Positions 1 to 64,000 of a stretch of DNA of 64,000 nt are shown here, piece after piece. Source of the DNA: Devosia sp. 66-14 (lineage in GTDB: Bacteria > Pseudomonadota > Alphaproteobacteria > Rhizobiales > Devosiaceae); the NCBI GenBank assembly GCA_001899085.1, contig MKVB01000001.1, forward strand, positions 530,785-594,784, written 5' to 3'. The first letter of the stretch is position 1. Each line of letters begins with the position of its first letter. Made by a program: the position numbers and the translations under genes. The notes under the pieces were generated by a model, which made no database searches, was not told the DNA's origin, and worked only from the letters and a program-made list of their open reading frames with translations.

Positions 1-1
1 G

Positions 2-499
2 CGCATCGACACCGAAGTGCCGGTGGAACTCTGCGCCCCACGGATCGAGAACCGGCCCCCGATGCGCATCGCCGGGCTGCTGGCTCGGCACGTCATGAAC
101 GGCGATGCTGCAATCCCCGCGCAGTGGCAGCGTTTCAACCCATATGTCGGCAACGTGCCCGGTGAGGTTCCGGGCGTCTATTACGGGCTCTCGGGCCGCT
201 ACTTCCCGCAGACCGGCGAGTGCGAGTACATGGCCGGCATGGAGGTGCGCGAGACCGCCGAGCTGCCGCGCGAGTTCACGCTGATCACCGTGCCGGCACA
301 GCGCTACGCCAGGCTTTCGCACCGCGGGCATATCACCACCATCCGCTCGACGATCGAAGCGATCTTCGCCCAATGGCTGCCGACTTCGGGCTACCGCAAG
401 AAGCACGCACCGTGGAGCTTCATCGAATATTACGGCCCCGACTTCAACGAGCACACCGGCCTCGGCACGGTCGAGATCTGGATCGCGCTCGAGGATTGA
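2..499 (+). CDS. GyrI-like/AraC-type effector-binding domain protein (5' end probably outside window)
   Basis: The frame is open to the left edge of the window, so the true start may lie upstream; a GTG at 17 is the first internal candidate. The visible 160 or so residues look like the small-molecule effector-binding fold of GyrI and the C-terminus of AraC/MerR-type regulators. It opens with the usual PRIENRPPMRIAGL-type strand, has a central VPGVYYGL/GEYEYMAG-like segment and ends with a family-typical FIEYYGPDF...VEIWIALED strand. It could be the C-terminal half of an AraC-family regulator or a stand-alone binding protein; the visible sequence cannot decide this. It is followed 31 bp later by hisI on the same strand. 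Confidence 0.7.
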   Translation, partial: RIDTEVPVELCAPRIENRPPMRIAGLLARHVMNGDAAIPAQWQRFNPYVGNVPGEVPGVYYGLSGRYFPQTGECEYMAGMEVRETAELPREFTLITVPAQRYARLSHRGHITTIRSTIEAIFAQWLPTSGYRKKHAPWSFIEYYGPDFNEHTGLGTVEIWIALED

Positions 500-530
500 G
501 CGCCGGCCGGCCGCGGGATAAAACCCGCCG

Positions 531-974
531 ATGAGCACCCCCTTCGCCGACCCCAAAGCCCTCAGCCATGCCGACCTCGAGGAAGGCACGCTGTTCGCCC
601 CGAAATTCGACGCCCACGGTCTCGTCACCGCCGTGGCGCAGGAGGCCGGCAGCAACCGCGTGCTGATGGTCGCGCACATGAACGCCGAAGCCCTGCGCCT
701 CACCATCGAGACCGGCGAGGTGCACTACTATTCGCGTTCGCGGAACAAGCTCTGGAAGAAGGGCGAGAGCTCGGGTGAAATCCAGCAGCTCGTAGAGATG
801 CGAACCGATTGCGATCAGGACGTGGTGCTGCTGCTGGTCGAACAGACCGGCCGGGGCGCCGCCTGCCACACCGGCAGGAAGAGCTGCTTCTACCGCATCG
901 TCGAGAATGCCGAGACGCTGCGCCAGAGCGGCGAGCCGCGGCTGTTCGATCCGGCCCAGGTTTACAAGAGCTAG
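531..974 (+). CDS. hisI: phosphoribosyl-AMP cyclohydrolase HisI
   Basis: Third step of histidine biosynthesis: opens the purine ring of phosphoribosyl-AMP to give ProFAR, in the cytoplasm, dependent on zinc and magnesium. The 147-residue protein shows the family blocks in order: VAHMNAEAL near residue 45, [19 protein letters not shown] near 62-80, the metal site DCDQD near 92-96, and [12 protein letters not shown] near 111-122 with the zinc-binding cysteines. This is the single-function form, without a fused HisE pyrophosphohydrolase. The ATG follows the preceding gene by about 30 bp. The other his genes are not in the window. Confidence 0.96.
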
Positions 975-985
975 AGCCGAACGCC

Positions 986-1204
986 TCAATAGTGCGGCGG
1001 CGGCGGCTCGACCGCCGGCGCCAGCGCCGGATGCGCCTCGACGTCGCGCAATTGCGAGCCGAGGTTGTGCAGTTCGCGCTTCAGCGCCTCGATTTCCTTG
1101 AAATGCAGGGCCAGCGCCGCATTCAGCTCCTCGATCGCCTGGTCCTGGAAGGCGATCGTCGTCTCCAGCGTCACGATCCGTGCTGTGAGGTCGGTATCGC
1201 TCAT
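986..1204 (-). CDS. slyX: SlyX family protein
   Basis: A 72-residue protein with the SlyX pattern: a short N-terminal coiled coil (RIVTLETTIAFQDQAIEELN) followed by a second helix (HFKEIEALKRELHNL) and a proline-rich tail ending PPPPHY. The molecular function of the SlyX family is unknown. Its ATG overlaps the stop codon of the upstream rhomboid gene in an ATGA arrangement, which indicates one operon with translational coupling. The start is fixed by this overlap and by the family's usual length. Confidence 0.88.
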   Translation of the reverse strand: MSDTDLTARIVTLETTIAFQDQAIEELNAALALHFKEIEALKRELHNLGSQLRDVEAHPALAPAVEPPPPHY

Positions 1205-1953
1205 TGCAGTCCTCCTCGGCTGGGGCGGCGCTCGAACAGCGGCGCAAGGAACAGGCCGGCAAGGAAACCGCCCAGATGTGCCTGCCAGGCAATGCCGATC
1301 GATTGCCCGATCAGCAAGGGCAGGAACGGCACCGCCGCGTTCAGCACCAGCCAGACCACAATGAAAAACGCCGCACGCTGGTTGCGCATCAGCTCGCCCA
1401 GCGTCGCCATGCGCCGCCCGAGCACGCGGGCTTCGCCGGTCTCGGGATCGCGCCCGACGATCACCGGCTGAAAAATGAAGCGGCACGCCGCCCCGGTCAG
1501 CCCCGCCACGCCGCCCGAGGCGCCGATCAGCCATTGCCCATCCGACAGGTCCGTCATTGCGAAGGCGGCAGCGCCGGCGACAGCCGTCGCCAGGAACAGA
1601 ATCACTGTCGCCCATGCCCCGTAACGGCGCGCCACGGGGGTGCCGAAAATGGCCAACCAGGCGCAATTGATTAAAAGGTGCTCCCATCCCGCATGCACGA
1701 AGGCATGCGTGAACGGGGTCCAGAGCAGCGGTATCCACCCTCCCGGATACTCCCCGCTGAAGACCCCGCGCGCCGGGATGAAGGCCAGCCAATAGACCAG
1801 CTGTGGGTCGCTCTGTTCGTTAAGAATGAAGGTTCTAGCGAGCTGTACGGCCAACATCAGGCCCAGCAGCGCGGTCACCACGCCGGGCAGCAGAATGGCT
1901 GGCTGACGATCGTCAGGCGCCTGATTTTGTTGGTGATTTCGCTCGTCAGACAT
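1201..1953 (-). CDS. rhomboid family intramembrane serine protease
   Basis: A polytopic membrane protein of 250 residues with about six hydrophobic helices. It carries the rhomboid catalytic signatures: the HAGWEHLLIN segment, with the Asn of the oxyanion hole, in the helix-2 region; the serine motif GASGGVAGL in helix 4; and a histidine in AHLGGFLAG in helix 6. Rhomboids cleave transmembrane substrates inside the bilayer; this one's substrate is unknown. The ATG giving MSDERNH was chosen over an upstream in-frame codon because the upstream extension is not membrane-like and the family usually begins close to the first helix. Co-transcribed with slyX. Confidence 0.9.
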   Translation of the reverse strand: MSDERNHQQNQAPDDRQPAILLPGVVTALLGLMLAVQLARTFILNEQSDPQLVYWLAFIPARGVFSGEYPGGWIPLLWTPFTHAFVHAGWEHLLINCAWLAIFGTPVARRYGAWATVILFLATAVAGAAAFAMTDLSDGQWLIGASGGVAGLTGAACRFIFQPVIVGRDPETGEARVLGRRMATLGELMRNQRAAFFIVVWLVLNAAVPFLPLLIGQSIGIAWQAHLGGFLAGLFLAPLFERRPSRGGLQ

Positions 1954-2139
1954 GAAAACTCCCGGTTTTCCGGGCTTTGTAGCCCAATCCCCCGACTTAT
2001 CCACACGGGGCCCGCCGCGTTAACCCTAACAATTGTTTAAGGGCGATTTCCGCTCAGGCTTTTGTCACTCTTGGTGTTGCGTCGGTCGCCCCTTCTCCGG
2101 GACGCGATGCTCGGGGTTTGGGAACAAGGCAAAAAGACT

Positions 2140-2802
2140 ATGCAAAAGGCCAGCACCAAGGCGCTGTTCGACTATTGGAATGCGCTGCGTGGGTCTCGCA
2201 GCGCCCCGGATCGGCGCGATATCGACCCGACCCGAATCCGCTCCGCCCTCGCCAACACCTTTATCCTCGAGCTCAGCGATTCCAACGAGTTCGATTTCCG
2301 CCTCGCCGGCTCGCATCTGTGTTCAGCCTATGCCCGCGAGCTGAAGGGCCGCTCCTTTACGCGTCTGTGGCACGAACGTGACCGCGACGCCATCGACACC
2401 CTGGTCCGCGCCGTCACCGAGGATCATGCGGTTGCCCTCGTCACGTTCCAGGGCACGACGGCGGTGCACACCCGCCTGTCGGTCGAGACCATCCTCCTGC
2501 CGCTGCGTCACAACGGCTCCACCCAGACGCGCCTGCTCGGCGCCATGACGGCGATCGACGAGCCCTACTGGTTCGGCGTGCAGCCGATCATGGAGCAGCG
2601 CATCACCGGCCTGCGCCTGATCTGGCCCGATGACGTGTCGCTTGCCGACATGAGCAACGACGTCGCCGCATCGGTGCCGGCCGAAGACCTGGTCTTTGCC
2701 AGCGCCGGTTCCGCCGTCCCTACCCCGATGAGCGCCACCGTCTACGGTCGGACCGCGCGCCGCTACGCCCACCTGGCCGTGATCGACGGCGGCCGCCGCT
2801 AG
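2140..2802 (+). CDS. PAS domain protein, PAS_5 (PF07310) type
   Basis: A 220-residue protein matching the alphaproteobacterial PAS_5 family: ALFDYWNALRG at the start, RSDIDPTRIRSALANTFIL-like second block, FRLAGSHLCSAYARELKGRSF in the PAS core, then a beta-rich middle and a GLRLIWPDD segment. The role in this family is not defined; a sensory or signalling job is inferred from the PAS fold. The start was set at MQKASTKALF, where homologues of this type normally begin. An in-frame ATG 33 bp upstream is an alternative. Its promoter region is shared divergently with the rhomboid gene. Confidence 0.78.
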   Translation: MQKASTKALFDYWNALRGSRSAPDRRDIDPTRIRSALANTFILELSDSNEFDFRLAGSHLCSAYARELKGRSFTRLWHERDRDAIDTLVRAVTEDHAVALVTFQGTTAVHTRLSVETILLPLRHNGSTQTRLLGAMTAIDEPYWFGVQPIMEQRITGLRLIWPDDVSLADMSNDVAASVPAEDLVFASAGSAVPTPMSATVYGRTARRYAHLAVIDGGRR

Positions 2803-2985
2803 CGGTAAATACCCTGTCGTCCCGGGCAAAACCGGGACCCGACGCACCGCTGCGATCCAAACCAGCGCATTCCTGCCCAAAAATCAGCAGTTGGGCGCAT
2901 TGTGCGCCTCAGGCCTTACCTTCGGTTAACCAAGAGTGGACTAGCCTAGGCCAATCAATCGCTTGGCCCCGGCAGGTCTCCTCTG

Positions 2986-3609
2986 ATGCTCACCGATAAC
3001 GCACGCTCTGCGCGACCTGCCCGCTCGTACGCGCAGCTGCCTCGCTTCCAGCGCGTCAGGGTCTCGCTGCTCGGCCGCTACATGCTGACCGACCGCCGCG
3101 AGTTTCCCTGCCAGGTGATCGAAATGTCGCCGGGCGATGCCATGATCATTGCACCGATCTCCGGCATCGCCGGCGAGCGCGTCATTGCCTATATCGACCA
3201 TCTCGGCCGCATCGAGGGCGACATCACCGACGTCATCGATGGCGGTTTCAAGATGGACATCGTCGCCACCTCGCGTAAGCGCGACAAGATGGCGGCGCAG
3301 CTGACCTGGCTGGCCAACAAGGAATTGCTCAACCTGCCGGAAGATCGCCGGCACGAACGCGTGGTGCCCGACAACCGCCACTCTACCGTCGTCCTAGACG
3401 ACGGCCGACGCTACAACTGCAAGATCATCGACATCTCGCTCTCGGGCGCGGCGATCGAGCTGGCAGTCCGCCCAGCCATGGGCACCCCGGTGACGCTGGG
3501 CCGCATGCGCGCCCGCGTGGTCCGCCATTTCGGCGACGGCGTCGCGGTCGAGTTCGTCTCCGCCCAGGAGATGCTGACCGTCGTGCAGCAGAACCTGCGG
3601 GTCAACTAG
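2986..3609 (+). CDS. tandem PilZ domain protein
   Basis: A 207-residue soluble protein with two PilZ-like units. The first begins near residue 20 with RFQRVRVSLLGRYML; the second begins near 121 with DRRHERVVPDN and continues to IDISLSGAAIEL. RxxxR followed by a D/NxSxxG element is the cyclic-di-GMP binding signature. In the second unit RHERV plus DISLSGAAI fits it well; in the first, RFQRV is followed by EMSPGDAMI, a weaker match. It probably responds to c-di-GMP in motility or envelope control, but the target is not shown by the neighbourhood. A GGGGAAGGC/GCCTTCTCCCC hairpin lies just downstream. Confidence 0.88.
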   Translation: MLTDNARSARPARSYAQLPRFQRVRVSLLGRYMLTDRREFPCQVIEMSPGDAMIIAPISGIAGERVIAYIDHLGRIEGDITDVIDGGFKMDIVATSRKRDKMAAQLTWLANKELLNLPEDRRHERVVPDNRHSTVVLDDGRRYNCKIIDISLSGAAIELAVRPAMGTPVTLGRMRARVVRHFGDGVAVEFVSAQEMLTVVQQNLRVN

Positions 3610-3618
3610 AGCCCCTCA

Positions 3619-3641
3619 GGGGAAGGCGCAGCCTTCTCCCC
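3619..3641 (+). terminator. hairpin after the PilZ gene
   Basis: GGGGAAGGC, a GCA loop and GCCTTCTCCCC form an imperfect stem ten bases after the PilZ stop codon. There is no clear T-run, so termination is likely but not proven. Confidence 0.4.
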
Positions 3642-3789
3642 GCGCTCGAGCGATCTGCCGTATCCCCCCTCCGCTATGGCTAACGAGTCCTGACCAGGAC
3701 CGTTCGAATTCGCATAAAAACTAGCTTGCAGTTTTTCGTTCGGGGCAATTCGGCCCCGGCATCGTGGCTTCCGTCAGGGGGCAACCACG

Positions 3790-4416
3790 ATGTCGAAGTT
3801 CAAAGGGTTCATCGCAGCGGCAGTCGCAGTCGGAATGGCGGCGTTCATTCTCGCCATGCCGGCACACGCCGACCAGGTCGATTTCACCAACCCGGCCTTC
3901 GCTCCGGCCGGCGGCATCACCAGCATCCCGGTGGGCGCCGCCGAGTTCTGCAAGTCGCACCGCGGCGAATGCAAGGCCAACCCCAACGCCGTCGGCGCCA
4001 TGGTGCTCACTGAAGCGCGCTGGGCCGAGCTGGTGCAGATCAACAACCTGGTCAATACCGCCGTCACCGCCATCACCGACGAAGACTACTACAAGGTCGC
4101 CGAGTACTGGGCCTACCCCGATGACGGCTATGGCGACTGCGAGGACTTCGCGCTCGCCAAGCGCAAGGCCCTGATCGATGCCGGCTGGAGCCCGTCGACG
4201 CTGCTGGTCACCGTCGTTCGCGAGACCAAGGGCACCGGACACGCCGTGCTGATGGTCCGCACCGATCGAGGCGACCTGGTGCTCGACAACCAGGATGGTC
4301 GCATCCTGCTCTGGAACGAGACGCCCTACCAGTACCTGAAGCGCCAGTCGCAGGCCGATGCCGGCCAGTGGGTCGACCTGGTCGATCCCCGCACCACCTT
4401 CGTGGCGACGAAGTAA
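3790..4416 (+). CDS. transglutaminase-like cysteine peptidase (BTLCP family)
   Basis: A 208-residue exported protein. Residues 1-27 form a signal peptide (MSKFKGFIAAAVAVGMAAF...AHA). The catalytic triad of the bacterial transglutaminase-like cysteine proteinase family is present: Cys in YGDCEDFAL near 117, His in GTGHAVLMV near 152, and Asp in LVLDNQDGR near 165. LapG, which cleaves the adhesin LapA, is a studied member, but no lapA/lapD partner is visible here, so the substrate is unknown. The next gene is convergent and starts only a few bases after the stop. Confidence 0.88.
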   Translation: MSKFKGFIAAAVAVGMAAFILAMPAHADQVDFTNPAFAPAGGITSIPVGAAEFCKSHRGECKANPNAVGAMVLTEARWAELVQINNLVNTAVTAITDEDYYKVAEYWAYPDDGYGDCEDFALAKRKALIDAGWSPSTLLVTVVRETKGTGHAVLMVRTDRGDLVLDNQDGRILLWNETPYQYLKRQSQADAGQWVDLVDPRTTFVATK

Positions 4417-4419
4417 GCC

Positions 4420-4947
4420 TCACCCGAGGGCGGCCAGCGCCTCGGCTTCGATGCGCCGGATCCAGTCCCCCTTGCACATGCTGTAGTCGTGCGAACTCAG
4501 GCGATGCTGCTCGAAGCAGCGTCGCTTCACCGCTTCGTACTGGGCGGCAAGGTCCGGGTGGGCGATCAGGTAGTCGCGGAATGCCAGGTGACGGGCGATG
4601 GCTGCAGACCCCAACACGTAGCAATGCAGGTGAACCCGGCGTTTCCCCGTTTCCGGATCGTCGAGAGTGCAGAACCGCCGACCGGCGAGCCCGTACTCGC
4701 CCCACCATCGATAGCCCAGCGTCTCGACAGCCGGCCGTTTCGCGTCGAGCCCCTCGAGCGAGCGCACCACCGGGACAATGTCGAGCGTTGGTTTGGCGAC
4801 GATCCCGGGGATCGCCGTCGAGCCGATATGGTGGATGGCAAGCAGGTCGTCGCCGAGGATGACAGCAAGCCGCTCGGCCTCAGCGGCGAAGCCGGCGGCC
4901 CAGAGCAGGTCATGCGGCTGGAGTTCGACCGGGACGGAGAGCGACAT
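4420..4947 (-). CDS. GrpB family protein (UPF0157 nucleotidyltransferase-like)
   Basis: A 175-residue protein with the GrpB/UPF0157 hallmarks: AIHHIGSTAIPGIVAKPTLDIVPVV near residues 36-61, RVHLHCYVLGS near 104-114 and FRDYLIAHPDLAAQYEAVKR near 122-141. These resemble the GS-x-DxD core of nucleotidyltransferases. The biochemical role of the family is unsettled, so a precise function should not be assumed. Transcribed towards the BTLCP gene. Confidence 0.88.
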   Translation of the reverse strand: MSLSVPVELQPHDLLWAAGFAAEAERLAVILGDDLLAIHHIGSTAIPGIVAKPTLDIVPVVRSLEGLDAKRPAVETLGYRWWGEYGLAGRRFCTLDDPETGKRRVHLHCYVLGSAAIARHLAFRDYLIAHPDLAAQYEAVKRRCFEQHRLSSHDYSMCKGDWIRRIEAEALAALG

Positions 4948-4965
4948 CTGCCCTCGTCGGCAGGC

Positions 4966-5286
4966 CTAGGCCGTCAGCGCGAAATAGCTGCCGACGAAAA
5001 TCAGCCCGGTGATGAAGGCCCAGCCGAAACCGACGAATGCAGCAATCAGCGCCGAGCTGATCGACAGCGTGCCGTTGCGATCATGTTGCCAACCCATCTG
5101 CAGCATGATGAACGGCCCGCACACGAAGCTCACCGCCAGGTGGCCGAGGCCGTGCGCAAAGGTCTTGCCGTCGTAGCGCAGCGCCGCCTGGGTGTTGGCC
5201 AGCCATTGATAGAGATAGGTGCCGACGCCGGCGATGGAGAGGCCAACCGCCATGATCAACCCGGCCAGCAGCAATTCCCTGAGCAT
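4966..5286 (-). CDS. conserved small membrane protein of unknown function
   Basis: A 106-residue protein with an N-terminal helix (LLLAGLIMAVGLSIAGVGTYLY), a central FAHGLGHLAVSFVCGPFIMLQMGW segment and a C-terminal pair of hydrophobic stretches. The pattern suggests three or four membrane spans. I do not recognise a functional family. It lies upstream of and co-directional with the GrpB gene, 18 bp away, so the two may share a transcript. The divergent gene on the right starts about 100 bp away. Confidence 0.7.
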   Translation of the reverse strand: MLRELLLAGLIMAVGLSIAGVGTYLYQWLANTQAALRYDGKTFAHGLGHLAVSFVCGPFIMLQMGWQHDRNGTLSISSALIAAFVGFGWAFITGLIFVGSYFALTA

Positions 5287-5385
5287 TCACGCGCCCTCTG
5301 AATGATCGTCTTAACTCTTTGTTAAGCATATCCAGCGCCCATTGAGATGTCACCTGACGCACACAACACTGGTTAATTTGCATCG

Positions 5386-6057
5386 ATGGCCGGCCCCGCT
5401 CAGGTCCAGCGCCCCGCTCACGGCGCAATCGGCTTCAATCTGACGGCGATCGCGGTCCTGCTGGCCCTTGGCGGCATCGGCGTCGCTTATCTGATCGATG
5501 CAGCCGGCCGCGGTGCACGTACCCAGGTGCACCGGCTCGATACCGAGACCACCCTCACCCGCACCCTGGGCGGTCGCGATCTCGAAATTCCGCTGTCCTG
5601 GTTCCGCTACGAGGAGCAGCGCATCGAAGGGTTCGCCAAGCAGATCGACCTGCGCTTCGAACTGCCCTTCGGCGTCGACGCGCATGATCAACCAGTCGAT
5701 GTCACGCTGCTGCCGCGCAGCCGGGCGCGGCCGAGCGCCGCCCTGCTGGATGGCGTCTATCTGCACCAGTTCCTGCCCGAGCAGTTGGATGGCCCACCGG
5801 GTCTGGTGGGCAAGCCGCTGCGGCCGGATGGCGGTTATGCGGGTGAGGTGGTCTGGTACGATCCGCTGTCGGCGGAGCCATTCGTTGCCAAGTGCTCCAA
5901 GCCGATCGCGTCAGCCGCGACCGGCCAGTGCCTCAGGACGGTGTATCTGGGCCCGGGCATCGCGGCCGTCTATGCCTTCCCGGAATCGGCGCTGCAGCAC
6001 TGGCGCGAGTTCGACGCCGAACTGACCGCGAGGCTGGGGCAGATAGGCGCGCTATAG
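5386..6057 (+). CDS. membrane-anchored hypothetical protein
   Basis: A 223-residue protein with one N-terminal transmembrane helix (FNLTAIAVLLALGGIGVAYLI, residues 17-37) and an outward-facing domain containing ETTLTRTLGGRDLEIPLSWFRYEEQ and later HRVYL-like and VWYDPLSAEPFVAKCSKP segments. The two cysteines after residue 160 could form a disulfide in the periplasm. I do not recognise the family. Coding quality is good (GC-rich third positions) and the length suggests a real gene. Confidence 0.72.
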   Translation: MAGPAQVQRPAHGAIGFNLTAIAVLLALGGIGVAYLIDAAGRGARTQVHRLDTETTLTRTLGGRDLEIPLSWFRYEEQRIEGFAKQIDLRFELPFGVDAHDQPVDVTLLPRSRARPSAALLDGVYLHQFLPEQLDGPPGLVGKPLRPDGGYAGEVVWYDPLSAEPFVAKCSKPIASAATGQCLRTVYLGPGIAAVYAFPESALQHWREFDAELTARLGQIGAL

Positions 6058-6135
6058 ACCCAGGAGGGCGCGCGCCGGACGCAGCTTTCGCTGCTGGCGC
6101 CGGTGGGGTTGCCCCGCACCGGCTGCTCGAGCGGT

Positions 6136-6354
6136 TTAGTGGATCTCGTCGAGATCGACATCCAGAATGGCCATCTGGAAGTTGTACGAGCGATCGCCAT
6201 CCTCGTCGTCGACATAGATCAGGCCGAGGAATTCCTCGCCCAGATACACTTCGACGCTGTCGTTCTGCTTGTTGCGCGGGCGAACGTCGATGTTCCGATT
6301 GCCGAATTTCTGCTGCAGAAACTTCTGGAGCTTGATGATTTCAGGGTGGTTCAC
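6136..6354 (-). CDS. DUF3126 family protein
   Basis: A 72-residue protein with the DUF3126 pattern: EIIKLQKFLQQKFGN followed by SVEVYLGEEFLGLIYVDDEDGDRSYNFQMAILD. Its function is unknown. The GTG start is chosen because AAGGAG lies six bases upstream and because the family begins at this point; an upstream ATG gives a 28-residue extension with no similarity to the family. It lies downstream of cysE on the same strand, a common arrangement in Rhizobiales. Confidence 0.88.
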   Translation of the reverse strand: MNHPEIIKLQKFLQQKFGNRNIDVRPRNKQNDSVEVYLGEEFLGLIYVDDEDGDRSYNFQMAILDVDLDEIH

Positions 6355-6498
6355 GGCGGCTCCTTCAAGGGCATGCGCGGGGGTCGATTTGGGATCGCCA
6401 CAATAGGCATTGCGCCCCGGCGGGCAATCCCGTGCCATGCATTTTCCGCGCTGAAGGGCGCAAAAATGCGGGCGGACGCCCGCCCGTCAGTCGCAGAA

Positions 6499-7323
6499 TC
6501 AGCCCGTCAGGTCCTGCACCATGGCGAGCTGGTCCATCACCGATGCCGGATGCGGCGTGCCGGCCTCGCCGATGATGCGGGCCGGAACGCCGGCCACCGT
6601 TACCCGCGGCGGCACTTCCTTGACCACCACCGAGCCGGCGCCGATGCGAGCACAATCGCCGACCCGGATATTGCCCAACACTACCGAATGCGCCCCGATC
6701 AGCACGCCGTTGCCGATCTTGGGATGGCGGTCCTCTTCGGACTTGCCGGTGCCGCCCAGGGTCACGCCCTGCAGGATCGAGACATTGTCGCCGATGGTGG
6801 CGGTCTCCCCGACCACGAAGCCGGTGGCATGGTCGAGCATGATGCCCTTGCCGATCCGTGCGGCCGGGTTGATGTCGACCTGGAACACGGCGCTCGAGCG
6901 GCTCTGCAGGTAGAGCGCGAAATCCTTGCGTCCCATCAGCCACAGCGCATGCGCGAAGCGATGCGTCTGGATGGCGTGAAAGCCCTTGAAATAGAGGAAG
7001 CAATCGACCGCCTTGTGCAGCGCCGGGTCCCGCTCCAGGGTCGCCGCGAGGTCGGCCCGTGCTTCGAGCCCGATCTCCGGACGCGCCTCGAGCGCCTCAC
7101 GGAACGCCTGGCGGATCAGGTCGGCGGAAACATCGGGGTGGTCCAGCCGCTCGGCCAGCCGGTGGGCGAGCGCATCTTCGAAGCCGTCGTGATTGAGCAC
7201 GTTGGAATAGAGCAGATTGGTCAGCGATGGCTCGCTGGCCACCACTTGTCTGGCCCCCGAGACCACTGCGTCCCACACCGGGTCCATGGCCGTGACATTG
7301 GCCGTCTTCAAATTCGTGCTCAT
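6499..7323 (-). CDS. cysE: serine O-acetyltransferase CysE
   Basis: Transfers an acetyl group from acetyl-CoA to L-serine, making O-acetylserine for cysteine synthesis. The 274-residue protein has the N-terminal helical SATase domain (residues 13-120, including RLAERLDHPDV), then a left-handed beta-helix with hexapeptide repeats: INPAARIGKGIMLDHATGFVVGE, IGDNVSILQGVTLGGTGK, RHPKIGNGVLIGAHSVVLGNI. His in LDHATG and the HPKIG histidine are the usual active-site residues. The ATG with GGAG nine bases upstream is preferred over an ATG twelve bases earlier. The C-terminal tail that normally binds cysteine synthase is short. Confidence 0.94.
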   Translation of the reverse strand: MSTNLKTANVTAMDPVWDAVVSGARQVVASEPSLTNLLYSNVLNHDGFEDALAHRLAERLDHPDVSADLIRQAFREALEARPEIGLEARADLAATLERDPALHKAVDCFLYFKGFHAIQTHRFAHALWLMGRKDFALYLQSRSSAVFQVDINPAARIGKGIMLDHATGFVVGETATIGDNVSILQGVTLGGTGKSEEDRHPKIGNGVLIGAHSVVLGNIRVGDCARIGAGSVVVKEVPPRVTVAGVPARIIGEAGTPHPASVMDQLAMVQDLTG

Positions 7324-7424
7324 AACGCTCTCCATCGGCGAATGCCGATATAAGACAAAACGTGCTCCGATACCAACCCATAGCGCAGAGATTAGTTCGC
7401 CGGCGCTGGACTCGCGCCGAATGG

Positions 7425-8183
7425 TTACTCCGCAGCGTGCCGCGCGAGGAATTCCAGTGCTGCGGCCTTGAACTGCTTGTCCCCGGTCGCGCGCATGTGA
7501 TCGCGCCGCTCGATGGTGAAGGCCTCGCCATGCGGCAGGAGCGCCGCCAGCCCCGCCGCCGAACCGGCCATGTCGTCGTCGCTGCCCACCGCCACCAGCA
7601 CCGGCTGGGTGATGCGGCGCACATCGGCCTCGCGCATCGGTTCGCGCGAGTTGACCATGCAGGCGGCGAGCGCTGCGCGGTCCGCCTTGTTGTGGTCGGC
7701 GAAGATGCGGAACTGCCGCCCGGTGCGTCCGGTCACCTGGTCGAGCGACTCGGCGGTGAGGGCGGAGATGATCTCCTCGCTGTCCTCGAGCCCCGAGATC
7801 AGGTTGAGCCCCATGCCGCCCCAGACCGCGCAACTGACCGCTTCGGGCTCCTGCAGCATCAGGTAGGCGGCGATGCGCGCGCCCATCGAGTAGCCCATGA
7901 TCGGCGCCCGGCCGATGCCCAGATGCTCCAGCAGGCGCTTGGCGTCCCGCGCCATCTCGTGCGCGAAGTAGAGCTGCGCATCGTAAAGCTTGCGCGAGGC
8001 GCCGTGGCCGCGATTGTCGAAGGTGATCGGCTGGTAGCCGGCCCCGACCAGGGTCTCCACCCAGCCGGTGTCGATCCAGTTGACCTTGCCGGACGAGCCG
8101 AAGCCGTGGATCAGGAGGATCGGCCTGCCCTCGCCGTGCACTTCATAGGCGATGGAAATTCCGGCGGAGCTGAACTGGAGCAC
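7425..8183 (-). CDS. alpha/beta hydrolase
   Basis: A 252-residue alpha/beta hydrolase. The oxyanion segment LLIHGFGSSGK lies near residue 22, the nucleophile elbow GYSMGARIA near 96, the acid in AVGSDDDMAG near 200 and the histidine in ERRDHMRA near 227. The substrate is not evident. The GTG encoding VLQFSSAGISIAYEV was chosen because AGAGG lies about ten bases upstream and the first beta strand begins there; in-frame sequence further upstream is low-quality. It is upstream of cysE on the same strand with a gap of about 100 bp. Confidence 0.85.
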   Translation of the reverse strand: MLQFSSAGISIAYEVHGEGRPILLIHGFGSSGKVNWIDTGWVETLVGAGYQPITFDNRGHGASRKLYDAQLYFAHEMARDAKRLLEHLGIGRAPIMGYSMGARIAAYLMLQEPEAVSCAVWGGMGLNLISGLEDSEEIISALTAESLDQVTGRTGRQFRIFADHNKADRAALAACMVNSREPMREADVRRITQPVLVAVGSDDDMAGSAAGLAALLPHGEAFTIERRDHMRATGDKQFKAAALEFLARHAAE

Positions 8184-8256
8184 GTGATCGGCCTCTGGCG
8201 TTTGGAGGACGTGTCTAGCGCCACGAGGGGCCGCGCGGCAACCACCTCCGCCCAGG

Positions 8257-8550
8257 TCATCGTTTGACCGGAAACCGACCGTCAATCATCATCTGGCACG
8301 GCAGCACCGCATAGTCATAGACGTCGCCGGTCTTCAGCTCCGTGGCGCGAATGAGCACGAAGTACTCGCCCACCTTCACGATCTTTTTCGGCTTCAATCC
8401 CGCCGAGCGAAGGATGCCGAACATCTCCGATTTGGTGGCGCAGCCCAGATAGTTGCGTTCGACGAAGTTGCTTCCGGCCACCGCCGGGGACGGACCGACA
8501 GCCACCGACATGATCGCGGCCGCCGCCGCCCCAAGAACCAGTGATTTCAT
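8257..8550 (-). CDS. small exported hypothetical protein
   Basis: A 97-residue protein with a signal peptide (MKSLVLGAAAAAIMSVAVGPSPAVA, cleavage near 25) and a mature part with two cysteines (YLGCATKSEM and VLPCQMM). It contains a GLKPKKIVKVGEYFVLIRA strand-turn-strand unit. A GAGGG lies about ten bases upstream of the ATG. No family is recognised. Oriented away from the zinc-finger gene. Confidence 0.72.
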   Translation of the reverse strand: MKSLVLGAAAAAIMSVAVGPSPAVAGSNFVERNYLGCATKSEMFGILRSAGLKPKKIVKVGEYFVLIRATELKTGDVYDYAVLPCQMMIDGRFPVKR

Positions 8551-8724
8551 TTTTCCCTCATTGCCTTCAATGCGTTGCAGGTATTGATCGGCAATGGGTA
8601 GCAAGTCGGACTGAACCGCCGGCCACCAGGCTGCTCAGCCCCGGTTCATCGTTCTGCGCCCGCGCTTCCAAATCAGCGGCGTGTTGGCTATGTTCCGGCC
8701 GAATTCGAACCCGAGGACCACCCG

Positions 8725-8970
8725 ATGGCGCACGAGAGCACCCCGCACTTCCACAATACCCAGGGTCTGCCGCGCATCGAGGTCGGCTCCAAGGAGTTCA
8801 TGTGCGTCGGCGCCCTGCCTCCGTTCGATCACCCGCACATCTATATCGACATGGGCAAGGACAACGAGACGGTCTGCTCGTACTGCTCGACCCTCTATGT
8901 GTTCAACCCGCAGCTGGCGCCCGGCACCTCCGAGCCGCTCTCGGCGGTGTATCACTCCGAAGCCGCCTGA
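8725..8970 (+). CDS. zinc-finger domain protein (CHCC type, NDUFS6-like)
   Basis: An 81-residue protein with zinc ligands of the CHCC zinc-finger family: Cys in EFMCVGALPPFDHPHIYIDMG and the pair CSYCSTLYVF near residues 50-53, with the histidine in DHPH between them. Related domains occur in the NDUFS6/13-kDa subunit of respiratory complex I, and the bacterial proteins are conserved across alphaproteobacteria. The protein is complete for its family. It is followed eight bases later by the monooxygenase gene. Confidence 0.88.
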   Translation: MAHESTPHFHNTQGLPRIEVGSKEFMCVGALPPFDHPHIYIDMGKDNETVCSYCSTLYVFNPQLAPGTSEPLSAVYHSEAA

Positions 8971-8978
8971 TTTCCCCG

Positions 8979-10220
8979 ATGTCCGGCAACGGACGCACCG
9001 TCTACATCGCCGGAGCCGGCATTGCCGGCATGACGCTGGCCCTGGCGCTCGCCAAGTTCGGCGCGACCGTCGTGGTGCTCGAGCGCAACGCGCAGGTTCA
9101 GGAAGTCGGCGCCGGCCTGCAGGTCAGCCCCAACGCGCGAAAGATCCTCAACCGGCTCGGCCTCGACAAGGCGCTGGCGGCCAAGGCGTTCGAGCCGCAG
9201 GGCATCGATGTCTATCCCTATGGAGCCGATCAGCCGCTGCTGACCCTCGAACTCGGCCAGGTGATGGAGCAGCGCTTTGGCGTCCCCTACACGGTGATGC
9301 ACCGCGCCGACCTCGCCGAGGTGCTGTACCGGGCCTGCAAACGCTTCGCCAATATCGACCTGCTGTTCGGTGTACGCGCCTATGACGTGGTGAGCCACGC
9401 GCGCGGCGTTTCGGTCACCGTCGACGAAGCCGACGGCAAGTCGCGCTCGGCTCGCGCCTTCGCCTTCATCGGCGCCGACGGCGTCAACTCGCGCACCCGT
9501 ACCGGCGTGCTGATGGGGCCCGAAGCCACCTACTCGGGCATGGTCGCCTGGCGTATCACCCTCGGCCAGTCGGCGCTCGACGGCGTGCTGGCGCCCGATC
9601 GCACCAGCCTGCTCTGGGGGCCGGGCTATCATGCCGTAGCCTACCCGTTACCGCATCGCCGGCAGACCAACGTCGCGCTGTTCGCCCGGTCGAAGGCCGC
9701 CCTCACCTTTGGAGCCGAGCCGCCGCGCGTCCCGGACCTGCCCTGGGCGGCGTTGAAAAGCCGGCAGTTCGCGGCCATTCGTGAGGCCGCCGGCGACCAG
9801 TGGGGATACTGGCCGGTCTCCACGATCGCCACGCCGACCTGGTCCGAAGGCGGCGTTGGTATCATCGGCGATGCCGCGCATGCCATGCTGCCGTTCCAGG
9901 CGCAGGGCGCCGCCATGGCCATCGAGGATGCCGCCATCCTCGCCCCGCTGCTGATGACCGAGGCCGATGCCGACCAGGCGCTCCTCCGCTATGCCGCGCT
10001 GCGCCAGCCGCGCGTCGAGCGGGTCCGAAAGCTTTCGGCCTCCAATGGGTTTGCCTTCCACTTGGAGTGGCCGTTCACCCTCGCCCGCAACGCGGTGGTG
10101 AAGCTCCAGGGTCCACGGGGCCACCTCAAGCGGCTCGACTGGCTCTATGGCTATGATGCGGCGCCGGATCCGCAGAGCCTTCCAGCCCCGCCGCGCCCAC
10201 CGCGGCAGGATGCGCACTAG
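8979..10220 (+). CDS. FAD-dependent aromatic monooxygenase (salicylate hydroxylase-like)
   Basis: A 413-residue group A flavoprotein monooxygenase. The Rossmann fingerprint VYIAGAGIAGMTLALALAKFGATVVVLER is at residues 8-36, the central FIGADGVNSRTR (DG motif) near 163-174, and the GIIGDAAHAMLPFQAQGAAMAIEDAAIL (GD motif) near 292-319. These enzymes use NAD(P)H to hydroxylate aromatic rings such as salicylate or hydroxynicotinate; UbiH-like roles are also possible, and the substrate cannot be read from context. The ATG eight bases after the zinc-finger stop was chosen; a much longer upstream reading is out of context and runs through the preceding gene. Confidence 0.88.
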   Translation: MSGNGRTVYIAGAGIAGMTLALALAKFGATVVVLERNAQVQEVGAGLQVSPNARKILNRLGLDKALAAKAFEPQGIDVYPYGADQPLLTLELGQVMEQRFGVPYTVMHRADLAEVLYRACKRFANIDLLFGVRAYDVVSHARGVSVTVDEADGKSRSARAFAFIGADGVNSRTRTGVLMGPEATYSGMVAWRITLGQSALDGVLAPDRTSLLWGPGYHAVAYPLPHRRQTNVALFARSKAALTFGAEPPRVPDLPWAALKSRQFAAIREAAGDQWGYWPVSTIATPTWSEGGVGIIGDAAHAMLPFQAQGAAMAIEDAAILAPLLMTEADADQALLRYAALRQPRVERVRKLSASNGFAFHLEWPFTLARNAVVKLQGPRGHLKRLDWLYGYDAAPDPQSLPAPPRPPRQDAH

Positions 10221-10229
10221 GCGGAGGCA

Positions 10230-10314
10230 GGAAAGTTCCGAGACTTTCCGGTTCGGTCTCGCGACAAACATCAACGTGAAGCGGGAGCGTAATGCTGCAA
10301 AACACAATCCCGCT
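10230..10314. repeat. intergenic palindromic repeat, copy A
   Basis: Two hairpins flank a conserved centre. The first stem is GGAAAGT/ACTTTCC, followed by CCGGTTCG, a short variable piece and CGCGACAAA; the second stem is AGCGGGA/TCCCGCT around a 21-base loop. The same layout with the same centre occurs at 19654-19728. It resembles the mosaic palindromic intergenic elements common in Rhizobiales. Confidence 0.6.
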
Positions 10315-10390
10315 CCTGAACCCCTTGGCGCTTGCCTTCGTTGAAGGCGATGTGTCAACTGCCGCTCCAAATTGGGAATAGTCGCCCCGC

Positions 10391-11734
10391 ATGCCTGTTT
10401 CTCCGCAATCCAATCTCACCCTCGCCTGCGTGCTCATCACGATCTTTCTCGACATGCTGGGCTACGGCATCATCCTGCCGGTGCTGCCGCAACTGATCGG
10501 CCAGCTCTCGGGTGGCAGCGTCGCACAGGCGGCGGTGATCGGCGGCTACCTCGTCTTCGCCTATTCGCTGATGCAGTTCCTGTTCGGGCCGGCGCTCGGC
10601 AATCTCTCCGACCGCTTCGGTCGTCGACCGATCATCCTGATCGCGCTGGCCGGCCTCACCATCGACTACACCATCATGGGCTTTGCCAATTCGATGGTGC
10701 TGATCTTCATCGGCCACACCATCGCCGGCATCTCCGGCGCGTCGGTCGCGACCGCCACGGCCTACATCGCCGACATAACCCCGCGTGAGAAGCGCGCCCA
10801 CCGTTTCGGGCTGATCGGCGCCGCCTTCGGCCTCGGCTTCATCTTCGGGCCGGTGGTCGGTGGCCTGCTCGGCGAGCTGGGCCCGCGCTGGCCGTTCTAC
10901 GCCGCGGCGGTGCTGGCCGGCGCCAACCTGCTGTTCGGCTTCTTCGTGCTGCCCGAGAGCCTGGGCAAGGACAAGCGCCGCCCGTTCGATATCCGCCGCG
11001 CCAACCCGTTCGGCGTGTTGATCAGCCTCAGCAAGAACCCGGTCATCCTGTGGCTGCTCGGCACGCTCGGCATCTTCGTGCTCGCCAGCCAGTCCTTCCC
11101 CTCGGTGTGGAACTTCTTCACCATCGAGGTGCTGAGCTTCTCGTCGGCGCAGATCGGGGTGGCGCTCGGCTGCTTCGGCATCGGCTTTGCTGCCAGCCAG
11201 GCCTTGCTGGTCGGCCTCCTCACCAAGCGGATCGGCGAGTGGTCCACCGTGCTGCTCGGCATGCTGGCGGCGTCTATCGCCTTCATCGGCACGGCCTCGA
11301 TCCACTCCGAGATTCCGCTCTACTTCTTCCTGATCTTCGGTTCGCTCGCCGGCGTCGCCGGCCCCGCCATCAACTCGCTGATGTCGCGGCAGGTGCCCGA
11401 TGATGCGCAGGGCGAGCTGCAGGGGGCCATCAACGCCACCAACTCGCTGGCCTCGATCCTCGGCCCGCTCCTCGCAACGCAGCTGTTCAGCCACTTTACC
11501 CAGGCCGAGCCCGGCACTCCGGGCTATTTCCCCGGCGCGCCGTTCCTCGGCGCCGGCATCCTGGTGATCGTCGCGGCAGTGCTGTTCATCTACACGGTGC
11601 GCCGCTTCGACCTGATGCACCGCCCGCGCGTCGCCAAGAAGGATCACGTCCACGAAATGGCGCAGCCCGGCCAGCAACAGACCCCGCCGCACGATGAGAA
11701 CGGCGACGCGGCGGAACGCCCGGCGGGCCGGTAG
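10391..11734 (+). CDS. MFS transporter, TetA/TCR-like drug:proton antiporter
   Basis: A 447-residue inner-membrane protein with 12 predicted spans. The first helix carries the TCR-type acidic residue (ITIFLDMLGYGIILPVLP). The loop 2-3 motif GNLSDRFGRRPIILIAL lies near residues 74-90 and the antiporter motif C-like GFIFGPVVGGLLGELG near 153-168. The tail is hydrophilic and rich in Gln, Pro and Asp. This architecture matches the TetA(C)-type branch of drug:H+ antiporters, but many chromosomal members do not confer tetracycline resistance, so the substrate is open. No adjacent regulator is present. Confidence 0.85.
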   Translation: MPVSPQSNLTLACVLITIFLDMLGYGIILPVLPQLIGQLSGGSVAQAAVIGGYLVFAYSLMQFLFGPALGNLSDRFGRRPIILIALAGLTIDYTIMGFANSMVLIFIGHTIAGISGASVATATAYIADITPREKRAHRFGLIGAAFGLGFIFGPVVGGLLGELGPRWPFYAAAVLAGANLLFGFFVLPESLGKDKRRPFDIRRANPFGVLISLSKNPVILWLLGTLGIFVLASQSFPSVWNFFTIEVLSFSSAQIGVALGCFGIGFAASQALLVGLLTKRIGEWSTVLLGMLAASIAFIGTASIHSEIPLYFFLIFGSLAGVAGPAINSLMSRQVPDDAQGELQGAINATNSLASILGPLLATQLFSHFTQAEPGTPGYFPGAPFLGAGILVIVAAVLFIYTVRRFDLMHRPRVAKKDHVHEMAQPGQQQTPPHDENGDAAERPAGR

Positions 11735-11801
11735 ACCGTATTCAAACCGTCACATCGGCTTGCTAGGCGGCCCTCTTTGCCTCGATGAGGGCTGGGGGAC
11801 C

Positions 11802-12233
11802 ATGGACGTCAGACCATCTGCAGCAGCCGACCTTGCCGCGCTGGCAAACCTGATGACGGAACTCGGCTACCCCACAACGATCGAAGCGATCGCGACGCGG
11901 ATGGCGCTCATCGATGCCCGGACCGACTTCGCCACCTTCGTCGCCGACATCGAGGGTGTGGTGGCGGGAATGATCACCGTCACGGTCTCTCCGTCGCCGT
12001 TGCGCAGCGAACCGACCGGCGCGATCGTGGCGCTCGTCGTCTCCTCGGCATTCCGGGGCCGCGGCATTGCCCCTGCCCTGATCGAACGCGGTGAGAGCTG
12101 GCTTCGCCAGCACGGCGCCAGCCGCGCGACGGTCAATCCCAGCATCCACCGCGAGCCCGCCCATCGCCTCTACAATCGGCTGGGCTACGAGCACACCGGC
12201 CTGCGCCTCACCAAGGCGCTCGACGCCGGCTGA
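11802..12233 (+). CDS. GNAT family N-acetyltransferase
   Basis: A 143-residue single-domain GNAT protein. It starts with MDVRPSAAADLAALANLMTELGYP, has a core strand ATFVADIEGVVAGMITV, the acetyl-CoA binding V...FRGRGIAPALIERGESWLRQHG (the Q/RxxGxG/A loop) near residues 82-106, and a C-terminal HRLYNRLGYEHTGLRLTK. This is the typical small acetyltransferase layout; the acceptor is unknown. The ATG follows a GGGGGA purine stretch. It stands between the MFS gene and the convergent 6-phosphogluconate dehydrogenase gene. Confidence 0.85.
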   Translation: MDVRPSAAADLAALANLMTELGYPTTIEAIATRMALIDARTDFATFVADIEGVVAGMITVTVSPSPLRSEPTGAIVALVVSSAFRGRGIAPALIERGESWLRQHGASRATVNPSIHREPAHRLYNRLGYEHTGLRLTKALDAG

Positions 12234-12284
12234 CTGGGCGTCCGAGGTGCTGAACTCGCCAGCGCCTCGATCTGGCTGACGAGC

Positions 12285-13703
12285 CTACTTGCCCAGCGTT
12301 GACGGCCACTTGCCGTGCTGCTCGCCTTCGCGGTCGGTGAGGATAAAGCCGTGCGCACCGAAGAAATCGCGCTGGCCCTGGGTGAGGTTCGCCGTGCCCT
12401 GCGCCTGGCGGTAGCTGTCGAAATAGGCCAGCGATGCGCTGAGGCAGATCAGCGGGAACTCGCCGATAGCGCCTGCCGCAACGATCTTCCTGAGCGACTT
12501 GTGCGCGTCCTTCATGATGGCGACGAAGTCCGGCACCATCAGCAGGTTGGTGGCTTCGCCCTTGGCATAGGCCGCAGACATCTGGTCGAGGAAGCGCGAG
12601 CGGATGATGCAGCCGGCTCGCCAGATCTTGGCGATGGTGGCGAGCGGCAGGTTCCAGCCGAACTCTTCCGAGGCCTTGGACAGCACGGCAAAGCCTTGCG
12701 CGTAGGAGACGATCTTGCCCGCCAGCAGCGCCTTCTCGAGGTCGTCGAGCGACACGCCGGCCTTGCCTGCCGACGGCTTGCCATACGCCGCCTCGGCGGC
12801 CACGCGCTCTTCCTTGCGCGACGAGATCGAGCGGGCCGCCACGGCGCCCTCGATGGCGGTGGCCGGCACCGCCAGCTGCTGCGCTGCAATGGCTGTCCAG
12901 GTGCCGGTCCCCTTCTGGCCGGCCTTGTCGAGGATCAGCTCGACCAGGGGCTTGCCGGTCTTGGGTTCGATCGCCTCCAGCACATAGCCGGTGATCTCGA
13001 TGAGGTAGGAATTCAGCGGCCCCTGGTTCCAGTCCTTGAACACCTTGGCGGCGGCAGCCGGGTTCATCCCCAGGCCGTCACGCATCACGCCATAGGTTTC
13101 GGCGATCATCTGCATGTCGCCATACTCGATGCCGTTATGGATCATCTTGACGAAGTGGCCCGCGCCACCTTCGCCTAGATAGGCGCAGCACGGCTCGCCG
13201 TTGAACTTGGCCGAGATCGCCTCGAGAATCGGCTGGGCGTTCTTCCACTGCTGCTCGGGGCCGCCGACCATGATCGAGGGACCGTGGCGTGCGCCCTCCT
13301 CGCCGCCGGAGACGCCGATGCCGAGGAAGCCGATATCCTTGGATTTGAGATACTCGTAACGTCGCTGGCTGTCGGTATAGAGCGAGTTGCCGCATTCGAG
13401 GATGGCGTCGCCCGCCTCGAGGTGCGGCAGGAGCTGCTCGATCATCTCGTCGACCGGCTTGCCGGCCTTGACCATGATGATGATGGAGCGCGGCCGCTTC
13501 ACCGACTGGATGAACTGCACCAGGTCGGCTTCCGGCACGACCTTCTGATCGAGCCCCTGCTCTTTCGCCATCGCGACGAAGTCGTCGATCTTGGAGGCGG
13601 TGCGGTTGTGGACCGCGATGGTGTAGCCGTTCTCGGCGATGTTGAGCGCCAGATTGGAGCCCATTACTGCGAGCCCGATCAGGCCGATATCGGCAGACGC
13701 CAT
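12285..13703 (-). CDS. gnd: 6-phosphogluconate dehydrogenase, decarboxylating (NADP-type)
   Basis: Oxidatively decarboxylates 6-phosphogluconate to ribulose 5-phosphate, the last oxidative step of the pentose phosphate pathway. It has 472 residues, the full length of the long (dimeric) form. Visible are the nucleotide-binding GLIGLAVMGSNLALNIAENG at residues 6-25, AVHNRT near 30, the substrate/catalytic region GVSGGEEGARHGPSIMVGG near 128-146, the HNGIEYGDMQMIAE segment with catalytic Lys/Asn nearby, and KAGQKGTGTWTA near 260. The second of three near-tandem Mets after GGAG was chosen as start. The divergent SDR and gluconokinase genes supply 6-phosphogluconate, so the three form a gluconate-use group. 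Confidence 0.95.
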   Translation of the reverse strand: MASADIGLIGLAVMGSNLALNIAENGYTIAVHNRTASKIDDFVAMAKEQGLDQKVVPEADLVQFIQSVKRPRSIIIMVKAGKPVDEMIEQLLPHLEAGDAILECGNSLYTDSQRRYEYLKSKDIGFLGIGVSGGEEGARHGPSIMVGGPEQQWKNAQPILEAISAKFNGEPCCAYLGEGGAGHFVKMIHNGIEYGDMQMIAETYGVMRDGLGMNPAAAAKVFKDWNQGPLNSYLIEITGYVLEAIEPKTGKPLVELILDKAGQKGTGTWTAIAAQQLAVPATAIEGAVAARSISSRKEERVAAEAAYGKPSAGKAGVSLDDLEKALLAGKIVSYAQGFAVLSKASEEFGWNLPLATIAKIWRAGCIIRSRFLDQMSAAYAKGEATNLLMVPDFVAIMKDAHKSLRKIVAAGAIGEFPLICLSASLAYFDSYRQAQGTANLTQGQRDFFGAHGFILTDREGEQHGKWPSTLGK

Positions 13704-13896
13704 CATTATCTCCATTGGGAGTCATTAGGATTTCATTGCGCGGCTTTTTGGCACGGGCGACGCCCGAATGCCACCCCATCCCGCCCCTGAGCCACCTGCC
13801 CTGTGCACGGCCCTCGCCGCGATGGCCGCGCGGTCTTACCAAGCCGCGCATCATCCACTAGTCTCGCGCCGCCTGAGACTGGGAGGGGCGCTGACT

Positions 13897-14670
13897 TTGG
13901 ACTCGATTTCTCTATTCAACCTGCGCGGCAAGCGCGCCTTGGTCACCGGTTCGAGCCGTGGCATCGGCTTCGGTATTGCAGCGGCGCTGGCCGGCGCCGG
14001 CGCCGAGATCATCCTCAATGGCCGCGATCCGGCCGCGCTTGGCGAAGCCGCGGCACGCCTTGCCGATGACGGCGCCCTGGGCGTGAAGGCGCTGGCTTTC
14101 GATGTCACCAGCGAGGAGAGCGTCGAGGACGCCATCGCGCACGCCGAGAACGAAATCGGGCAGATCGACATCCTCGTCAACAATGCCGGCATGCAGCACC
14201 GCGCGCCGCTCGAGGAGTGGCCGCTCGAAAAGTTCAAGCAGGTCATCGACACCAACCTGACCTCGGCCTTCATCGTCGGCCGCGCCGTGGCGCGCGGCAT
14301 GATCGCCCGCAGAAGCGGCAAGATCATCAATATCTGCTCGGTGATGAGCAACCTCGCCCGCCCTTCGATCGCTCCCTATGCGGCGAGCAAGGCGGCGATC
14401 GCCAACCTGACCCGCGGCATGGCGGTCGACTGGTCCAGGCACGGCCTCAACGTCAACGGCATCGCGCCCGGCTATATCCGCACCGAGCTCAACGAGGCGC
14501 TGCTGAAGAATCAGGAGTTCAACTCCTGGGTCGAAAAGCGCACCCCGATGGGCCGCTGGGGCGACCCGGCCGAACTGGGCGGCGCCGCCGTTTTTCTGGC
14601 CTCAGAGGCTTCCACCTTCGTGAACGGACACATCCTCTATGTCGACGGCGCCTTCACTGCCACCGTTTGA
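13897..14670 (+). CDS. SDR family oxidoreductase, gluconate 5-dehydrogenase-like
   Basis: A 257-residue short-chain dehydrogenase: cofactor motif ALVTGSSRGIGFGIA (TGxxxGIG) near residues 12-26, structural NNAG at 91-94, and the catalytic Ser-Tyr-Lys as INICSVMSN, then YAASKAA. It resembles gluconate 5-dehydrogenases (Gno/IdnO), which interconvert gluconate and 5-ketogluconate; the adjoining gluconokinase supports this. The start is a TTG preceded eight bases earlier by GGGAGGGG; an upstream ATG would add a poor-quality 43-residue extension. The end overlaps gntK by 32 bp. Confidence 0.85.
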   Translation: MDSISLFNLRGKRALVTGSSRGIGFGIAAALAGAGAEIILNGRDPAALGEAAARLADDGALGVKALAFDVTSEESVEDAIAHAENEIGQIDILVNNAGMQHRAPLEEWPLEKFKQVIDTNLTSAFIVGRAVARGMIARRSGKIINICSVMSNLARPSIAPYAASKAAIANLTRGMAVDWSRHGLNVNGIAPGYIRTELNEALLKNQEFNSWVEKRTPMGRWGDPAELGGAAVFLASEASTFVNGHILYVDGAFTATV

Positions 14671-15199
14671 GAATGCCCGCATCATCATCGCCATGGGGGT
14701 GTCGTCGTCGGGCAAATCGGCGACCGGCGCAGCCATAGCGCGGCGGCTGCACGCCCCGTTCCTCGATGGCGACGGCTACCACCCGGCCGCCAACAAGGAG
14801 AAGATGCGCAACGGCATCCCGCTCACCGACGAAGACCGCTGGCCCTGGCTGGAAACGCTGGCCGGAGCGCTACGGGAAGCCGCCGAGCAGAAGGGCGTCG
14901 CAGTCGGCGCCTGCTCGGCGCTGAAGCGCGCCTATCGCGACTACCTCACCGAGAAGGCGGGCGAACCGATCCTCTTCGTCTTCCTCGACGGCGATATCGA
15001 GATGATCCGCAAGCGCATCGAGGCCCGCAACCACGAGTTCATGAGCCCCAAGCTGCTCGACAGCCAGTTCGCGACGCTCGAGCGCCCCGAGCCCGATGAG
15101 AACGTGCTGGCGGTTTCGATCGAAGACCCCATCGAAACCGTGGCCGGAAAAGTGGTGAAGCAGTTCGGCCACCTGAAGGTGTTCAAGCGGGGGCAGTAG
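14639..15199 (+). CDS. gntK: gluconokinase
   Basis: Phosphorylates D-gluconate to 6-phosphogluconate with ATP. The 186-residue protein has the P-loop GVSSSGKSATG near residues 20-30, the substrate segment FLDGDGYHPAANKEKMRNGIPLTDEDRWPWL near 41-71, and the ACSALKRAYRD block near 91-101, all typical of the GntK/thermoresistant gluconokinase family. The frame starts inside the end of the dehydrogenase gene (32-bp overlap), so the two are translationally linked. Together with the divergent 6-phosphogluconate dehydrogenase gene it feeds gluconate into the pentose phosphate pathway. Confidence 0.93.
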   Translation: MSTAPSLPPFENARIIIAMGVSSSGKSATGAAIARRLHAPFLDGDGYHPAANKEKMRNGIPLTDEDRWPWLETLAGALREAAEQKGVAVGACSALKRAYRDYLTEKAGEPILFVFLDGDIEMIRKRIEARNHEFMSPKLLDSQFATLERPEPDENVLAVSIEDPIETVAGKVVKQFGHLKVFKRGQ

Positions 15200-15203
15200 C
15201 GTC

Positions 15204-15599
15204 ATGCTCGACCATACCGGCATCAACGTCAGCGACATCGCCCGCAGCAGGCTGTTCTACGCGGCGGCCCTGGCGCCGCTCGGTTAAGTCATCCGCAGGG
15301 ATTTCGGCGTGGCCGTCGGGTTTGGCGTAGCCTCCGGGTTTGGTCGCTCCCCCGACCCAGGCGGCGACTTCTGGATTTCGGAGGGAGCGCCCTACACGCC
15401 GCGATCGCATTTCGCCTTCAGCGCCGAGACACCGGCGCTGGTCGATGCCGCCTATGCCGCGGCCATCGCTGCCGGCGGCGTCGACAATGGCCGGCCCGGG
15501 ATCCGGGCGCAGTACCACGCCGGCTATTATGCCGCCTTCGTTCACGACCCCGACGGCTACAATTTCGAGTTTGTCTGCCACGCTGCGGCAGCGAGCTAA
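15204..15599 (+). pseudogene. VOC/glyoxalase family protein interrupted by an in-frame TAA
   Basis: Reading from ATG five bases after gntK gives MLDHTGINVSDIARSRLFYAAALAPLG, then TAA at 15285-15287, then the same frame continues with VIRRDFGVAVGFG and ends with a typical VOC C-terminus (FVHDPDGYNFEFVCH). The two halves together make one complete small VOC protein of about 131 residues. Family members usually have an aromatic residue after PLG, so a TAC to TAA change is the simplest explanation. Either the gene is inactivated or this is a base error. A downstream restart (ATG or GTG) would lack the first metal-binding histidine strand. Confidence 0.75.
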
Positions 15600-16120
15600 A
15601 AACCGAACGAGAACTGCCCGGTCGGCGACGCCGCCTTTTCCAGCGCCAGCATTTCCATCTTGGCCCGTACCCCGCCCGGCGAGGAGAAGCCACCGGTGCG
15701 GCCGTCGGCCGCCAGCACCCGATGGCACGGGACGATCAATGGAATCGGGTTGGCTCCCATGGCTGCGCCCACCGCGCGCGACAGCGCCACGTCGCCGAGC
15801 CAGCGGGCAATCGCTCCATAGGTGGTGGTCTCGCCCCAGGCGAGCCCGCGGATGTGCTCGTAGATGCGCCGGTTGACCCCAGGGACCCGCGACAGGTCGA
15901 GTTCGACATCGGTGAAATTGTCGTTCGCCCCCTCGGCGTAGGCGAGGATACGCGCTGCGACCTCCGCTTGCCCTTCGGCATTCTCGACGCCACCGGCTGT
16001 CTCGAGCCGGGCCCGCATCTCCTGCGGCGTATCGCCGGGCAGCAACAGACGTGAAATCCCGGCATCGGTCCAGCCGATCGCCATGGGTCCCAGCGCCGTG
16101 TCGAGCATGCGGTAGTGCAT
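15596..16120 (-). CDS. ogt: methylated-DNA--protein-cysteine methyltransferase (Ogt/MGMT)
   Basis: Removes alkyl groups from O6-alkylguanine in DNA by irreversible transfer to its own cysteine. The 174-residue protein has the N-terminal ribonuclease-H-like domain and the C-terminal DNA-binding domain with VPGVNRRIYEHIRGLAWGETTTYGAIARWLG followed by the active site IPLIVPCHRVLAADG, Cys in PCHRV. The ATG giving MHYRMLDT was chosen; a second in-frame ATG four codons later is equally possible. It converges with the VOC gene. This is one of four MGMT-type domains in the window. Confidence 0.9.
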   Translation of the reverse strand: MHYRMLDTALGPMAIGWTDAGISRLLLPGDTPQEMRARLETAGGVENAEGQAEVAARILAYAEGANDNFTDVELDLSRVPGVNRRIYEHIRGLAWGETTTYGAIARWLGDVALSRAVGAAMGANPIPLIVPCHRVLAADGRTGGFSSPGGVRAKMEMLALEKAASPTGQFSFGF

Positions 16121-16164
16121 GAGGCTCAATGTAGTGAGCGTTCGTCGCGGAATGAACCCGAAAA

Positions 16165-16728
16165 CTACGGAATGCCCATCGCCGTCAGCCACTCGCGCAG
16201 CTCGCGCCTGAGGAAGCCGCGCAGCGTACCCTCGCGCGAAAACCCCCACCACAGCACGGCGCCCTGCCACTGGCTGGCCATCAGCCGGCCGAGCAGCTCC
16301 TGCCGCGCCGGATCCGCGCTGAGCCGCCGGCCCAGGGCACGCGTCATTGCCTGGTTCCAGGCAACACCGCGAGCGCGCAGCATCGGATCGCGAAAATCCT
16401 CGCGCAGCAGCAACAGGCCCTGGGTCGCTTCATCGCCCGCGCCATAGCCGGCCGACAGCCGCACCAGCAGCGCAATGGCCCCCTCGGGATCGACCGGGTG
16501 GCTGGCATCGGCTCCGGCGACACTCAGGTCGAGCTGATCCCACATCCACAGCAGCGCCGCGCGCAGCAGCGCCTCGCGATTGCCATAGCGCTGCACCAGC
16601 GTTGCCGGCGACAGGCCGGTGGCGGCCGATGCCGAGGCGAAGGTCAGGCCCGCCGGACCCTCACGCGACACCAGGGCGGCGACTGCTTCGACCACATCCT
16701 CATCTGAGATCTTGCGGGGTCTGGACAT
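16165..16728 (-). CDS. TetR/AcrR family transcriptional regulator
   Basis: A 187-residue repressor-type protein. Residues 3-50 form the TetR helix-turn-helix (ISDEDVVEAVAALVSREGPAGLTFASASAATGLSPATLVQRYGNREALL); the rest is a helical ligand-binding domain whose inducer is unknown. A perfect 22-bp palindrome lies ten bases upstream of its start, between it and the divergent DHFR-family gene, so it probably represses both genes. The ATG at MSRPRK was chosen over MEAMSRP, three codons earlier. Confidence 0.88.
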   Translation of the reverse strand: MSRPRKISDEDVVEAVAALVSREGPAGLTFASASAATGLSPATLVQRYGNREALLRAALLWMWDQLDLSVAGADASHPVDPEGAIALLVRLSAGYGAGDEATQGLLLLREDFRDPMLRARGVAWNQAMTRALGRRLSADPARQELLGRLMASQWQGAVLWWGFSREGTLRGFLRRELREWLTAMGIP

Positions 16729-16737
16729 GGCTTCCAA

Positions 16738-16759
16738 TATAAACGAATGTTCGTTTATA
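16738..16759. promoter_or_regulatory. 22-bp palindromic TetR operator
   Basis: Two perfect 10-base arms, TATAAACGAA and TTCGTTTATA, are separated by TG. The site lies ten bases from the TetR start and 35 bases from the DHFR-family start, in an AT-rich gap that must hold both promoters. Length and symmetry are typical of TetR-family operators; autoregulation plus control of the divergent gene is inferred. Confidence 0.8.
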
Positions 16760-16793
16760 AACTGCCTACATGAGCACCATCAAGGAGAATCGC

Positions 16794-17321
16794 ATGGCCC
16801 GCATCGTCGGCTACATCGCCTCGAGCCTCGACGGCTTCATCGCCGACCCCGGCGAGTCGCTCACCTGGCTCACGCAGCGCACCGATATGGAACTGGGTGA
16901 GTTCGACTACAACCTGTTCATCAAGCGCATCCGGACCGTGGTCATGGGGCGCGGCACCTATGACTGGCTGGTGCGTGAGAACATCCCATGGCCTTACGGC
17001 GAGCAACGCGTCATCGTCGTCACTTCACGCCCCCTGCCCGATCCGATCGGCCAGCTCGAAACCCGCACCGACATCGACGCGCTGATCGCCGAACTTCGCG
17101 CCCTGGACGATGGTGACGTCTGGATGCTCGGCGGCGGCCAGTTGCAGATGGCGTTCATGGAACGCGCCGCGCTCGACGAGATCGAAATCTACGTCATCTC
17201 GCAGGTGCTCGGCGGCGGCTTCCCGCTGTTCCCCGCCACCGGCTTCGAGAAGCGCCTGAAGCTGCTGTCGTCCAACACCCTGGGCACCGGCTGTGTACGG
17301 CTCCACTACAGCTTCGAGTGA
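16794..17321 (+). CDS. dihydrofolate reductase family protein (RibD C-terminal-like)
   Basis: A 175-residue protein of the RibD_C/DHFR-like family: MARIVGYIASSLDGFIADP at the N-terminus, VVMGRGTYDWL near residues 43-53 and the cofactor region DVWMLGGGQLQMAFMER near 107-123. The family includes stand-alone reductases of mostly unknown substrate; it should not be taken as the folate-pathway FolA. AAGGAG lies six bases before the ATG. Control by the divergent TetR through the palindrome upstream is likely. Confidence 0.88.
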   Translation: MARIVGYIASSLDGFIADPGESLTWLTQRTDMELGEFDYNLFIKRIRTVVMGRGTYDWLVRENIPWPYGEQRVIVVTSRPLPDPIGQLETRTDIDALIAELRALDDGDVWMLGGGQLQMAFMERAALDEIEIYVISQVLGGGFPLFPATGFEKRLKLLSSNTLGTGCVRLHYSFE

Positions 17322-17342
17322 GCGCTGCCTACCATCGGCGAC

Positions 17343-17381
17343 AGGCGGCCTCTCCTCTCCTGAGAGGAGAAGCGACCGCCT
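17343..17381. terminator. nested hairpin between convergent genes
   Basis: An inner stem TCTCCTCT/AGAGGAGA with a four-base loop sits inside an outer AGGCGG/CCGCCT pair. It lies between the convergent DHFR-family and hypothetical genes and could end transcription in both directions, although no U-run is present. Confidence 0.5.
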
Positions 17382-17405
17382 GCCTGGATTGTGAGGTGCG
17401 CCGAT

Positions 17406-17801
17406 CTAGATCGGCTGGCTCTCCAGCACGATCTCCCATTTGTCGCCCAGCGCGATCTGGATTTCCGAGACGAGAAACGGCAGCAGCGCATTGAACTCGT
17501 TGCGATCCCGCTCGGAGATCCGCCAGGTCAGATCGTTCGGGTTATCCCAGTTGACCTGCCGGTCGTAGAGTTCGTTGAGCCGCGTCAGCCGCCGGATGAT
17601 GTCGTTGGAAAAGCCCCAGAAGCCGAGCTCCGTCGCGTGGCCATCGACGAACAGCGGCGCCAACCCGTGGCTGACCATGCCGAAATCGACCAGGAACACC
17701 ACCTGCTTCACAGTGGATCGCGCCCCAGTTTGCCGAGGTTCGTAGGTCGCCTCCGGCGCTTCGTCCGCCCAACCGACGGACACTGCCTTGCTCGAGGTCA
17801 T
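17406..17801 (-). CDS. hypothetical protein
   Basis: A 131-residue soluble protein with no recognised family. The central part, VKQVVFLVDFGMVSHGLAPLFVDGHATELGFWGFSNDIIRRLTRLNELYDRQ, is followed by an acidic/basic helical C-terminal third. The ATG was chosen because GGAGG lies seven bases upstream; an in-frame upstream start adds a Gly/Pro-rich run. Codon use is like its neighbours. It may be expressed alone: the next gene on the strand lies 185 bp upstream. Confidence 0.6.
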   Translation of the reverse strand: MTSSKAVSVGWADEAPEATYEPRQTGARSTVKQVVFLVDFGMVSHGLAPLFVDGHATELGFWGFSNDIIRRLTRLNELYDRQVNWDNPNDLTWRISERDRNEFNALLPFLVSEIQIALGDKWEIVLESQPI

Positions 17802-17986
17802 AGGACCTCCGCCATGTGCCGGAAATAGGGCGGCACCGCCCACCTTCGGAGGCGTGGCCCCCGCTTCGACTTCAGATAGCTCACTGTCTATCGCCCCTCA
17901 GATCCGTCCGCAGGAGCAAGGTTAGCCAGTTCGTCGCGCGTGGGCAATTTATGCCCAGCCGAGTATCCATCTGCTTGTGCAAAAGC

Positions 17987-18337
17987 TCAAGCGAGCCACA
18001 CCGCAATCAGCGCCACAACAGCGGGAATTGTCTGTACGAACAGTATCTTGCGGCCAACGGTGACGGCCCCGAAAACACCTGCGACGGCAACGCAAAGCAG
18101 GAAGAAGATCTTGATCGGATCACCGGCCTCGCCCAACCAGATGCCCCAGATCAGCCCCGCGGCGAGAAAGCCGTTATAGAGCCCCTGGTTGGCAGCCAGC
18201 GTTTTCGACTCGGCCGCGAAGGCCGGTGTCGTACCGAACGCCTTCATCCCCTGCGGCTTGTCCCACAGGAACATCTCGAGGATCAGGATGTAAATGTGGA
18301 TAAGGGCGATGACGCCCGTCAGGATGCTGCCGATCAT
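17987..18337 (-). CDS. DUF1304 family membrane protein
   Basis: A 116-residue membrane protein with four hydrophobic segments and the DUF1304 features LIHIYILILEMFLWDKPQGMKAFG near residues 12-35 and LAANQGLYNGFLAAGLIWG near 47-65. The family is widespread and uncharacterised. The start matches family length. The gene lies downstream of the CsbD terminator and reads in the same direction. Confidence 0.88.
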   Translation of the reverse strand: MIGSILTGVIALIHIYILILEMFLWDKPQGMKAFGTTPAFAAESKTLAANQGLYNGFLAAGLIWGIWLGEAGDPIKIFFLLCVAVAGVFGAVTVGRKILFVQTIPAVVALIAVWLA

Positions 18338-18373
18338 GCCCGCGACTCCATGCTGGATGCGCCGAGCCTAATG

Positions 18374-18399
18374 CAAAAAGGCCGCCCGGGGGCGGCCTT
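18374..18399 (-). terminator. rho-independent terminator of the CsbD gene
   Basis: On the minus strand AAGGCCGCC and GGCGGCCTT form a perfect nine-base stem with a four-base loop, followed directly by a T-run (TTTTT). It is 21 bases after the CsbD stop codon. Confidence 0.8.
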
Positions 18400-18420
18400 C
18401 GCAAGACTATGACCGATCGG

Positions 18421-18603
18421 TCAGTGCTTGAGCGCGTCTCGCGCTGCTTCCTTCACCTTGCCGGCGGCCTTCTGCACCGAGCCTTCCACCTTGTCGGCGG
18501 CGCCGTCGGCCTGCAGCTTGCGGTCGCCCGTCACCTTGCCGACGGCTTCCTTGACGTTGCCGCGGGCCTGCTTGGCCGCACCCTTGATCTCGTCCTTGTG
18601 CAT
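18421..18603 (-). CDS. CsbD family general stress protein
   Basis: A 60-residue hydrophilic protein, MHKDEIKGAAKQARGNVKEAVGKV..., with the repeated K-x-x-G-x-x-K-x-A helical pattern of CsbD proteins. These are abundant stress-induced proteins (sigma-B or general stress regulons in other bacteria) of unclear molecular role. GGGAGA precedes the ATG by about seven bases. It has its own terminator. Confidence 0.9.
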   Translation of the reverse strand: MHKDEIKGAAKQARGNVKEAVGKVTGDRKLQADGAADKVEGSVQKAAGKVKEAARDALKH

Positions 18604-18700
18604 TTCCCGGTCTCCCTGGGGGTTAGCGTTCGGGGCGAATAATGCGGGCCGGCCATCAAACGTTCCGGCTGCCGGACGAATTAATCCGGCAGCCGGCATG

Positions 18701-19471
18701 CTAGCCTTGCCGATTGGCATGGACCTTCATCGCGCCCGACAGGTACTGGGCGAACCCCGGCTCGATCGCCTCATAGCGGGCGATGAAATCCGGATGCTGG
18801 AGATAGAGGTCGGCGAGCCCGGCATAGGCCTCGGGCGGGCATGGCCTGCCCCACATCTGCGCGACCCAGGCGCGATGGCGGGCCAATAGCGGATCGAGGC
18901 TGGGCGAGCCGATCGGCACGCCGCGCCGCAGCCCTTCGGCCAATCCCTGCTCCATATCGTGCAGTTCCTGATTGAGGTGCTGCTTTTCGGCTTCCGACAG
19001 GCTCTCGTACTTGCGCTTGCTGAGCGCGATGCGGTCCGGCATATCGCCGCCATACTGCTCCACCAGCCAGGCCTCGTACTCGGCCGGCTTGTCGGGCGAG
19101 ATGCCCTTGTACAAATCCGCGTTTCTCATCGCGCGTTCTCCTTCAAGACTGGCGATCGTGCGGTCGATCGTCCTGACGAGTTGGGCATAGCGCTTGGCCT
19201 CCTCGCTCAGCCGGTCACGCTGCTGGCGCAGCGCCCTCAGCCGGTCGAAACCAGGGGCATCTAGGATGGCGCCGATCTCCGCGAGGGGGATGCCGAGTTC
19301 CCGATGCAGCAGGATCTGCTGCAACCGCAGCAATTCCTCCTGGCCGTAGTGGCGATAGCGGTTCTGCCCGGTGAACGCCGGCTTCAACAGGCCGATCTGG
19401 TCGTAATGGTGCAGCGTCCGGACCGAAACGCCGGAAACCCTCGCAACCTCTGTAACCGTCAGTGTTTTCAT
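18701..19471 (-). CDS. MerR family regulator with TipAS-like domain
   Basis: A 256-residue activator-type regulator. The N-terminal winged HTH is LTVTEVARVSGVSVRTLHHYDQIGLLKPA, then the wing and RLQQILLHRELGIPLAEIGAIL (residues 1-70), followed by a coiled-coil dimerisation helix (about 75-115) and a C-terminal TipAS antibiotic-recognition-like domain with EYEAWLVEQYG and a WGRPCPPEAYAGLADLYLQHPDFIARYE block. TipA-type proteins bind thiopeptides and related drugs; the ligand here is unknown. The second Met of MMKTL is taken as start. Confidence 0.88.
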   Translation of the reverse strand: MKTLTVTEVARVSGVSVRTLHHYDQIGLLKPAFTGQNRYRHYGQEELLRLQQILLHRELGIPLAEIGAILDAPGFDRLRALRQQRDRLSEEAKRYAQLVRTIDRTIASLEGERAMRNADLYKGISPDKPAEYEAWLVEQYGGDMPDRIALSKRKYESLSEAEKQHLNQELHDMEQGLAEGLRRGVPIGSPSLDPLLARHRAWVAQMWGRPCPPEAYAGLADLYLQHPDFIARYEAIEPGFAQYLSGAMKVHANRQG

Positions 19472-19653
19472 CACACGCGTTCTCCGCGGGATACGGGATA
19501 GTCCCTGACGCTACGTGAGGGTCAATATCGATTTGCGCAGAAGCTGCGACAGCGGGTTTTACACCACGTCAACCAGGCCCCCGGCTATCGCCCGCAAATG
19601 TGGAAACTCGGTATTTCGTCCGCCGTTTCTGCCTCGCAGACTGGGAGTGCTTT

Positions 19654-19728
19654 CCGGAAAAGTGCAGGCTTTTCCGGTTCGAAAGCGCGACAAATCAAAG
19701 GCGCGGAGCATTTCTAGGAAATGCTCCG
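19654..19728. repeat. intergenic palindromic repeat, copy B
   Basis: First stem CCGGAAAAG/CTTTTCCGG (six-base loop), then GTTCG, a few variable bases and CGCGACAAATCAA, then a second perfect 11-bp stem CGGAGCATTTC/GAAATGCTCCG with a three-base loop. It matches copy A at 10230-10314 in layout and central sequence. It sits immediately before the next gene's ribosome site and could act in its leader. Confidence 0.6.
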
Positions 19729-19745
19729 GTGATCTGAGAGGTGAA

Positions 19746-20108
19746 ATGGCGCAACGGATCGACATTCAGGACCTGCTCGTCTGGGCCTTTCGGCACCAGG
19801 CGGTGGAGAACGCGGCGGGTGCCGAGGCGGATGCGCTGACGGTCTACTGGGCCGTGCTCGCGCTGCCGGTCCCCCACGCCACGGTGATCCGCCGCTTTGC
19901 TCGCGAGGCCCGCCGGCCCGATTGGCATGCCGCCCACACGCGCTGCGTGTCGCTCGACGGCGTCCGTCGGTCGCGCCGGCTCTACACCGAATGGGTCCGC
20001 GCTCTGGTGGTGCTGCAACGCACCCTCGAGGGCTCGCTCGGCCGGTTCACCGTCACCGGTCCGAACCTCGACGACCAGCCCTGGCTACGCGAGCGCCTGC
20101 GGGCCTAG
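19746..20108 (+). CDS. hypothetical protein
   Basis: A 120-residue protein beginning MAQRIDIQDLLVWAFRHQAVE with a GAGAGG ribosome site eight bases before the ATG. It contains a SLDGVRRSRRLYTEWVRALVVLQRTL helix and ends in an Arg-rich tail. No family is recognised; the pattern resembles small phage-type accessory proteins found in Rhizobiales chromosomes, but this is only an impression. It converges with and overlaps the next gene by four bases. Confidence 0.6.
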   Translation: MAQRIDIQDLLVWAFRHQAVENAAGAEADALTVYWAVLALPVPHATVIRRFAREARRPDWHAAHTRCVSLDGVRRSRRLYTEWVRALVVLQRTLEGSLGRFTVTGPNLDDQPWLRERLRA

Positions 20109-20569
20109 TTGCACTGTCGTACCAGCCGGGTCAGCGCCGATGACGATCCGGCGAGCCCGAAACTGTGGACCGGATAGCGGCCGTCGGCGTCGACGACCGT
20201 GAGGGCTTCGCCCGATTTCAGCAGCGCCATCAGCGGCCCATTCGCCGGCACTTCGCCCGCGAACAGGCCATCCATTTCCTGGTAGTTCATCGACAGCCGC
20301 TGGGTGGAGATGCCAACGGTGAAATCCACGTCCGTCACCTCGCCCAGGTCCGGCGACCGCTCGCCGCCGGCAGCAAGGTCGTAGCGCAGGAACACCTCGC
20401 CCGCCGAGCAGGTCAGCAGCAGATAGGCGTCGGGCAGATCGGTGGCGCAGGCCGAGGCGGTGAAGATCTGTCCGCCCTCATCGTCCATCATCCCGGCCGT
20501 CCAGGTCTCGCACGCCGCGGCGGGTGCAGCGCCCAGCACCAGCAGGGCCAGTAGCGCCGGGCGGATCAT
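20105..20569 (-). CDS. exported hypothetical protein
   Basis: A 154-residue protein with a signal peptide (MIRPALLALLVLGAAPAAA, cleavage before CETWTAG). The mature part is rich in beta strands and has four cysteines, including the ending RLVRQCN. The ATG overlaps the stop of the upstream ASCH gene in an ATGA arrangement, so the two are translationally coupled. Function unknown. Confidence 0.72.
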   Translation of the reverse strand: MIRPALLALLVLGAAPAAACETWTAGMMDDEGGQIFTASACATDLPDAYLLLTCSAGEVFLRYDLAAGGERSPDLGEVTDVDFTVGISTQRLSMNYQEMDGLFAGEVPANGPLMALLKSGEALTVVDADGRYPVHSFGLAGSSSALTRLVRQCN

Positions 20570-20853
20570 GGCGCGTCGCCCAGATAGCTGACCTCGATGC
20601 GCTGGAACAGCGGCCCCTGCTTCATCGTGCCAAGCCACTTGTCGAACTCGGCAACGTCCCGAAAGCCGGCTTTGCGGGCGTCGGCCTCGGTGACGTCGGA
20701 CGGCGACATGTCGTCGATCCGGCCGATCTTCAGCAATCCGACCTTGGTCTTCAGCGTACCGCCCGGCTTCACTGTCGGTCGCGTCCAGCGCCGGAACTGC
20801 AGTGTGATGTCACCCCGCTTGATCGCCTCGAGAACCTCGAGCTTCAGCAGCAT
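20566..20853 (-). CDS. ASCH domain protein
   Basis: A 95-residue protein with the ASCH pattern: LLKLEVLEAIKRGDITLQFRRWTRPTVKPGGTLKT at the N-terminus, VGLLKIGRIDDMSPSDVTEADARKAGF in the middle and an RIEVSYLG end. ASCH is a PUA-like fold thought to bind RNA or modified nucleotides. It is the first gene of a two-gene operon with the exported protein. The ATG gives the usual family start. Confidence 0.85.
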   Translation of the reverse strand: MLLKLEVLEAIKRGDITLQFRRWTRPTVKPGGTLKTKVGLLKIGRIDDMSPSDVTEADARKAGFRDVAEFDKWLGTMKQGPLFQRIEVSYLGDAP

Positions 20854-21101
20854 CCGTCACTCCCTCCTGACCTGAAACCGGCGCCGATCCGAAGCGGCGG
20901 AGCCGACAACGCAAGCCGGCGAAACCCAATCGGACAACCCTGCCCTGCACTCCAACCCTTTGATGTCGGCTGCAATGAAGTCAAGGCCGCAACCGTGTTG
21001 CCGCATCGCTGCGGGCTCCCGATTGGAGGACAAGGATCGGAGCGTTCCGATCGGGTCATCGAGGCTACATCGCTCTCCAACAAGCCTCCTGGAGAGACAG
21101 C

Positions 21102-21602
21102 ATGCCTCGTATCGGCTACGCGCCCGGCGCTTTCGACCTGTTTCATGTCGGGCACCTCAACCTGCTTCGGCAGGCCAGATCGCATTGCGACTTTCTGATC
21201 GCCGGCGTGGCATCCGACGAGATCCTCAGCGAGCACAAAGGCGTCAGCCCGGTAGTGCCGCTCGCCGAACGCCTCGCCATCGTCGGCAGCATCCGCGCCG
21301 TCGATCGCGCCTATCCGGCAGTCACCGCGGACAAGCTGGCGATCTGGCGGGACCTGCAGTTCGACGTGCTGTTCAAGGGCGATGACTGGCGGGGCACCGA
21401 AAAGGGCGATCGGCTGGAGCGCGCCTTCGCCGCGGTCGGCGTCGAGGTCATCTACTTCCCCTATACCCTCGCCACCTCGAGCACTGCTCTCCGGCGCACC
21501 CTGCGCAATATCGACGCCATGGCCGAGCGCGGCACTCCCACCGTGCATGCCTCGCTCCCGCATGCCCTCTTCCAGCTGTCGCCGATCGCATCGAGCAACT
21601 GA
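21102..21602 (+). CDS. cytidylyltransferase-like nucleotidyltransferase
   Basis: A 166-residue protein of the TagD/glycerol-3-phosphate cytidylyltransferase type. The signature HxGH is in YAPGAFDLFHVGHLNLLRQA near residues 6-25; the second nucleotide motif RTTGISTT is replaced by TLATSSTALRRTL near 125-137; the region DVLFKGDDWRGTEKG lies near 89-103. It probably transfers a CMP or AMP unit to a phosphorylated substrate that is not evident here. AGGAG-like sequence (CTGGAGAGA) precedes the ATG. The long C-terminal tail after residue 140 is unusual. Confidence 0.85.
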   Translation: MPRIGYAPGAFDLFHVGHLNLLRQARSHCDFLIAGVASDEILSEHKGVSPVVPLAERLAIVGSIRAVDRAYPAVTADKLAIWRDLQFDVLFKGDDWRGTEKGDRLERAFAAVGVEVIYFPYTLATSSTALRRTLRNIDAMAERGTPTVHASLPHALFQLSPIASSN

Positions 21603-21687
21603 AGCGGTGGCGCGTCATGTTCGTGATTTCCGGGTCGCCGCGCCGGCGCCGAAGTGGCATCCCTTTCGAAACCACCTGTTGCGATCG

Positions 21688-22800
21688 ATGACCATGATGA
21701 CTGCGCACGCCCTGACGGCAAACCCGAACCACCCGCCAAACGTTGCTGCCGACCCCAGGTGGCAGCGCATCGTCGCGCGGGACCGCACCGCCGATGGCGC
21801 GTTCTGGTATTCCGTGCTCACCACCGGCGTCTATTGCCGTCCCTCATGTCCTTCGCGCACTGCCAACCCCAGGAATGTCCGCATCCATGCCTCGCCAGCC
21901 GACGCCCGGCGGGCCGGCTATCGCCCATGCAAGCGCTGCAACCCGGATGGCATGTCGGTCGAGGGCGAGAACGCCGTCGTCATCGAGATGGCGTGCCGGC
22001 TGATCGAGGCCAGCGAGGAAGCTCCGTCCTTGGGTGCCCTTGCCGAGTCCGCCGGCCTCAGTCCCAGCTACTTCCATCGGCTGTTCAAGGCGACGACCGG
22101 CGTGACGCCCAAGCAGTATGCCGCGGCGCACCGCGCGGAAAAGCTGCGGGAGAGCGTACGCACCGGCGCCAGCGTCACGGCAGCGATGTACGACGCCGGC
22201 TTCAACTCCAGCGGACGCTTCTACGAGAACGTGGGCGGCATCCTCGGCATGACGCCGACCCAGTACCGCCACGGCGGCGCCAACGAGGAGATCCGCTTTG
22301 CGGTCGGCCAGTGTTCCCTCGGCGAAATCCTCGTGGCCTCGAGCGCCAGGGGCGTGGCGGCTATCCTGCTGGGTGACGATCCCGACCGGCTGCTGCGTGA
22401 TCTCCAGGATCGCTTCCCCATGGCGAGGCTGATCGGCGCCGACGCCTCCTATGAAGCCCTGATCGCCCAGGTGGTGGGTTTCGTCGAGCAGCCCGCCATC
22501 GGGCTCAACCTGCCGCTCGACGTCCGCGGTACCGCGTTCCAGCAACGCGTGTGGCAGGCGCTGCGCGAAATCCCGGTTGGCCGGACAGTGTCCTACGCCG
22601 ATATAGCCCGGCAGATCGGTCGCCCGTCGGCGGTCCGGGCGGTCGCCGTAGCCTGCGCGGCCAATCGGCTGGCGGTCGCAATTCCCTGCCACCGCGTCGT
22701 CAGGACCGACGGTTCGCTCTCGGGCTACGCTTGGGGTGTCGAGCGCAAACGCGACCTGATCGCACGCGAGGCCGTATCGACGCTGGAAGCAGCGTCATGA
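21688..22800 (+). CDS. ada: bifunctional Ada: methylphosphotriester-sensing regulator and O6-methylguanine-DNA methyltransferase
   Basis: A 370-residue protein with the full Ada layout. Residues 20-100: the zinc domain with the sensor cysteine in VYCRPSCPSR and the pair CKRC. Residues 100-195: an AraC-type HTH (LGALAESAGLSPSYFHRLFKATTGVTPKQYAAAHR). Residues 200-365: the MGMT domain with RGTAFQQRVWQALREIPVGRTVSYADIARQIG and active-site LAVAIPCHRVVRTDG. It senses methyl phosphotriesters in DNA, is methylated and then activates the regulon. The ATG at MTMMTAH was chosen; a long upstream in-frame reading overlaps the previous gene. It heads a translationally coupled series (ada, alkA, unknown, alkB). 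Confidence 0.95.
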   Translation: MTMMTAHALTANPNHPPNVAADPRWQRIVARDRTADGAFWYSVLTTGVYCRPSCPSRTANPRNVRIHASPADARRAGYRPCKRCNPDGMSVEGENAVVIEMACRLIEASEEAPSLGALAESAGLSPSYFHRLFKATTGVTPKQYAAAHRAEKLRESVRTGASVTAAMYDAGFNSSGRFYENVGGILGMTPTQYRHGGANEEIRFAVGQCSLGEILVASSARGVAAILLGDDPDRLLRDLQDRFPMARLIGADASYEALIAQVVGFVEQPAIGLNLPLDVRGTAFQQRVWQALREIPVGRTVSYADIARQIGRPSAVRAVAVACAANRLAVAIPCHRVVRTDGSLSGYAWGVERKRDLIAREAVSTLEAAS

Positions 22801-23438
22801 GCGAGCCGGGCCGCTACACCCGGGCCGAGGCGTTCCTCAGGGACCTCGATGCAGATTGGGCCCGGCTCGTCGCGCTGGTCGGGCCTTGCCGCCACGATCC
22901 CAAGGCGGCGCGCGAGCCCTATGAGGCGCTGGTTCGCGCCATCGCTTACCAGCAGTTGACCGCCAAGGCCGGTGACGCGATTATCGGCAAGCTCAAGCAC
23001 CAGCTTGCGGCCGACGATTTCCCTTCGGCTGCCGACATCGCAACGGCATCCTTCGAAGTGCTGCGCGCCTGCGGCTTTTCCGCAACCAAGGTGGCGACCG
23101 TCAAAGCCATTGCCGAAGGGGCGCTCACCGGGCTGGTGCCGCCGCGCGCCGTCGCGGCAACGATGTCGGACGAGGAGTTGATCGAGCGCATCTCGGCGAT
23201 CAAGGGGATTGGCCGTTGGACCGTCGAGATGCTGCTGATGTACACGCTTGAGCGCGAGGACGTGCTGCCGGCCGACGATTTCGGCGTACGCGAGGGCTAT
23301 CGAGCCCTGAAGGCTCTGGCCGCTCCCCCCACGCCGCGGCAATTGCGAGAGCTCGGCGCCGCCTGGTCGCCGCATCGAACCGTCGCATCCTGGTATTTGT
23401 GGCGCATGCCGCGCGAGCGCGGCAACGTGCTGGCATGA
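22797..23438 (+). CDS. alkA: DNA-3-methyladenine glycosylase (AlkA-type)
   Basis: A 213-residue HhH-GPD glycosylase that removes alkylated purines. The helix-hairpin-helix is ISAIKGIGRWTVEMLLMYTLEREDVLPADDFGVREGYR, near residues 139-176, with the catalytic Asp in PADDFGV. The start ATG lies within the ada stop codon (ATGA), so the two are translationally coupled. It is shorter than E. coli AlkA, lacking that protein's first domain, as is usual for many alphaproteobacterial members. Confidence 0.9.
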   Translation: MSEPGRYTRAEAFLRDLDADWARLVALVGPCRHDPKAAREPYEALVRAIAYQQLTAKAGDAIIGKLKHQLAADDFPSAADIATASFEVLRACGFSATKVATVKAIAEGALTGLVPPRAVAATMSDEELIERISAIKGIGRWTVEMLLMYTLEREDVLPADDFGVREGYRALKALAAPPTPRQLRELGAAWSPHRTVASWYLWRMPRERGNVLA

Positions 23439-24073
23439 GCATCCCCAGCCCCCTGCAGAACCGCGTGACCCCGTTCGGTGCGATCGTCGCCATTCGCCAG
23501 CGCGGCATGCTGACCGGGAACCGGGGCATCATTCACGACCCGGCGACGAGGACGCTGCTCAAGCGGCGCTGGACCAGCAAAGCCTGGCTCGCCTGCGCAT
23601 GCGAGTTTCGGGGCCGGCGTCGCGAGGTGATGGCGACGCGCAGCTGGACCGAGCTGTTCTTCCTCGACGAGGCAACTGCACTGGCGGCCGGCCACCGCCC
23701 GTGCTTCTTCTGTCGCCGCGAGGAGGCCGAAGCGTTCCGCGCCGCCTGGGGCCGCGCCGCCGGTGCGGTGCCATCGGCTCGGGAGATCGATGAGGTGCTG
23801 CACCGTGAACGCCTGTCAGGCGGTCACAAGCGCGTGCACCCGCTGCCCTCAACACCCGATGAGCTTCCGAACGGGACGATGGTCGTCGCGGCGGACCGCG
23901 CCTACACGATCCTCGACGGGCTCGGCTATCCCTGGGACATCGGCGGCTACGGCGAGCCCATCGACCCGCAGCACGCCCAGGGGCTGCTGACACCGCCTTC
24001 GACCGTTGCCGCCCTCCGCGCCGGCTACCGCCCGCGGCTCCACCCCACGCTGAACCCGCGAGCCGGCTCATGA
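23435..24073 (+). CDS. unknown protein embedded in the alkylation-repair operon
   Basis: A 212-residue soluble protein without a recognised family. It starts MSIPSPLQNRVTPFGAIVAI within the alkA stop (ATGA) and its own end overlaps alkB in the same way, so it is a core member of the operon. It contains a CACEFRGRRREVM segment and a CFFCRREEAEAFR pair of cysteines, suggesting a metal site, plus HKRVHPLP and GYPWDIGGYGEP motifs. The fixed position between alkA and alkB argues for a role in alkylation damage, perhaps recognition or reversal, but no activity can be assigned from sequence. Confidence 0.75.
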   Translation: MSIPSPLQNRVTPFGAIVAIRQRGMLTGNRGIIHDPATRTLLKRRWTSKAWLACACEFRGRRREVMATRSWTELFFLDEATALAAGHRPCFFCRREEAEAFRAAWGRAAGAVPSAREIDEVLHRERLSGGHKRVHPLPSTPDELPNGTMVVAADRAYTILDGLGYPWDIGGYGEPIDPQHAQGLLTPPSTVAALRAGYRPRLHPTLNPRAGS

Positions 24074-24720
24074 TGGATCTGCTCGACGGCATCCCCCATA
24101 CTCCCGGCACGCATGAACCGCTGGGCACCGGCGCGGTGTTGCTGCGCGGCTTCGCCCTGCCCTTCGAGCCCCGCTTGCTTGCCGCGCTGCAGGCGATCGT
24201 GGCCGAAGCGCCGTTCCGGCACATGGTGACGCCCAGCGGCCACGCGATGTCGGTTGCGATGACCAATTGCGGCGCTGCCGGCTGGGTGACGGACCGCACG
24301 GGCTATCGCTACGACACACGCGATCCCCTCAGCGGTCGAACCTGGCCGGCACTGCCGGAGGCTTTTCTGGCGCTGGCGCGAGCGGCCGCAGCCGAGGCCG
24401 GCTACGAGGACTTCACTCCCGACGCCTGCCTGATCAACCGCTACGAGCCGGGCGCGCGGCTCTCCCTGCACCAGGACCGTGACGAACGAAACCTCGCCCA
24501 CCCGATCGTCTCGGTGTCGCTGGGCCTTCCCGCGACGTTCCAGTTCGGGGGCCTCAAGCGAGCCGACCCGGTGCGCAGGCATGCCCTTCGGCACGGTGAC
24601 GTCGCCGTCTGGGGCGGCCCCTCGCGGCTGTGCTTTCACGGCGTTCCGAGCCTCAAGGACGGCACGCACGAGAGCCTCGGCCGCATGCGCATCAACCTGA
24701 CCTTTCGGGGAGCGCTCTGA
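24070..24720 (+). CDS. alkB: AlkB-type DNA/RNA oxidative demethylase
   Basis: An Fe(II)/2-oxoglutarate dioxygenase that repairs 1-methyladenine and 3-methylcytosine. The 216-residue protein shows HQDRDERN (HxD) near residues 138-145, the substrate segment LINRYEPGARLSLHQD around it, the SVSLGLPATFQFGG strand near 150-163, and the distal metal histidine in FHGVPSLKDG plus the RMRINLTFR arginine pair that binds 2OG. The MM start sits on the overlap with the upstream unknown gene. Confidence 0.94.
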   Translation: MMDLLDGIPHTPGTHEPLGTGAVLLRGFALPFEPRLLAALQAIVAEAPFRHMVTPSGHAMSVAMTNCGAAGWVTDRTGYRYDTRDPLSGRTWPALPEAFLALARAAAAEAGYEDFTPDACLINRYEPGARLSLHQDRDERNLAHPIVSVSLGLPATFQFGGLKRADPVRRHALRHGDVAVWGGPSRLCFHGVPSLKDGTHESLGRMRINLTFRGAL

Positions 24721-24978
24721 ATGCTCTCCCGGTCACCTGGCGGCAAGTCCCGTGCGACGAGGCCTCCCGCACAGGCACCCCGCCGGGACTGGCCCGATGC
24801 GATTGCCCGGCAGCGCTATGACGACCCGGCCAGGTCCCTGGTGATGCAGCGCATCGGCGAACTGGTTCGGGATGGAATCGCCGAGTGGCGTCTGCTCGGC
24901 AACCACGACGTCGAGCTACGCCTCGCGACCGGCGAAGTCTTCCTGCTGTCGAGCCGAACGATCACGCGCATCGGCTGA
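24721..24978 (+). CDS. small conserved hypothetical at the end of the alkB operon
   Basis: An 85-residue basic protein whose ATG follows the alkB stop directly. The N-terminal 30 residues are Arg/Pro-rich; the C-terminal part has a strand pattern IAEWRLLGNHDVELRLATGEVFLLSSRTITRIG. No family is recognised; it might bind nucleic acid, given the basic tail. It ends the ada-led operon; the next unit has its own promoter element 21 bp downstream. Confidence 0.55.
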   Translation: MLSRSPGGKSRATRPPAQAPRRDWPDAIARQRYDDPARSLVMQRIGELVRDGIAEWRLLGNHDVELRLATGEVFLLSSRTITRIG

Positions 24979-24998
24979 TGCGCCCTCCCGCGCTGTTG

Positions 24999-25012
24999 GA
25001 TTTGACAGCAAG
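24999..25012 (+). promoter_or_regulatory. shared 14-bp promoter-proximal element, copy 1
   Basis: GATTTGACAGCAAG is identical to the sequence at 26413-26426. Each copy lies 63-67 bp before the start of an ogt paralogue. It contains TTGACA (-35-like) and GCAA, which is part of the classical Ada box pattern AAT-N6-GCAA. A shared Ada-dependent or LexA-independent promoter is inferred. Confidence 0.5.
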
Positions 25013-25078
25013 GAGCGGAGTGAGGCGCCGGTCGGCGCCTTCTAGGCTGAGATCACGACAACCAAGGAGATCCAGCAA

Positions 25079-25642
25079 ATGCAGCTCATTGCCCACCAGA
25101 CAGCCGCGAGACTGCTGTCACCCAAGCCACCCAGGGCGTCCGATCGGAACATCACCTATGCGATGGCGATGACCGACCTGGGCCGGGTACTGGTCGCCCG
25201 CAGTGACGCCGGCATCTGCGCCATCCTGTTCGGCGACAGCGATGACGATCTTGCCGCCGATCTCAAGACGCGTTTCGCCGACACTCCGCTGAAGGCCGAC
25301 AATGCCGCTCTGCGCTCCGAACTGAGCCAGGTGCTGAACTTCATCGGCGCGCCATCCGACAAGCTCGATTTCGCCGTCGACATGCGCGGCACGCCGTTCC
25401 AGTGCCGCGTCTGGGCCGCGCTGCGCGCCATCCCGGTGGGCGTCACCATCACCTACGCCGAACTGGCGAAGCGCATCGGCGCGCCACGGGCCGTGCGCGC
25501 CGTCGCCGGCGCCTGTGCCGCGAACCCCGTCGCGCTGGCCATTCCCTGTCATCGGGTGGTCCGCAGCGATGGCAGGCTGGCCGGCTATCGCTGGGGCCTC
25601 GAGCGCAAGCGCGCCCTGCGCGACAGGGAGGCCCAGCGATGA
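25079..25642 (+). CDS. ogt: methylated-DNA--protein-cysteine methyltransferase (Ogt paralogue)
   Basis: A 187-residue MGMT. The N-terminal domain runs from AMTDLGRVLVARSDAGICAILFG; the C-terminal domain has RGTPFQCRVWAALRAIPVGVTITYAELAKRIGAPRAVRAVAGACAANPVALAIPCHRVVRSDG with the active-site Cys in PCHRV, then the YRWGLERKRAL helix. It is closest in layout to the Ada C-terminal domain, and the N-terminal AKA-type leader is short. A purine-rich AAGGAG lies about 12 bases upstream. It is coupled to the following 2OG oxygenase by an ATGA overlap. Confidence 0.92.
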   Translation: MQLIAHQTAARLLSPKPPRASDRNITYAMAMTDLGRVLVARSDAGICAILFGDSDDDLAADLKTRFADTPLKADNAALRSELSQVLNFIGAPSDKLDFAVDMRGTPFQCRVWAALRAIPVGVTITYAELAKRIGAPRAVRAVAGACAANPVALAIPCHRVVRSDGRLAGYRWGLERKRALRDREAQR

Positions 25643-26388
25643 GCCTCCCCAGCAGCGCCTCTCCCACCGCCAACAATTTCGAAGCCGCCGACCTCCGTGT
25701 CAGCCGCTACGACTGGCCGACCCTGTCGCAGGACCTCAGCACCCATGGCTGCGCCGTGCTGAACAACCTGCTCTCGGTCGAAGAAAGCATGGAGGCGGCG
25801 GAACTCTACCTCGACAAGCAGCGCTTCCGCAGCCACATCACCATGGCTCGCCACGGCTTTGGCCGCGGCGAGTACCAGTATTTCAGCTACCCGCTGCCCG
25901 GCATGGTGGCCGGCCTGCGCAAGGCGCTCTATCCGCGCCTCGCCACCGTCGCCAACAAATGGCAAGAGCAGTTGCGGCTCGACCAGCGCTATCCCGCCGA
26001 TCACGCGGCATTCCTCGAGCAATGCCACGCACAGGGGCAGACCCGACCGACGCCGCTGCTGCTGCAATATGTGGAGGGTGACTTCAACTGCCTGCACCAG
26101 GATCTCTATGGCGATCTTGCCTTTCCCATCCAGGTGGCAATCCTGCTCTCCGAACCCGACCGCGACTTCACCGGCGGCGAGTTCGTGCTGACCGAGCAGC
26201 GTCCTCGCATGCAGAGCCGGGTGGAGGTGGTGCCGTTGCGTCAGGGCGATGCAGTCGCCTTCGCGGTGCATAATCGCTCCGTCGCCGGCAGCAAGGGCCA
26301 CTACCGCGTCAACCTCAGGCATGGCGTCAGCCGCATCCGCTCCGGCCTGCGGCATACGCTGGGCATCATCTTCCACGATGGCCGGTAG
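25639..26388 (+). CDS. 2OG-Fe(II) oxygenase in the alkylation-repair block
   Basis: A 249-residue dioxygenase. The metal site HxD is in NCLHQDLYGD near residues 152-161, with the distal histidine in FAVHNRSVAGSKGHYRVNLRHGVSRIRSG near 211-240, followed by the 2OG-binding arginine. A GGEFVLTEQRPRMQSR strand lies between. The ATG overlaps the ogt stop. Proteins of this type recur next to ada genes in alphaproteobacteria, but their substrate is unsettled; a DNA- or protein-repair hydroxylase is plausible. It is not an AlkB orthologue by sequence layout. Confidence 0.8.
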   Translation: MSLPSSASPTANNFEAADLRVSRYDWPTLSQDLSTHGCAVLNNLLSVEESMEAAELYLDKQRFRSHITMARHGFGRGEYQYFSYPLPGMVAGLRKALYPRLATVANKWQEQLRLDQRYPADHAAFLEQCHAQGQTRPTPLLLQYVEGDFNCLHQDLYGDLAFPIQVAILLSEPDRDFTGGEFVLTEQRPRMQSRVEVVPLRQGDAVAFAVHNRSVAGSKGHYRVNLRHGVSRIRSGLRHTLGIIFHDGR

Positions 26389-26412
26389 GCTCGCTCGCGG
26401 GTCGGCGCTGGC

Positions 26413-26426
26413 GATTTGACAGCAAG
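26413..26426 (+). promoter_or_regulatory. shared 14-bp promoter-proximal element, copy 2
   Basis: Identical to the element at 24999-25012 and 63 bp before the second ogt paralogue's start. Bases beyond the 14 diverge, so conservation looks functional rather than the trace of a simple duplication. Confidence 0.5.
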
Positions 26427-26488
26427 AACTGGAGCGCCCGGCGAACCGCTCTCAGCTAGCGTCGGGCCTTCAGCCAAAGGAGGCCCAC

Positions 26489-27103
26489 ATGTCAGAGATC
26501 ATCCGCTACTCCTGGGGCACGACCACGCTGGGTGACGTGCTGGTTGCCGTCTCCGACCGCGGCATCGTCGCCATCGACTTCGGCACCGGGCATGCTGCCG
26601 CCGAACGGGCGCTGCGCGAGCGGTTCGCCGCGACGGAGGTCCTCGAAGCGGACAAGCAGCTGGCCGACACGCTCGATCGGGTGATCCAGGCGATCGAGCA
26701 TCCGGGGATCGACCCGCAGCTGCCGCTCGACCTGCGCGGCACGCCGTACCAGGTCACGGTCTGGTCGATGCTGCGCGCGATCCCGCCCGGCGAAACGACC
26801 AATTACGGCGCGCTCGCCTTGCAACTCGGCACGCGCGATGCGCGGGACGTGACCGCGGCGATCGCCAGCAACCCGATCGCGGTGCTCGTCCCCTGTCATC
26901 GGGTCATCAGGAAGGACGGCAGCCTTTCCGGCTATCGCTGGGGTCAGAGACGCAAGCGCGAACTGCTGCTGCGAGAGCAGCGGGCCGGTTTCCAATCCAG
27001 CTCGGCTGACACGCCGCTGCTCCGGACGGCGACAGCGCTATGCGGCATGGATCGCCGACCTGAGTGGCAATCACATGCCGTCCGGCAGCGCCAGCTCGAC
27101 TGA
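26489..27103 (+). CDS. ogt: methylated-DNA--protein-cysteine methyltransferase (third stand-alone Ogt)
   Basis: A 204-residue protein. The MGMT domain (residues 1-165) has RGTPYQVTVWSMLRAIPPGETTNYGALALQLG, then AVLVPCHRVIRKDGSLSGYRWGQRRKRELL, with the active-site Cys in PCHRV. After the normal end of the fold there are about 40 extra residues (AGFQSSSADTPLLRTATALCGMDRRPEWQ...) unlike other members, suggesting read-through into former non-coding sequence or a small 3' frameshift. AAAGGAGG precedes the ATG by six bases. It has its own copy of the shared element. Confidence 0.9.
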   Translation: MSEIIRYSWGTTTLGDVLVAVSDRGIVAIDFGTGHAAAERALRERFAATEVLEADKQLADTLDRVIQAIEHPGIDPQLPLDLRGTPYQVTVWSMLRAIPPGETTNYGALALQLGTRDARDVTAAIASNPIAVLVPCHRVIRKDGSLSGYRWGQRRKRELLLREQRAGFQSSSADTPLLRTATALCGMDRRPEWQSHAVRQRQLD

Positions 27104-27127
27104 TCGATCGGCCGTCGCACCATTCGC

Positions 27128-27162
27128 GGCGGCCATTTGTCGGCGACAAGCAAATGACCGCC
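27128..27162 (+). terminator. hairpin after the third ogt
   Basis: GGCGG-C-CATTTG pairs with CAAATG-A-CCGCC (one mismatch) around an 11-base loop. It lies 25 bases after the stop and before the RiPP cluster. There is no T-run; it may be a weak terminator or an operator. Confidence 0.4.
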
Positions 27163-27337
27163 GTACCGTTGATGTTGCAAAGTGACATCGTTGTCGCGGA
27201 AGTCTAGGCGATCCGGTTTTGCACAGGTCGGTCCGCGCTTGTTCCAAATATTGTCGTCGGCCGGCTTCCGCACATCAAAAATTGCCGATACGGTCCATCA
27301 CAGGACGCGGTCAATCAATTCAGTCGGATCTCCTGCT

Positions 27338-28564
27338 GTGACAACTGAGCTATCAAACGCCCGAGGAACAGTTGCAGAACGTCAGGCCGACACTATTCCT
27401 CGACTTCTGATTGTTCCGCCGCGCCACAGCTCACCGTTGGTAGACGCGCAAGATCATCGGATCGCGCTTTCTCTCGTCACCGATGTTACGCTCAGCCTGT
27501 GCCGGAGCCGCCTCTACGAGGTCATCGCACCGCACTCGGCAATGAAGCTGACCAGCGGCCCAATCTGGGAAGAGATGCTCCCCGCCGATTACGTGGTCCT
27601 GACTGACGTCGTTCTTTGCCAGACCGGCCTGCCGGTTGCGCTGATGAGCATCGATGTTGTGGCGACGGCGCTTGGCCAGCGCGTTTACCGCGGTGAAGTC
27701 GAGTTGCGGTCCGGAGCGCTACAGAGCATCCATGACAGCTTCTGCGCCATCCTCGCCGACAAGATCTGCGGCGAGATCGGCGCCTATGAGCTGCGGAAAT
27801 ATCGGCGAACCGGCGCGGCGTCGGCATATGTCCACTACCTGATCGCCATGCAGAGACGCGATCGCAACGACCTGCCGTCCCTGCTCCGGGCGCAGAAATC
27901 CCTGGGCCGCGCCGTGCAGTTGTCGCCCGACTTCGTACCGGCCCTCGCCCAGTTGGCGCGCACCAAGACCCTCGAGTGGCTGGAACGCGGCAGCGCCGAC
28001 CGCACGCTGCTGCTGGAGGCGCGGCATCTGGCGCAGCGCGCCCACAGCTACGATGCCAATGACAGCGCCAGCCTGCGCGAACTCGGCCATGCGGCGCTCT
28101 ATCTGCACGATCTGGCCGGCGCGCGGGAGCATTTCGAGGCGGCGCACGAACTCGCCCCGAACCATGCCGACCTGCTCGTCGACCAGGCGGACGTCCTCAC
28201 CCACCTGTCGCGGCACGATGAAGCCGAGGCCAAGATATCGCGGGCGCTTTCCCTGAACCCGCTGGCGCCGGACGATTATTACTGGATCGCCGGCGCCGTC
28301 AGTTTCTTCAGGCGCGAGTACAGGCAGGCCCTGTCACGCCTGTCGGCAATGGAATCCCCCGGCCTGGCGCTGCGACTGATGGCAGCCTCGGCCGCGATGC
28401 TGAACGACAAGCAGGCGGCCGCGGAGTACCGCGAGCAGGCGCTGGCCCGCGATCCGGCATTCAGCGTCGACAAGTGGCAAAGCCTCTATCCGGCTCCCAA
28501 CCCGGATGACACGGCGCATTATCTCGACGCGTTGCTTTTGGCCGGCTTCCCGCGCGGGGCGTAA
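27338..28564 (+). CDS. TPR-repeat protein of the YcaO-TfuA cluster
   Basis: The first 120 residues resemble the TolB-like N-terminal domain seen in TPR proteins related to adenylate-cyclase/CadC families (PRLLIVPPRHSS, RIALSLVTDVTLSLCRSRLYEVIAPHS). The rest is a chain of helical TPR-type repeats (ADLLVDQADVLTHLSRHDEAEAKISRALSLNPLAPDDYYW and similar). No HTH or cyclase domain is present. The start is uncertain: the GTG chosen begins VTTELSNARG, but the frame is open to a GTG at 27182; the intervening sequence has poor codon use. The gene ends 54 bp before the candidate peptide gene and probably belongs to the same operon as a scaffold or regulator. Confidence 0.75.
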   Translation: MTTELSNARGTVAERQADTIPRLLIVPPRHSSPLVDAQDHRIALSLVTDVTLSLCRSRLYEVIAPHSAMKLTSGPIWEEMLPADYVVLTDVVLCQTGLPVALMSIDVVATALGQRVYRGEVELRSGALQSIHDSFCAILADKICGEIGAYELRKYRRTGAASAYVHYLIAMQRRDRNDLPSLLRAQKSLGRAVQLSPDFVPALAQLARTKTLEWLERGSADRTLLLEARHLAQRAHSYDANDSASLRELGHAALYLHDLAGAREHFEAAHELAPNHADLLVDQADVLTHLSRHDEAEAKISRALSLNPLAPDDYYWIAGAVSFFRREYRQALSRLSAMESPGLALRLMAASAAMLNDKQAAAEYREQALARDPAFSVDKWQSLYPAPNPDDTAHYLDALLLAGFPRGA

Positions 28565-28618
28565 ACCAAATATTAATTCGATTCTGGGCCTGCTGTGTTG
28601 TTCACAGGAGGACCTCAA

Positions 28619-28720
28619 TTGAACACTTCATCCGCTTCGTCGAAAGTTGCTACCGCAACCACCGTCAAGACTCTGCCGGCCCTGCCGCGCATTCCCAGCC
28701 GCAAGTTCTTCCGGCAGTAA
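28619..28720 (+). CDS. candidate RiPP precursor peptide
   Basis: A 33-residue peptide with a TTG start and a perfect AGGAGG seven bases upstream, ending three bases before the YcaO GTG. The N-terminal half is Ser/Thr-rich (NTSSASSKVATATT) and the C-terminal half basic and proline-rich (LPALPRIPSRKFFRQ). There is no cysteine, so classical thiazole formation is impossible. TfuA-partnered YcaO enzymes make backbone thioamides, which need no particular side chain. Position, ribosome site and size strongly suggest the substrate of the adjacent YcaO-TfuA pair; modified residues cannot be named. Confidence 0.7.
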   Translation: MNTSSASSKVATATTVKTLPALPRIPSRKFFRQ

Positions 28721-28723
28721 CCG

Positions 28724-29920
28724 GTGGGCGGCGCCGTCCCGACGCCGCCAAGCTGGTTTGAATATGGCGAACGCAATACACCGGCCGCACTGACCGTTGC
28801 ACGGCTGCGGCCGTACCTTGCTGCTCTTGGCATCACCCGCCTCGCCCGTCAGACCGGCCTCGATCGCATTGGGATTCCCTGTTTCTCAGCCATTCGGCCT
28901 GCCGGACTGACGCTCAGCGTCAGCCAGGGAAAAGGCCGCGACGATGCCGGCGCGATGGCATCGGCGCTGATGGAGGCTGCAGAGTTCGCCGTGGCCGAGC
29001 AATCGGAGGCTCCGTCGCGGGTTGCGACCGCCGAGACGCTCCGGCTCGCCGGCGAGACCTTCTATGACGCAGCGCGCCTGCTGCCGGCCGAGCATCCGCT
29101 GCCGACCGGTGCACCGATCCGCTGGCTCCGCGGCAGCTCCTGGCCCAGCCACGACGGCGTCTGGATCCCCCGCGATGCGCTGACCATCGGCGAACCAGCC
29201 ACCGACCTGCCGGAGGTCGGCCGCAGCACCAACGGCCTCGCCTCTGGCAACTCCACCGAGGAGGCGCTGTTTCACGCCATCTGCGAGTTGCTGGAGCGAG
29301 ACGCCACCTCGCTTTGGTCGCTCCTGCCTGATCCTCAGAGGCTGGCGACCGAGTTTTCCATCGACGTCGTGGATGACGCCGTGATCCAGGCTTTCGGCAG
29401 ACAGATCGCCGACGCCGACCTTGAGCTGCGGCTGTTCGACCAGACCACCGATCTCGGCGTCCCGTGCGTCATGGCGGTGATCAGCGAGCAAGGCTCCGGC
29501 AACGCCAGGCTGTTCGACATTGCCGCCGGTTATGGCTGCCACCCCACCGGCACCCGCGCCATCGGCCGCGCCATCACCGAGGCCGCCCAGACCAGGATCA
29601 CCAACATCGCCGGCGGCCGCGATGATTTCATGCCCGCCGAGTATTCCGAAGAGGTCGACGAGTCGGTCGCGTTCCTCGCAACGCCTGCTTCCAACCGTGG
29701 ACAGCCTCCCACCTGGCTTGCCCCCGATACGCCGCTGCCGGAAATGCTCGCGCTGCTGGCGCAGCGTATCGGCCCGACCGCCGGGATCGTCTGGAGCGAA
29801 CTGGGCGGCGCCCGCTATGGCATCTCCGTCGTACGCGCCTTGTCGGCAATGCTCGAAGACCGGGAGACCAACGTCAACTGGACGCCCGGGCCGCGCGCGC
29901 TGGCGGTGCTTGACCGATGA
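28724..29920 (+). CDS. YcaO-type cyclodehydratase/thioamidation enzyme
   Basis: A 398-residue YcaO. It has the ATP-binding signatures of the family: SQGKGRDDAGAMASALMEAAEFAVAE near residues 66-91, NGLASGNSTEEALFHAICELLERDA near 170-195, and EAAQTRITNIAGGRDD near 286-301. YcaO proteins activate peptide amide bonds with ATP. Paired with TfuA they catalyse thioamide formation, or azoline formation with other partners. The GTG three bases after the peptide's stop was chosen; the sequence downstream gives no better start. Its last codons overlap tfuA (ATGA). The C-terminus is not the PxPxP type of azoline-forming enzymes. Confidence 0.88.
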   Translation: MGGAVPTPPSWFEYGERNTPAALTVARLRPYLAALGITRLARQTGLDRIGIPCFSAIRPAGLTLSVSQGKGRDDAGAMASALMEAAEFAVAEQSEAPSRVATAETLRLAGETFYDAARLLPAEHPLPTGAPIRWLRGSSWPSHDGVWIPRDALTIGEPATDLPEVGRSTNGLASGNSTEEALFHAICELLERDATSLWSLLPDPQRLATEFSIDVVDDAVIQAFGRQIADADLELRLFDQTTDLGVPCVMAVISEQGSGNARLFDIAAGYGCHPTGTRAIGRAITEAAQTRITNIAGGRDDFMPAEYSEEVDESVAFLATPASNRGQPPTWLAPDTPLPEMLALLAQRIGPTAGIVWSELGGARYGISVVRALSAMLEDRETNVNWTPGPRALAVLDR

Positions 29921-30609
29921 GGGTGCTTTTCGTCGGACCGTCGCTATATGGCGAAACGCCGGACCTGGCCGGCCTCTCCGTCCGCTCTCCCGCGCGCCAG
30001 GGTGACGTCGCCCGGGCCGTGCTGGACGGCGCCGGCGCCATCGGCCTCATCGACGGGTTCTTCGATGCGGTGGCGGCGCCCTGGCACAAGGAGATTCTCT
30101 TCGCCCTCGATCGTGGCGTGACCATGCTCGGCGCGTCCTCGATGGGAGCGCTGCGCGCCGCCGAATGTGCCGCCTTCGGCATGATTCCGATCGGCGAGGT
30201 CGCCCGGCAATACTGCACCGGCGAGCTCGACGACGATGCCGCGGTGGCGATCTCCCACGGCCCGGAAGAGCTCGGCTATCCGCCACTGACTGAGCCACTG
30301 GTCAACGTACGGCCGACGCTCGATCGGTTGCGCAGCCTGCGGCTCATCTCCGAGCCCGAACAGCTGCGCATCTGGGACAGGGCCTGTCGGCTCTATTTCA
30401 AGGACCGCTCGATCGACGCATTGCTGCCCGCCGAGGAGCGGCCGGAGATCCTCGCCGCCTACCGCCGGCACCGGATCAACCGCAAGGCAGAAGATGCGCT
30501 GCTCTTGGTCGCCGAACTGAAGACCTGCAGCGCGTTGGCCACCCAGCACCCGGTCAAGCCGGAGCCGTCCTTCTTCTCGAGGCACATCCTTCCCGAAATG
30601 CTCGAATAG
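29917..30609 (+). CDS. tfuA: TfuA-like protein
   Basis: A 230-residue protein of the TfuA family, named after trifolitoxin production in Rhizobium. N-terminal VLFVGPSLYGETPDL, then GDVARAVLDGAGAIGLIDGFFDAVAAPWHKEILFALDRGVTMLGASSMGALRAAECAAFGM, which is the core family block, and a charged C-terminal region. TfuA proteins partner YcaO enzymes and are needed for backbone thioamidation, in part by recruiting the sulfur source. Start overlaps ycaO (ATGA). It is the last gene of the cluster and the last backbone gene before the island. Confidence 0.9.
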   Translation: MRVLFVGPSLYGETPDLAGLSVRSPARQGDVARAVLDGAGAIGLIDGFFDAVAAPWHKEILFALDRGVTMLGASSMGALRAAECAAFGMIPIGEVARQYCTGELDDDAAVAISHGPEELGYPPLTEPLVNVRPTLDRLRSLRLISEPEQLRIWDRACRLYFKDRSIDALLPAEERPEILAAYRRHRINRKAEDALLLVAELKTCSALATQHPVKPEPSFFSRHILPEMLE

Positions 30610-30704
30610 CGCCTTCGGCGATGCCTGACGGAAGCCGTCTGTGCGGCCGGCCTTTTGGGTCAGCCCCCGGCAATCACGGCTGATTTCGATTCTGCGGCAG
30701 ATGC

Positions 30705-30762
30705 TGGTGCGGGCGGTGGGACTCGAACCCACATGGGGATACCCCCTCCGGATTTTAAGTCC
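30705..30762 (-). tRNA. 3' fragment of tRNA-Leu(UAA), att-site scar of an integrated island
   Basis: On the minus strand the sequence reads from GGACTTAAAATCC (anticodon arm, anticodon TAA) through a long variable arm and GTGGGTTCGAGTCCCAC (T arm) to the acceptor 3' strand ending in CCA. The 5' half (acceptor, D arm and first anticodon strand) is absent; unrelated AT-rich sequence abuts it at about 30762. Tyrosine-recombinase islands usually integrate in the 3' half of tRNA genes, leaving a partial copy at one end and a restored copy at the other. The restored gene is expected beyond the right edge. Not expected to be functional. Confidence 0.8.
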
Positions 30763-31234
30763 TCTATCACATGCATTAAGTCATTGTTTTTGTGTATCTT
30801 TTTGTACTTGCTTTGCGCGTGTGTAAGGATTTGTGTAAGTCGCGCGAAGCAAAGCGGGGCTATGGTAGCCGCGGTTTATCCCCAAAGGATATTGGAAAGA
30901 CCGCACCTCACAGATTTCGCCGCAAGGAGTGGGCGTCCCACGCCACACCACGGGATTTGTCCGTCCTCGGCCCGTGGCGCTCGCGTCCGGCGGCGGTCAA
31001 GGCCGTAGCCGCGTAGCGGGCCCGCGGGCGCCTTGAGGGCTGCCGACGCGGCGCCAGCATGGAGTCGGACAAAACCCTGACCGAACACGTACGAGTCTGG
31101 CGGGCAGAGAAGCCTGCCCGCCGCTGGCAAGGCCAGAACGCCGGAGGGCGCCGCCCACACGCAAAACTCCTTGCGACGCGTAGAGTCGACCTATAGATGT
31201 CTATAGGTATCTATAAGAACCCATAGGTGTTGAG
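30763..31234. other. island-end non-coding stretch with repeats
   Basis: About 470 bp without a convincing gene. Near the tRNA scar it is AT-rich and carries TTGTGTAT at 30790-30797 and two TGTGTAAG copies at 30820-30827 and 30832-30839, which may be arm-type recombinase sites. The middle has a GC-rich stretch resembling decayed coding or rRNA-flank sequence. The right end contains a palindrome before the next gene. Confidence 0.5.
31190..31207. promoter_or_regulatory. 18-bp palindrome before the HEVGH gene pair
   Basis: CCTATAGA and TCTATAGG are perfect inverted arms around TG. Related half-sites TCTATAAG and CCATAGG follow up to the start of the next gene, suggesting several binding sites for a regulator. 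Confidence 0.5.
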
Positions 31235-31567
31235 ATGAAGGTGTTCTATCCCCTTCGGTTCGAGGACGTGCCGGCGAGCGGCCCACATGAGGTCGGCACG
31301 CAGTATCGTGTCGCCTTCGGGCTGGAGCATTGGGGCGAAGGCGAAGCCGAGTACGTCTACAAGGTGCAGATGGTCTATGGCGGCCAGGTCTCCGGGCGTC
31401 GCAGCCCCTCCTTTCCGGAAGGAAGCGACGACCTCGAGCGGGTGCTCGACGCCCTGCAACGGGTCCGCAAGGGCGAGGGCCAGAAGAGCCGCGGCGCAGT
31501 GCATCCGGCCGGCCCGGACAAGGGTATTACGCCTTCGGAAGCCAAAGATCAGACGAGCGACATCTGA
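31235..31567 (+). CDS. hypothetical protein
   Basis: A 110-residue protein, MKVFYPLRFEDVPASGPHEVGTQYRVAFGLEHWGEGEAEYVYKVQMVYGG... in shape a small beta-rich domain followed by a basic, disordered tail (RKGEGQKSRG...). Not recognised. The TGATG junction with the next gene (one-base overlap) implies one operon. A set of CTATAG-type palindromic sites lies in its leader. Confidence 0.6.
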   Translation: MKVFYPLRFEDVPASGPHEVGTQYRVAFGLEHWGEGEAEYVYKVQMVYGGQVSGRRSPSFPEGSDDLERVLDALQRVRKGEGQKSRGAVHPAGPDKGITPSEAKDQTSDI

Positions 31568-32157
31568 TGCCACCATGGATTCCCTATGACAAGCTCCGGG
31601 ACTACCCCGCGACGCTGCGTGTTGCCCGGCATGAAGTCGGGCATTACTTGGCTGGCCGCCATTTCGGCTTCAAAATGGATGGCGTCACCTTGCAGGTAAG
31701 CCACACCGGCGACAACTACGGAACAAGCTCGATCACGCTGTCGAAACCGTTGAGGAAGATGCCCGAGGTGGAGCGATACCTCGAAGAACGAGTGGTCTGC
31801 CTGATGGCCGGTCTCGCCGGCGAGGTCGTTGATCTCGATGAGGTGAAGGACAGAGCCATCTACGAGCACGCCAAGCTAAACGCCTCGCAGGATTTCGCGA
31901 AGGTTCGCGAACTCATGCATCTCATTCGGAACATCCGGCATGCCAAGGATGCGCTCACAAAGGCAGGACCGCAGTTGAAGGCCATCGATGATGAGCTCAC
32001 GCAGCGGACGATCCAGTTCATCAATTCAGAGCGGGCCTTGCTCGATGAGCTAGCGCCGCTACTTGCGGACCAGATTACGGCCTGGGACCAACCTGTGTCC
32101 CTCTCTACCAAGGACCTCGCCAAAATCCCGTCGCTAAGGCGGCGTTTTCCGTCTTAG
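31567..32157 (+). CDS. putative zinc metallopeptidase-like protein (HEVGH motif)
   Basis: A 196-residue protein with a zincin signature ATLRVARHEVGHYLAGRHFGF near residues 20-40, similar to the HExGH site of M41/FtsH-type peptidase domains, and LMAGLAGEVVDLDEVKDRAIYEHAKLNASQDFAKVREL downstream, which resembles the region carrying the third ligand. No AAA domain or signal peptide is present. It could be a stand-alone M41-like peptidase of a mobile element. Coupled to the gene before it. Confidence 0.65.
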   Translation: MPPWIPYDKLRDYPATLRVARHEVGHYLAGRHFGFKMDGVTLQVSHTGDNYGTSSITLSKPLRKMPEVERYLEERVVCLMAGLAGEVVDLDEVKDRAIYEHAKLNASQDFAKVRELMHLIRNIRHAKDALTKAGPQLKAIDDELTQRTIQFINSERALLDELAPLLADQITAWDQPVSLSTKDLAKIPSLRRRFPS

Positions 32158-32184
32158 CAGGGACCGCCCAGCGATGTGGGCCAG

Positions 32185-33170
32185 CTAGAAAGGAATGTCG
32201 TCGTCCAACCCAGTGAAGCTCGGCGTTGGCGGCAGCGCACCTTTGGGCAGTGGCAAGTTGGTGACGACGTACAGATTGAGGATGTCCTCGCGGTCCATGA
32301 ACATCACTTGGGACCGCTTTGTGGCATCGAGCCGCTCCCCCAGCCAGTTTCTGGCCTGCTTAGTGATCTCACCGCCGGCAACAATGAAGGCGTGATCAAC
32401 GAGCACGCGGCGATTGAGCTCTGGATCGAATATCTCGTGACCGAGCATCATCGTGACCTGGTTGAGGATCTCGGCGATGTTGCTCCCGCCCGCCTTACTC
32501 ATGCCTGCAGAATCCAGCCGCCCCTTCTTCGCTTGGATGCCGAAGTAGAGGACATGCAGCGTCGGCAGCGTGTACTTCATCCACACGTCCTTGCCGTACT
32601 CGAGAGCCTTGTCTTTGTGCCCTGCGGCGGTGATCCGGTGAAAGCCGAGCTGCCGAAACAGCGGCAGCAGCACTTCTTCGATCAGGTCGTCCTCGGAGCC
32701 CTTGTCGAGATAGGCGGCCAGTTGATCACGCCGCTCGACCTCTTTGGGAGACAGAGGGCGATGTGGGTTGGCGATCTCGGCGACCGTATTGGTTGCGATA
32801 TGGCGTAGCTGCCCTTGCCCATGGGCGTCATAGAAGGCCTCCCAGCCTTCCCGAGCGAGCACAATGTTGATCGCACTGAGAGCCTTGCTGCGGTCCGCGT
32901 CGTCTTCCTTCGCCTCGCCTTGTCGAGAACCCGACGGACGACCCGCACAAACGCGTCGGGCGGCACCGAAGGCAGCGGGTGCGGCATCGCCAAGACAACT
33001 TCCAGCCTATCTGACACCCACGCCCAGCGCGTTGAGCCATCTTGGGCGAAGTCGAGGTCACAGTCCTCAAAGAACTGCGTCAGGTAACTGCTGGAACGGT
33101 ATTCAAAGAACGGGACGTTGCCGCAAACGATGTCAGCCAGCTCCCTGAGGTTGCGGTTTCTCCACTTCAT
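32185..33170 (-). pseudogene. AbiJ-like/REase-like defence protein split by a frameshift
   Basis: The first part (MKWRNRNLRELADIVCGNVPFFEYRSSSYL...PDAFVRVVRRVLDKA) and the second part (EDDADRSKALSAINIVLAREGWEAFYDAHGQGQLRHIATN...) lie in different frames that meet near 32915. Adding one base there gives a single continuous protein. The first half resembles N-terminal domains of abortive-infection-type proteins; the second has a restriction-endonuclease-like signature EYGKDVW...LYFGIQAKKG (D...QxK). The downstream frame alone starts from an internal GTG and lacks the N-terminal half. Either the gene is dead or the assembly lost a base. Confidence 0.65.
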
Positions 33171-33255
33171 GCAAGAGAATCTAGGACAGAGAGCTGATTT
33201 GGGCAAATGGCCCGAGGCAACCTTTTGTAGAACCCGGATGTCCAATGACCGGGAG

Positions 33256-34056
33256 CTAGAACCGTCGCTGCCGCCTTCCGTATGCGCGAGCGCGGTTTGC
33301 CGCATAGCCGCGCTGAATCTCCCGTTCCCGCTGTTCGGCCATAAGTCGGCTCTCCCTCATCTGAGCATCGAGCCGCTGCACAATCTCGTCGGCGGCGAGG
33401 ATGCGCTCCTGACGGAGCGCTGCCGCGACGAACGCCTCCCGGTCGAGCCTTCCGATAACGGCATTGTTTTCAGCGCGTCCCGGAAACAGGCACCACAGCG
33501 TATCGCGCCGCCAGTCATCGCTCTCCGCTACCCTGAAGTCGAAGAACACCGGTACAGTGCTGGTCAGCCACGGCTCCGGGAAGCACTCGTCTGGCCAGTA
33601 GTGGAGAAAGACGCTGTCGTGTGAGGTGCGGCGTAACGAGTGCAGGCCCGCAACGAACCGCGGAAAGTCCCGTTTGAGGCGGGTGCCGTCGACAACCCAG
33701 ACCATGTTGCCATGAAATGCCTCACGGGCCCTTCGTTCATCCGGGTGCAGTGCCGAGTGCTGGAACTCGATCACCAGGCCATGTGCGGTTCGCACGTCAG
33801 CGATGTGCTTCTCACCGGCGGCCGGATCGAACTGGATGACTTCCTGCCATTCACGATCGAAGTGCTCCTTCCATGCCCGATGCCAGTCCGTTTCGGGTTC
33901 CCACCACTGATCGCACATGCGGACACCGCGGTGTGCCCAGTGCCAGATGCGGCGGGTGCCGCACTTGGCAACCACCGGCTGGCCGCAGCCCGGACAGTTG
34001 CCGGAAAGGCCCGGCACAGCGGCCTGACGTGTGTTGTCGACCAGTGCAAAATGCAT
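33256..34056 (-). CDS. CoiA-like competence/nuclease family protein
   Basis: A 266-residue protein. Near the N-terminus there is a zinc-finger-like CPGCGQPVVAKCG followed by WHWAHR; then ETDWHRAWKEHF and KHIADVRTAHGLVIEFQHSALH, a restriction-endonuclease-like D...ExQ active site typical of the CoiA family. A basic helical C-terminus follows. CoiA-like proteins occur with natural transformation and in mobile elements; here the setting is the island's defence region. The ATG gives family length. Confidence 0.8.
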   Translation of the reverse strand: MHFALVDNTRQAAVPGLSGNCPGCGQPVVAKCGTRRIWHWAHRGVRMCDQWWEPETDWHRAWKEHFDREWQEVIQFDPAAGEKHIADVRTAHGLVIEFQHSALHPDERRAREAFHGNMVWVVDGTRLKRDFPRFVAGLHSLRRTSHDSVFLHYWPDECFPEPWLTSTVPVFFDFRVAESDDWRRDTLWCLFPGRAENNAVIGRLDREAFVAAALRQERILAADEIVQRLDAQMRESRLMAEQREREIQRGYAANRARAYGRRQRRF

Positions 34057-34077
34057 CCCCTGCCCTCCGCTTGCGCG

Positions 34078-34401
34078 TCAGCCCTTGCGTCGTGCCTCGA
34101 AGGCGGCATGGGTTTCCGCCCATAGCGTTTCGGTTAGTGCCTTGACCGCATCGCGGTCGGCGGAGGTCTTGTAGCGCATGGCACCATTCACGTTGATGCC
34201 TGCGATGCCAAGCTGCTTGCCAGCTCGATGAAGGCAATCCTCATAGAAGGGGTCCCACAGCGGGTACTTACCCCTGGTGTTCCGTCTGCGGCCCGGCAGC
34301 CGGAAGGTATGCGCATCGATTATTGCTCCCACCTGCTCGGAGGAGAGCCTCCCGCCTATGATCGACGGATCGCCTTCCAGATATCGCTTCGTGATGCTCA
34401 T
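34078..34401 (-). CDS. hypothetical protein
   Basis: A 107-residue basic protein beginning MSITKRYLEGDPSIIGGRLSSEQVGAIIDAHTFRLPGRRRNTRGKYPLWDPFYEDC. Not recognised. The ATG chosen gives a compact product; in-frame sequence upstream runs through the divergent Gabija promoter region and looks non-coding. It lies 21 bp upstream of the CoiA-like gene on the same strand, so the two may be one operon. Confidence 0.55.
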   Translation of the reverse strand: MSITKRYLEGDPSIIGGRLSSEQVGAIIDAHTFRLPGRRRNTRGKYPLWDPFYEDCLHRAGKQLGIAGINVNGAMRYKTSADRDAVKALTETLWAETHAAFEARRKG

Positions 34402-34612
34402 GACGGGAAGCGTACCTCGTTTGCTCAGGGGTGCAAGCAGGCTTCGCCCGCATCTCAACAACAATGCCTCCAGCCTGAGCAGTGTCGTTGGGCCAGGTTC
34501 ATGCGAAAGAAAGTAACCGGCACCTTTGTCAGCGCGTATGGCCACTGCTATTGTACCGCATTGGAATAACTGGCGGAATTGATCGTCGGAACCAAGAGGA
34601 GAGAACGCGTCC

Positions 34613-36586
34613 GTGCTCATCGAAAAAGTAACGATCTCGAACTTTCGCTGCTTCGGCCCTGAGCCGATCAGCATCGCGATCGCGCCGGCCATCACCGCAG
34701 TCGTCGGCCCAAACGCCGCGGGCAAAACCGCCTTGCTGCAGGCACTGTCGAAGCTGTTCGGTATTTCGAAAGCGCAACGGGCGGTACAGCGTTCCGATTT
34801 TCACTTCGGGGCAGCAGATGACCCCGATAGCCGAGAACCGCGCGACCTATTCATTGATGTGCTGGTCGCCTTGCCTGAACTCGGCGACGGCACGGCGACA
34901 CCCGAATCCGTCGCCCCTTCCTTTCGGCACATGAAGATTGAGCGCCCCGACAGCATTCCGGTCTGCCGCCTCCGGCTGGAGGCCCGGTGGGAAGATGACG
35001 GCACCGTGGAGGGCGAGGTATCCCAGGATCTGTTCTGGGTCGACACCCTGGTCGACAAGCCCTCTGATGAGCAACGCCACTCTGTCTCAGCGTCCGATCG
35101 TGGACTTATCCAGCTTTACTACACCCCGGCTAGCCGTGATGCCGGAGCTCAGGTGCGTGCCACTGCAGGCGCATTGGCGGCCCGCCTACTCAGGGCTATC
35201 GAGTGGTCCTCTGCCACGGAAACGGCGGTGCAGGAGGCCGGTGATCACCTTTCGGAAGCGTTTGAGGCGGAGGAGGCCATCGCCGCGATTGGCAAGGCCC
35301 TGCGGAAGCGCTGGGCAGGACTTCACGACGATGTCGTCGACACAAAGCCCCGCCTAAGCCTCGTCAGCCGTCGATTCGAAGAGGTCGTGAATAAGATCGC
35401 GGTGATCTTTGAACAAGGGCCGGACGGCCATGAACGCGCACTTGACGACCTGAGCGACGGCCAGCAGTCCCTGTTCTACTTCGCACTGGCGGCCGCCGTG
35501 TTTGACCTCGAGCGTGCCGTTGTGGCTGGCGCCGTCGATGGGTTCCGAGATGACAACCTGCGTATTCCCGCGTTGACGCTGTTTGCACTCGAAGAGCCGG
35601 AGAACCACCTGTCGCCCTACTTCCTCGCCCGCATCGTTCGTCAGGTCCGCTCACTCACTGAGGAAGGTGGAGCGCAGGCCCTCGTGACCAGCCACTCGCC
35701 AGCCGTCCTTAGCCGCGTCAGCCCGCGCGAAGTCCGTTATTGCCGCATCGATCCAAAGACCCGCGTGTCTACCGTCAAGGGTCTGAAGATGCCCCCTGGC
35801 AAGGAGGAGGAAGCGAAGTTCGTACGCGGTGCCATCCTGGCCTATCCCGAACTGTACTTCGCGCGTTTCGTGCTCCTGGTAGAAGGCGACTCCGAGAGGA
35901 TCGTTCTGCCCAAGTTGGCCGAAGCACTCGACCTGCTTATTGATCCGGCCTTCGTCGCGATCGTCCCCCTGGGCGGGAGGCACGTGCAGCACTTCTGGCG
36001 GCTGCTTAAGGATCTCGACATTCCGTTCGCCACCCTGCTCGACCTTGATCTCGGGCGTGCCGGTGGCGGTTTCGGCCGCGTCAAGACGGCTATCGAAAAG
36101 CTGATCGCCTTTGGCGAGTCGAGAGCCGACCTCCTCGCGATCGAGGGCGGCGTGTTGGGTGACGCCGAATTCGCCAAGATGCACACGTGGAAGGACTCTT
36201 CCAAACTGAAGGCTTGGACGGACGACCTGAAGCGCCACCATGTCTATTTCTCGGCGCCGCTCGATCTGGACCTTTGCATGCTCTCAGCGTTTCCTGATGC
36301 CTACGAGAAGGTCATCCCGGAGGGCGGTGGCCCGAAAATGACAGCCGACGAGGCAGCAAAGGTGGTGCTTGGCACCGCCGGACAGGGAGCGGCCGCGTAC
36401 ACCGGGTCTTACGCTTCCTATCCGCCCCTAATGCCGGATTATCGGTATCATTTCATCACCCACAGCAAGCCGGCAACCCACCTCGCCGCGCTGACTCACG
36501 TCAAGCCTTCCGCCCTTGTCGCCGACATGCCGCCGGTGCTGGCGGAAGTGCTCAAGCACATCGCCAAGAAACTGCGGCGGGACTAG
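34613..36586 (+). CDS. gajA: Gabija GajA-like OLD-family ATP-dependent endonuclease
   Basis: A 657-residue protein: ABC-type ATPase domain with Walker A GPNAAGKT at residues 32-39, signature LSDGQQSLFYFAL near 280, Walker B FALEEPENHLSP near 325 and the switch TSHSPAVLSR near 360, then a TOPRIM nuclease domain with VLLVEGDSERIVLPKL near 422 and FATLLDLDLG (DxD) near 475. This is the OLD architecture, and the directly following helicase gene makes it a Gabija unit. GajA nicks DNA and is held back by ATP; depletion of nucleotides on infection releases it. GTG start; the two genes are separated by no bases. Confidence 0.88.
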   Translation: MLIEKVTISNFRCFGPEPISIAIAPAITAVVGPNAAGKTALLQALSKLFGISKAQRAVQRSDFHFGAADDPDSREPRDLFIDVLVALPELGDGTATPESVAPSFRHMKIERPDSIPVCRLRLEARWEDDGTVEGEVSQDLFWVDTLVDKPSDEQRHSVSASDRGLIQLYYTPASRDAGAQVRATAGALAARLLRAIEWSSATETAVQEAGDHLSEAFEAEEAIAAIGKALRKRWAGLHDDVVDTKPRLSLVSRRFEEVVNKIAVIFEQGPDGHERALDDLSDGQQSLFYFALAAAVFDLERAVVAGAVDGFRDDNLRIPALTLFALEEPENHLSPYFLARIVRQVRSLTEEGGAQALVTSHSPAVLSRVSPREVRYCRIDPKTRVSTVKGLKMPPGKEEEAKFVRGAILAYPELYFARFVLLVEGDSERIVLPKLAEALDLLIDPAFVAIVPLGGRHVQHFWRLLKDLDIPFATLLDLDLGRAGGGFGRVKTAIEKLIAFGESRADLLAIEGGVLGDAEFAKMHTWKDSSKLKAWTDDLKRHHVYFSAPLDLDLCMLSAFPDAYEKVIPEGGGPKMTADEAAKVVLGTAGQGAAAYTGSYASYPPLMPDYRYHFITHSKPATHLAALTHVKPSALVADMPPVLAEVLKHIAKKLRRD

Positions 36587-38494
36587 GTGATGGTGGTACT
36601 GTCACGACGAGTGCGCCGAGACGACTGGAGACCGATTGGCGTCGACGAGCTCGAGGCCAATGCGTTCAAGGTCGTACGATCGAGCGAAAACCGGTCGGTG
36701 ATTGCCGGACCGGGTGCCGGCAAGACTGAGCTGCTGGCCCAGCGGGCAGCCTACCTGCTCCAAACGGGGGCGGCTCGCTTCCCGCAGCGCATATTGGCCA
36801 TAAGCTTCACGCGCGACGCCGCAACGAATTTGGCCGATCGCGTCCGGCAGCGTTGTCACCGCGACCATGCGGGGCGCTTCGACTCCATGACGTTCGATGC
36901 GTTCAGCAAGTCGCTCATTGACCGCTTCGGCCAAGCGCTGCCGGAACGGTGGCGACCAAGCCCAGACTACGCGATCATGTTCCCGGGCGACCGGGACTAT
37001 CGAGAGTTCCTGACGCGGCAGGTCGGCACTCCGCCGCCGGCGATCGGAACGTACGCTGACCTGCAGGCCATCGCCGTAAAGACTTTCGAGCGTCGGTTCG
37101 TAGTTGGCTCGTCGCTGCCCATCGACGGCTGGTCGAACATGAGCGTGGCCCGGTGGGCGGCCGATCGCTTCTGGCAGCGCTCTCTCCACGAGGGCGACAA
37201 GTCGGTTCTGTCGTTCCCGATGATCTGCCGGCTCGCGGAGTTGCTGTTGCGCGTCAATCCCATGGCACAGATGGCACTGCGGCTGACGTATTCGCACCTG
37301 TTCATGGACGAGTTTCAGGACACCACTCAGGCGCAGTACGATCTCGTCAAAACGATGTTCCAGGGCAGCAAGACAGTTGTAACGGCGGTGGGGGACAACA
37401 AACAGCAGATCATGCGATGGGCGATGGCGATGGACGATCCTTTCGGCGCCTTTGACCAGGATTTTGGGGCCAAGCGGACGCCGCTCCACAACAACTACCG
37501 TTCATCGCCCGAACTCGTGCGCATTCAGCACGTCCTTGCTCAAGCGCTCGACGCCAAGGCGGTCGCGCCAGTATCAAAGTCCCTCAGCACAATTTCCGGC
37601 GACAGCTGCGCGATATGGGACTTCAGCACCCCCGCGATAGAGGCGCAGCGTTTGGCCGGATTTGTGGCCGCGCAGATGAAAACGCACAACTTGGCGCCTC
37701 GCGACTTTGTACTGCTCGTACGTCAAAAAGCCGCCGATTATGCCGCTGAGCTGGAGCCAGCTTTCGCAAAGGCTGGAATTCCCTTGAGGAACGAAGCCGG
37801 CGCGGTGGGCGCCGTGGCGCTACAGGAGCTATTATCGGAGCAACCGTCGGAACTGCTGATGGCCGTGCTGCGTCTGGCTACTGCAACTCGAGCGGGAAAG
37901 TACTGGTCAGAGTGTCAGGAACTTCTGGCAGCAGTCCGGGGGGTACCGTCAGACGAGGAGGTTGAGCGGAGCAAGCTAGCTCTAGAACTGGACGTCTACG
38001 TACTTGATTTTCTTGCCAAGAATCCCCGCCCGCCGACTTCCCTCGGAGCTGCACGGGCGATAGTCGACGGTGTCATCGCTTTCTTCGGGCGCCATCAGTT
38101 GGTCGCCCTGCACCCGGCCTATGGGCAGGGTGACTGGTTGGAAAAAGTCCTGGACGCTACGGCCCGACACCTCGCAGCCTCTTCAAATGGGATTTCGGAC
38201 TGGAGGTTGGCGCTGGATACCTATGAAGGCATTCACGCTGTACCTCTGATGACGATCCACAAAAGCAAAGGGCTCGAATATCACACCGTGATCTTCGTTG
38301 GCCTTGATGATGGTGCGTGGTGGAGCTTTGCGGGCGATGCCATCGAGGCCACAGCTGGCTTCTTTGTCGCATTCACCCGAGCGAAACAACGAGTGATCTT
38401 CACTTACTGCGAGAAGCGCGGCAGCCGCACGACAATTGCTACACTCTATGAAATGCTCGCGAGTGCGGGCGTGGCAACGCTCCAGATAGCCTAG
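36587..38494 (+). CDS. gajB: Gabija GajB-like UvrD/Rep-type helicase
   Basis: A 635-residue superfamily 1A helicase: Walker A AGPGAGKTELLAQRA near residues 40-54, LAISFTRDAATNLADRVR (Ia), Walker B LFMDEFQDTT near 240, VGDNKQQIMRWAMA (III) near 266, LHNNYRSSPELVRI (IV), TIHKSKGLEYHTVIFVG (V) near 556 and VAFTRAKQRVIF (VI). It starts immediately after the gajA stop (GTG, with ATG as next codon), so the pair is one translational unit. In Gabija GajB supports GajA; its DNA-end or ATPase activity helps activate the complex. Confidence 0.88.
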   Translation: MMVVLSRRVRRDDWRPIGVDELEANAFKVVRSSENRSVIAGPGAGKTELLAQRAAYLLQTGAARFPQRILAISFTRDAATNLADRVRQRCHRDHAGRFDSMTFDAFSKSLIDRFGQALPERWRPSPDYAIMFPGDRDYREFLTRQVGTPPPAIGTYADLQAIAVKTFERRFVVGSSLPIDGWSNMSVARWAADRFWQRSLHEGDKSVLSFPMICRLAELLLRVNPMAQMALRLTYSHLFMDEFQDTTQAQYDLVKTMFQGSKTVVTAVGDNKQQIMRWAMAMDDPFGAFDQDFGAKRTPLHNNYRSSPELVRIQHVLAQALDAKAVAPVSKSLSTISGDSCAIWDFSTPAIEAQRLAGFVAAQMKTHNLAPRDFVLLVRQKAADYAAELEPAFAKAGIPLRNEAGAVGAVALQELLSEQPSELLMAVLRLATATRAGKYWSECQELLAAVRGVPSDEEVERSKLALELDVYVLDFLAKNPRPPTSLGAARAIVDGVIAFFGRHQLVALHPAYGQGDWLEKVLDATARHLAASSNGISDWRLALDTYEGIHAVPLMTIHKSKGLEYHTVIFVGLDDGAWWSFAGDAIEATAGFFVAFTRAKQRVIFTYCEKRGSRTTIATLYEMLASAGVATLQIA

Positions 38495-38510
38495 GCTGGG
38501 GCACGCCCGC

Positions 38511-39400
38511 CTAACTGGGCGAGCGCCCCTTCCTGAGGAAGGCTGCGGCCTCGGAGGCGCGTGCGGCGGCGGCGAAAACCGCGTGGCCGTCATCCTTCAG
38601 TAGCTGCAGCCAGTTGGCCAGATACTGGGCATGGTCCGGCCGGACGCTCTGGGTAATCCCGAGCTCGGCACACAGGAACGCGGCACCGATCTCGGCGACG
38701 AGCTCCTCGGCTGCATAGGCCTTATCGCCGAAGCGCTTGCCCATCTGGCGGTTCAGCCGGTGGGCGGGTCCGGTCCAATGCACCAGTTCGTGGACCAGTG
38801 TGGCGTAGTAGCCTTCGTCGCGGGTCATGGTTTTCGTACCGGTGAAAAGCCCCTCGGCCGGCATTTGGATACGGTCCGCGGCACCGTCGAAGTACGCGCG
38901 ATCACCACCATGCTCAATCCGGGCCCCAGTGGCACTCACGAACCGGTCGGCACCCTCAAGCCGGGCGATCGGGCCCAAGTCCTTGATCTCTTCGGGCAGC
39001 ACGTAGCCATCGACCTGGGCGGCATTGAACACGGACGAAGCGCGTGCCACCCGGCGCTTGCCATCATCGCCCTCAGTAGGGTCGGGCCCTCGAACTCCTT
39101 GTAGAAGATGACAAGGGAGGCCTTCTCGCCTTTGCGGACCTGGACGCCACGCTCGGCCCACTGCTTGTAGGTTGCCCACTGCGGTGTCGCATAATGGCGA
39201 ACCTCGGCCATAACCCAGAGGTTGAGGACGTTGATGCCGGAGTAGCTCTTGCCGGTAACGGCGTTGACCGGCAGGTGGAGGGCCCCTGCCCCGCGGCGCC
39301 ACGGCAGACTCGGCTTGCCCGGATCAGCTTCGATGGCGGCGATGAGCTGGTTGGTGATTTCGGCGTGAAGGTCACGGCGTTCGGATGCGGTTGTAGACAT
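38511..39400 (-). pseudogene. ardC: ArdC-type antirestriction/ssDNA-binding protein, frameshifted
   Basis: The N-terminal frame (MSTTASERRDLHAEITNQL...PWRRGAG...GINVLNLW...ASLVIFYKEFEGP) breaks near 39090; the C-terminal frame continues DPTEGDDGKRRVARASSVFNAAQVDGY...and includes the zincin motif ATLVHELVHWTGPAHRL (HELxH). One added G in the GGG run joins the parts into a full ArdC-like protein of about 296 residues. ArdC proteins protect incoming plasmid or ICE DNA. AAGGAGA precedes the ATG. Homopolymer loss may be real decay or an assembly error. Confidence 0.7.
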
Positions 39401-39724
39401 GGTCGTCTCCTTCGTTCCGAGCCGCCTTGATTGGCGGTCTCGATGCCGAAGGACGGCGACGGGGTGACGAGCAGGTGCGGAACCCGACCCGAAGGGAGGG
39501 CGGGCGGCGATAGCCGAAAGCCGAGGCAGGTGCCTTGCAGCGCCTGCGCCCCGGCGCAGCTTGGCATTGTGAGAGACCGGAAGCGGCGAGTACGACGGAA
39601 CGCATCGACACCGCACCAAAGACCGCAAACACTGCAACGAATAGCGACAATCATGCAACGATACGACATGATGATGCAACAAACTCGCCTTGACGCGCAT
39701 CGGCAGCTGTGTCAAGCCATACCC

Positions 39725-40936
39725 ATGACCACCACTACGACGATCGAGGGAATGGACCACTTTCCGATAATTCAGGCCCTCTGCAGGGCCGCCATGGCAT
39801 CGCCATCTGTCGCCGTCCGGCGACAGGTTGAGCGCCTGCGCGATGCACTGATCGCAGAAGGAGATCCGAAGCAGGCCAAAGCCCTGGCGTCCATTCTCGA
39901 CAACGCCGAGGGGGTACAGGAAATGGCCCCCAGCCGGTTGACGATCTCCAAGACGTCCCTGCCAGGTGAGACACTCTCGCCGAATACGCAGGTTCCGGTC
40001 GACCGGGAGACCTCGACGCCCCTGGCTGAGATTATCTTTCCTCGCCAGATCAACGACCAGGCGCCCCTCTTCGGCCCAGCTATCACCGCGGCCATCAAGT
40101 CGCTGCTGGAGGAGTGGCGGGACCTGGAGGCGCTGGCACGCTACGATGTGGCCCCCCCCAAGACCTGCCTGATCTACGGTGCTCCCGGAACGGGCAAGAC
40201 CCGACTCGCAACTTGGATCGCCGGCCAGCTCGACCTGCCTTTGGTCGTCGCACGGCTGGACAGTCTGGTGTCGTCATTCCTCGGCACGTCCTCGCGCAAC
40301 ATCGGCACATTGTTCTCGTTCGCGAACCGCTACCGCTGTGTCTTGCTGCTGGACGAGTTCGACTCCCTCGCCAAGCTCAGGGACGACCCGCAGGAAGTCG
40401 GCGAGATCAAGCGCGTCGTGAACGCCCTGCTGCAAAATCTCGACTCCCGCAAAGACGTGGGGCTCACGATCGGTATCACCAACCATCCCCAGCTTCTGGA
40501 TTCGGCGGTATGGCGGCGCTTCGAGATCCAGCTCGAGGTGCCACGGCCGGACCTCGCGATCCGGCAGGACCTGACACGCCAGTTTATGGCGCCGATCGAC
40601 GCACCCGCGGCACATCAGCGACTTTTGGCATGGCTGACCGAGGGCGCCACAGGCGCCGAGATTGAGGCACTGGTGCGGACCTATAAGCGGTCGCTGGCGT
40701 TCGGCGGCCCCGAGAAGATCGACCTGCTCGATGTGTTCCGCCACTTCGCTACCCTGCACAGCGGCCGCATCTCCGACGAGAAGAAGGCCCTCGTCTTCGG
40801 CAACCAGGGCGAGCTGCTGCTTGCCTTGCATGAAGCGCAGGACGGCAAGTTTTCGACGGCCGAGCTCGCCGAAATCACGGGCCGCGACAAATCGACGGTC
40901 AGCCGCCAGCTCGCGGCGGCGCGTGAAAAGGACTAA
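39725..40936 (+). CDS. ietA: IetA-like AAA ATPase
   Basis: A 403-residue AAA protein with Walker A IYGAPGTGKTRLATWIA, Walker B VLLLDEFDSLAKLRDD and sensor IGITNHPQLLDSAVWRRFEI. The end FSTAELAEITGRDKSTVSRQLAAAREKD resembles a helix-turn-helix. It is followed six bases later by the subtilase gene, giving the IetAS layout, known as a plasmid stability/incompatibility locus in Agrobacterium and as an anti-phage system. The ATG at MTTTTTIEG was chosen; other in-frame Met codons at 39654 and 39752 are possible. Confidence 0.8.
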   Translation: MTTTTTIEGMDHFPIIQALCRAAMASPSVAVRRQVERLRDALIAEGDPKQAKALASILDNAEGVQEMAPSRLTISKTSLPGETLSPNTQVPVDRETSTPLAEIIFPRQINDQAPLFGPAITAAIKSLLEEWRDLEALARYDVAPPKTCLIYGAPGTGKTRLATWIAGQLDLPLVVARLDSLVSSFLGTSSRNIGTLFSFANRYRCVLLLDEFDSLAKLRDDPQEVGEIKRVVNALLQNLDSRKDVGLTIGITNHPQLLDSAVWRRFEIQLEVPRPDLAIRQDLTRQFMAPIDAPAAHQRLLAWLTEGATGAEIEALVRTYKRSLAFGGPEKIDLLDVFRHFATLHSGRISDEKKALVFGNQGELLLALHEAQDGKFSTAELAEITGRDKSTVSRQLAAAREKD

Positions 40937-40942
40937 GCACCG

Positions 40943-43429
40943 ATGAGCGCTCCGGTTCAGATCATTCTCAACGCCGACAACTTCGTTACGGATCGTGACG
41001 CGGCGGGCGGCGGTGGCGCCAAGAAGGACTTCTTCTTGGACCGGAACCGGGAGTTCACCCAGCACAAAACCGCCCTCGCACAGCAACTCGAGGCCTCGGC
41101 GGCCGAGATTGATCGGCAGGCCCCGCACTATGGCGCCATTGGCGTCGTCAAGGTGATCCTGCGCCGCGAGGCCTGGGCAAAGACCCACCGGCCCCGCCTC
41201 GCGCTATTCAAGCCGGCCCTAGGACGCGTGGTAGGTGGCCTCGACCTGGGCGAGATGCTCGTCGAGATGACGCCGGCTTCCCTCCGCCGCGTTGCGGCCG
41301 AGGTGCTGCGGGCCGAGGAACGCATTGAGTACCGGGAGAACAAGAGGACCGGTAAACTCGAACCGTGGCCAACGCAGCTTCGCAGCGAGGTCGGCGCTAT
41401 CGAGCGGATCGAACTGTACGGCGCTGGCGACCGGCGCCGCTTCTCGGTGGAACAGGCCGTGTCGTGGTTGTCCAACCCGTTGACCGGCAGCGCCTACCAG
41501 GTCGAGCTTTTCGACACGCCGCCGCCCATCGTGCAGTGGGACGCGCTGGATTCCGCGCACCGGACCCTCTACCAATCTTTCCTGTCCGGGCTAGGACAAC
41601 TCGGTATCAGCCTAACGGCGTACCGCCTGCGCGGCGACCGGGCGCCGGTCAGTACGCGGCTTGCTGTTCGCGTCGAGGAGCCGTCCGGCACCGCCAGCGT
41701 CCAACTCACGACGGGTGCGGCGAAACGCGGCCGCCCGCTGGCGCGGTTTGACTCGGATATCGGCCGCCACATCAAGCTCATCGCGTTCCTCGAGCGGCAT
41801 CCCCTCGTGCGCGAAATTTCCCTCCCCGGGACAATCGTGCGCACGGACCATGCGACGCGGTCGCGGCCGGCAACGGCGACGCTGCCGGTGCGGGATCCGT
41901 CCAAACTGTGGCCCCGCTTGGGGGTGATCGACGGCGGCGTCAGCAACACCTTGGGCGACTGGGTCATTGGCCGCTGGGACGTGCTCGATCCGAGCCACAT
42001 TAACCCGGCACATGGCACGTTCATCGCGGGGCTCGCGGTCGCGGGCGCCACCCTCAACGGCGCGACGGTCATCCCCGAACTCGACGGCGCCGAAATCTAC
42101 GACGTCTCGGTTCAGCCCGGCGCCGATGCGGCCTACCCGACCTATTATCCCGCAGGCATCGAGGATTTCCTCGTTGAGGTCGAGAATGCGGTCGCCGACG
42201 CGCGCAACCGTTACGGCGTGCGTATCTTCAATTTCAGCATGAATGTGCTGACGCCGGTCCAGTCTGACCACTACAGCTTTACCGCCAAGCGGCTGGACGA
42301 AATCGCTGACCGTTACGACGTCCTGATCTTCATCTCCGCGGGCAATCTCCGCAACGTCCGCCCGGAATGGCCGAATACGCCGGCCGGCGCGCTCGGCATG
42401 CTCGCCGGCATCCAAGATGACGGTCTGCTCGTTCCCGCCGAGAGCATCCGCAACGCAACGGTCGGTGCGCTCAATCCCCCGGGCATGACCGGTATCGAAC
42501 TCCACGCCCCCGCGCGCTACAGTCGTCGCGGACCGGGTCTCAAGTCGATGGTCAAGCCAGACTTCGCTCACGTTGGGGGCAGCGGCACGGCGCTCGCCAA
42601 CGTCGGCCACGGCCTATTCTCCGTCGATCCGACCGGCGCCATCACGGACGGTTGCGGTACCAGCTACTCGACACCGCTGGTTGCCAAGATTGCCGCCACG
42701 CTGGACGCGACGATCGAAGGGCCCGTGTCCCGCGAAACCATCCTCGCGCTGCTGACCCACCACGCGCGGTTGCCTGATTGCTTGGCCGATCCCCGTTTCA
42801 CGCCGGTCGCCCGGCACCTGGTCGGGCACGGCATCCCGCCTGACGCTGCCACCATCCTCGCTGGCGGCGATAACCAGATCACGCTGGTGTTCGCCGCGCG
42901 CATCATGCCCGGCAAGCAACTGGTCTTTCCGTTCAGCTGGCCCGCAAGCCTTGTGCTCGCCGATGGCAAGTGCGCCGGCAAGGCAAAACTGACGCTGGTC
43001 GCAAGCCCGCCGGTTGACGAACGGTTTGGCGCCGAACTCCTGCGCGTCAACATCGATGCAGCCCTGCAGCAGGACACGCCCGCGGGCTGGAAGCAGCAAT
43101 TGAAGCCGACCTACCTCCCGCATGACCACCCGGGGCACCCGATCGAAGCGGAGCGTATCCAGCACGGTCTGAAATGGAGCCCCGTCAAGGTCTGGTCGCG
43201 CACAACCAAGGGCATTGGCAAGTCCTCGAACTGGCGGCTGGTCGTGGAGTACCTCACCCGTTCAGACGAGACGATGCCGCCCGAAGGAGTGCCCTTCACC
43301 GCGGTCCTCACCATCGAGGACCTGACCGGAGACAAGCCTATTTTCAATGAGATGCGGCAAAGTCTTCAGGCATTGGGTGTGCAGGTTTCCGACATCCGCA
43401 CAGCGGCCCGCGTGACCGCCCGCGTCTAG
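40943..43429 (+). CDS. ietS: IetS-like subtilisin family serine protease
   Basis: An 828-residue S8 family protein without signal peptide. Catalytic residues are Asp330 in LGVIDGGVS, His357 in AHGTFIAGLA and Ser574 in GCGTSYSTPLVAK; the oxyanion Asn is in FISAGNLRN. About 320 residues precede the protease domain and about 220 follow it. In the IetAS pair the protease presumably acts in the cytoplasm under ATPase control; its target is unknown. The short gap to ietA implies one transcript. Confidence 0.82.
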   Translation: MSAPVQIILNADNFVTDRDAAGGGGAKKDFFLDRNREFTQHKTALAQQLEASAAEIDRQAPHYGAIGVVKVILRREAWAKTHRPRLALFKPALGRVVGGLDLGEMLVEMTPASLRRVAAEVLRAEERIEYRENKRTGKLEPWPTQLRSEVGAIERIELYGAGDRRRFSVEQAVSWLSNPLTGSAYQVELFDTPPPIVQWDALDSAHRTLYQSFLSGLGQLGISLTAYRLRGDRAPVSTRLAVRVEEPSGTASVQLTTGAAKRGRPLARFDSDIGRHIKLIAFLERHPLVREISLPGTIVRTDHATRSRPATATLPVRDPSKLWPRLGVIDGGVSNTLGDWVIGRWDVLDPSHINPAHGTFIAGLAVAGATLNGATVIPELDGAEIYDVSVQPGADAAYPTYYPAGIEDFLVEVENAVADARNRYGVRIFNFSMNVLTPVQSDHYSFTAKRLDEIADRYDVLIFISAGNLRNVRPEWPNTPAGALGMLAGIQDDGLLVPAESIRNATVGALNPPGMTGIELHAPARYSRRGPGLKSMVKPDFAHVGGSGTALANVGHGLFSVDPTGAITDGCGTSYSTPLVAKIAATLDATIEGPVSRETILALLTHHARLPDCLADPRFTPVARHLVGHGIPPDAATILAGGDNQITLVFAARIMPGKQLVFPFSWPASLVLADGKCAGKAKLTLVASPPVDERFGAELLRVNIDAALQQDTPAGWKQQLKPTYLPHDHPGHPIEAERIQHGLKWSPVKVWSRTTKGIGKSSNWRLVVEYLTRSDETMPPEGVPFTAVLTIEDLTGDKPIFNEMRQSLQALGVQVSDIRTAARVTARV

Positions 43430-43932
43430 CGTTGGAGCGCCTCGATCTCCGAGCGCACTTCCTTGATGAAAGTCTGCTTTAGCGCGAAGAAGCCGGTACC
43501 CGGTCCTTCCTTTGGCTTGGCGGCATTGGCGTCGAGCGCGGCGGTCCACACCTCTCGCGCTGCCGCCACTACGGCATCCGGCGCCTGGAGTGAGATCAGC
43601 TCCATCTTTGCCGTGATGCTGCTGAAGTCGGCGGCACGCGCGACCTTGGCATCGATCGCCTGCAATTGGAGGGTGGTCGCCTCGGCCAGAAACTCGCCAT
43701 AGAGCCGTTCGCGCGCCGCGAGGCGGTCCCGCGTTAGTGCGAGACGCCACTCAAAGCTCTTCATGCTGCGTCCGGCGAGATAGCTCACCACGCCTGCGAC
43801 AACGGCGGCCACGACTGTTGGCGCCAGGGCGGTGAAAAAGGCGATCGGGTCCAAGATTGTCTCCGCGTAGGTCGTTGGCCTTGCTTGCCCGCGTCGGCCG
43901 GCCGGCAGTATAGTTTGAGTCGGGCTAGACAC
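43426..43932 (-). CDS. membrane-anchored hypothetical protein
   Basis: A 168-residue protein with one transmembrane helix (FFTALAPTVVAAVVAGVVSYLAG, residues 32-54) and a long helical cytoplasmic region with SFEWRLALTRDRLAARERLYGEFLAEATTLQLQ. Such single-span helical proteins are common and unassigned. The start is a GTG and uncertain; the region before the helix is low in information. It converges with ietS with a four-base overlap. Confidence 0.6.
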   Translation of the reverse strand: MSSPTQTILPAGRRGQARPTTYAETILDPIAFFTALAPTVVAAVVAGVVSYLAGRSMKSFEWRLALTRDRLAARERLYGEFLAEATTLQLQAIDAKVARAADFSSITAKMELISLQAPDAVVAAAREVWTAALDANAAKPKEGPGTGFFALKQTFIKEVRSEIEALQR

Positions 43933-44047
43933 CTGTGACCTGTCGCCGGGTCAAACGTCTCAACTATCTCACTGAATTCCCGCACCCCGCTCATCGGGCT
44001 GCTGTGTAATCGGCGAACGGCAATGCCCGGAACCTTGCGAGGTCGCG

Positions 44048-44854
44048 ATGTCGTTTACGCTCGAAATCCAGCTCCATGCCGACGCCCTTGATGCCATGAA
44101 GGGCTATCTCACGCGGGCGCTGCCCGACGTGAAGTCTTCCCACCGTTGCGAAGCGCTCGCGCGTGGCTTTGCTTTCAGGACGTACGCCGCGATGAAGGCG
44201 GCGGCTTCCGACCTGTCAGCAGACGGAACCCTTCGCGCAACCGGCGAACACTTCACCGACTATCTCCGCGAGCAGGGGTTCGAGGTGGCTCCCGTGGCGT
44301 TCTACCGTGCCGCGGCACTGGCCGCCCTGCTGTCGGTCCACGCGCGCGAGCCGCTCCTGACGGTGTGGGGGATGGGCGTTGGCGAACTTCGGCGGCACGA
44401 CGATGGCCGTTGGGAAACCTATGACGAGCGCATGACGAGGGTCGCCGAGGCCCGCGCAGAACTGGTCGCCGACAGCTCGACTGAGGCGTTCCTGCTGGCG
44501 CTCGCCCTCGTGCAACGCCTCACGCCAACGACGACGGTTCGCCCCGGCAGCGGCAGCTACAAGCTCAAGCATATCGCCGAAAACTACGTGTGCGACTATC
44601 CCGGCGGCGGGCGTCTCGGTCCGCGTTACGTGTCGAACGGGCTGCTGATCGCGGCGGCGGTGCACGCCGGATACCGACACAGCGGGTCCCTTAACCGCAA
44701 CGGGTTCCACGACATCAATGTGAACTTCAACATGTCCAAGCGGGCGGTTGTCGACCTCGACTGCGAGGTACGCCCTGACGGCGCGGCGGCACAGGACCGC
44801 CGTGCACGAGAAGCGTGGCGCCGCACCCCTTCGTACTATCGGGCCGCATACTGA
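44048..44854 (+). CDS. mobile-element hypothetical protein
   Basis: A 268-residue soluble protein. It contains SSHRCEALARGFAFRTYAAMKAAASDL near residues 30-56, a block that recurs in uncharacterised plasmid and ICE proteins of alphaproteobacteria, and GSGSYKLKHIAENYVCDYPGGGRLGPRYVSNGLLIAAAVHAGY near 163-205. No activity can be assigned. A clear bidirectional terminator follows. Confidence 0.65.
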   Translation: MSFTLEIQLHADALDAMKGYLTRALPDVKSSHRCEALARGFAFRTYAAMKAAASDLSADGTLRATGEHFTDYLREQGFEVAPVAFYRAAALAALLSVHAREPLLTVWGMGVGELRRHDDGRWETYDERMTRVAEARAELVADSSTEAFLLALALVQRLTPTTTVRPGSGSYKLKHIAENYVCDYPGGGRLGPRYVSNGLLIAAAVHAGYRHSGSLNRNGFHDINVNFNMSKRAVVDLDCEVRPDGAAAQDRRAREAWRRTPSYYRAAY

Positions 44855-44862
44855 CGCCAAAG

Positions 44863-44888
44863 AAAAGCCCCGCCAAAGCGGGGCTTTT
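44863..44888. terminator. bidirectional rho-independent terminator
   Basis: AAAAGCCCCGC and GCGGGGCTTTT are perfect 11-base arms around CAAA, between the convergent hypothetical and ParB-like genes; A- and T-runs on each side suit both directions. Confidence 0.8.
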
Positions 44889-44899
44889 CGATGTGGTCG

Positions 44900-46570
44900 C
44901 TAGGGACGCAGTGGCTGAGGCAGCCACCCGTCACCGAGCGTCGTCGCGGTCAGTTCCGCCGCTTCGGTCTTCTTCCGCGCCGCCAGCATTCCGGCGACAT
45001 CGGTATGTTCGGCCTCGACAAGCTGGGCCGCCAGTTGCGCCTTGGTCAGCCTGCCGAAGAACCCGCCAGCCAGTGGCGTCCAGTGCTTGGTCATGTCGAG
45101 GCCAAGGGCCGTCGCAAGCACGTCCGACTGGCGCAGGGGGTCGCCGCGCCCCCTGCCCCGCTGCACCGCGTTGACGCTTACCCCGGCGATGATGGCCAAC
45201 AATTCGAGCAGCTTGTCGGTGTCGGCCTCGAGACACCAGCCCCAGAAGGCCCCCGCGTCTGGCAACTCCTGCCGCCAAGCCGCCACCAGCGCCGTGAGTG
45301 CTCCCGCTGCGGACCCTTCTTCCGGAGTCTTGATGAGCGGGCCGAGGTATTCACTGGTATGGGAGAGCCCAAGGCAGGTCGGGTTACCGATGCCGCCATA
45401 CAGCACCCGCAGTCCGAGGGTGTGCACCACGGACGCCAGCGCCACCTTGGTGTTGCGAGCGAGTTCGAGCCGCAGCGCGGCGGTGCGGTGGGCGGTGAGG
45501 TCAACCAATACGCTGTCAGGGAACTGCGGCGAACCTTCGGCTTCTTCTTCGGCGTCCTCGGCCTGTTCCGCCCGCTCGGCCTCGCGCTCGGCCTTCATCG
45601 CATCGGCGTCCAAAAGGCCACGGTCAATCTGCACTGCACCGCTGTAGTCGAGGCAGACCCTCGCCCCTGCCCGCGCCACGTCTTCCGGCCTGAAGGTTTC
45701 CGCTCCGTCTTCGCCTTCGTCCGGCTGCACCCAGCCGTAGCCGTATGAGGGCGAAAGCTCGACGGTAACCCACTTCCAGCCCTCGGCCCGCAGCGTTGCC
45801 GCCTCCGCTTCCAGCTTCTCGATAGCCAGCCGCTCAACCAGTGCCCCATCAGCCAGCATGGGCGGCTCCTCCTCGAAGAGGTTCCTGAGCACCGCGCCGC
45901 CTGCCGCCTCATAGGCTTCCAGCCCGACAAAGCGGCTGAGGCGATGGCCCGCCGCCAGCCCCTCGGCAGTCAGCGCACGGCGAATGCTCTCGGGGGTCCG
46001 GCTCCATTCCGGCAGCTCGGCCCACACCTGCTCCTGCCGCGCATGGTCCTCGACCAGCGCGAAGGCCATCATCTGGGCGAGGGTCAGTTCACCCTCGCGG
46101 TAACGGGCCCGCAGCGAAGGTGCCACCGCCGCCAGCCGCAGCCGCTGCTTCACCACGGTCGGCGTCACGCCGAAACGCGCCGCAACGTCCTCGACCGGCA
46201 TGCCCTGCTCCACCAACTCGGCGAATGCCGCGCATTGGTCGTCGGGGTGCATATCCTCGCGGATGGCGTTTTCGACCAGTGACAGCTCTAGGGCGTTCTC
46301 GCCTTCGTCCAGCACGAGGCAGTTGACCGGCAAGGTCTTCTCCACATCACCGCCCGCCGCCAAGCGGCGAAGGGCTTCCAGACGCCGCCCGCCCGCGACA
46401 ACCTCGAAACGGTTGCCGGAGGTCGGACGGACATTGAGGTTCTGGCGCAGGCCGTGGGTGGCAATCGAGGCCATCAGGCCTTCAAGGCTGCGACCGCGCC
46501 CGGTGCGGCGGACATTGGCCTTGGAATGCACAAGGCGGTTCAGGGGGATGGTTTGGATGGTGGTGGTCAT
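44900..46570 (-). CDS. ParB/RepB/Spo0J family protein
   Basis: A 556-residue protein: ParB N-terminal nuclease-like domain (IPLNRLVHSKANVRRTGRGRSLEGLMASIATHGLRQNLNVRPT...FEVVAGGRRLEALRRL, residues 8-72, then ENALELSLVENAIREDMHPDDQCAAF), an HTH centre with VEDVAARFGVTPTVVKQRLRLA near 126-147, and a long C-terminal region with an acidic stretch. No ParA is adjacent, and such long ParB-like proteins are frequent on plasmids and ICEs with roles in maintenance or regulation. AAGGAGA precedes the ATG. The leader is long and GC-structured. Confidence 0.85.
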   Translation of the reverse strand: MTTTIQTIPLNRLVHSKANVRRTGRGRSLEGLMASIATHGLRQNLNVRPTSGNRFEVVAGGRRLEALRRLAAGGDVEKTLPVNCLVLDEGENALELSLVENAIREDMHPDDQCAAFAELVEQGMPVEDVAARFGVTPTVVKQRLRLAAVAPSLRARYREGELTLAQMMAFALVEDHARQEQVWAELPEWSRTPESIRRALTAEGLAAGHRLSRFVGLEAYEAAGGAVLRNLFEEEPPMLADGALVERLAIEKLEAEAATLRAEGWKWVTVELSPSYGYGWVQPDEGEDGAETFRPEDVARAGARVCLDYSGAVQIDRGLLDADAMKAEREAERAEQAEDAEEEAEGSPQFPDSVLVDLTAHRTAALRLELARNTKVALASVVHTLGLRVLYGGIGNPTCLGLSHTSEYLGPLIKTPEEGSAAGALTALVAAWRQELPDAGAFWGWCLEADTDKLLELLAIIAGVSVNAVQRGRGRGDPLRQSDVLATALGLDMTKHWTPLAGGFFGRLTKAQLAAQLVEAEHTDVAGMLAARKKTEAAELTATTLGDGWLPQPLRP

Positions 46571-47702
46571 GGTGGTCTCCTTTGTTGGCAGGGGTTTTCA
46601 AGGCGCAAAGCGCGCCTGAAACCCTGCCCGTCGGCGAGACCGGGGGTGCAAAGGGCAAGGGAGGGGGATCACCCGGCCTGCACGGAGCGAAGCGCAGGAA
46701 GACCGGGGACACCCTTGCCCTGCGCCAGGGGCAGAGCCCCAAGTGTCCGGAGGCGTTGTAGCCGCATGCCTAACGTGCAGAGGCGGCTGTGGCACACGCC
46801 TCACACTTCACCCCGAATTCGCGCAATGTTAACAACATGTTAACCGATCGCACGCAGCCTTCACACCGGTGTCAAGTCGTTATGGCAAGAAACCGGGGTA
46901 GCATGTGGATAGCGGACTAGAAACGCTGGGAGAATCGGCGAATGATCCCACGTATGGTGTTAGGGTCGCCGACCTGCCCCCTACACGTAGAGCTTTGCGG
47001 CGGAAGTGATGTCTGTGGAAAATGCGGACATGATGGTTGACACGATAGGGACGGACCGCCCGGCGGGATTCGTTTTCGGGTTGACTTGGCTGGCGGGCGG
47101 CGCTTTACCTAAGCCGCTGCGAGAACTGATCGCTGCAACAACACTCGCAACGGTGCGCGCACGAGCGGCAATTGTCGCTCCTCTGCACGTCGTGTTGCCT
47201 GCGAAAGCGGGCGGCCGAACAGGAGTATGGCGTTGACAGAGACACGTGGTCGTGAGAGACTGTTCTCGTTACGTTCTCACCATCTCGTGAACGAAGTTGA
47301 CTGCTACTGCCGTAACACCGTCACGATTTTTTCCTTTTCACCTCTTGGTTCGATCGCTAGATCGGCCAGGCGACGGGTCTGACTAACCCGCCGCGCTCTT
47401 TCATTTTGGAAGAGCATTGTCGTTGAAGCGCCTCGGCCATGCTGGGGCGCTTCGCATTTGGGCGCTGCGCAGTGCGGAAGAACGCCTCTTGTTTGCCGTT
47501 GACTCTTTGCACGAACGCGGCATTCTAAAAAGCGCTTCGAGTACCAAGGCCCCGACTAGTCACCGGGGTTGAAGCAAAAAACGACAATGCTAACCGAAAT
47601 GAAAGGAGCCAAGAACCTGGTCAGTCCCGAGTTGGGCCCGTCGTTGTGCGGTGTCCATCCTAAGGCCCCACCTGCGACGGGCTGACTAGTTCTCAAAATT
47701 CG
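46571..47702. other. 1.1-kb region without a convincing gene
   Basis: Next to the ParB start is a GC-rich leader with the inverted pair GGGCAAGGG (46653-46661) and CCCTTGCCC (46712-46720). Further right are two ATGTTAAC repeats 11 bases apart near 46827-46844, and at 47300-47460 a run of hairpins including GAAGCGCC/GGCGCTTC at 47425-47453. A 76-codon reading at 47006-47236 has poor codon quality. Possible content: a regulatory/partition site region or an unrecognised structured RNA. Confidence 0.5.
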
Positions 47703-48080
47703 GTGACGCCAGGGTCTTGGTTTGGACCCGAAATGCAACACCCCACTTTTGACGGCCGCACGACCGTGCGCCCGAACTCGTCTGGCTCTGCCCGGTCAGG
47801 CCCGGCCCTGCCGATGGGCTTTCCTGCCTGCGTGACGCTCGGCAGCGGCACCACCCTCGACTTTGTGGAGGGAAGCCACCGCGTCAGGGTCCGTGTCATG
47901 CCCCAGACGCCGGCGCGCCCCGCACAGGGGATCATCCTCTACGATGGCGCTGCTTCGGCCATGCCGACGCTCATCGCCGAGGCGATGACGTTCTGCGTCC
48001 TCGAAGGCGCGCTCAACATCCGCGCGTTCGGCATCCGCGGCCCCATCCCGCCCCTCAAGCGTAGCGGGGGCCCGAAGTGA
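47703..48080 (+). CDS. hypothetical protein, first gene of desaturase/B3-B4 operon
   Basis: A protein of up to 125 residues; an internal ATG giving MQHPTFDGRTTV is the likelier start. The C-terminal half (GIILYDGAASAMPTLIAEAMTFCVLEGALNIRAFGIRGPI) looks like a compact folded domain; no family is recognised. Its stop overlaps the desaturase start (ATGA), so it is co-translated with the next gene. Confidence 0.55.
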   Translation: MTPGSWFGPEMQHPTFDGRTTVRPNSSGSARSGPALPMGFPACVTLGSGTTLDFVEGSHRVRVRVMPQTPARPAQGIILYDGAASAMPTLIAEAMTFCVLEGALNIRAFGIRGPIPPLKRSGGPK

Positions 48081-48994
48081 CGAGCTCCCGCATCGCCGAA
48101 CGCCGCGCACGCGGTTTCACAAGACCCAAGAATGCCGAGATCGACGCCGAGATGCGCCGGCTCGACGCCACCAACATCGTGATCAGCATCGCCTATGCCC
48201 TCACGTACGTGGTGCAGCTTTGGGTGCTCCCCCTCGTGATCTGGTGGATGGGGAGCCGGGAATGGTGGTGGCTGGTCTGGCCCGGGGCCTTCGCGCTGTT
48301 CATCTGGCAGGGAAGCCGGCTGAGAGCACTGGAGAACTTGGTTCACGACGCCGCACACCTCAACTGGTCGCGCGGGCATAAGTGGCTCAACGACCTGACG
48401 GCGACCCTGATCGTGGCCTCGCCGGTGATGCAGGTGCTCACGCTCTACCGCGCCATGCACGGGATGCACCACGCCGGGTTCGGCTCGTCGCTCGACCCCT
48501 GCATGGCCCGCGCGGTCATGGCCGGCCGGATCACCCGTGGTAATCCGTTGTGGGTTCGCCTATGGGCCGCCATCAAGATCGTGCCTGAACTGTCTGCGGA
48601 TTACTACCGCTCGCAGTTTGACCGGCGCTCCTATGGTCCCGTCGCGTTCATCGTCTGGCACGTGATCGTGGTCATCGTGCCGTACACCGTGTTCGTCGGC
48701 TTTGCCGACGCAATCGGCCTCTGGCTCACGTTCTGGCTGCTGCCGTTCCTGATCGCGTTGCCGATCATCAGGGCGCTCGCCGAGTCGGAGGAGCACGACT
48801 ACGGGCACGACGGCGGCGAACTGCAGGCGACGTTTACCAACGACAAGCTGATGTGGCGGATCCTCATCCACCCCGCCGGCGACGCCTGGCACGCTGCCCA
48901 TCATGTGCGCATGACCGTCCCTGCGTGGAAGGTCAAGCAGCTGCACGAGCTTCTCGTGCGCAGCATGCCCGAATACCGGGCGACGCTGGACTGA
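48077..48994 (+). CDS. fatty acid desaturase family membrane enzyme
   Basis: A 305-residue membrane protein with four or so hydrophobic spans and the three histidine boxes of the di-iron desaturase/hydroxylase superfamily: HDAAH at 90-94, HGMHH at 128-132 and HAAHH near 276. The superfamily includes acyl desaturases, hydroxylases and oxygenases acting on amino acids or small aromatics, so the substrate is open. Its neighbours on both sides belong to one operon: the small protein before it and the B3/4 protein 60 bp after it. Confidence 0.82.
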   Translation: MTSSRIAERRARGFTRPKNAEIDAEMRRLDATNIVISIAYALTYVVQLWVLPLVIWWMGSREWWWLVWPGAFALFIWQGSRLRALENLVHDAAHLNWSRGHKWLNDLTATLIVASPVMQVLTLYRAMHGMHHAGFGSSLDPCMARAVMAGRITRGNPLWVRLWAAIKIVPELSADYYRSQFDRRSYGPVAFIVWHVIVVIVPYTVFVGFADAIGLWLTFWLLPFLIALPIIRALAESEEHDYGHDGGELQATFTNDKLMWRILIHPAGDAWHAAHHVRMTVPAWKVKQLHELLVRSMPEYRATLD

Positions 48995-49054
48995 AGCGCA
49001 AACGGCGGGCTGCGACACGCAGCCCGCCGCAACCCAAACAGAAGGAAGAAACAA

Positions 49055-49792
49055 ATGAGTCACATCACCATTGAGGTGAGCGAGAGTGCTCGCCAGATCG
49101 TCCCCAATCTCCGGGTGTTCGGCGTCGTCGTGCGGGACCTCGACGGGTTGCGTAACGCCGACATCACGGTCGTGCTCGAGGCCGCCACCAAGTCCCTCGC
49201 CGAGGCCGGTTTCGATCCGGAGTTGCTGGCGCAGTCCGAGCCGTTCCGCTCGTGGCGGAACGTCTTTGCGGCGATGGGCCTCCAGCCTTCAAGGTTCCGG
49301 TCTAGCGTCGAAGCACTGGTGCGCCGCACCTTGAAGACGGGCATGGTGCCGGTCACGGGCATCAAGGCGGTCGATCTCTACAACGCCGGCTCGGTGTGGC
49401 ATCAGGTGCCGATGGGCGCCTACGACCTCGACCGCGTGTCCGGTCCAATCATGATCCGCACCGCCCAGCCGACTGATGCCTTTGTGCCGTTGGGGGGCGC
49501 GCCCGAAGATTTCCCGCTCAAGGAAACGGTCGTTGTCTACGCCCAGGATTCGCAGGTTCTCTGTTTCGGCGTGAACCACCGCGACAACCTCGAGACCGCG
49601 ATCACGCAGGAAACGAACGACGCGGTGTTCTTTGCCGAGTCCCTTGCCGACGTTGATCCGCTGGCGGCGCCCCGCGCATTGGAGTGGCTTGCCTCCCTGC
49701 TGTTCCAGATGGGGGCCTCGCGCGGTGCTGTGTTCGCGGTGCCCGTCAACGGCGAGCCGGTGCCGACGACGTCGTGGGACGAGATGGTCTAG
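49055..49792 (+). CDS. B3/B4 tRNA-binding (PheRS editing-like) domain protein
   Basis: A 245-residue protein matching the B3/4 domain of phenylalanyl-tRNA synthetase beta subunits: FRSWRNVFAAMGLQPSRFRSSVEALVRRTLKTG near residues 67-99, then VTGIKAVDLYNAGSVWHQVPMGAYDLDRVSGPIMIRTAQPTDAFVPLGG near 104-152. In PheRS this domain hydrolyses mischarged Tyr-tRNA(Phe). Stand-alone copies are thought to be trans-editing or related enzymes. AAGGAAG precedes the ATG. Presence beside a desaturase-like oxygenase is unusual. Confidence 0.78.
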   Translation: MSHITIEVSESARQIVPNLRVFGVVVRDLDGLRNADITVVLEAATKSLAEAGFDPELLAQSEPFRSWRNVFAAMGLQPSRFRSSVEALVRRTLKTGMVPVTGIKAVDLYNAGSVWHQVPMGAYDLDRVSGPIMIRTAQPTDAFVPLGGAPEDFPLKETVVVYAQDSQVLCFGVNHRDNLETAITQETNDAVFFAESLADVDPLAAPRALEWLASLLFQMGASRGAVFAVPVNGEPVPTTSWDEMV

Positions 49793-49859
49793 TGTAAGGC
49801 GGCAAGGAGCGGACCTCGCCCCAGCGGTGCGAAGGCAAGGAGCCCCCCTGCCCTACACT
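49791..49859 (+). terminator. stem-loop region after the B3/4 gene
   Basis: AGTGTA at the stop codon and TACACT 58 bases later form the outer stem; two GGCAAGGAGC copies (49801-49810 and 49834-49843) lie inside. It may end the operon. Confidence 0.35.
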
Positions 49860-49899
49860 GCGGCGGAGCCAAAGTCCGAGTGACCTGCGCTGGCGTCGC

Positions 49900-51381
49900 T
49901 CACTTGACGTTCTTCAAGGCGTCGAGCGCACGTACAGTGTCTGCAAGGCGCTTGATGGCGCCTTCACTGTCCATTGCACGCGTTCCAGTCAAGACAACAC
50001 TCGTCTTGTGCTTGCAAGTCGACCGCAGGGCATCTGCGGCCGCCAGCATCTTCGGCTTCAAAAGGTTGAGACCGTCGTCAAGGGCGTGCTCGATGTCCTG
50101 GGGAGTCTGGATGCCTACGAGCCCCTGGGCGATGATCGCCCGCTTGAAGGCAACATCTTCGGAATTGCCCATAAGCTGCGTGAAGTCGCCCGCTAGGTAA
50201 CGCGTCCAGTCCGCCAGGCTTGTCCTGCGAACTTCCGCTAGGCGCGCTTCATCACTATCGAACACAGGATCCCCGAACACCTTCGCAGCGATTTCGGACA
50301 TGACCTTGCTGGAAAGAGCGGTGTTCAGGCATTCCTTAGCGACAAGACTGAGAAAATGCGCAGGCATCAGGCGTGCAATTGGCGGCGCATACGCGGCCTC
50401 GGCACCGTTGCAGATCTCGTCCGCCTTGGTGCGGGCCAGAGCGAACACCCAATCCGTATAGTCGTCGGTGATCTCCCGCAGCACTCGCGCAAGTCGCTCA
50501 GCCCGTTCCTTGAGGTCGACGCTGGACGCAAACATCTCACGCGGGAAGCCGAAGAGCATCGCAATACCGATGTTCACCCGATGGTCTTCCGGTGTCCCTT
50601 CGATTAGCTCACGAAGTACCTTCAGATCCTCGTCGGTGACCGGCGCGAGCGATTTCACATCACCTACCAGTCCCGAGAGCACCTTGTGTATCGAGGCGAA
50701 GCCATCGTTGACGATCTCGTTGTCGACGACGACACGCTGACGGAAGAATGTGGTCGAGACCGACGGCTCGCGCCCCAACCATTCATCGAGGTCAGTGGGA
50801 CGAAGCAAATGAAGCTCAAGCAGCGGCATTGCCTCCATAACGAGGGTCTCAACGCGGTCGTCATCCCAGCCTTCAAAGGTCGCGTAAGTGTCCCTTACTT
50901 CCCGTGCAGCCGCCCTGATTTCCGCTTCCTTGAGCGGCTCGACCTCTGCGCGCCGGGCGAAGAAATCAACGACTGTGCCCGCAGGGTCAAGCGCGACGGC
51001 GAGGAGGTACCGGAGCTTCGTATCGAACCGGATGTCACCGTTTGCTTCCGCGAACAGGATGAGTTTGGCGATCTCGCGAAAAACGGCGGGCAGCGACATG
51101 TGGCTTTCGAGCCGTTTGCACTGAACAATACCGGCTGCGGCGGACCTGTTGGTCAGAAGGACGTCCCGCCCCGCATCTGCCCCCCGCACCATGTGGGCAG
51201 CGTCGTCCCAGGTTCGATTCATACCACCGGGAGCCGATCGCTTCGCGAGGGCATAGATCAACCGCTCAAAGTCTTCGTCACCCAGCCGCAGGTAGTCGAA
51301 ACTGCTCAGGCCGGCATCCTCGACATCGGCGGGTTTGACTGAGTTCAGCTCTGCATCAGCTGCGGGGCCGGAGACGATCAT
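49900..51381 (-). CDS. putative restriction-endonuclease-like defence protein
   Basis: A 493-residue protein. Near residues 31-95 it has a nuclease-like unit, FDYLRLGDEDFERLIYALAKR...DAGRDVLLTNRSAAAGIVQCKRLES, matching the D...QxK active site of Mrr-type or dsDNA-nuclease domains. The remaining 400 residues are helical without an obvious motor motif, perhaps a sensor. Proteins of this shape are common in defence islands. No partner gene is coupled. I do not recognise the exact family. Confidence 0.6.
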   Translation of the reverse strand: MIVSGPAADAELNSVKPADVEDAGLSSFDYLRLGDEDFERLIYALAKRSAPGGMNRTWDDAAHMVRGADAGRDVLLTNRSAAAGIVQCKRLESHMSLPAVFREIAKLILFAEANGDIRFDTKLRYLLAVALDPAGTVVDFFARRAEVEPLKEAEIRAAAREVRDTYATFEGWDDDRVETLVMEAMPLLELHLLRPTDLDEWLGREPSVSTTFFRQRVVVDNEIVNDGFASIHKVLSGLVGDVKSLAPVTDEDLKVLRELIEGTPEDHRVNIGIAMLFGFPREMFASSVDLKERAERLARVLREITDDYTDWVFALARTKADEICNGAEAAYAPPIARLMPAHFLSLVAKECLNTALSSKVMSEIAAKVFGDPVFDSDEARLAEVRRTSLADWTRYLAGDFTQLMGNSEDVAFKRAIIAQGLVGIQTPQDIEHALDDGLNLLKPKMLAAADALRSTCKHKTSVVLTGTRAMDSEGAIKRLADTVRALDALKNVK

Positions 51382-51540
51382 GTTCTATTTCGTTTCGCTG
51401 ATATTGTTCACAGGGGCAGTTGGCGGAGTTTCACTGTCCACCCAATGACGTTTCGTCGAGTTCGAGCGGTATCGTCAACGAGGAAATATCGATGAGTGGT
51501 TTCTCGCGTTGAACACAACAACATGGGCCATCACTAGACC

Positions 51541-52110
51541 GTGCCAAGACCGGCCCGCGCCACCGCGGCGTCCACCGACCTTGGCGCACCATCACCGGCC
51601 GCCCGAGGTCGTCCTGGTGTTGCCCGCGGCCTCCTAAGTGCCAATGCTGTTGCGGCAGGAGCGCGTGTTGCTCCGCTGCTCCCTAGAATGGCAAGGCGCG
51701 AGCGGCCCCCGGTGTCGCTCGACGGCAAGCTCCTCACGGATGGGGGAATTGCCGAGCAGATCCCCCTGCCCTCTGCGATCGCGATGGGGGCGACCCACGC
51801 CTTGGTATTGACGACCGGGCGACACAACCGTGCCCGGAAAGATGTCGCTCACATCGAGCACCGGTTGGAACGCCAAGCGATTGCGCTATGGTACGGAGAG
51901 GCGCTGGCTCGCGCGTACGACGAGCGCCGCGTGCTGATCAACAAGGTCCCCGACGCGCTGGACACACCGTCGGCGAACGGTCCGCTCCTACAGGGCGCTT
52001 TCGTCCCTGACGGCGCTCCCGCGATCAAGCGTCTGACTAAGGATCACGGTGACCTTCAGGCAGCCGCCAAGCTTACAGAGGAGGCCACAAAGCGTCTCGT
52101 GGCCGCATGA
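51541..52110 (+). pseudogene. truncated patatin-like phospholipase remnant
   Basis: The recognisable part is the C-terminal half of a patatin-type lipase: LSANAVAAGARVAPLLPRM, then a DG-containing LDGKLLTDGGIAEQIPLPSAIAMGATHALVL segment with the catalytic Asp in DGG. The N-terminal half with the oxyanion and GxSxG nucleophile is absent; the first 50 residues are Pro/Arg/Ala-rich noise. It therefore cannot be an active enzyme as written. Confidence 0.6.
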
Positions 52111-52135
52111 GCGCCCGATCTCGGGCCGACGCACT

Positions 52136-52171
52136 CCGCGTGGCGGTCGTAGCCGCATCACCGTCGGCCTA
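52136..52171 (+). repeat. 36-bp direct repeat, copy 1
   Basis: Starts CCGCGTGGCGGTCGTAGCCG and ends in CCTA; 31 of 36 positions match copy 2 at 54337-54372 in the same orientation. The two copies bracket a two-gene segment. The copy overlaps the last codons of the gene on its right. Confidence 0.55.
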
Positions 52172-53216
52172 ACCCCGCAGAACCGCGGTCGAGATGTAGG
52201 GTTAGGTACTTCCGGTAGAGGCGGATGGCATCCTCAACAGGGAACGTCGCGCGATCCCCATTGAGGGCGTGGAAGAACGCGTCACGGTTCTTCTTGACCG
52301 TGTTGAAGGTGGCGATATCGGCTGCTGCGCCATCGGGATCGAGGATGGACGCCATCACACCAAACTTGTCGGCGAGCCGCAGCTTGTCGCGCATCACGTC
52401 CTCGAAGCGCTCGACGATGCCACCAGCTGAGGATGGTGCAGCCTCCTTGAGGAGCTCGTACCAGGCATCACTGTAGTGTTCTTTGAACGTGGCGTTGACG
52501 AAGACTTCAAGCGCAGCCCAGGCAGCAAGGACGGCCAACAGCTTGTCGGTACTGGACGTGCCTGCAAGGGCGTGTAGGCGGACCGAGTGCGTCAGCTTCG
52601 TGTTGCGGGCCAGCTCGCGCGCCAGCATGGTTGCGCTTTCCAATTCGGACGAGCCTACGACGGTTCCTACCGACAGGCTGGCGGTCATCTTGAGGTCGTA
52701 GGCGTAGAGTGGCTGTTCCGCGTGCAGAACCACCGTTTCGCCCAACGGCACAACGGCGGCGTCTGACCGTGCTGGAAGGGCAGCGACAATGGCAGTTACG
52801 GTGCTGTCCATCAGCGTCGCGAACGAGGCCCTCAACGCAGCCTTATCGATTGCCTCCAGCGCAAGCCCGTACTCCCCCATCGCCCGCATGGCGCCCGCTT
52901 CAAGTATCTCGACGTCGCGCTCTCCCTCAATGACCAGGAACAAGCCTGATGGCGCCTTTCGGGCCCGCTCCGCCTTTGCGTCGGCCATGGAACGCTCGAT
53001 GAACTGCTGCGGGGTCAGATCGTCGGTGCCGGTGAGGACCGTCAGCACCAGGCGAGCCACCGCATCACCGCGGTCCAACTGGTCAAACGCCGCGTCAGGG
53101 TTGTCGGTTAGCGTCGCCCGAAACCCGTCAGCCGCGAGAATCGAGTGCTCGCTCAGCCCGTCCGCGAAACGCGCCGCCCCTCGCACATGATAGATCGCAA
53201 TGAGACTTGCTTTCAT
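52158..53216 (-). CDS. hypothetical protein with HEPN-like C-terminal motif
   Basis: A 352-residue soluble protein. It starts MKASLIAIYHVRGAARFADGL and has a long alpha/beta N-terminal part. The C-terminal 60 residues are helical and include KKNRDAFFHALNGD, an R-x4-H pattern as in HEPN ribonucleases, after MRDKLRLADKFGVMASIL. HEPN domains occur in RNA-cleaving abortive systems, but this single motif is weak. The ATG was preferred to a TTG nine bases earlier. It is bracketed with the next gene by two 36-bp direct repeats. Confidence 0.6.
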   Translation of the reverse strand: MKASLIAIYHVRGAARFADGLSEHSILAADGFRATLTDNPDAAFDQLDRGDAVARLVLTVLTGTDDLTPQQFIERSMADAKAERARKAPSGLFLVIEGERDVEILEAGAMRAMGEYGLALEAIDKAALRASFATLMDSTVTAIVAALPARSDAAVVPLGETVVLHAEQPLYAYDLKMTASLSVGTVVGSSELESATMLARELARNTKLTHSVRLHALAGTSSTDKLLAVLAAWAALEVFVNATFKEHYSDAWYELLKEAAPSSAGGIVERFEDVMRDKLRLADKFGVMASILDPDGAAADIATFNTVKKNRDAFFHALNGDRATFPVEDAIRLYRKYLTLHLDRGSAGLGRR

Positions 53217-53360
53217 GCGGGCCAACCTTGTTCACCTGATGTCCGATGTGGACACGCGCCGTCGAAGCCGGGACGGTGGCAGACTCCAGCGGTTGCTACG
53301 AGCCTGTTCCGACTGATAGGCACCTAGTGCGCATCTCCGCCCTCTGAGGCTGGACAGACC

Positions 53361-54245
53361 CTAGATGATGCCTACGGTCGTCATCGGATAGAAGTCACAG
53401 GTTTTTCCGGCGGCTTCCTTGAAAACAAGGACACTCCTGCCTGTAACGGCGTCTGCGACAAAATACTGACCGTCCTTCGACGCATAAATGACTTTGTAAC
53501 CGCCATCGAAACTCTTTGCGTCAAATTCTAGCTTTTCGGCCAATTTCCCCCAGTCGCGTCCGCCCACGTAGCGTTCAAACTCCACGAAGCAGGGAGAGAG
53601 CACCGTTTTTCGCATGCCGTTCATATAGCTGAACGCGGCGCCAACCACGTCGGATTCATAGTTCTGCACTCTGGCCCTTCTTGCGCTCAGCAGGCCCGCA
53701 AGATTGATTTTGCCGGCGTGATACTGCTCGACAATGTAGTGCAACTGCATTGCCCGTTCGCCGAAAACCAGCGTCAGAAACGGCAGCCCTTCCTTTTCCG
53801 GGACCGAAAACAGTGCAACTGCCTGTTTACCCGTCATCCAAGTGGCAGAGGTGAGTGCTGAATTGTCCGGGTCAATTTGCAGAAACAGGAACATATCTGC
53901 GATGGGGTTGAACTGGATAGCCCATCGACCATCCGCGGAGATGCGACCGTACCAATGAAAAAGCAGGACATCGTTGAGTTTTTCCAGCGCGGGCTGCGTC
54001 AGCTTCGTCTCAGGGTCAAAGGCAGAAAGTACGCCAGCCAGAGCAGCGATGGATGTTTCTGAGACTTGCTGTTTGGTCGGCGCGTATATTCCCTCCTTGC
54101 GGTCGACCACGGGAACCATCGTCGCCGCCGTCATGGCATTGGACTGAAGAGCGGACCGGCCTACCGTTTCAGCAATAAGATACCCCACCGGCGCCGCCAC
54201 AAACGCTGCGACAACTGCAATGACTACAACCCAACGTGTTCTCAT
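53361..54245 (-). CDS. membrane-anchored or exported hypothetical protein
   Basis: A 294-residue protein with an N-terminal signal-anchor (MRTRWVVVIAVVAAFVAAPVGYLIA) and a predicted periplasmic domain containing LLFHWYGRISADGRWAIQFNPIADMFLFLQIDPD. Base composition is markedly less GC-rich than its neighbours, suggesting separate acquisition. No family is recognised. Confidence 0.65.
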   Translation of the reverse strand: MRTRWVVVIAVVAAFVAAPVGYLIAETVGRSALQSNAMTAATMVPVVDRKEGIYAPTKQQVSETSIAALAGVLSAFDPETKLTQPALEKLNDVLLFHWYGRISADGRWAIQFNPIADMFLFLQIDPDNSALTSATWMTGKQAVALFSVPEKEGLPFLTLVFGERAMQLHYIVEQYHAGKINLAGLLSARRARVQNYESDVVGAAFSYMNGMRKTVLSPCFVEFERYVGGRDWGKLAEKLEFDAKSFDGGYKVIYASKDGQYFVADAVTGRSVLVFKEAAGKTCDFYPMTTVGII

Positions 54246-54336
54246 ACGTCGACAATGCCATTCTTACTGTCCTTGTAAAGACATACGGGGTTAGGCGTTG
54301 ACAATATTGCTTAGCTGGTATGGCGGGCATGTCACG

Positions 54337-54372
54337 CCGCGTCGCGGTCGTAGCCGCTTCACCGCCGACCTA
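54337..54372 (+). repeat. 36-bp direct repeat, copy 2
   Basis: Starts CCGCGTCGCGGTCGTAGCCG and ends in CCTA; same orientation as copy 1 at 52136-52171 with five differences. It lies in the gap before the AlbA_2 gene. Confidence 0.55.
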
Positions 54373-54476
54373 GCCAGGCAGGTGACGGTCAATAGCATGG
54401 CCGGCCACGGTCTTCTCGATCTCGGCGCCAGCGGCAAGGCGGCGCACTGCCTCAAACGCCCCAAGCGCCTCAGACC

Positions 54477-55928
54477 ATGCAGGAAAACATCCACCCGAGA
54501 GTGTACGCGGACGCGAAGTCGCCGTACGATTCTCCCATGCGTCACGACTACAGCCCCTTCGAGAAAACCTTCGACCAGGTCACGGTCGACGACCTGACGG
54601 CCCTGCAGTCAGTCGCTGAGGGCTGGTACATCGAGTACAAGCAACAACTGGCCAAGGCCGGATCGATCGCGAAATCGGTCTCGGCGTTCGCCAACACCTA
54701 TGGCGGCTGGCTGTTCTACGGCATTGTCGAGAAATCGAAGGATGACCCCGTCGCCGGGACGTTCCCCGGCATCGACCGCGCCGAAGCCGACGCCGCCCTG
54801 CAAAGCATCCGCCAAGGCGTGGCCAACCACGTGCAGCCTTCCCCGTTCTTTCGCGCCAAAGCGCTCTTCGGTCCGTCCGAGGCACTTGGCCTGCCCGAAG
54901 ACCGCTGCATCGTCATGGTGCAGATACCGTGGGGTGCAGACGCACCATTCCTGCACAAGGAAGGACGCATTTACCGCCGGGTCGGCGACGGCTCGGAACC
55001 CAAAGCCGAAAACGACCGGTTCGTTCTCGACCAGTTGTCTACACGTGCCACCAAGATTACCGACCGCTACGCTGAGTGGACGAACCGCGAGCTCGAGCTT
55101 TCCGAAGCGGAAGAGGAGGCGCCCTACCTGCGCATCTTCCTGATTGCGGACTTCTGGGAAGACCATCCGGAACTGAGGCCCGCTTCCCTGCGAAGCGTGC
55201 GGGACATCATGAAGAACGGGGGCGAAGCCTACTCGACGACCTTCGAGACGGTGCACCGCACCGCCGGCGGCATTGTGTGCCGCCAAACCTCGAACGTGGA
55301 CCCAAGCGGGCTGAGCCTCACCTGGCTGCTGAGCAACGACCTTCGCAGCGAGATCATCGTGCCGCTCTCCAAGTACCGCGCCGACGACCTGGACGTGCTG
55401 CGCGCCCAGTTTGATGGCTACGATCACATCGACCGCTTCATCGACATCTGTCGGAAGCAGCGATTCACGACACCTACGGTCATCGACCTGAATATCCTGC
55501 TGCTGCTACTCTTTGCGCTGGGGAGGAAACAGGTCGCGCTCGCCGAAGCGTTCGGCTGGACAGGACCGGTCTTCGCAAAGGTACACCTGCACGGCGTATG
55601 GCGGACGGTCCCCTTCTTCGACGCGCCTCACGTGCTCGATGAGTTTGAACAGCACGGCATCGCTTTGACGCTGCGCGACGAGATCACCCTGCATCGCGGC
55701 AAGGCGCCGGCGAGCTACATCGAGTTGGCCGCCGCGAAGGGCAACGACATCGACGCTTTCGCCTTGGGGACGGCGCTCTTTCTGCACATTGCGGCAGCCC
55801 TCGGCATTTCATCCAAGCTCGGGATCGAGGATGACGAAAGCCAACTGACGGACGGCATGCTGGACCTCATGGAAGCTGGGAACCGCGCCTTGGAGGCACA
55901 AAAGCTCAGGGTCGCCAAAAAGCGCTAA
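54477..55928 (+). CDS. AlbA_2 (Schlafen-like) domain protein
   Basis: A 483-residue protein. Residues 40-175 form an AlbA_2 domain: LQSVAEGWYIEYKQQLAKAGSIAKSVSAFANTYGGWLFYGIVE (E-x-K and the NT/SGG signature), later PFLHKEGRIYRRVGDGS. These domains bind or cleave nucleic acid and occur in regulators and defence proteins. The C-terminal 300 residues are helical and unassigned. The first ATG was kept; MRHDYSP 20 codons later is an alternative. Confidence 0.78.
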   Translation: MQENIHPRVYADAKSPYDSPMRHDYSPFEKTFDQVTVDDLTALQSVAEGWYIEYKQQLAKAGSIAKSVSAFANTYGGWLFYGIVEKSKDDPVAGTFPGIDRAEADAALQSIRQGVANHVQPSPFFRAKALFGPSEALGLPEDRCIVMVQIPWGADAPFLHKEGRIYRRVGDGSEPKAENDRFVLDQLSTRATKITDRYAEWTNRELELSEAEEEAPYLRIFLIADFWEDHPELRPASLRSVRDIMKNGGEAYSTTFETVHRTAGGIVCRQTSNVDPSGLSLTWLLSNDLRSEIIVPLSKYRADDLDVLRAQFDGYDHIDRFIDICRKQRFTTPTVIDLNILLLLLFALGRKQVALAEAFGWTGPVFAKVHLHGVWRTVPFFDAPHVLDEFEQHGIALTLRDEITLHRGKAPASYIELAAAKGNDIDAFALGTALFLHIAAALGISSKLGIEDDESQLTDGMLDLMEAGNRALEAQKLRVAKKR

Positions 55929-56340
55929 ACCACCCGTTTACAACTCCGGCGAGTGCCAACTCGGCCCAACGCGACCGGGATCGCACCAGAAATCTGGTCG
56001 AGCGAGAGCGTCCCTTTCACCCGGAAATACACCGCACAGAGCCGGTCCACCTCCGCGGCGGCCTGACGGAAGAGCACGTCCATCTCGGTGACGCTGCCGA
56101 CAAGACCCGTCAGGCCACTTTGGTTTCCCGTTCTAAGGCGGGCATCTGCATGGGCAACGGCGTTGCGGCAGTGACGAACGTCACCGAAGAGAGGTTCACC
56201 ACTTCCTTCAGGTCAATGCGTGTCCGCTGTCGTCTTCCGCAACTGGATCGACCACGAAACCCTTGTAGACCTCGACCAGAGCAGCCTTTGATAGACTGAT
56301 TGGGCGGTCATGGAAGAGTCGATCTAGCGGGACTTCTGCG
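55925..56340 (-). pseudogene. decayed HEPN-type gene remnant
   Basis: On the minus strand, three frames supply successive parts of one protein: an N-terminal piece PLDRLFHDRPISLSKAALV...VVDPVAEDDSGHAL, then LKEVVNL, then LFGDVRHCRNAVAHADARLRTG...and DVLFRQAAAEVDRLCAVYFRVKG to a TAG stop. Two small indels near 56200-56235 (a missing G and an extra CT) join them. The motif RNAVAH (R-x4-H) is the HEPN signature. No uninterrupted frame covers it, so this is a decayed gene. Confidence 0.5.
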
Positions 56341-56374
56341 GCCGGGCAATTTGAACGGGAGGCCTAGAATCTGT

Positions 56375-57304
56375 TCATTCGGCAGGTGCCTTGGGATGCC
56401 GATAGAGAACGTCTCCGACAACGTCGCCATCTCCCCAATTGTTGAACGCGTCCAAATGACCGGCGAGCGGATGATCCTTCACCGCAGACGGCCAGTTCAG
56501 CCTCCGGTATCGCTCGGCGCTGCCGCGCTGCGTGAAAAGATAGACCAAGCTGTTGGCCAGCACATCGGCGGCAAGGACCAGCCCGTCAGTATCGTCTTCA
56601 ACGGCATTTATCTGCAGGCTCCTAACCCGCAGGCCGAGCTGCAGGCTTTCGGGCAGATGCGCGGAGATGCGTATCTGCCCCTCGACCAATGCCTTGGTGA
56701 CGGTATCGAAGCGCTTTGACATCTTTGTGTAGGTCATGTCGCCCAGAAGGCGGGTCGCGACCTCTTCAAAATTCTTCACAATTGGATTGTCGACCCGGTC
56801 CGTCCGCACCTCGATGTCGACCTCTTTGCAGTCGCGCTCCTCTAGAAACGCAACTAGGTGCGCGTACAGGCCGTCGAACAGCGCGACGTGGAGCGACTCC
56901 GGCTCCTCCCTTGGGCTGCCGCCCTTGAACCGCCCCGGCTGGGAAGACGCGGCTGCCGCTATGGCCTTTGCTCGCTTGACCGCTTCCTGCTGAGTTGTGT
57001 GCCAGGCGTGGAAACCGGCAACGTGGATGGCATACCAGAAACACGGGAGACTGTGCTTCCTGATCACGGCGTAGATTTCCGCCCGTAGCGCCGCCTGCTG
57101 CGGCGGCGCAAGGTCGGCGATGTGGAGCTTGTTTTCGACCGACTTATACGCCTGCACCACCGATTGAAGGTCGGCCTCAACCACTGTCAGGTGGCTTTCG
57201 GGTACCATGATGCCAGCGAACAGGCCGACCTCGCCATCGAATGACTCATCGCGATCCGCGTACCCCTTGGCACCAGACTCGTCGCAGGCGAGAACAATCT
57301 TCAT
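56375..57304 (-). CDS. DUF3800 family protein
   Basis: A 309-residue protein with the DUF3800 start MKIVLACDESGAKGYADRDESFDGEVGLFAGIMV (acidic residues of an RNase-H-like fold), EVRTDRVDNPIVKNFEEVATRL in the middle and DDTDGLVLAADVLANSLVYLF near the C-terminus, giving a third conserved acid. DUF3800 genes are frequent in mobile and defence islands and are suspected nucleases. The ATG matches the family start. Confidence 0.8.
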   Translation of the reverse strand: MKIVLACDESGAKGYADRDESFDGEVGLFAGIMVPESHLTVVEADLQSVVQAYKSVENKLHIADLAPPQQAALRAEIYAVIRKHSLPCFWYAIHVAGFHAWHTTQQEAVKRAKAIAAAASSQPGRFKGGSPREEPESLHVALFDGLYAHLVAFLEERDCKEVDIEVRTDRVDNPIVKNFEEVATRLLGDMTYTKMSKRFDTVTKALVEGQIRISAHLPESLQLGLRVRSLQINAVEDDTDGLVLAADVLANSLVYLFTQRGSAERYRRLNWPSAVKDHPLAGHLDAFNNWGDGDVVGDVLYRHPKAPAE

Positions 57305-57586
57305 TGTCGCGGTCTCCGGTACGCACAGCCTATCGGCGACCTCGACGCCGGATTACCGGCGCACAGGGAAGGTGTTCTATCATTTTCCATTGTTGCCGCT
57401 AGTGCTTGCACACCCGTGCCAGGGGCGCCCTGATTTGGAGGCCGTTGACAGCGCAACTTTCGGCGCTGCTCGAATACGTGCGGCCACCACGTGAATAGGT
57501 GATAGGGATTTGTCGGCACGGCCACGACGCCGTCGTCCCCGGGTATGGCTTTCGCCTTGCGAGCCACCGGCATGGAGGGCCCAGCA

Positions 57587-58641
57587 ATGGAAGCCCACGA
57601 CGAGTTCCCTGCAAATGCAGCCTTAAGCTTGATGCTGGCGGTGATTGCGACCTCTGATACGCCGCTGCTGCTGCTCTCTGGCGACTTAACCGTCATCGCG
57701 GCAAGCACCGCCTTCTGCGTGGCCTTCGGCATCGATCCAGCTTCCGTTCCCGGCAACCCGGTTCTCACAATGGGCAAAGGGGAATGGAACGTTCCGCAGC
57801 TCGCCTCGCTGCTCACTGCCACTGCCTCGGGCGCTGCTGAGATCCATGCCTACGAGCTCGATCTTCGCCGGCCCGGTCAGCAAGTTCGGCGCCTGGTGCT
57901 AAACGCTCACCGGCTTGACTACGACGACAAGGTTCGCGTGCGGCTGCTGCTGGCAGTAGCCGATGTCACGGATGCAAGAGCCAGCGAGAAGCTCAAGGAC
58001 GATCTGATCCGCGACAAGGCCGTCCTGCTACGCGAGGTTCAGCATCGCATCGCCAATAGCCTCCAGATCATAGCCAGTGTTCTTTGCAGAGCGCTCGGCG
58101 CGTTCAATCCGAAGAGACCCGGGGTCACCTAAAGGACGCGCATAGCCGGGTTATGTCGATTGCTTCGGTGCAGCAACAGCTGGCGCAATCGGCCGAAGGG
58201 GACGTCGCCCTTCGCCCGTACTTCACCCAACTCTGCGCCAGCTTGGGCGCGTCAATGATTGAGGATCCCGCAAGGCTCTCCATTCAGGTTGTGGCAGACG
58301 ACACGGTGGTCAGCTCGGAAACGTCAATCAGCCTCGGCCTGATCGTCACAGAGCTGGTCATCAACGCGCTCAAGCACGCCTTCCCTGACGGCAGGCAAGG
58401 AAAGATTAGCGTCGACTACACCGCACGGGGTCCGAACTGGAGCCTCTCGGTAGGTGACGATGGGATTGGCATGCCTGCCGACCCCCAGGCGGTGAAGCCC
58501 GGGCTCGGCACGAGCATCGTAGAGGCACTGGCGAGTCAACTGGAAGCCGAGGTGCAGGTTGCCAATGCCACCCCGGGCACCACCGTCGACATCGTTCACT
58601 CAGGCGTCGCTGTCGTCCGCGACGCCGCCCAAGCCGTTTGA
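57587..58641 (+). pseudogene. PAS-HisKA_2 histidine kinase interrupted by a frameshift
   Basis: Frame one encodes a PAS-like sensor region and the phosphoacceptor LREVQHRIANSLQIIASVL, then goes out of frame near 58080. Frame two carries on with QSARRVQSEETRGHLKDAHSRVMSIASVQQQLA and an HATPase domain (LGLIVTELVINALKHAFPDG, then VGDDGIGMPAD, then GLGTSIVEALASQL). One added base in the TTCTTTG run restores a single 352-residue kinase. GGAGGG precedes the chosen ATG. No response regulator is adjacent. Confidence 0.7.
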
Positions 58642-58756
58642 TCGTTCGGCTCAGCCAACTCACTGCACCACTGGCGGCGCGAGTGAGACTCGGTGATGCA
58701 CGAGCCACACGCGGGCCGCCAAGCACATGTGCGCAATCGCTGGATGGCGACTTGAG

Positions 58757-59143
58757 TTAAGAGGGATGGTCCCGGTAGTAGTCTGCCTTGCGCTGATAGC
58801 GCCCCGGAAACTGGCACTGGCCGCCAGTGAGCACCAGCACGCTGCCGTCAAACGCCTCGCCGCAGACGGTAGTCATCCCCGCCTCATGGACGAAGCGGAC
58901 GGATTGCCCGTCGAGCGCCCAGGTGCCGCGCTGGATGTTCCGACCGTTGCAGTTCTGGATGAAGCTCTGGTCGGCGTGCAGGCCAAGGGCACAAGCCTGG
59001 GTCTTCGTATTTGTCTCCATCCGCCATTCATCGACGAGCTGCGCGCTCCCGCCAGAGCAGGCCGCCAGTGACAAAGCCGCCCCGGCGAGGGCAAGGCGGC
59101 AGGCTTTCGCGAGGCCGGGTCGTGTGACAGCGGCGGCTACCAT
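58757..59143 (-). CDS. lipoprotein, paralogue 2 of a tandem pair
   Basis: A 128-residue protein with a lipobox LSLAACSGG after a hydrophobic helix, so it is expected to be lipid-anchored. The mature domain shares with the upstream gene the pattern NCNGRNIQRGTWALDGQSVRFVH and C-terminal cysteines. Start overlaps the upstream gene's end. Function unknown; the fold may be a small beta-barrel. Confidence 0.68.
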   Translation of the reverse strand: MVAAAVTRPGLAKACRLALAGAALSLAACSGGSAQLVDEWRMETNTKTQACALGLHADQSFIQNCNGRNIQRGTWALDGQSVRFVHEAGMTTVCGEAFDGSVLVLTGGQCQFPGRYQRKADYYRDHPS

Positions 59144-59451
59144 TTGGTGTAGCTCCCGGACAGGTAGCAGTTGCCCGTCAAATCCAGCTTGTCGCCCTCG
59201 CGTTTGATGGCGCAGGTTTCGGCTTTGCCGGACTCGTCGTGCGTGAGGTGGAGGGTGGCGCCCTCGTCCTTCCAGGTGCCCCGACGCACGTCACCGCCGT
59301 TGCAGTTGATGGCCCACTGGGCGTTGGTGTTGAAGATGGAGAGCAGGCAGCCGCCCATACTCCAGTCGGCCACGATGTCGGGCGCTGCCTGACAGCCCCC
59401 CATGGTCGTTGCCGCGAGCCCTGCGAGCAGGATGGAGCGGAGCGCCGTCAT
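59137..59451 (-). CDS. lipoprotein, paralogue 1 of a tandem pair
   Basis: A 104-residue protein with a lipobox in SILLAGLAATTMGGCQAA and a mature domain containing AINCNGGDVRRGTWKDEGATLHLTHDE and three further cysteines. Its ATG overlaps the stop of the 51-residue membrane-protein gene in an ATGA arrangement. It is clearly related to the following gene (CNG...RGTW...), implying tandem duplication. Confidence 0.7.
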   Translation of the reverse strand: MTALRSILLAGLAATTMGGCQAAPDIVADWSMGGCLLSIFNTNAQWAINCNGGDVRRGTWKDEGATLHLTHDESGKAETCAIKREGDKLDLTGNCYLSGSYTKW

Positions 59452-59603
59452 GCTTTTGTGGATTTCTGGAAAGCCAGGAGGATGAGCCCGATAATGGGCA
59501 GCAGGCCGCACACGATGGCCCACAGGGCGACGTTAAGCCCCTTGGCGTTTGCCCAGAAGCCGCCAATGACGCCGAAAATCAACGGAATAACGAGAATGAC
59601 CAT
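59448..59603 (-). CDS. 51-residue two-span membrane peptide
   Basis: A short gene encoding MVILVIPLIFGVIGGFW and a second hydrophobic stretch ALWAIVCGLLPIIGLILLAF, ending KSTKA. AAGGAG lies seven bases before the ATG. Its stop overlaps the next gene's start (ATGA), making it the first gene of a three-gene micro-operon. It resembles small hydrophobic two-helix proteins; no specific role is known. Confidence 0.65.
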   Translation of the reverse strand: MVILVIPLIFGVIGGFWANAKGLNVALWAIVCGLLPIIGLILLAFQKSTKA

Positions 59604-59635
59604 GAACGCTCCTTGCAGGTCAGGCGACGAAAAAC

Positions 59636-59797
59636 CTGCAACGAAATAGCCAATTCGGTCACACCCCCTCTCAGCTCTATTGCACGGCTGCTTGTCGACG
59701 ATTCCGTGCCCGTGTATCGCTGTAGTTGAGACGCGCTAACGTACTGAATGTGGGCGCGTTCCTGCACGCTGCAACGCAATTGGCTATTTCGTTGCAG
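59636..59797. repeat. 20-bp inverted repeat pair before the integrase
   Basis: Arm one at 59636-59655 begins CTGCAACGAAATAG and arm two at 59778-59797 is its exact reverse complement, with 122 bases between. The pair lies between the divergent membrane-peptide and integrase genes and could be recombination or regulatory sites. Confidence 0.6.
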
Positions 59798-59884
59798 AAG
59801 AGCCGCACCACCGAAAAGACAAGGACCCACCACAAGCGCTTGAAGCAGCATCGCGTCCCCTCAAGCCGACCGTCCGATGTCGAA

Positions 59885-60430
59885 ATGCGGCTCTACGACA
59901 GGGCTGGTCGGAGGCTTTACCTGAACCGGGCCGAGCGAAAACAGTTCGCCCGAAGCGCCCGCGCCGAGAGCCCGGCGATGTACCTCCTTTGCCTGACCCT
60001 GCTCTACACAGGCTGCCGCATCAGCGAGGCCCTCGCCTTGACGCCGCAGTCATTCCAGCGCTCGTCGCTCTCGCTTTCCTTGGTGACACTCAAGCGGCGA
60101 CGCCCCGGCGTGGTCCGAGAAATTCCGGTGCCGCGCGACCTCTTCGCGGCCCTCGACCGCGTGCCCGAGGCGCCGACTTCCCGGCTGTTCCCCGTTCATC
60201 GGGCCACGGCGTGGCGGATGGTCAAGGCGGTGCTCGCGCGCGCCTCCATCTCGGGAGCGCAAGCCATGCCGAAGGGACTGCGGCACGGTTTCGGCGTGAA
60301 CGCCATCCAGTGCGGGGTGCCGCTCAACCTGCTGGCCAGATGGATGGGCCACGCGAACATGAAGACAACGGCCATTTATGCTGATGCTACGGGGCCGGAG
60401 GAACGACAGATTGCGGCCCGGATGTGGTAG
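59885..60430 (+). CDS. tyrosine-type recombinase/integrase
   Basis: A 181-residue catalytic-domain-only recombinase: YTGCRISEALALTPQSF with the catalytic Arg near residue 43, KGLRHGFGVNAIQCGVPLNLLARWMGHANMKTTAIYADATG with the His-x-x-x box and GH plus the nucleophilic Tyr. In the HxxR box the Arg is replaced (HGFG), as in a group of short plasmid-borne integrases. The ATG at MRLYDRAGRRLYLNRAER was chosen; upstream in-frame sequence overlaps the inverted repeat and is not conserved-looking. Confidence 0.75.
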   Translation: MRLYDRAGRRLYLNRAERKQFARSARAESPAMYLLCLTLLYTGCRISEALALTPQSFQRSSLSLSLVTLKRRRPGVVREIPVPRDLFAALDRVPEAPTSRLFPVHRATAWRMVKAVLARASISGAQAMPKGLRHGFGVNAIQCGVPLNLLARWMGHANMKTTAIYADATGPEERQIAARMW

Positions 60431-60552
60431 CCGGTGGGCAGGATAAGGCCATTGGGGGTTGCCCATCATCGCGGAGGTGTCGGGGGCCAACGGCAACCCG
60501 ACCCAGGTTTGACCACAAGGCCTGCTCCGGAGTAGCGGAGGGTTGAGAAGTA

Positions 60553-60576
60553 GAAGCCCCGCTATAGCGGGGCTTC
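60553..60576 (-). terminator. rho-independent-type terminator
   Basis: GAAGCCCCGC, a TATA loop and GCGGGGCTTC form a perfect ten-base stem six bases after the stop of the following minus-strand gene. Confidence 0.7.
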
Positions 60577-60581
60577 GTGCT

Positions 60582-60797
60582 TCACCGTTGGGGCAGGCGG
60601 CCGGCGCGCAGGCGCGCACGACCGTTCTCCACCCAAGTTCGGATCTGCTCGCGTAAGACCGTGCGCGCAGAGATCGGAGCCGCAAGCCCGACCCAATTGA
60701 GCGTGGTCGCGTCGGCGGGCGTGGCGATCCACATGCGGATCAGCGCCTGCCGGGTCGTCATGCACTGGTCATAGGTGAACCGGGCGGTAGAGGTCAT
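60582..60797 (-). CDS. small hypothetical protein
   Basis: A 71-residue protein, MTSTARFTYDQCMTTRQALIRMWIATPADATTLNWVGLAA..., with GGAGA seven bases before the ATG and its own terminator. The basic C-terminal end (RTWVENGRARLRAGRLPQR) suggests nucleic-acid contact. Not recognised. Confidence 0.6.
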   Translation of the reverse strand: MTSTARFTYDQCMTTRQALIRMWIATPADATTLNWVGLAAPISARTVLREQIRTWVENGRARLRAGRLPQR

Positions 60798-61018
60798 GGA
60801 TCCATCTCCAAGGGAAAAAGCGATTGAGCTGTTCCCTTATGAAGGAAGCCGGGACCGGAACTGACGCCTCCCACCGCGCCGAAGAAGGCGCGTCAGTCAG
60901 CAGCAGCTGTTAACCAGTAGAGAGCGTCATATGCGCATCGATGAGCATAAGATACATTGACATTTGTGACGGTTCTGCACATCCTTCGGTCGTGACCCTA
61001 CCAACCCGCGAGGATGCG

Positions 61019-61297
61019 ATGACCCACAAGATCATCCAACTGGCGGAACGGCTAAGGGCCAAGGTGACCCGGAAAGGCAAGGATCTCGTCCCGCGTCAGT
61101 CCGAGTTTGATTTTCCGGCTGTGTCCGATGAAGGAGCGGAAGACCCACAGCCCGGCAAAAAGCTGGATAATCGAGGAGATTTCGATATCACCGAGATTCC
61201 GGCACTAACAGTGTGGCAATACGTCGTGATCACGGTCATCGTGACCGTTGCAAGCGGACTAGCCGTCATTGTTATCGCAAAAGCCTTAGGCTTCTGA
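61019..61297 (+). CDS. small membrane protein
   Basis: A 92-residue protein with a basic N-terminal region, an acidic centre and one C-terminal transmembrane helix (WQYVVITVIVTVASGLAVIVIAKALGF). GAGG precedes the ATG by about six bases. A strong terminator follows. Such tail-anchored proteins are common in mobile elements; function unknown. Confidence 0.6.
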   Translation: MTHKIIQLAERLRAKVTRKGKDLVPRQSEFDFPAVSDEGAEDPQPGKKLDNRGDFDITEIPALTVWQYVVITVIVTVASGLAVIVIAKALGF

Positions 61298-61326
61298 CGC
61301 CCGCCCCGCCAAGCCAAGTGTTTCAG

Positions 61327-61353
61327 CCCCCTCCCCGCTCGGAGGGGGTTTTT
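61327..61353 (+). terminator. rho-independent terminator
   Basis: CCCCCTCC and GGAGGGGG form an eight-base stem followed by TTTTT, 30 bases after the small membrane protein. Confidence 0.85.
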
Positions 61354-61494
61354 CGTTGTGCTAGCGGGCATGCCGCCCGGCGAATTAAGGCGAACTTTCG
61401 ACGGTTTTTGTTGCGCATCAGTGTATTTTATGCGCATATGAACTCACCGACGATACCGTTTGCCCTCTGAGGTGAAGCATCATGGAGCTTTTAC

Positions 61495-61839
61495 ATGCGG
61501 ACACAATCACCGACGAGCAACCGTTCACGGAGGCTAAATCTCGGCCTCAGCGAACGGGATGCCATCCGACTGGCCGACCTAGGTGCTCTCACCAACGCCT
61601 CCTCGCAAACGGAGGTCATCAAAAGAGCCCTTCTCACCTACGAAGCGCTTGTTGAACGGCTGGCCGATGGCGCCGAATTCTTCGTGCAGGACGCCGAAGA
61701 TGAGACACCGGTCCCGCTCAACCTGCTGATTGACGTTGAGCCGCGGCAAAGGCTGCCGCGTCTTGGCATTGTCGCCTCGAGCGAGCAAGCCGACCCCCCC
61801 GCCTCTGGTCAGAGGCGACAGGGTAGGAACGGGCGATAA
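61495..61839 (+). CDS. ribbon-helix-helix-like DNA-binding protein
   Basis: A 114-residue protein whose first half, RRLNLGLSERDAIRLADLGALTNASSQTEVIKRALLTYEALVERLADGAEFFVQ, matches the short strand plus two helices of ribbon-helix-helix regulators (strand RLNLGL, helices DAIRLADLGALT and SQTEVIKRALLTYEAL). The basic/acidic C-terminal tail is disordered. It probably regulates island genes. Followed by a terminator. Confidence 0.68.
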   Translation: MRTQSPTSNRSRRLNLGLSERDAIRLADLGALTNASSQTEVIKRALLTYEALVERLADGAEFFVQDAEDETPVPLNLLIDVEPRQRLPRLGIVASSEQADPPASGQRRQGRNGR

Positions 61840-61851
61840 TCGTGAAACGAG

Positions 61852-61880
61852 AACAGGGCCTGCAGGGCCCTGTTTTGTTT
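61852..61880 (+). terminator. rho-independent terminator
   Basis: AACAGGGCC and GGCCCTGTT form a nine-base stem followed by a T-rich tail (TTGTTTTTT). Confidence 0.8.
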
Positions 61881-62070
61881 TTTGGGGATTGGCGCGACCG
61901 GCGCCTCTTCCGCCAGGGATCGAAGCCGGATGGCGGAAACCCATAGGGGTTCCGTTCACAAGAGCCCGGCCCGCAGGGGGCGGCCACGTTTCCCCCTCCA
62001 GTGTCCCTGCCCCTTAACCTTCGCCCGTCACATCGCCATACCTGCAGCGCCGCGGAACGACGAACGGCAC

Positions 62071-62191
62071 CGGCCGGCGCAGCCGGCCGCCGCCGTCACT
62101 CCCGACGCCATCGGGCTTTGCCCGATGATCGGACAACGGGGGTCGATCCCCCCGACCGTCCGATAAAATTTCCGTCGGGAGTGACGGCGGC
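62071..62191. other. hairpin-dense cloverleaf-like structure
   Basis: First CGGCCGGC/GCCGGCCG (62071-62089). Then an 18-bp perfect stem: arm 62089-62106 (GCCGCCGTCACTCCCGAC) and arm 62174-62191, enclosing two inner hairpins: CATCGGGC/CCCGATG and ATCGGAC/GTCCGAT with an inner GGGGG/CCCCC. The result is a three-way or cloverleaf fold of about 100 bases. No protein frame explains it. Candidates: transfer or single-strand origin, or a structured RNA. Confidence 0.6.
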
Positions 62192-62301
62192 TTCCAAACC
62201 CACAGCCGGCAATGGTTTGCACACCGGACCGACCACGTGCACCACGCGTGCCACCCGAAGGGACACGCGCCAATCTATCAACACTATCAGGGTCTTGCGG
62301 T

Positions 62302-62329
62302 TGACAGTTCATGCGGCTGGGGTACGCTT
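62302..62329 (+). promoter_or_regulatory. sigma-70-type promoter of the small transcription unit
   Basis: TTGACA at 62302-62307 and TACGCT at 62324-62329 are separated by 16 bases. It lies upstream of a 35-codon reading frame and a strong terminator. Confidence 0.55.
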
Positions 62330-62391
62330 CCCTTGCTTGGCATGAGCCCAGCAATCCGAAAAACCGCAACCTTTTCAACGGAGCAAGACAG

Positions 62392-62499
62392 ATGTCTTTC
62401 CACCGACGCGGCCTCACGGCCGAACGCGACCCGCATGACCTACGGCACCAGCGGGCGCCGCCCATTTGGGCCCACTGGAACAGCCACCCTACGGGGTGA
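62392..62499 (+). CDS. 35-residue peptide in a self-contained transcription unit
   Basis: Reads MSFHRRGLTAERDPHDLRHQ and ends PPIWAHWNSHPTG, with GGAG about nine bases before the ATG. It lies between a TTGACA promoter and a perfect 10-base terminator stem. The transcript of about 195 bases could equally be a regulatory RNA; the peptide is basic and histidine-rich. Not recognised. Confidence 0.5.
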   Translation: MSFHRRGLTAERDPHDLRHQRAPPIWAHWNSHPTG

Positions 62500-62501
62500 A
62501 T

Positions 62502-62530
62502 CCCGTCCGCCACGGCGGACGGGGATTTTT
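62502..62530 (+). terminator. rho-independent terminator of the small unit
   Basis: CCCGTCCGCC and GGCGGACGGG form a perfect ten-base stem with a two-base loop, followed by GATTTTT. Confidence 0.85.
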
Positions 62531-62628
62531 GACTGACTTTCCGGCCCTCCCCCGCATCCTGCGGACCGTCCTGCGCTAAGGCCAGACGGTGGCCATCAAC
62601 ACTCACCGATAACAAGAAAGCTCCCGCC

Positions 62629-63483
62629 ATGAACGATCTGGCGATGGATCTCGTGCGGCTGTGCCTGCACAACCGCGATGGCTCGATGGCCACGCAAGCA
62701 AACCGGCGCCGCGGCCTCTCGGCTGCGGCCGCCGATCTCTATCAACTCGGCTTCCGGGTCCCGAAGGCCACCTCCCTCAAGCCCAAGCATGTCACGGCGC
62801 TCGTCGACTACTGGTACGGCCAGGGCATCACCACCGCCACGGTCAAGAACCGCGTCGGCTGGCTTAGGTGGTGGGCGGAGAAGGTTGACAAGTCCTCGAT
62901 CATTCCGCGGGACAACCTCGAACTCGGTATTCGCAACCGCGAAGGCGACCAGCGCAACCGCGCGTGGTCCCTGCCTCCGAACTTTTCGTTGCCCGACGCG
63001 CGCATGGTGCTTTCGGTGCGGCTGATGCAAGCCTTTGGACTGCGGGTCGAAGAAGCGCTCAAATTCCGCCCGCGGCAGGCTGATGCGGGGTCCGTCATCC
63101 GCCTGCAAGGTTCATGGACGAAAGGTGGCCGCGCCCGCGAGATTCCGGTGCGCACCTTTGCGCAGCGTGCCCTGCTCGACGAGGCCAAGTACCTCGTGGG
63201 CGCGAACTCCATGATCCCGCCGGACGACACGTTCATCCGGCACCGGCGTCGCCTTGAGCACGAGACCCTGAAGCGCGGTTACACCAATCTGCATGGCCTG
63301 CGGCATCGCTATGCCCAGAACCGCTACCGCGATTTGACCGGCTGGGAATGCCCGAAGACAGGCGGTCCCGCCGCCGGCCAGCTCACTGAGGCGCAACGCA
63401 CCGCCGACAAGGCGGCACGGGCCGCCATCGCTGAGGAACTTGGCCACGCCCGCGTCGCCATCACAGTCGTGTACCTCGGATGA
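62629..63483 (+). CDS. integrase-domain protein (Integrase_1/phage integrase N type)
   Basis: A 284-residue recombinase-like protein. N-terminal core-binding region (TSLKPKHVTALVDYWYGQGITTATVKNRVGWLRWWAEKVDK) and a catalytic region with MQAFGLRVEEALKFRPRQAD (Arg), GLRHRYAQNRYRDLTGWECPKTGG (His-Arg box) and a terminal ELGHARVAITVVYLG with the Tyr. This family is common on ICEs and plasmids. The ATG MNDLAMDLV is close to family start. It is coupled to the next gene (ATGA). Confidence 0.82.
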   Translation: MNDLAMDLVRLCLHNRDGSMATQANRRRGLSAAAADLYQLGFRVPKATSLKPKHVTALVDYWYGQGITTATVKNRVGWLRWWAEKVDKSSIIPRDNLELGIRNREGDQRNRAWSLPPNFSLPDARMVLSVRLMQAFGLRVEEALKFRPRQADAGSVIRLQGSWTKGGRAREIPVRTFAQRALLDEAKYLVGANSMIPPDDTFIRHRRRLEHETLKRGYTNLHGLRHRYAQNRYRDLTGWECPKTGGPAAGQLTEAQRTADKAARAAIAEELGHARVAITVVYLG

Positions 63484-63839
63484 CGGCCATGGATGTCCGC
63501 AACGCCCAGGAAGCCCGCGACTTCGCCACCAACGTACGCGAGGACTATGCCAACGAACTGTACGACCTCCACGGCGTGGCGTTACGCATTCGCCGTGCCG
63601 CCCGCCTTGGCCACCTGTCGGTGCAAATCCATCAGGACCGGCCCATCGACCTCAGGAAGACGGGTGCCGCCGCCTACCTGATCGAAACCCTGTTGATGGC
63701 GGGCTACGAGGCCGAGTGGGTCGAGGTCCGCAAGCATGAACATGGCCCGCGCGGAGACCCGCCGCGTGAGTACCTCTACGAGGAGTTGCTTGTGCAGTGG
63801 CATGTGCGGCTGCACGCAGGCGACCAGGCCAAAACCTGA
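63480..63839 (+). CDS. hypothetical protein coupled to the integrase
   Basis: A 119-residue protein starting within the integrase stop. It contains LRIRRAARLGHLSVQIHQDRPIDLRKTGAAAYLIETLLMAGYEAEWVEV, which looks like a compact alpha/beta domain. Not recognised; the coupling suggests an accessory of the recombinase, for example an excision factor, but no HTH is visible. Confidence 0.6.
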   Translation: MTAMDVRNAQEARDFATNVREDYANELYDLHGVALRIRRAARLGHLSVQIHQDRPIDLRKTGAAAYLIETLLMAGYEAEWVEVRKHEHGPRGDPPREYLYEELLVQWHVRLHAGDQAKT

Positions 63840-63847
63840 CCTACCCC

Positions 63848-63872
63848 GCAAAGCCACCACCGGTGGCTTTGC
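63848..63872 (+). terminator. hairpin after the integrase operon
   Basis: GCAAAGCCACC and GGTGGCTTTGC form a perfect 11-base stem with a three-base loop. No strong T-run follows. Confidence 0.55.
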
Positions 63873-63944
63873 CGCTCCGCTTTCCCAGGGCAAACAGTAC
63901 CGCCAACGGGTGCGCGCGAGCCCACGTCCCGCTACGCTGCTTAC

Positions 63945-64000
63945 ATGGCTTTTGAACTGAAACGCGACGAACCGGCGCACTGCGTTGAGCAGATGACGGG
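63945..64000 (+). CDS. possible start of a gene cut by the window edge
   Basis: An ATG opens a frame MAFELKRDEPAHC... that runs off the window. No good ribosome site is visible. The opening resembles CHAD-domain proteins, but 18 codons are too few to decide. Confidence 0.3.
   Translation, partial: MAFELKRDEPAHCVEQMT

Follow-up and report, generated by a model that had tools for sequence, protein, structure and literature searches.

The window analyzed here, a 64,000-nucleotide stretch of DNA from a soil bacterium with a Devosia-type genome, contains a compact unit of four genes reading in the same direction: a tetratricopeptide-repeat (TPR) protein, a 33-codon peptide gene, YcaO and TfuA (Table 1). 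The identities and order of these genes in the original prediction were confirmed by rechecked coordinates and Pfam families. Its description of them as joined by overlaps or tiny gaps was accurate for the peptide, YcaO and TfuA (a 3-nt gap and then a 4-nt overlap) but not for the TPR protein and the peptide, which are separated by 54 nt containing a hairpin. Visual inspection showed no obvious ribosome site upstream of the TPR start.

Table 1 Features of the cassette and its edge (positions in the window)
Feature	Positions	Strand	Details
TPR protein	27338..28564	+	GTG start, 408 aa, Pfam TPR matches, BTAD absent
Hairpin whose 3' arm contains AGGAGG (28606-28611) and the peptide gene's TTG start codon	28577..28623	+	Fold energy, clade-A comparison
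Putative precursor peptide gene	28619..28720	+	TTG start, 33 aa, MNTSSASSKVATATTVKTLPALPRIPSRKFFRQ
YcaO	28724..29920	+	GTG start, PF02624 E 4e-52
TfuA	29917..30609	+	ATG start, PF07812 E 1.6e-37
tRNA-Leu(TAA) gene, 3' part only	30714..30762	-	Outside the cassette, marks its edge

The best solved relative of the YcaO protein is MJ1094 (6pe3, E 3e-19), with aligned blocks at GKG, SA.MEA, TNGLASGN..EA, ERDA and AI.RA.TE.AQ.R, and TfuA matched 6xp8 (E 5e-28). From these likenesses, YcaO is predicted to be an enzyme that activates amides with ATP, closest to the branch that forms thioamides, with TfuA thought to be its partner in sulphide delivery. YcaO also matched TIGR03266 (E 1.5e-46) with 159.1 bits against a curated cut-off of 365, and the match to NF033432 was likewise below its curated cut-off (135.7 versus 235.2 bits); both are NCBIfam models specific to McrA-glycine thioamidation proteins and, because YcaO and TfuA score under these McrA-model cut-offs, the reaction type is assigned by homology. 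Given that the nearest relative of YcaO is an archaeal thioamidation enzyme, the product is best read as a peptide with a backbone thioamide.

The small gene between the TPR protein and the enzymes is well conserved among near relatives. In three of them the peptide's TTG start, its AGGAGG site and its final 14 residues are retained, and PRIPSRKFF is invariant across all five loci of the close clade (clade A). When 136 genomes of the family were searched with a profile of the peptide, five gave strong matches, every match adjoining the enzymes. In single-base shuffles of the TPR–YcaO gap, an exact AGGAGG followed by an ORF of 31 codons or more arose once in 20,000. Judged on this record, in which conservation weighs more than the shuffle test, the peptide gene is evidently real. 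Conservation of the peptide together with its enzymes, whose absence would have counted against the original prediction, was found throughout the close clade, where the peptide travels with YcaO–TfuA at 5/5 loci; beyond clade A, the peptides in the equivalent slot are unlike it.

Typical RiPPs have a conserved leader and a variable core. The clade-A peptide has the reverse pattern, with a conserved C-terminal block and a variable N-terminal part. Values of dN/dS were 0.00–0.21 for the last 16 codons (six pairs, four orthologs; 0.11–0.34 versus a fifth ortholog) and 0.31–0.94 for the N-terminal part, and although few changes lie behind these values in so short a gene, they indicate that the C-terminal block is selected at the amino-acid level. 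Shared ancestry with the other precursor groups was unsupported: in a set of 34 the best E was 0.09, and hhalign gave probabilities of 0.1–0.2. The precursor family appears to be new, with translated peptides of 31–63 aa that adjoin YcaO and TfuA and carry the selected C-terminal block.

The ribosome site of the peptide gene lies in a hairpin with a minimum free energy of −20.9 kcal/mol (z −4.05). A similar hairpin is present at all five clade-A loci, with the start codon just partly covered at one (L010), and 84.5% of hairpin cells are paired compared with 34–48.5% in slid controls. At four pairs both partners have changed, yet shuffles do as well (159 and 93 of 500), so the case for the hairpin rests on conservation and energy rather than covariation. 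In the window, the fold beats shuffles (p 0.010) whereas openness of the site is not below them (p 0.40), and at only one of the five clade-A loci is the site hidden beyond chance by the shuffle test, making the single controls mixed. The probable role of the hairpin is to hold down production of the peptide until the stem opens, with mixed evidence for hiding of the site. It had no Rfam match at E up to 1, which led us to reject an RNA thermometer (ROSE-type) or riboswitch.

Taken together, the cassette is probably a minimal thioamidated-peptide (RiPP) operon. TfuA would release sulphide from a thiocarboxylated carrier, YcaO would activate a backbone amide using ATP, and oxygen would be swapped for sulfur within the block LPALPRIPSRKFFRQ, where the APR tripeptide of thiovarsolin prompts the guess that the Pro23–Arg24 bond is the one modified. 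Trimming of the product could afterwards fall to general peptidases, a route also proposed for thiovarsolin, and the TPR half, which has no DNA-binding part, would most likely bind the precursor or product and either steer modification or sense its level. TfuA is described as working with a ThiS-type carrier (PMC13063428), and a ThiS-family gene is present in the bacterium's own genome.

A close parallel is thiovarsolin B, for which the precursor, YcaO and TfuA (varA–varY–varT) are reported to suffice alone for a Pro-Arg thioamide, with no cluster protease and a dispensable transporter (PMC6511847). The P-R bond in the core is common to both systems, whereas VarA is a repeated-core precursor and the Devosia peptide has a single invariant C-terminal block, and the Devosia cassette has the TPR protein in place of VarO. 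TfuA-related thioamidated RiPP clusters of Proteobacteria are described as common in Rhizobium and relatives (PMC8120280). The adjacent ycaO–tfuA pair and nearby small precursor by which such clusters are recognized are found in the window as well, the precursor co-occurring with the enzymes at 5/5 clade-A loci; unlike those clusters, the Devosia cassette is bare and combines a seemingly new precursor family with a regulator-like partner that lacks a DNA-binding half. The words TPR, tetratricopeptide and Devosia are all absent from the available main text of PMC8120280. A literature search likewise found no description of a TPR/SARP–peptide–YcaO–TfuA family, an absence left unproven by its thin coverage of subscription journals. 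Enzyme pairs of this kind are known, whereas the peptide is new. With a substrate of 33 aa, a pair of enzymes and a single accessory protein, the cassette is a very small candidate thioamidation system from a Gram-negative that would be easy to rebuild in Escherichia coli.

Related clusters encode SARP/BTAD-type proteins, and the accessory protein corresponds by homology to their C-terminal ~400 aa. The BTAD/winged-helix half is absent from the window protein and from L031 and present in 3/3 tested relatives, and frames of 603–727 aa occur at 47 of 51 related loci. In tblastn searches with the N-terminal 300 aa from each of six relatives, upstream matches covered the retained part only, except at L030 where one gapped alignment extends about 56 codons further; no clear remnant of the DNA-binding half was found upstream. 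With dN/dS of 0.070–0.087 for the TPR protein (six pairs, four orthologs), these data suggest that a SARP-type regulator shed its DNA-binding half in the window's clade and that the rest is under strong selection. Only three TPR-half columns are at least 80% conserved in the 47 rows from outside clade A (none at 90% or above), and all three are kept, a number too small to carry weight as a test of retained function. An AlphaFold2 model built from three close sequences had a mean pLDDT of 57 and is consequently unfit for a fold search or ligand-binding test. What the TPR half does, given a clade that appears to have dropped the DNA-binding half while keeping this one strongly selected, is a question that extends to many related clusters.

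Gram-positive bacteria sense short peptides through RRNPP receptor–pheromone pairs, each consisting of a TPR receptor with an HTH or other effector domain and an exported short peptide. The Devosia cassette resembles these pairs in placing a small peptide gene beside a TPR-protein gene, but it adds a backbone-modifying enzyme pair and its clade lacks the DNA-binding domain (in the window, TPR present and HTH absent). The peptide could be an intracellular signal, thioamidated and protease-resistant, that SARP-type regulators sense through their TPR domain. The truncated receptor would then either act as a sink or work in trans with the full-length SARP-type protein that the genome's second cluster encodes. 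This reading, which we consider unlikely, is consistent with the recurrence of a TPR protein upstream of YcaO–TfuA across the order (42 of 71 fetched loci) and of a small ORF in between (40 of the 51 TPR loci examined), with the BTAD of all three full-length relatives tested, with dN/dS being lower in the TPR half than in YcaO in both clusters, and with the position elsewhere in the genome of that second, similar cluster, which encodes a 653-aa BTAD–TPR protein. AfsR-type SARP regulators also have a TPR domain, and the SARP domain of AfsR is reported to be inhibited by the protein's own C-terminal NOD and TPR domains (PMC10936776); the window protein's relatives combine BTAD with TPR, whereas the window protein itself is without the SARP half. 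However, neither an export signal nor a double-glycine site was seen in the peptide by eye, and a cluster-situated SARP that merely activates its cluster would look identical. Rather improbable, too, is a broader TPR-domain reading family in Gram-negatives, in which SARP-type proteins would sense thioamidated, protease-proof peptides from their own operons and, in the window's clade, a receptor freed from DNA would act directly on peptide or enzymes while the hairpin gates peptide amount.

The C-terminal block is cationic and proline-rich by eye and other thioamidated RiPPs have bioactivity (PMC8120280), as might suit an antibacterial microcin such as a proline- and arginine-rich peptide acting inside other cells. 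We regard this as quite unlikely since the block is invariant rather than diversifying, the peptide had no match among solved chains (E up to 10), and neither the cassette nor the family-assigned flanking ORFs include a transporter or immunity gene. Least plausible, and very doubtful, is that YcaO–TfuA act on a cellular protein (as YcaO enzymes can, judging from McrA (PMC6511847) and uL16 (PMC13063428)) and that the small ORF serves as a leader regulating translation of YcaO, the two probably being coupled across the 3 nt between stop and start; the amino-acid-level selection suggested for the C-terminal block argues against this, as do the longer precursors of related clusters, some with repeats resembling RiPP cores.

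The four genes recur together between two different sets of neighbors, which share no transporter, protease or immunity gene. The predicted lack of any visible gene of these three kinds holds for the conserved cassette; protease-like genes that are not shared lie nearby in the window and in the relative L173. Ten flanking ORFs in the window were scanned, of which six had a Pfam family (no transporter and no peptidase) and four had none. One of the latter lies past the interrupted tRNA gene and, when its frame is extended (31330-32157), shows an HEVGH motif together with nothing stronger than a sub-threshold Peptidase_M50 match (E 0.08), and L173 has an AAA/Peptidase_M41 gene on the opposite strand 1 kb behind TfuA. 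Both are missing from L170 and L171, where no HExxH ORF of at least 150 aa was found behind the cluster, so neither is a conserved part and a dedicated protease was rejected. We also rejected a defence system (no PADLOC match for three proteins), phage cargo (no match among 50,697 phage records) and plasmid cargo (YcaO relatives in 295 plasmid records, all below 60% identity). In two relatives the tRNA-Leu(TAA) gene is intact directly behind TfuA, whereas in the window it is interrupted by the following stretch.

The coordinates and Pfam matches of the TPR, peptide, YcaO and TfuA genes (see table) bear out the identities and single direction given in the original prediction of a compact YcaO–TfuA modified-peptide cluster. 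Among solved structures, the YcaO protein matched MJ1094 best (6pe3, E = 3e-19), ahead of LynD and TruD, and TfuA matched solved structure 6xp8; the window peptide had no match in Pfam or NCBIfam. The genome collection names Devosia insulae DS-56, Devosia sp. Root413D1 and a Hyphomicrobiales MAG among the relatives. The cassette is a bare version of a known cluster type with the expected enzyme chemistry, and its new elements are the peptide family, the lost DNA-binding half of the TPR protein and a hairpin on the peptide's ribosome site.

Features of the cassette and its surroundings in the window
Feature	Positions	Strand	Observation
MerR regulator with TipAS antibiotic-recognition domain	18701-19474	-	also found close to the cluster in three relatives
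Alkylation repair insert, ~6.4 kb	20872-27241		absent from two relatives; 2OG-Fe(II) oxygenase (AlkB-like), two Ogt-type methyltransferases, Oxygenase-NA gene
TPR gene	GTG 27338 to TAA 28564	+	Pfam: TPR matches, nothing else
Precursor peptide gene	TTG 28619 to TAA 28720	+	preceded by AGGAGG
YcaO gene	GTG 28724 to TGA 29920	+	PF02624, E = 4e-52, well above cut-off
TfuA gene	ATG 29917 to TAG 30609	+	PF07812, E = 2e-37, well above cut-off
tRNA-Leu(TAA) 3' fragment	30714-30762		DNA that follows matches neither L170 nor L171
HEVGH ORF in foreign stretch	31330-32157	+	Peptidase_M50, E = 0.08, below cut-off

Across the window cluster and three close relatives (L030, L031 and L009), the peptide gene retained its TTG start, AGGAGG site and a frame of 31–35 aa, which differed in length by whole codons and ended in 14 identical residues. 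The fifth, more distant locus of this clade (clade A), L010, has a 63% identical YcaO; its peptide, of 63 aa and starting with ATG, has an unrelated N-terminal part but the same end, and PRIPSRKFF is invariant in all five peptides. Estimated by a counting method from few changes, dN/dS was 0.00–0.21 for the last 16 codons and 0.31–0.94 for the N-terminal part (six pairwise comparisons among the four close loci), and 0.11–0.34 for the same 16 codons against L010. A profile built from the five peptides gave five strong matches in 136 Devosiaceae genomes (E = 4e-17 or better), all adjoining YcaO–TfuA, which upholds, within clade A, the earlier expectation that the peptide is conserved with the enzymes. 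The next-best match (E = 6e-4) contained an internal stop, and matches at E up to 1, found in 74 of the 136 genomes, are expected because the model is so short.

YcaO relatives (E = 1e-50 or better) were present in 25 of the 136 Devosiaceae genomes and TfuA in 62 of 397 genomes of the order (75 matches in total). We retrieved 71 TfuA loci; of the other four, two belong to the own genome and were already known, and two lie on short contigs of one genome (G051). Of the 71, 42 encoded a homologous TPR protein upstream, on the same strand and no more than 1.2 kb away, and 6 encoded one elsewhere in the stretch; 18 had none, 4 were cut by a contig end and 1 had a distant YcaO. All nine Devosiaceae loci added by choice (80 loci in total) had the TPR protein. 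In the 102-row YcaO tree, clade A (4 rows) formed a branch with support of 100/100, and of the 25 rows lacking any TPR match, 18 sat in one 25-row branch. Between the TPR and YcaO genes, 40 of the 51 TPR loci had a small ORF preceded by a ribosome site, some of these looking spurious, and the remaining 11 had none at the threshold used. Precursors divided into unlike groups: 17 of the 34 compared had a common leader, MxKxVxxGxxGExxLWLVDLxxGTV...GVDLAVA, and in some of them the end was repeated (GGFFEAS, for example); the clade A peptide showed no detectable relation to the other groups. At three loci (L122, L123 and L126), the precursor lying between a long TPR protein and YcaO–TfuA has a repeated end (AAGGLFERSEG..., GGFFEAS...), likely a repeated core.

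The TPR-protein frame spanned 603–727 aa in 47 of the 51 TPR loci, the exceptions being L077 and L078 of clade A, L102 (two overlapping frames) and L121 (212 aa). The DNA-binding BTAD half was found in all three full-length proteins tested and was absent from the window protein and that of L031. When the N-terminal 300 aa of six relatives were compared with the DNA upstream of clade A genes, nothing significant extended past the retained half except between L079 and L030, whose alignment reached ~56 codons farther upstream. Translation likely starts at 27338, despite no clear ribosome site ahead of this GTG, because the DNA before it aligns between species with single-base indels. The retained half, with dN/dS of 0.070–0.087 (six pairs) versus 0.12–0.21 for the adjoining YcaO, is by this measure under strong selection. 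The own genome also carries a second TPR(SARP-type)–peptide–YcaO–TfuA cluster (L080, G000:C2:350371-352007, minus strand), whose full-length BTAD–TPR protein has 653 aa and whose precursor, of 72 aa, belongs to the larger group; the TPR half of this cluster had a lower dN/dS (0.011–0.050), so the constraint in clade A appears strong but somewhat weaker. A second YcaO relative was present in four of the five clade A genomes, the full regulator being read for the own second cluster only.

The 54-nt gap between the TPR and peptide genes folds into a hairpin whose 3' arm contains AGGAGG and the start codon, with minimum free energies of −19.6 to −30.2 kcal/mol across the five clade A loci. Its z-scores were −4.1, −3.2, −3.3 and −7.1 in four loci and −0.8 in L010, where the start codon is just partly covered. 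Pairing fell from 84.5% to 34–48.5% when partners were slid by 1–3 columns and was 80.4% after shuffling 3' letters among sequences (20 of 500 shuffles reached the observed value), and covariation was no higher than in shuffles (93 of 500). In 33 loci, we compared the fold of the stretch before the precursor with that of the same stretch with its upstream part shuffled: the fold was better (p ≤ 0.03) in 12 of 16 loci with gaps of at least 50 nt and 1 of 17 with shorter gaps. The mean chance of an unpaired ribosome site was 0.21 versus 0.62, respectively (Mann–Whitney p = 1.5e-6, which is too small given the relatedness among the loci and the presence of TPR coding sequence in short-gap stretches). 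By a stricter measure, which asked whether the site was less accessible than in shuffled sequence, 4 of the 16 passed at 0.05, with L009 the sole clade A pass; the window site was no less open than in shuffles (p = 0.40). Judged from sequence, this hairpin resembles a gate on translation. A TTG precursor start (at 1304) within a strong hairpin also occurs in a distant cluster (L033, genome G116), so the hairpin is not limited to clade A.

Two relatives, L170 (Devosia sp. Root413D1) and L171 (G014), carry the same genes upstream and an intact tRNA-Leu(TAA) directly after TfuA. In the window, an additional 6.4 kb containing genes for DNA alkylation repair lies upstream, and downstream foreign DNA cuts the tRNA gene; from the tRNA fragment onward, the sequence is probably an island integrated in that gene. 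At a further locus, L173 (G005), the four-gene stretch is the sole DNA in common with the 64-kb window, so the unit that stays together is TPR–peptide–YcaO–TfuA. The claim that no protease, transporter or immunity gene is visible holds for the cassette. Of ten flanking window ORFs scanned, six had a family, none a transporter or peptidase, and four had none; protease-like neighbours do occur in the window and near L173. The HEVGH ORF is weakly alike (E = 0.003, one pair) to the product of the AAA/M41 gene beside L173, which lies on the opposite strand. No HExxH ORF of at least 150 aa lies behind the cluster in L170 or L171, so these neighbours were not counted as cassette parts. TipAS elsewhere binds thiopeptides, and by analogy a link between the MerR regulator and the cluster is possible.

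By homology, YcaO would activate a backbone amide with ATP and TfuA would hand over sulphide from a ThiS-type carrier, a delivery described for TfuA in PMC13063428; a ThiS-family gene is present in the own genome. Work on thiovarsolin (PMC6511847) shows that precursor, YcaO and TfuA are enough and that the thioamide joins Pro to Arg; release of the product is proposed to depend on host peptidases. A bond of this kind, Pro23-Arg24, lies within the invariant PRIPSRKFF, and by analogy would be our guess for the thioamide site. The TPR half may handle substrate, sense product or damp a full-length SARP-type protein in trans; inhibition of the SARP domain by C-terminal domains is described for AfsR (PMC10936776).

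A third YcaO domain in the own genome (L001, G000:C3:116639-117649), in a 767-codon frame, is the genome's best family match, with no TfuA match at the site. On MAG contig JAFKKL010000195.1 (L032), TfuA is 100% identical to that of the window and YcaO 98% identical from residue 143 on, joined to an unrelated membrane-protein-like start; this is probably an assembly chimera.
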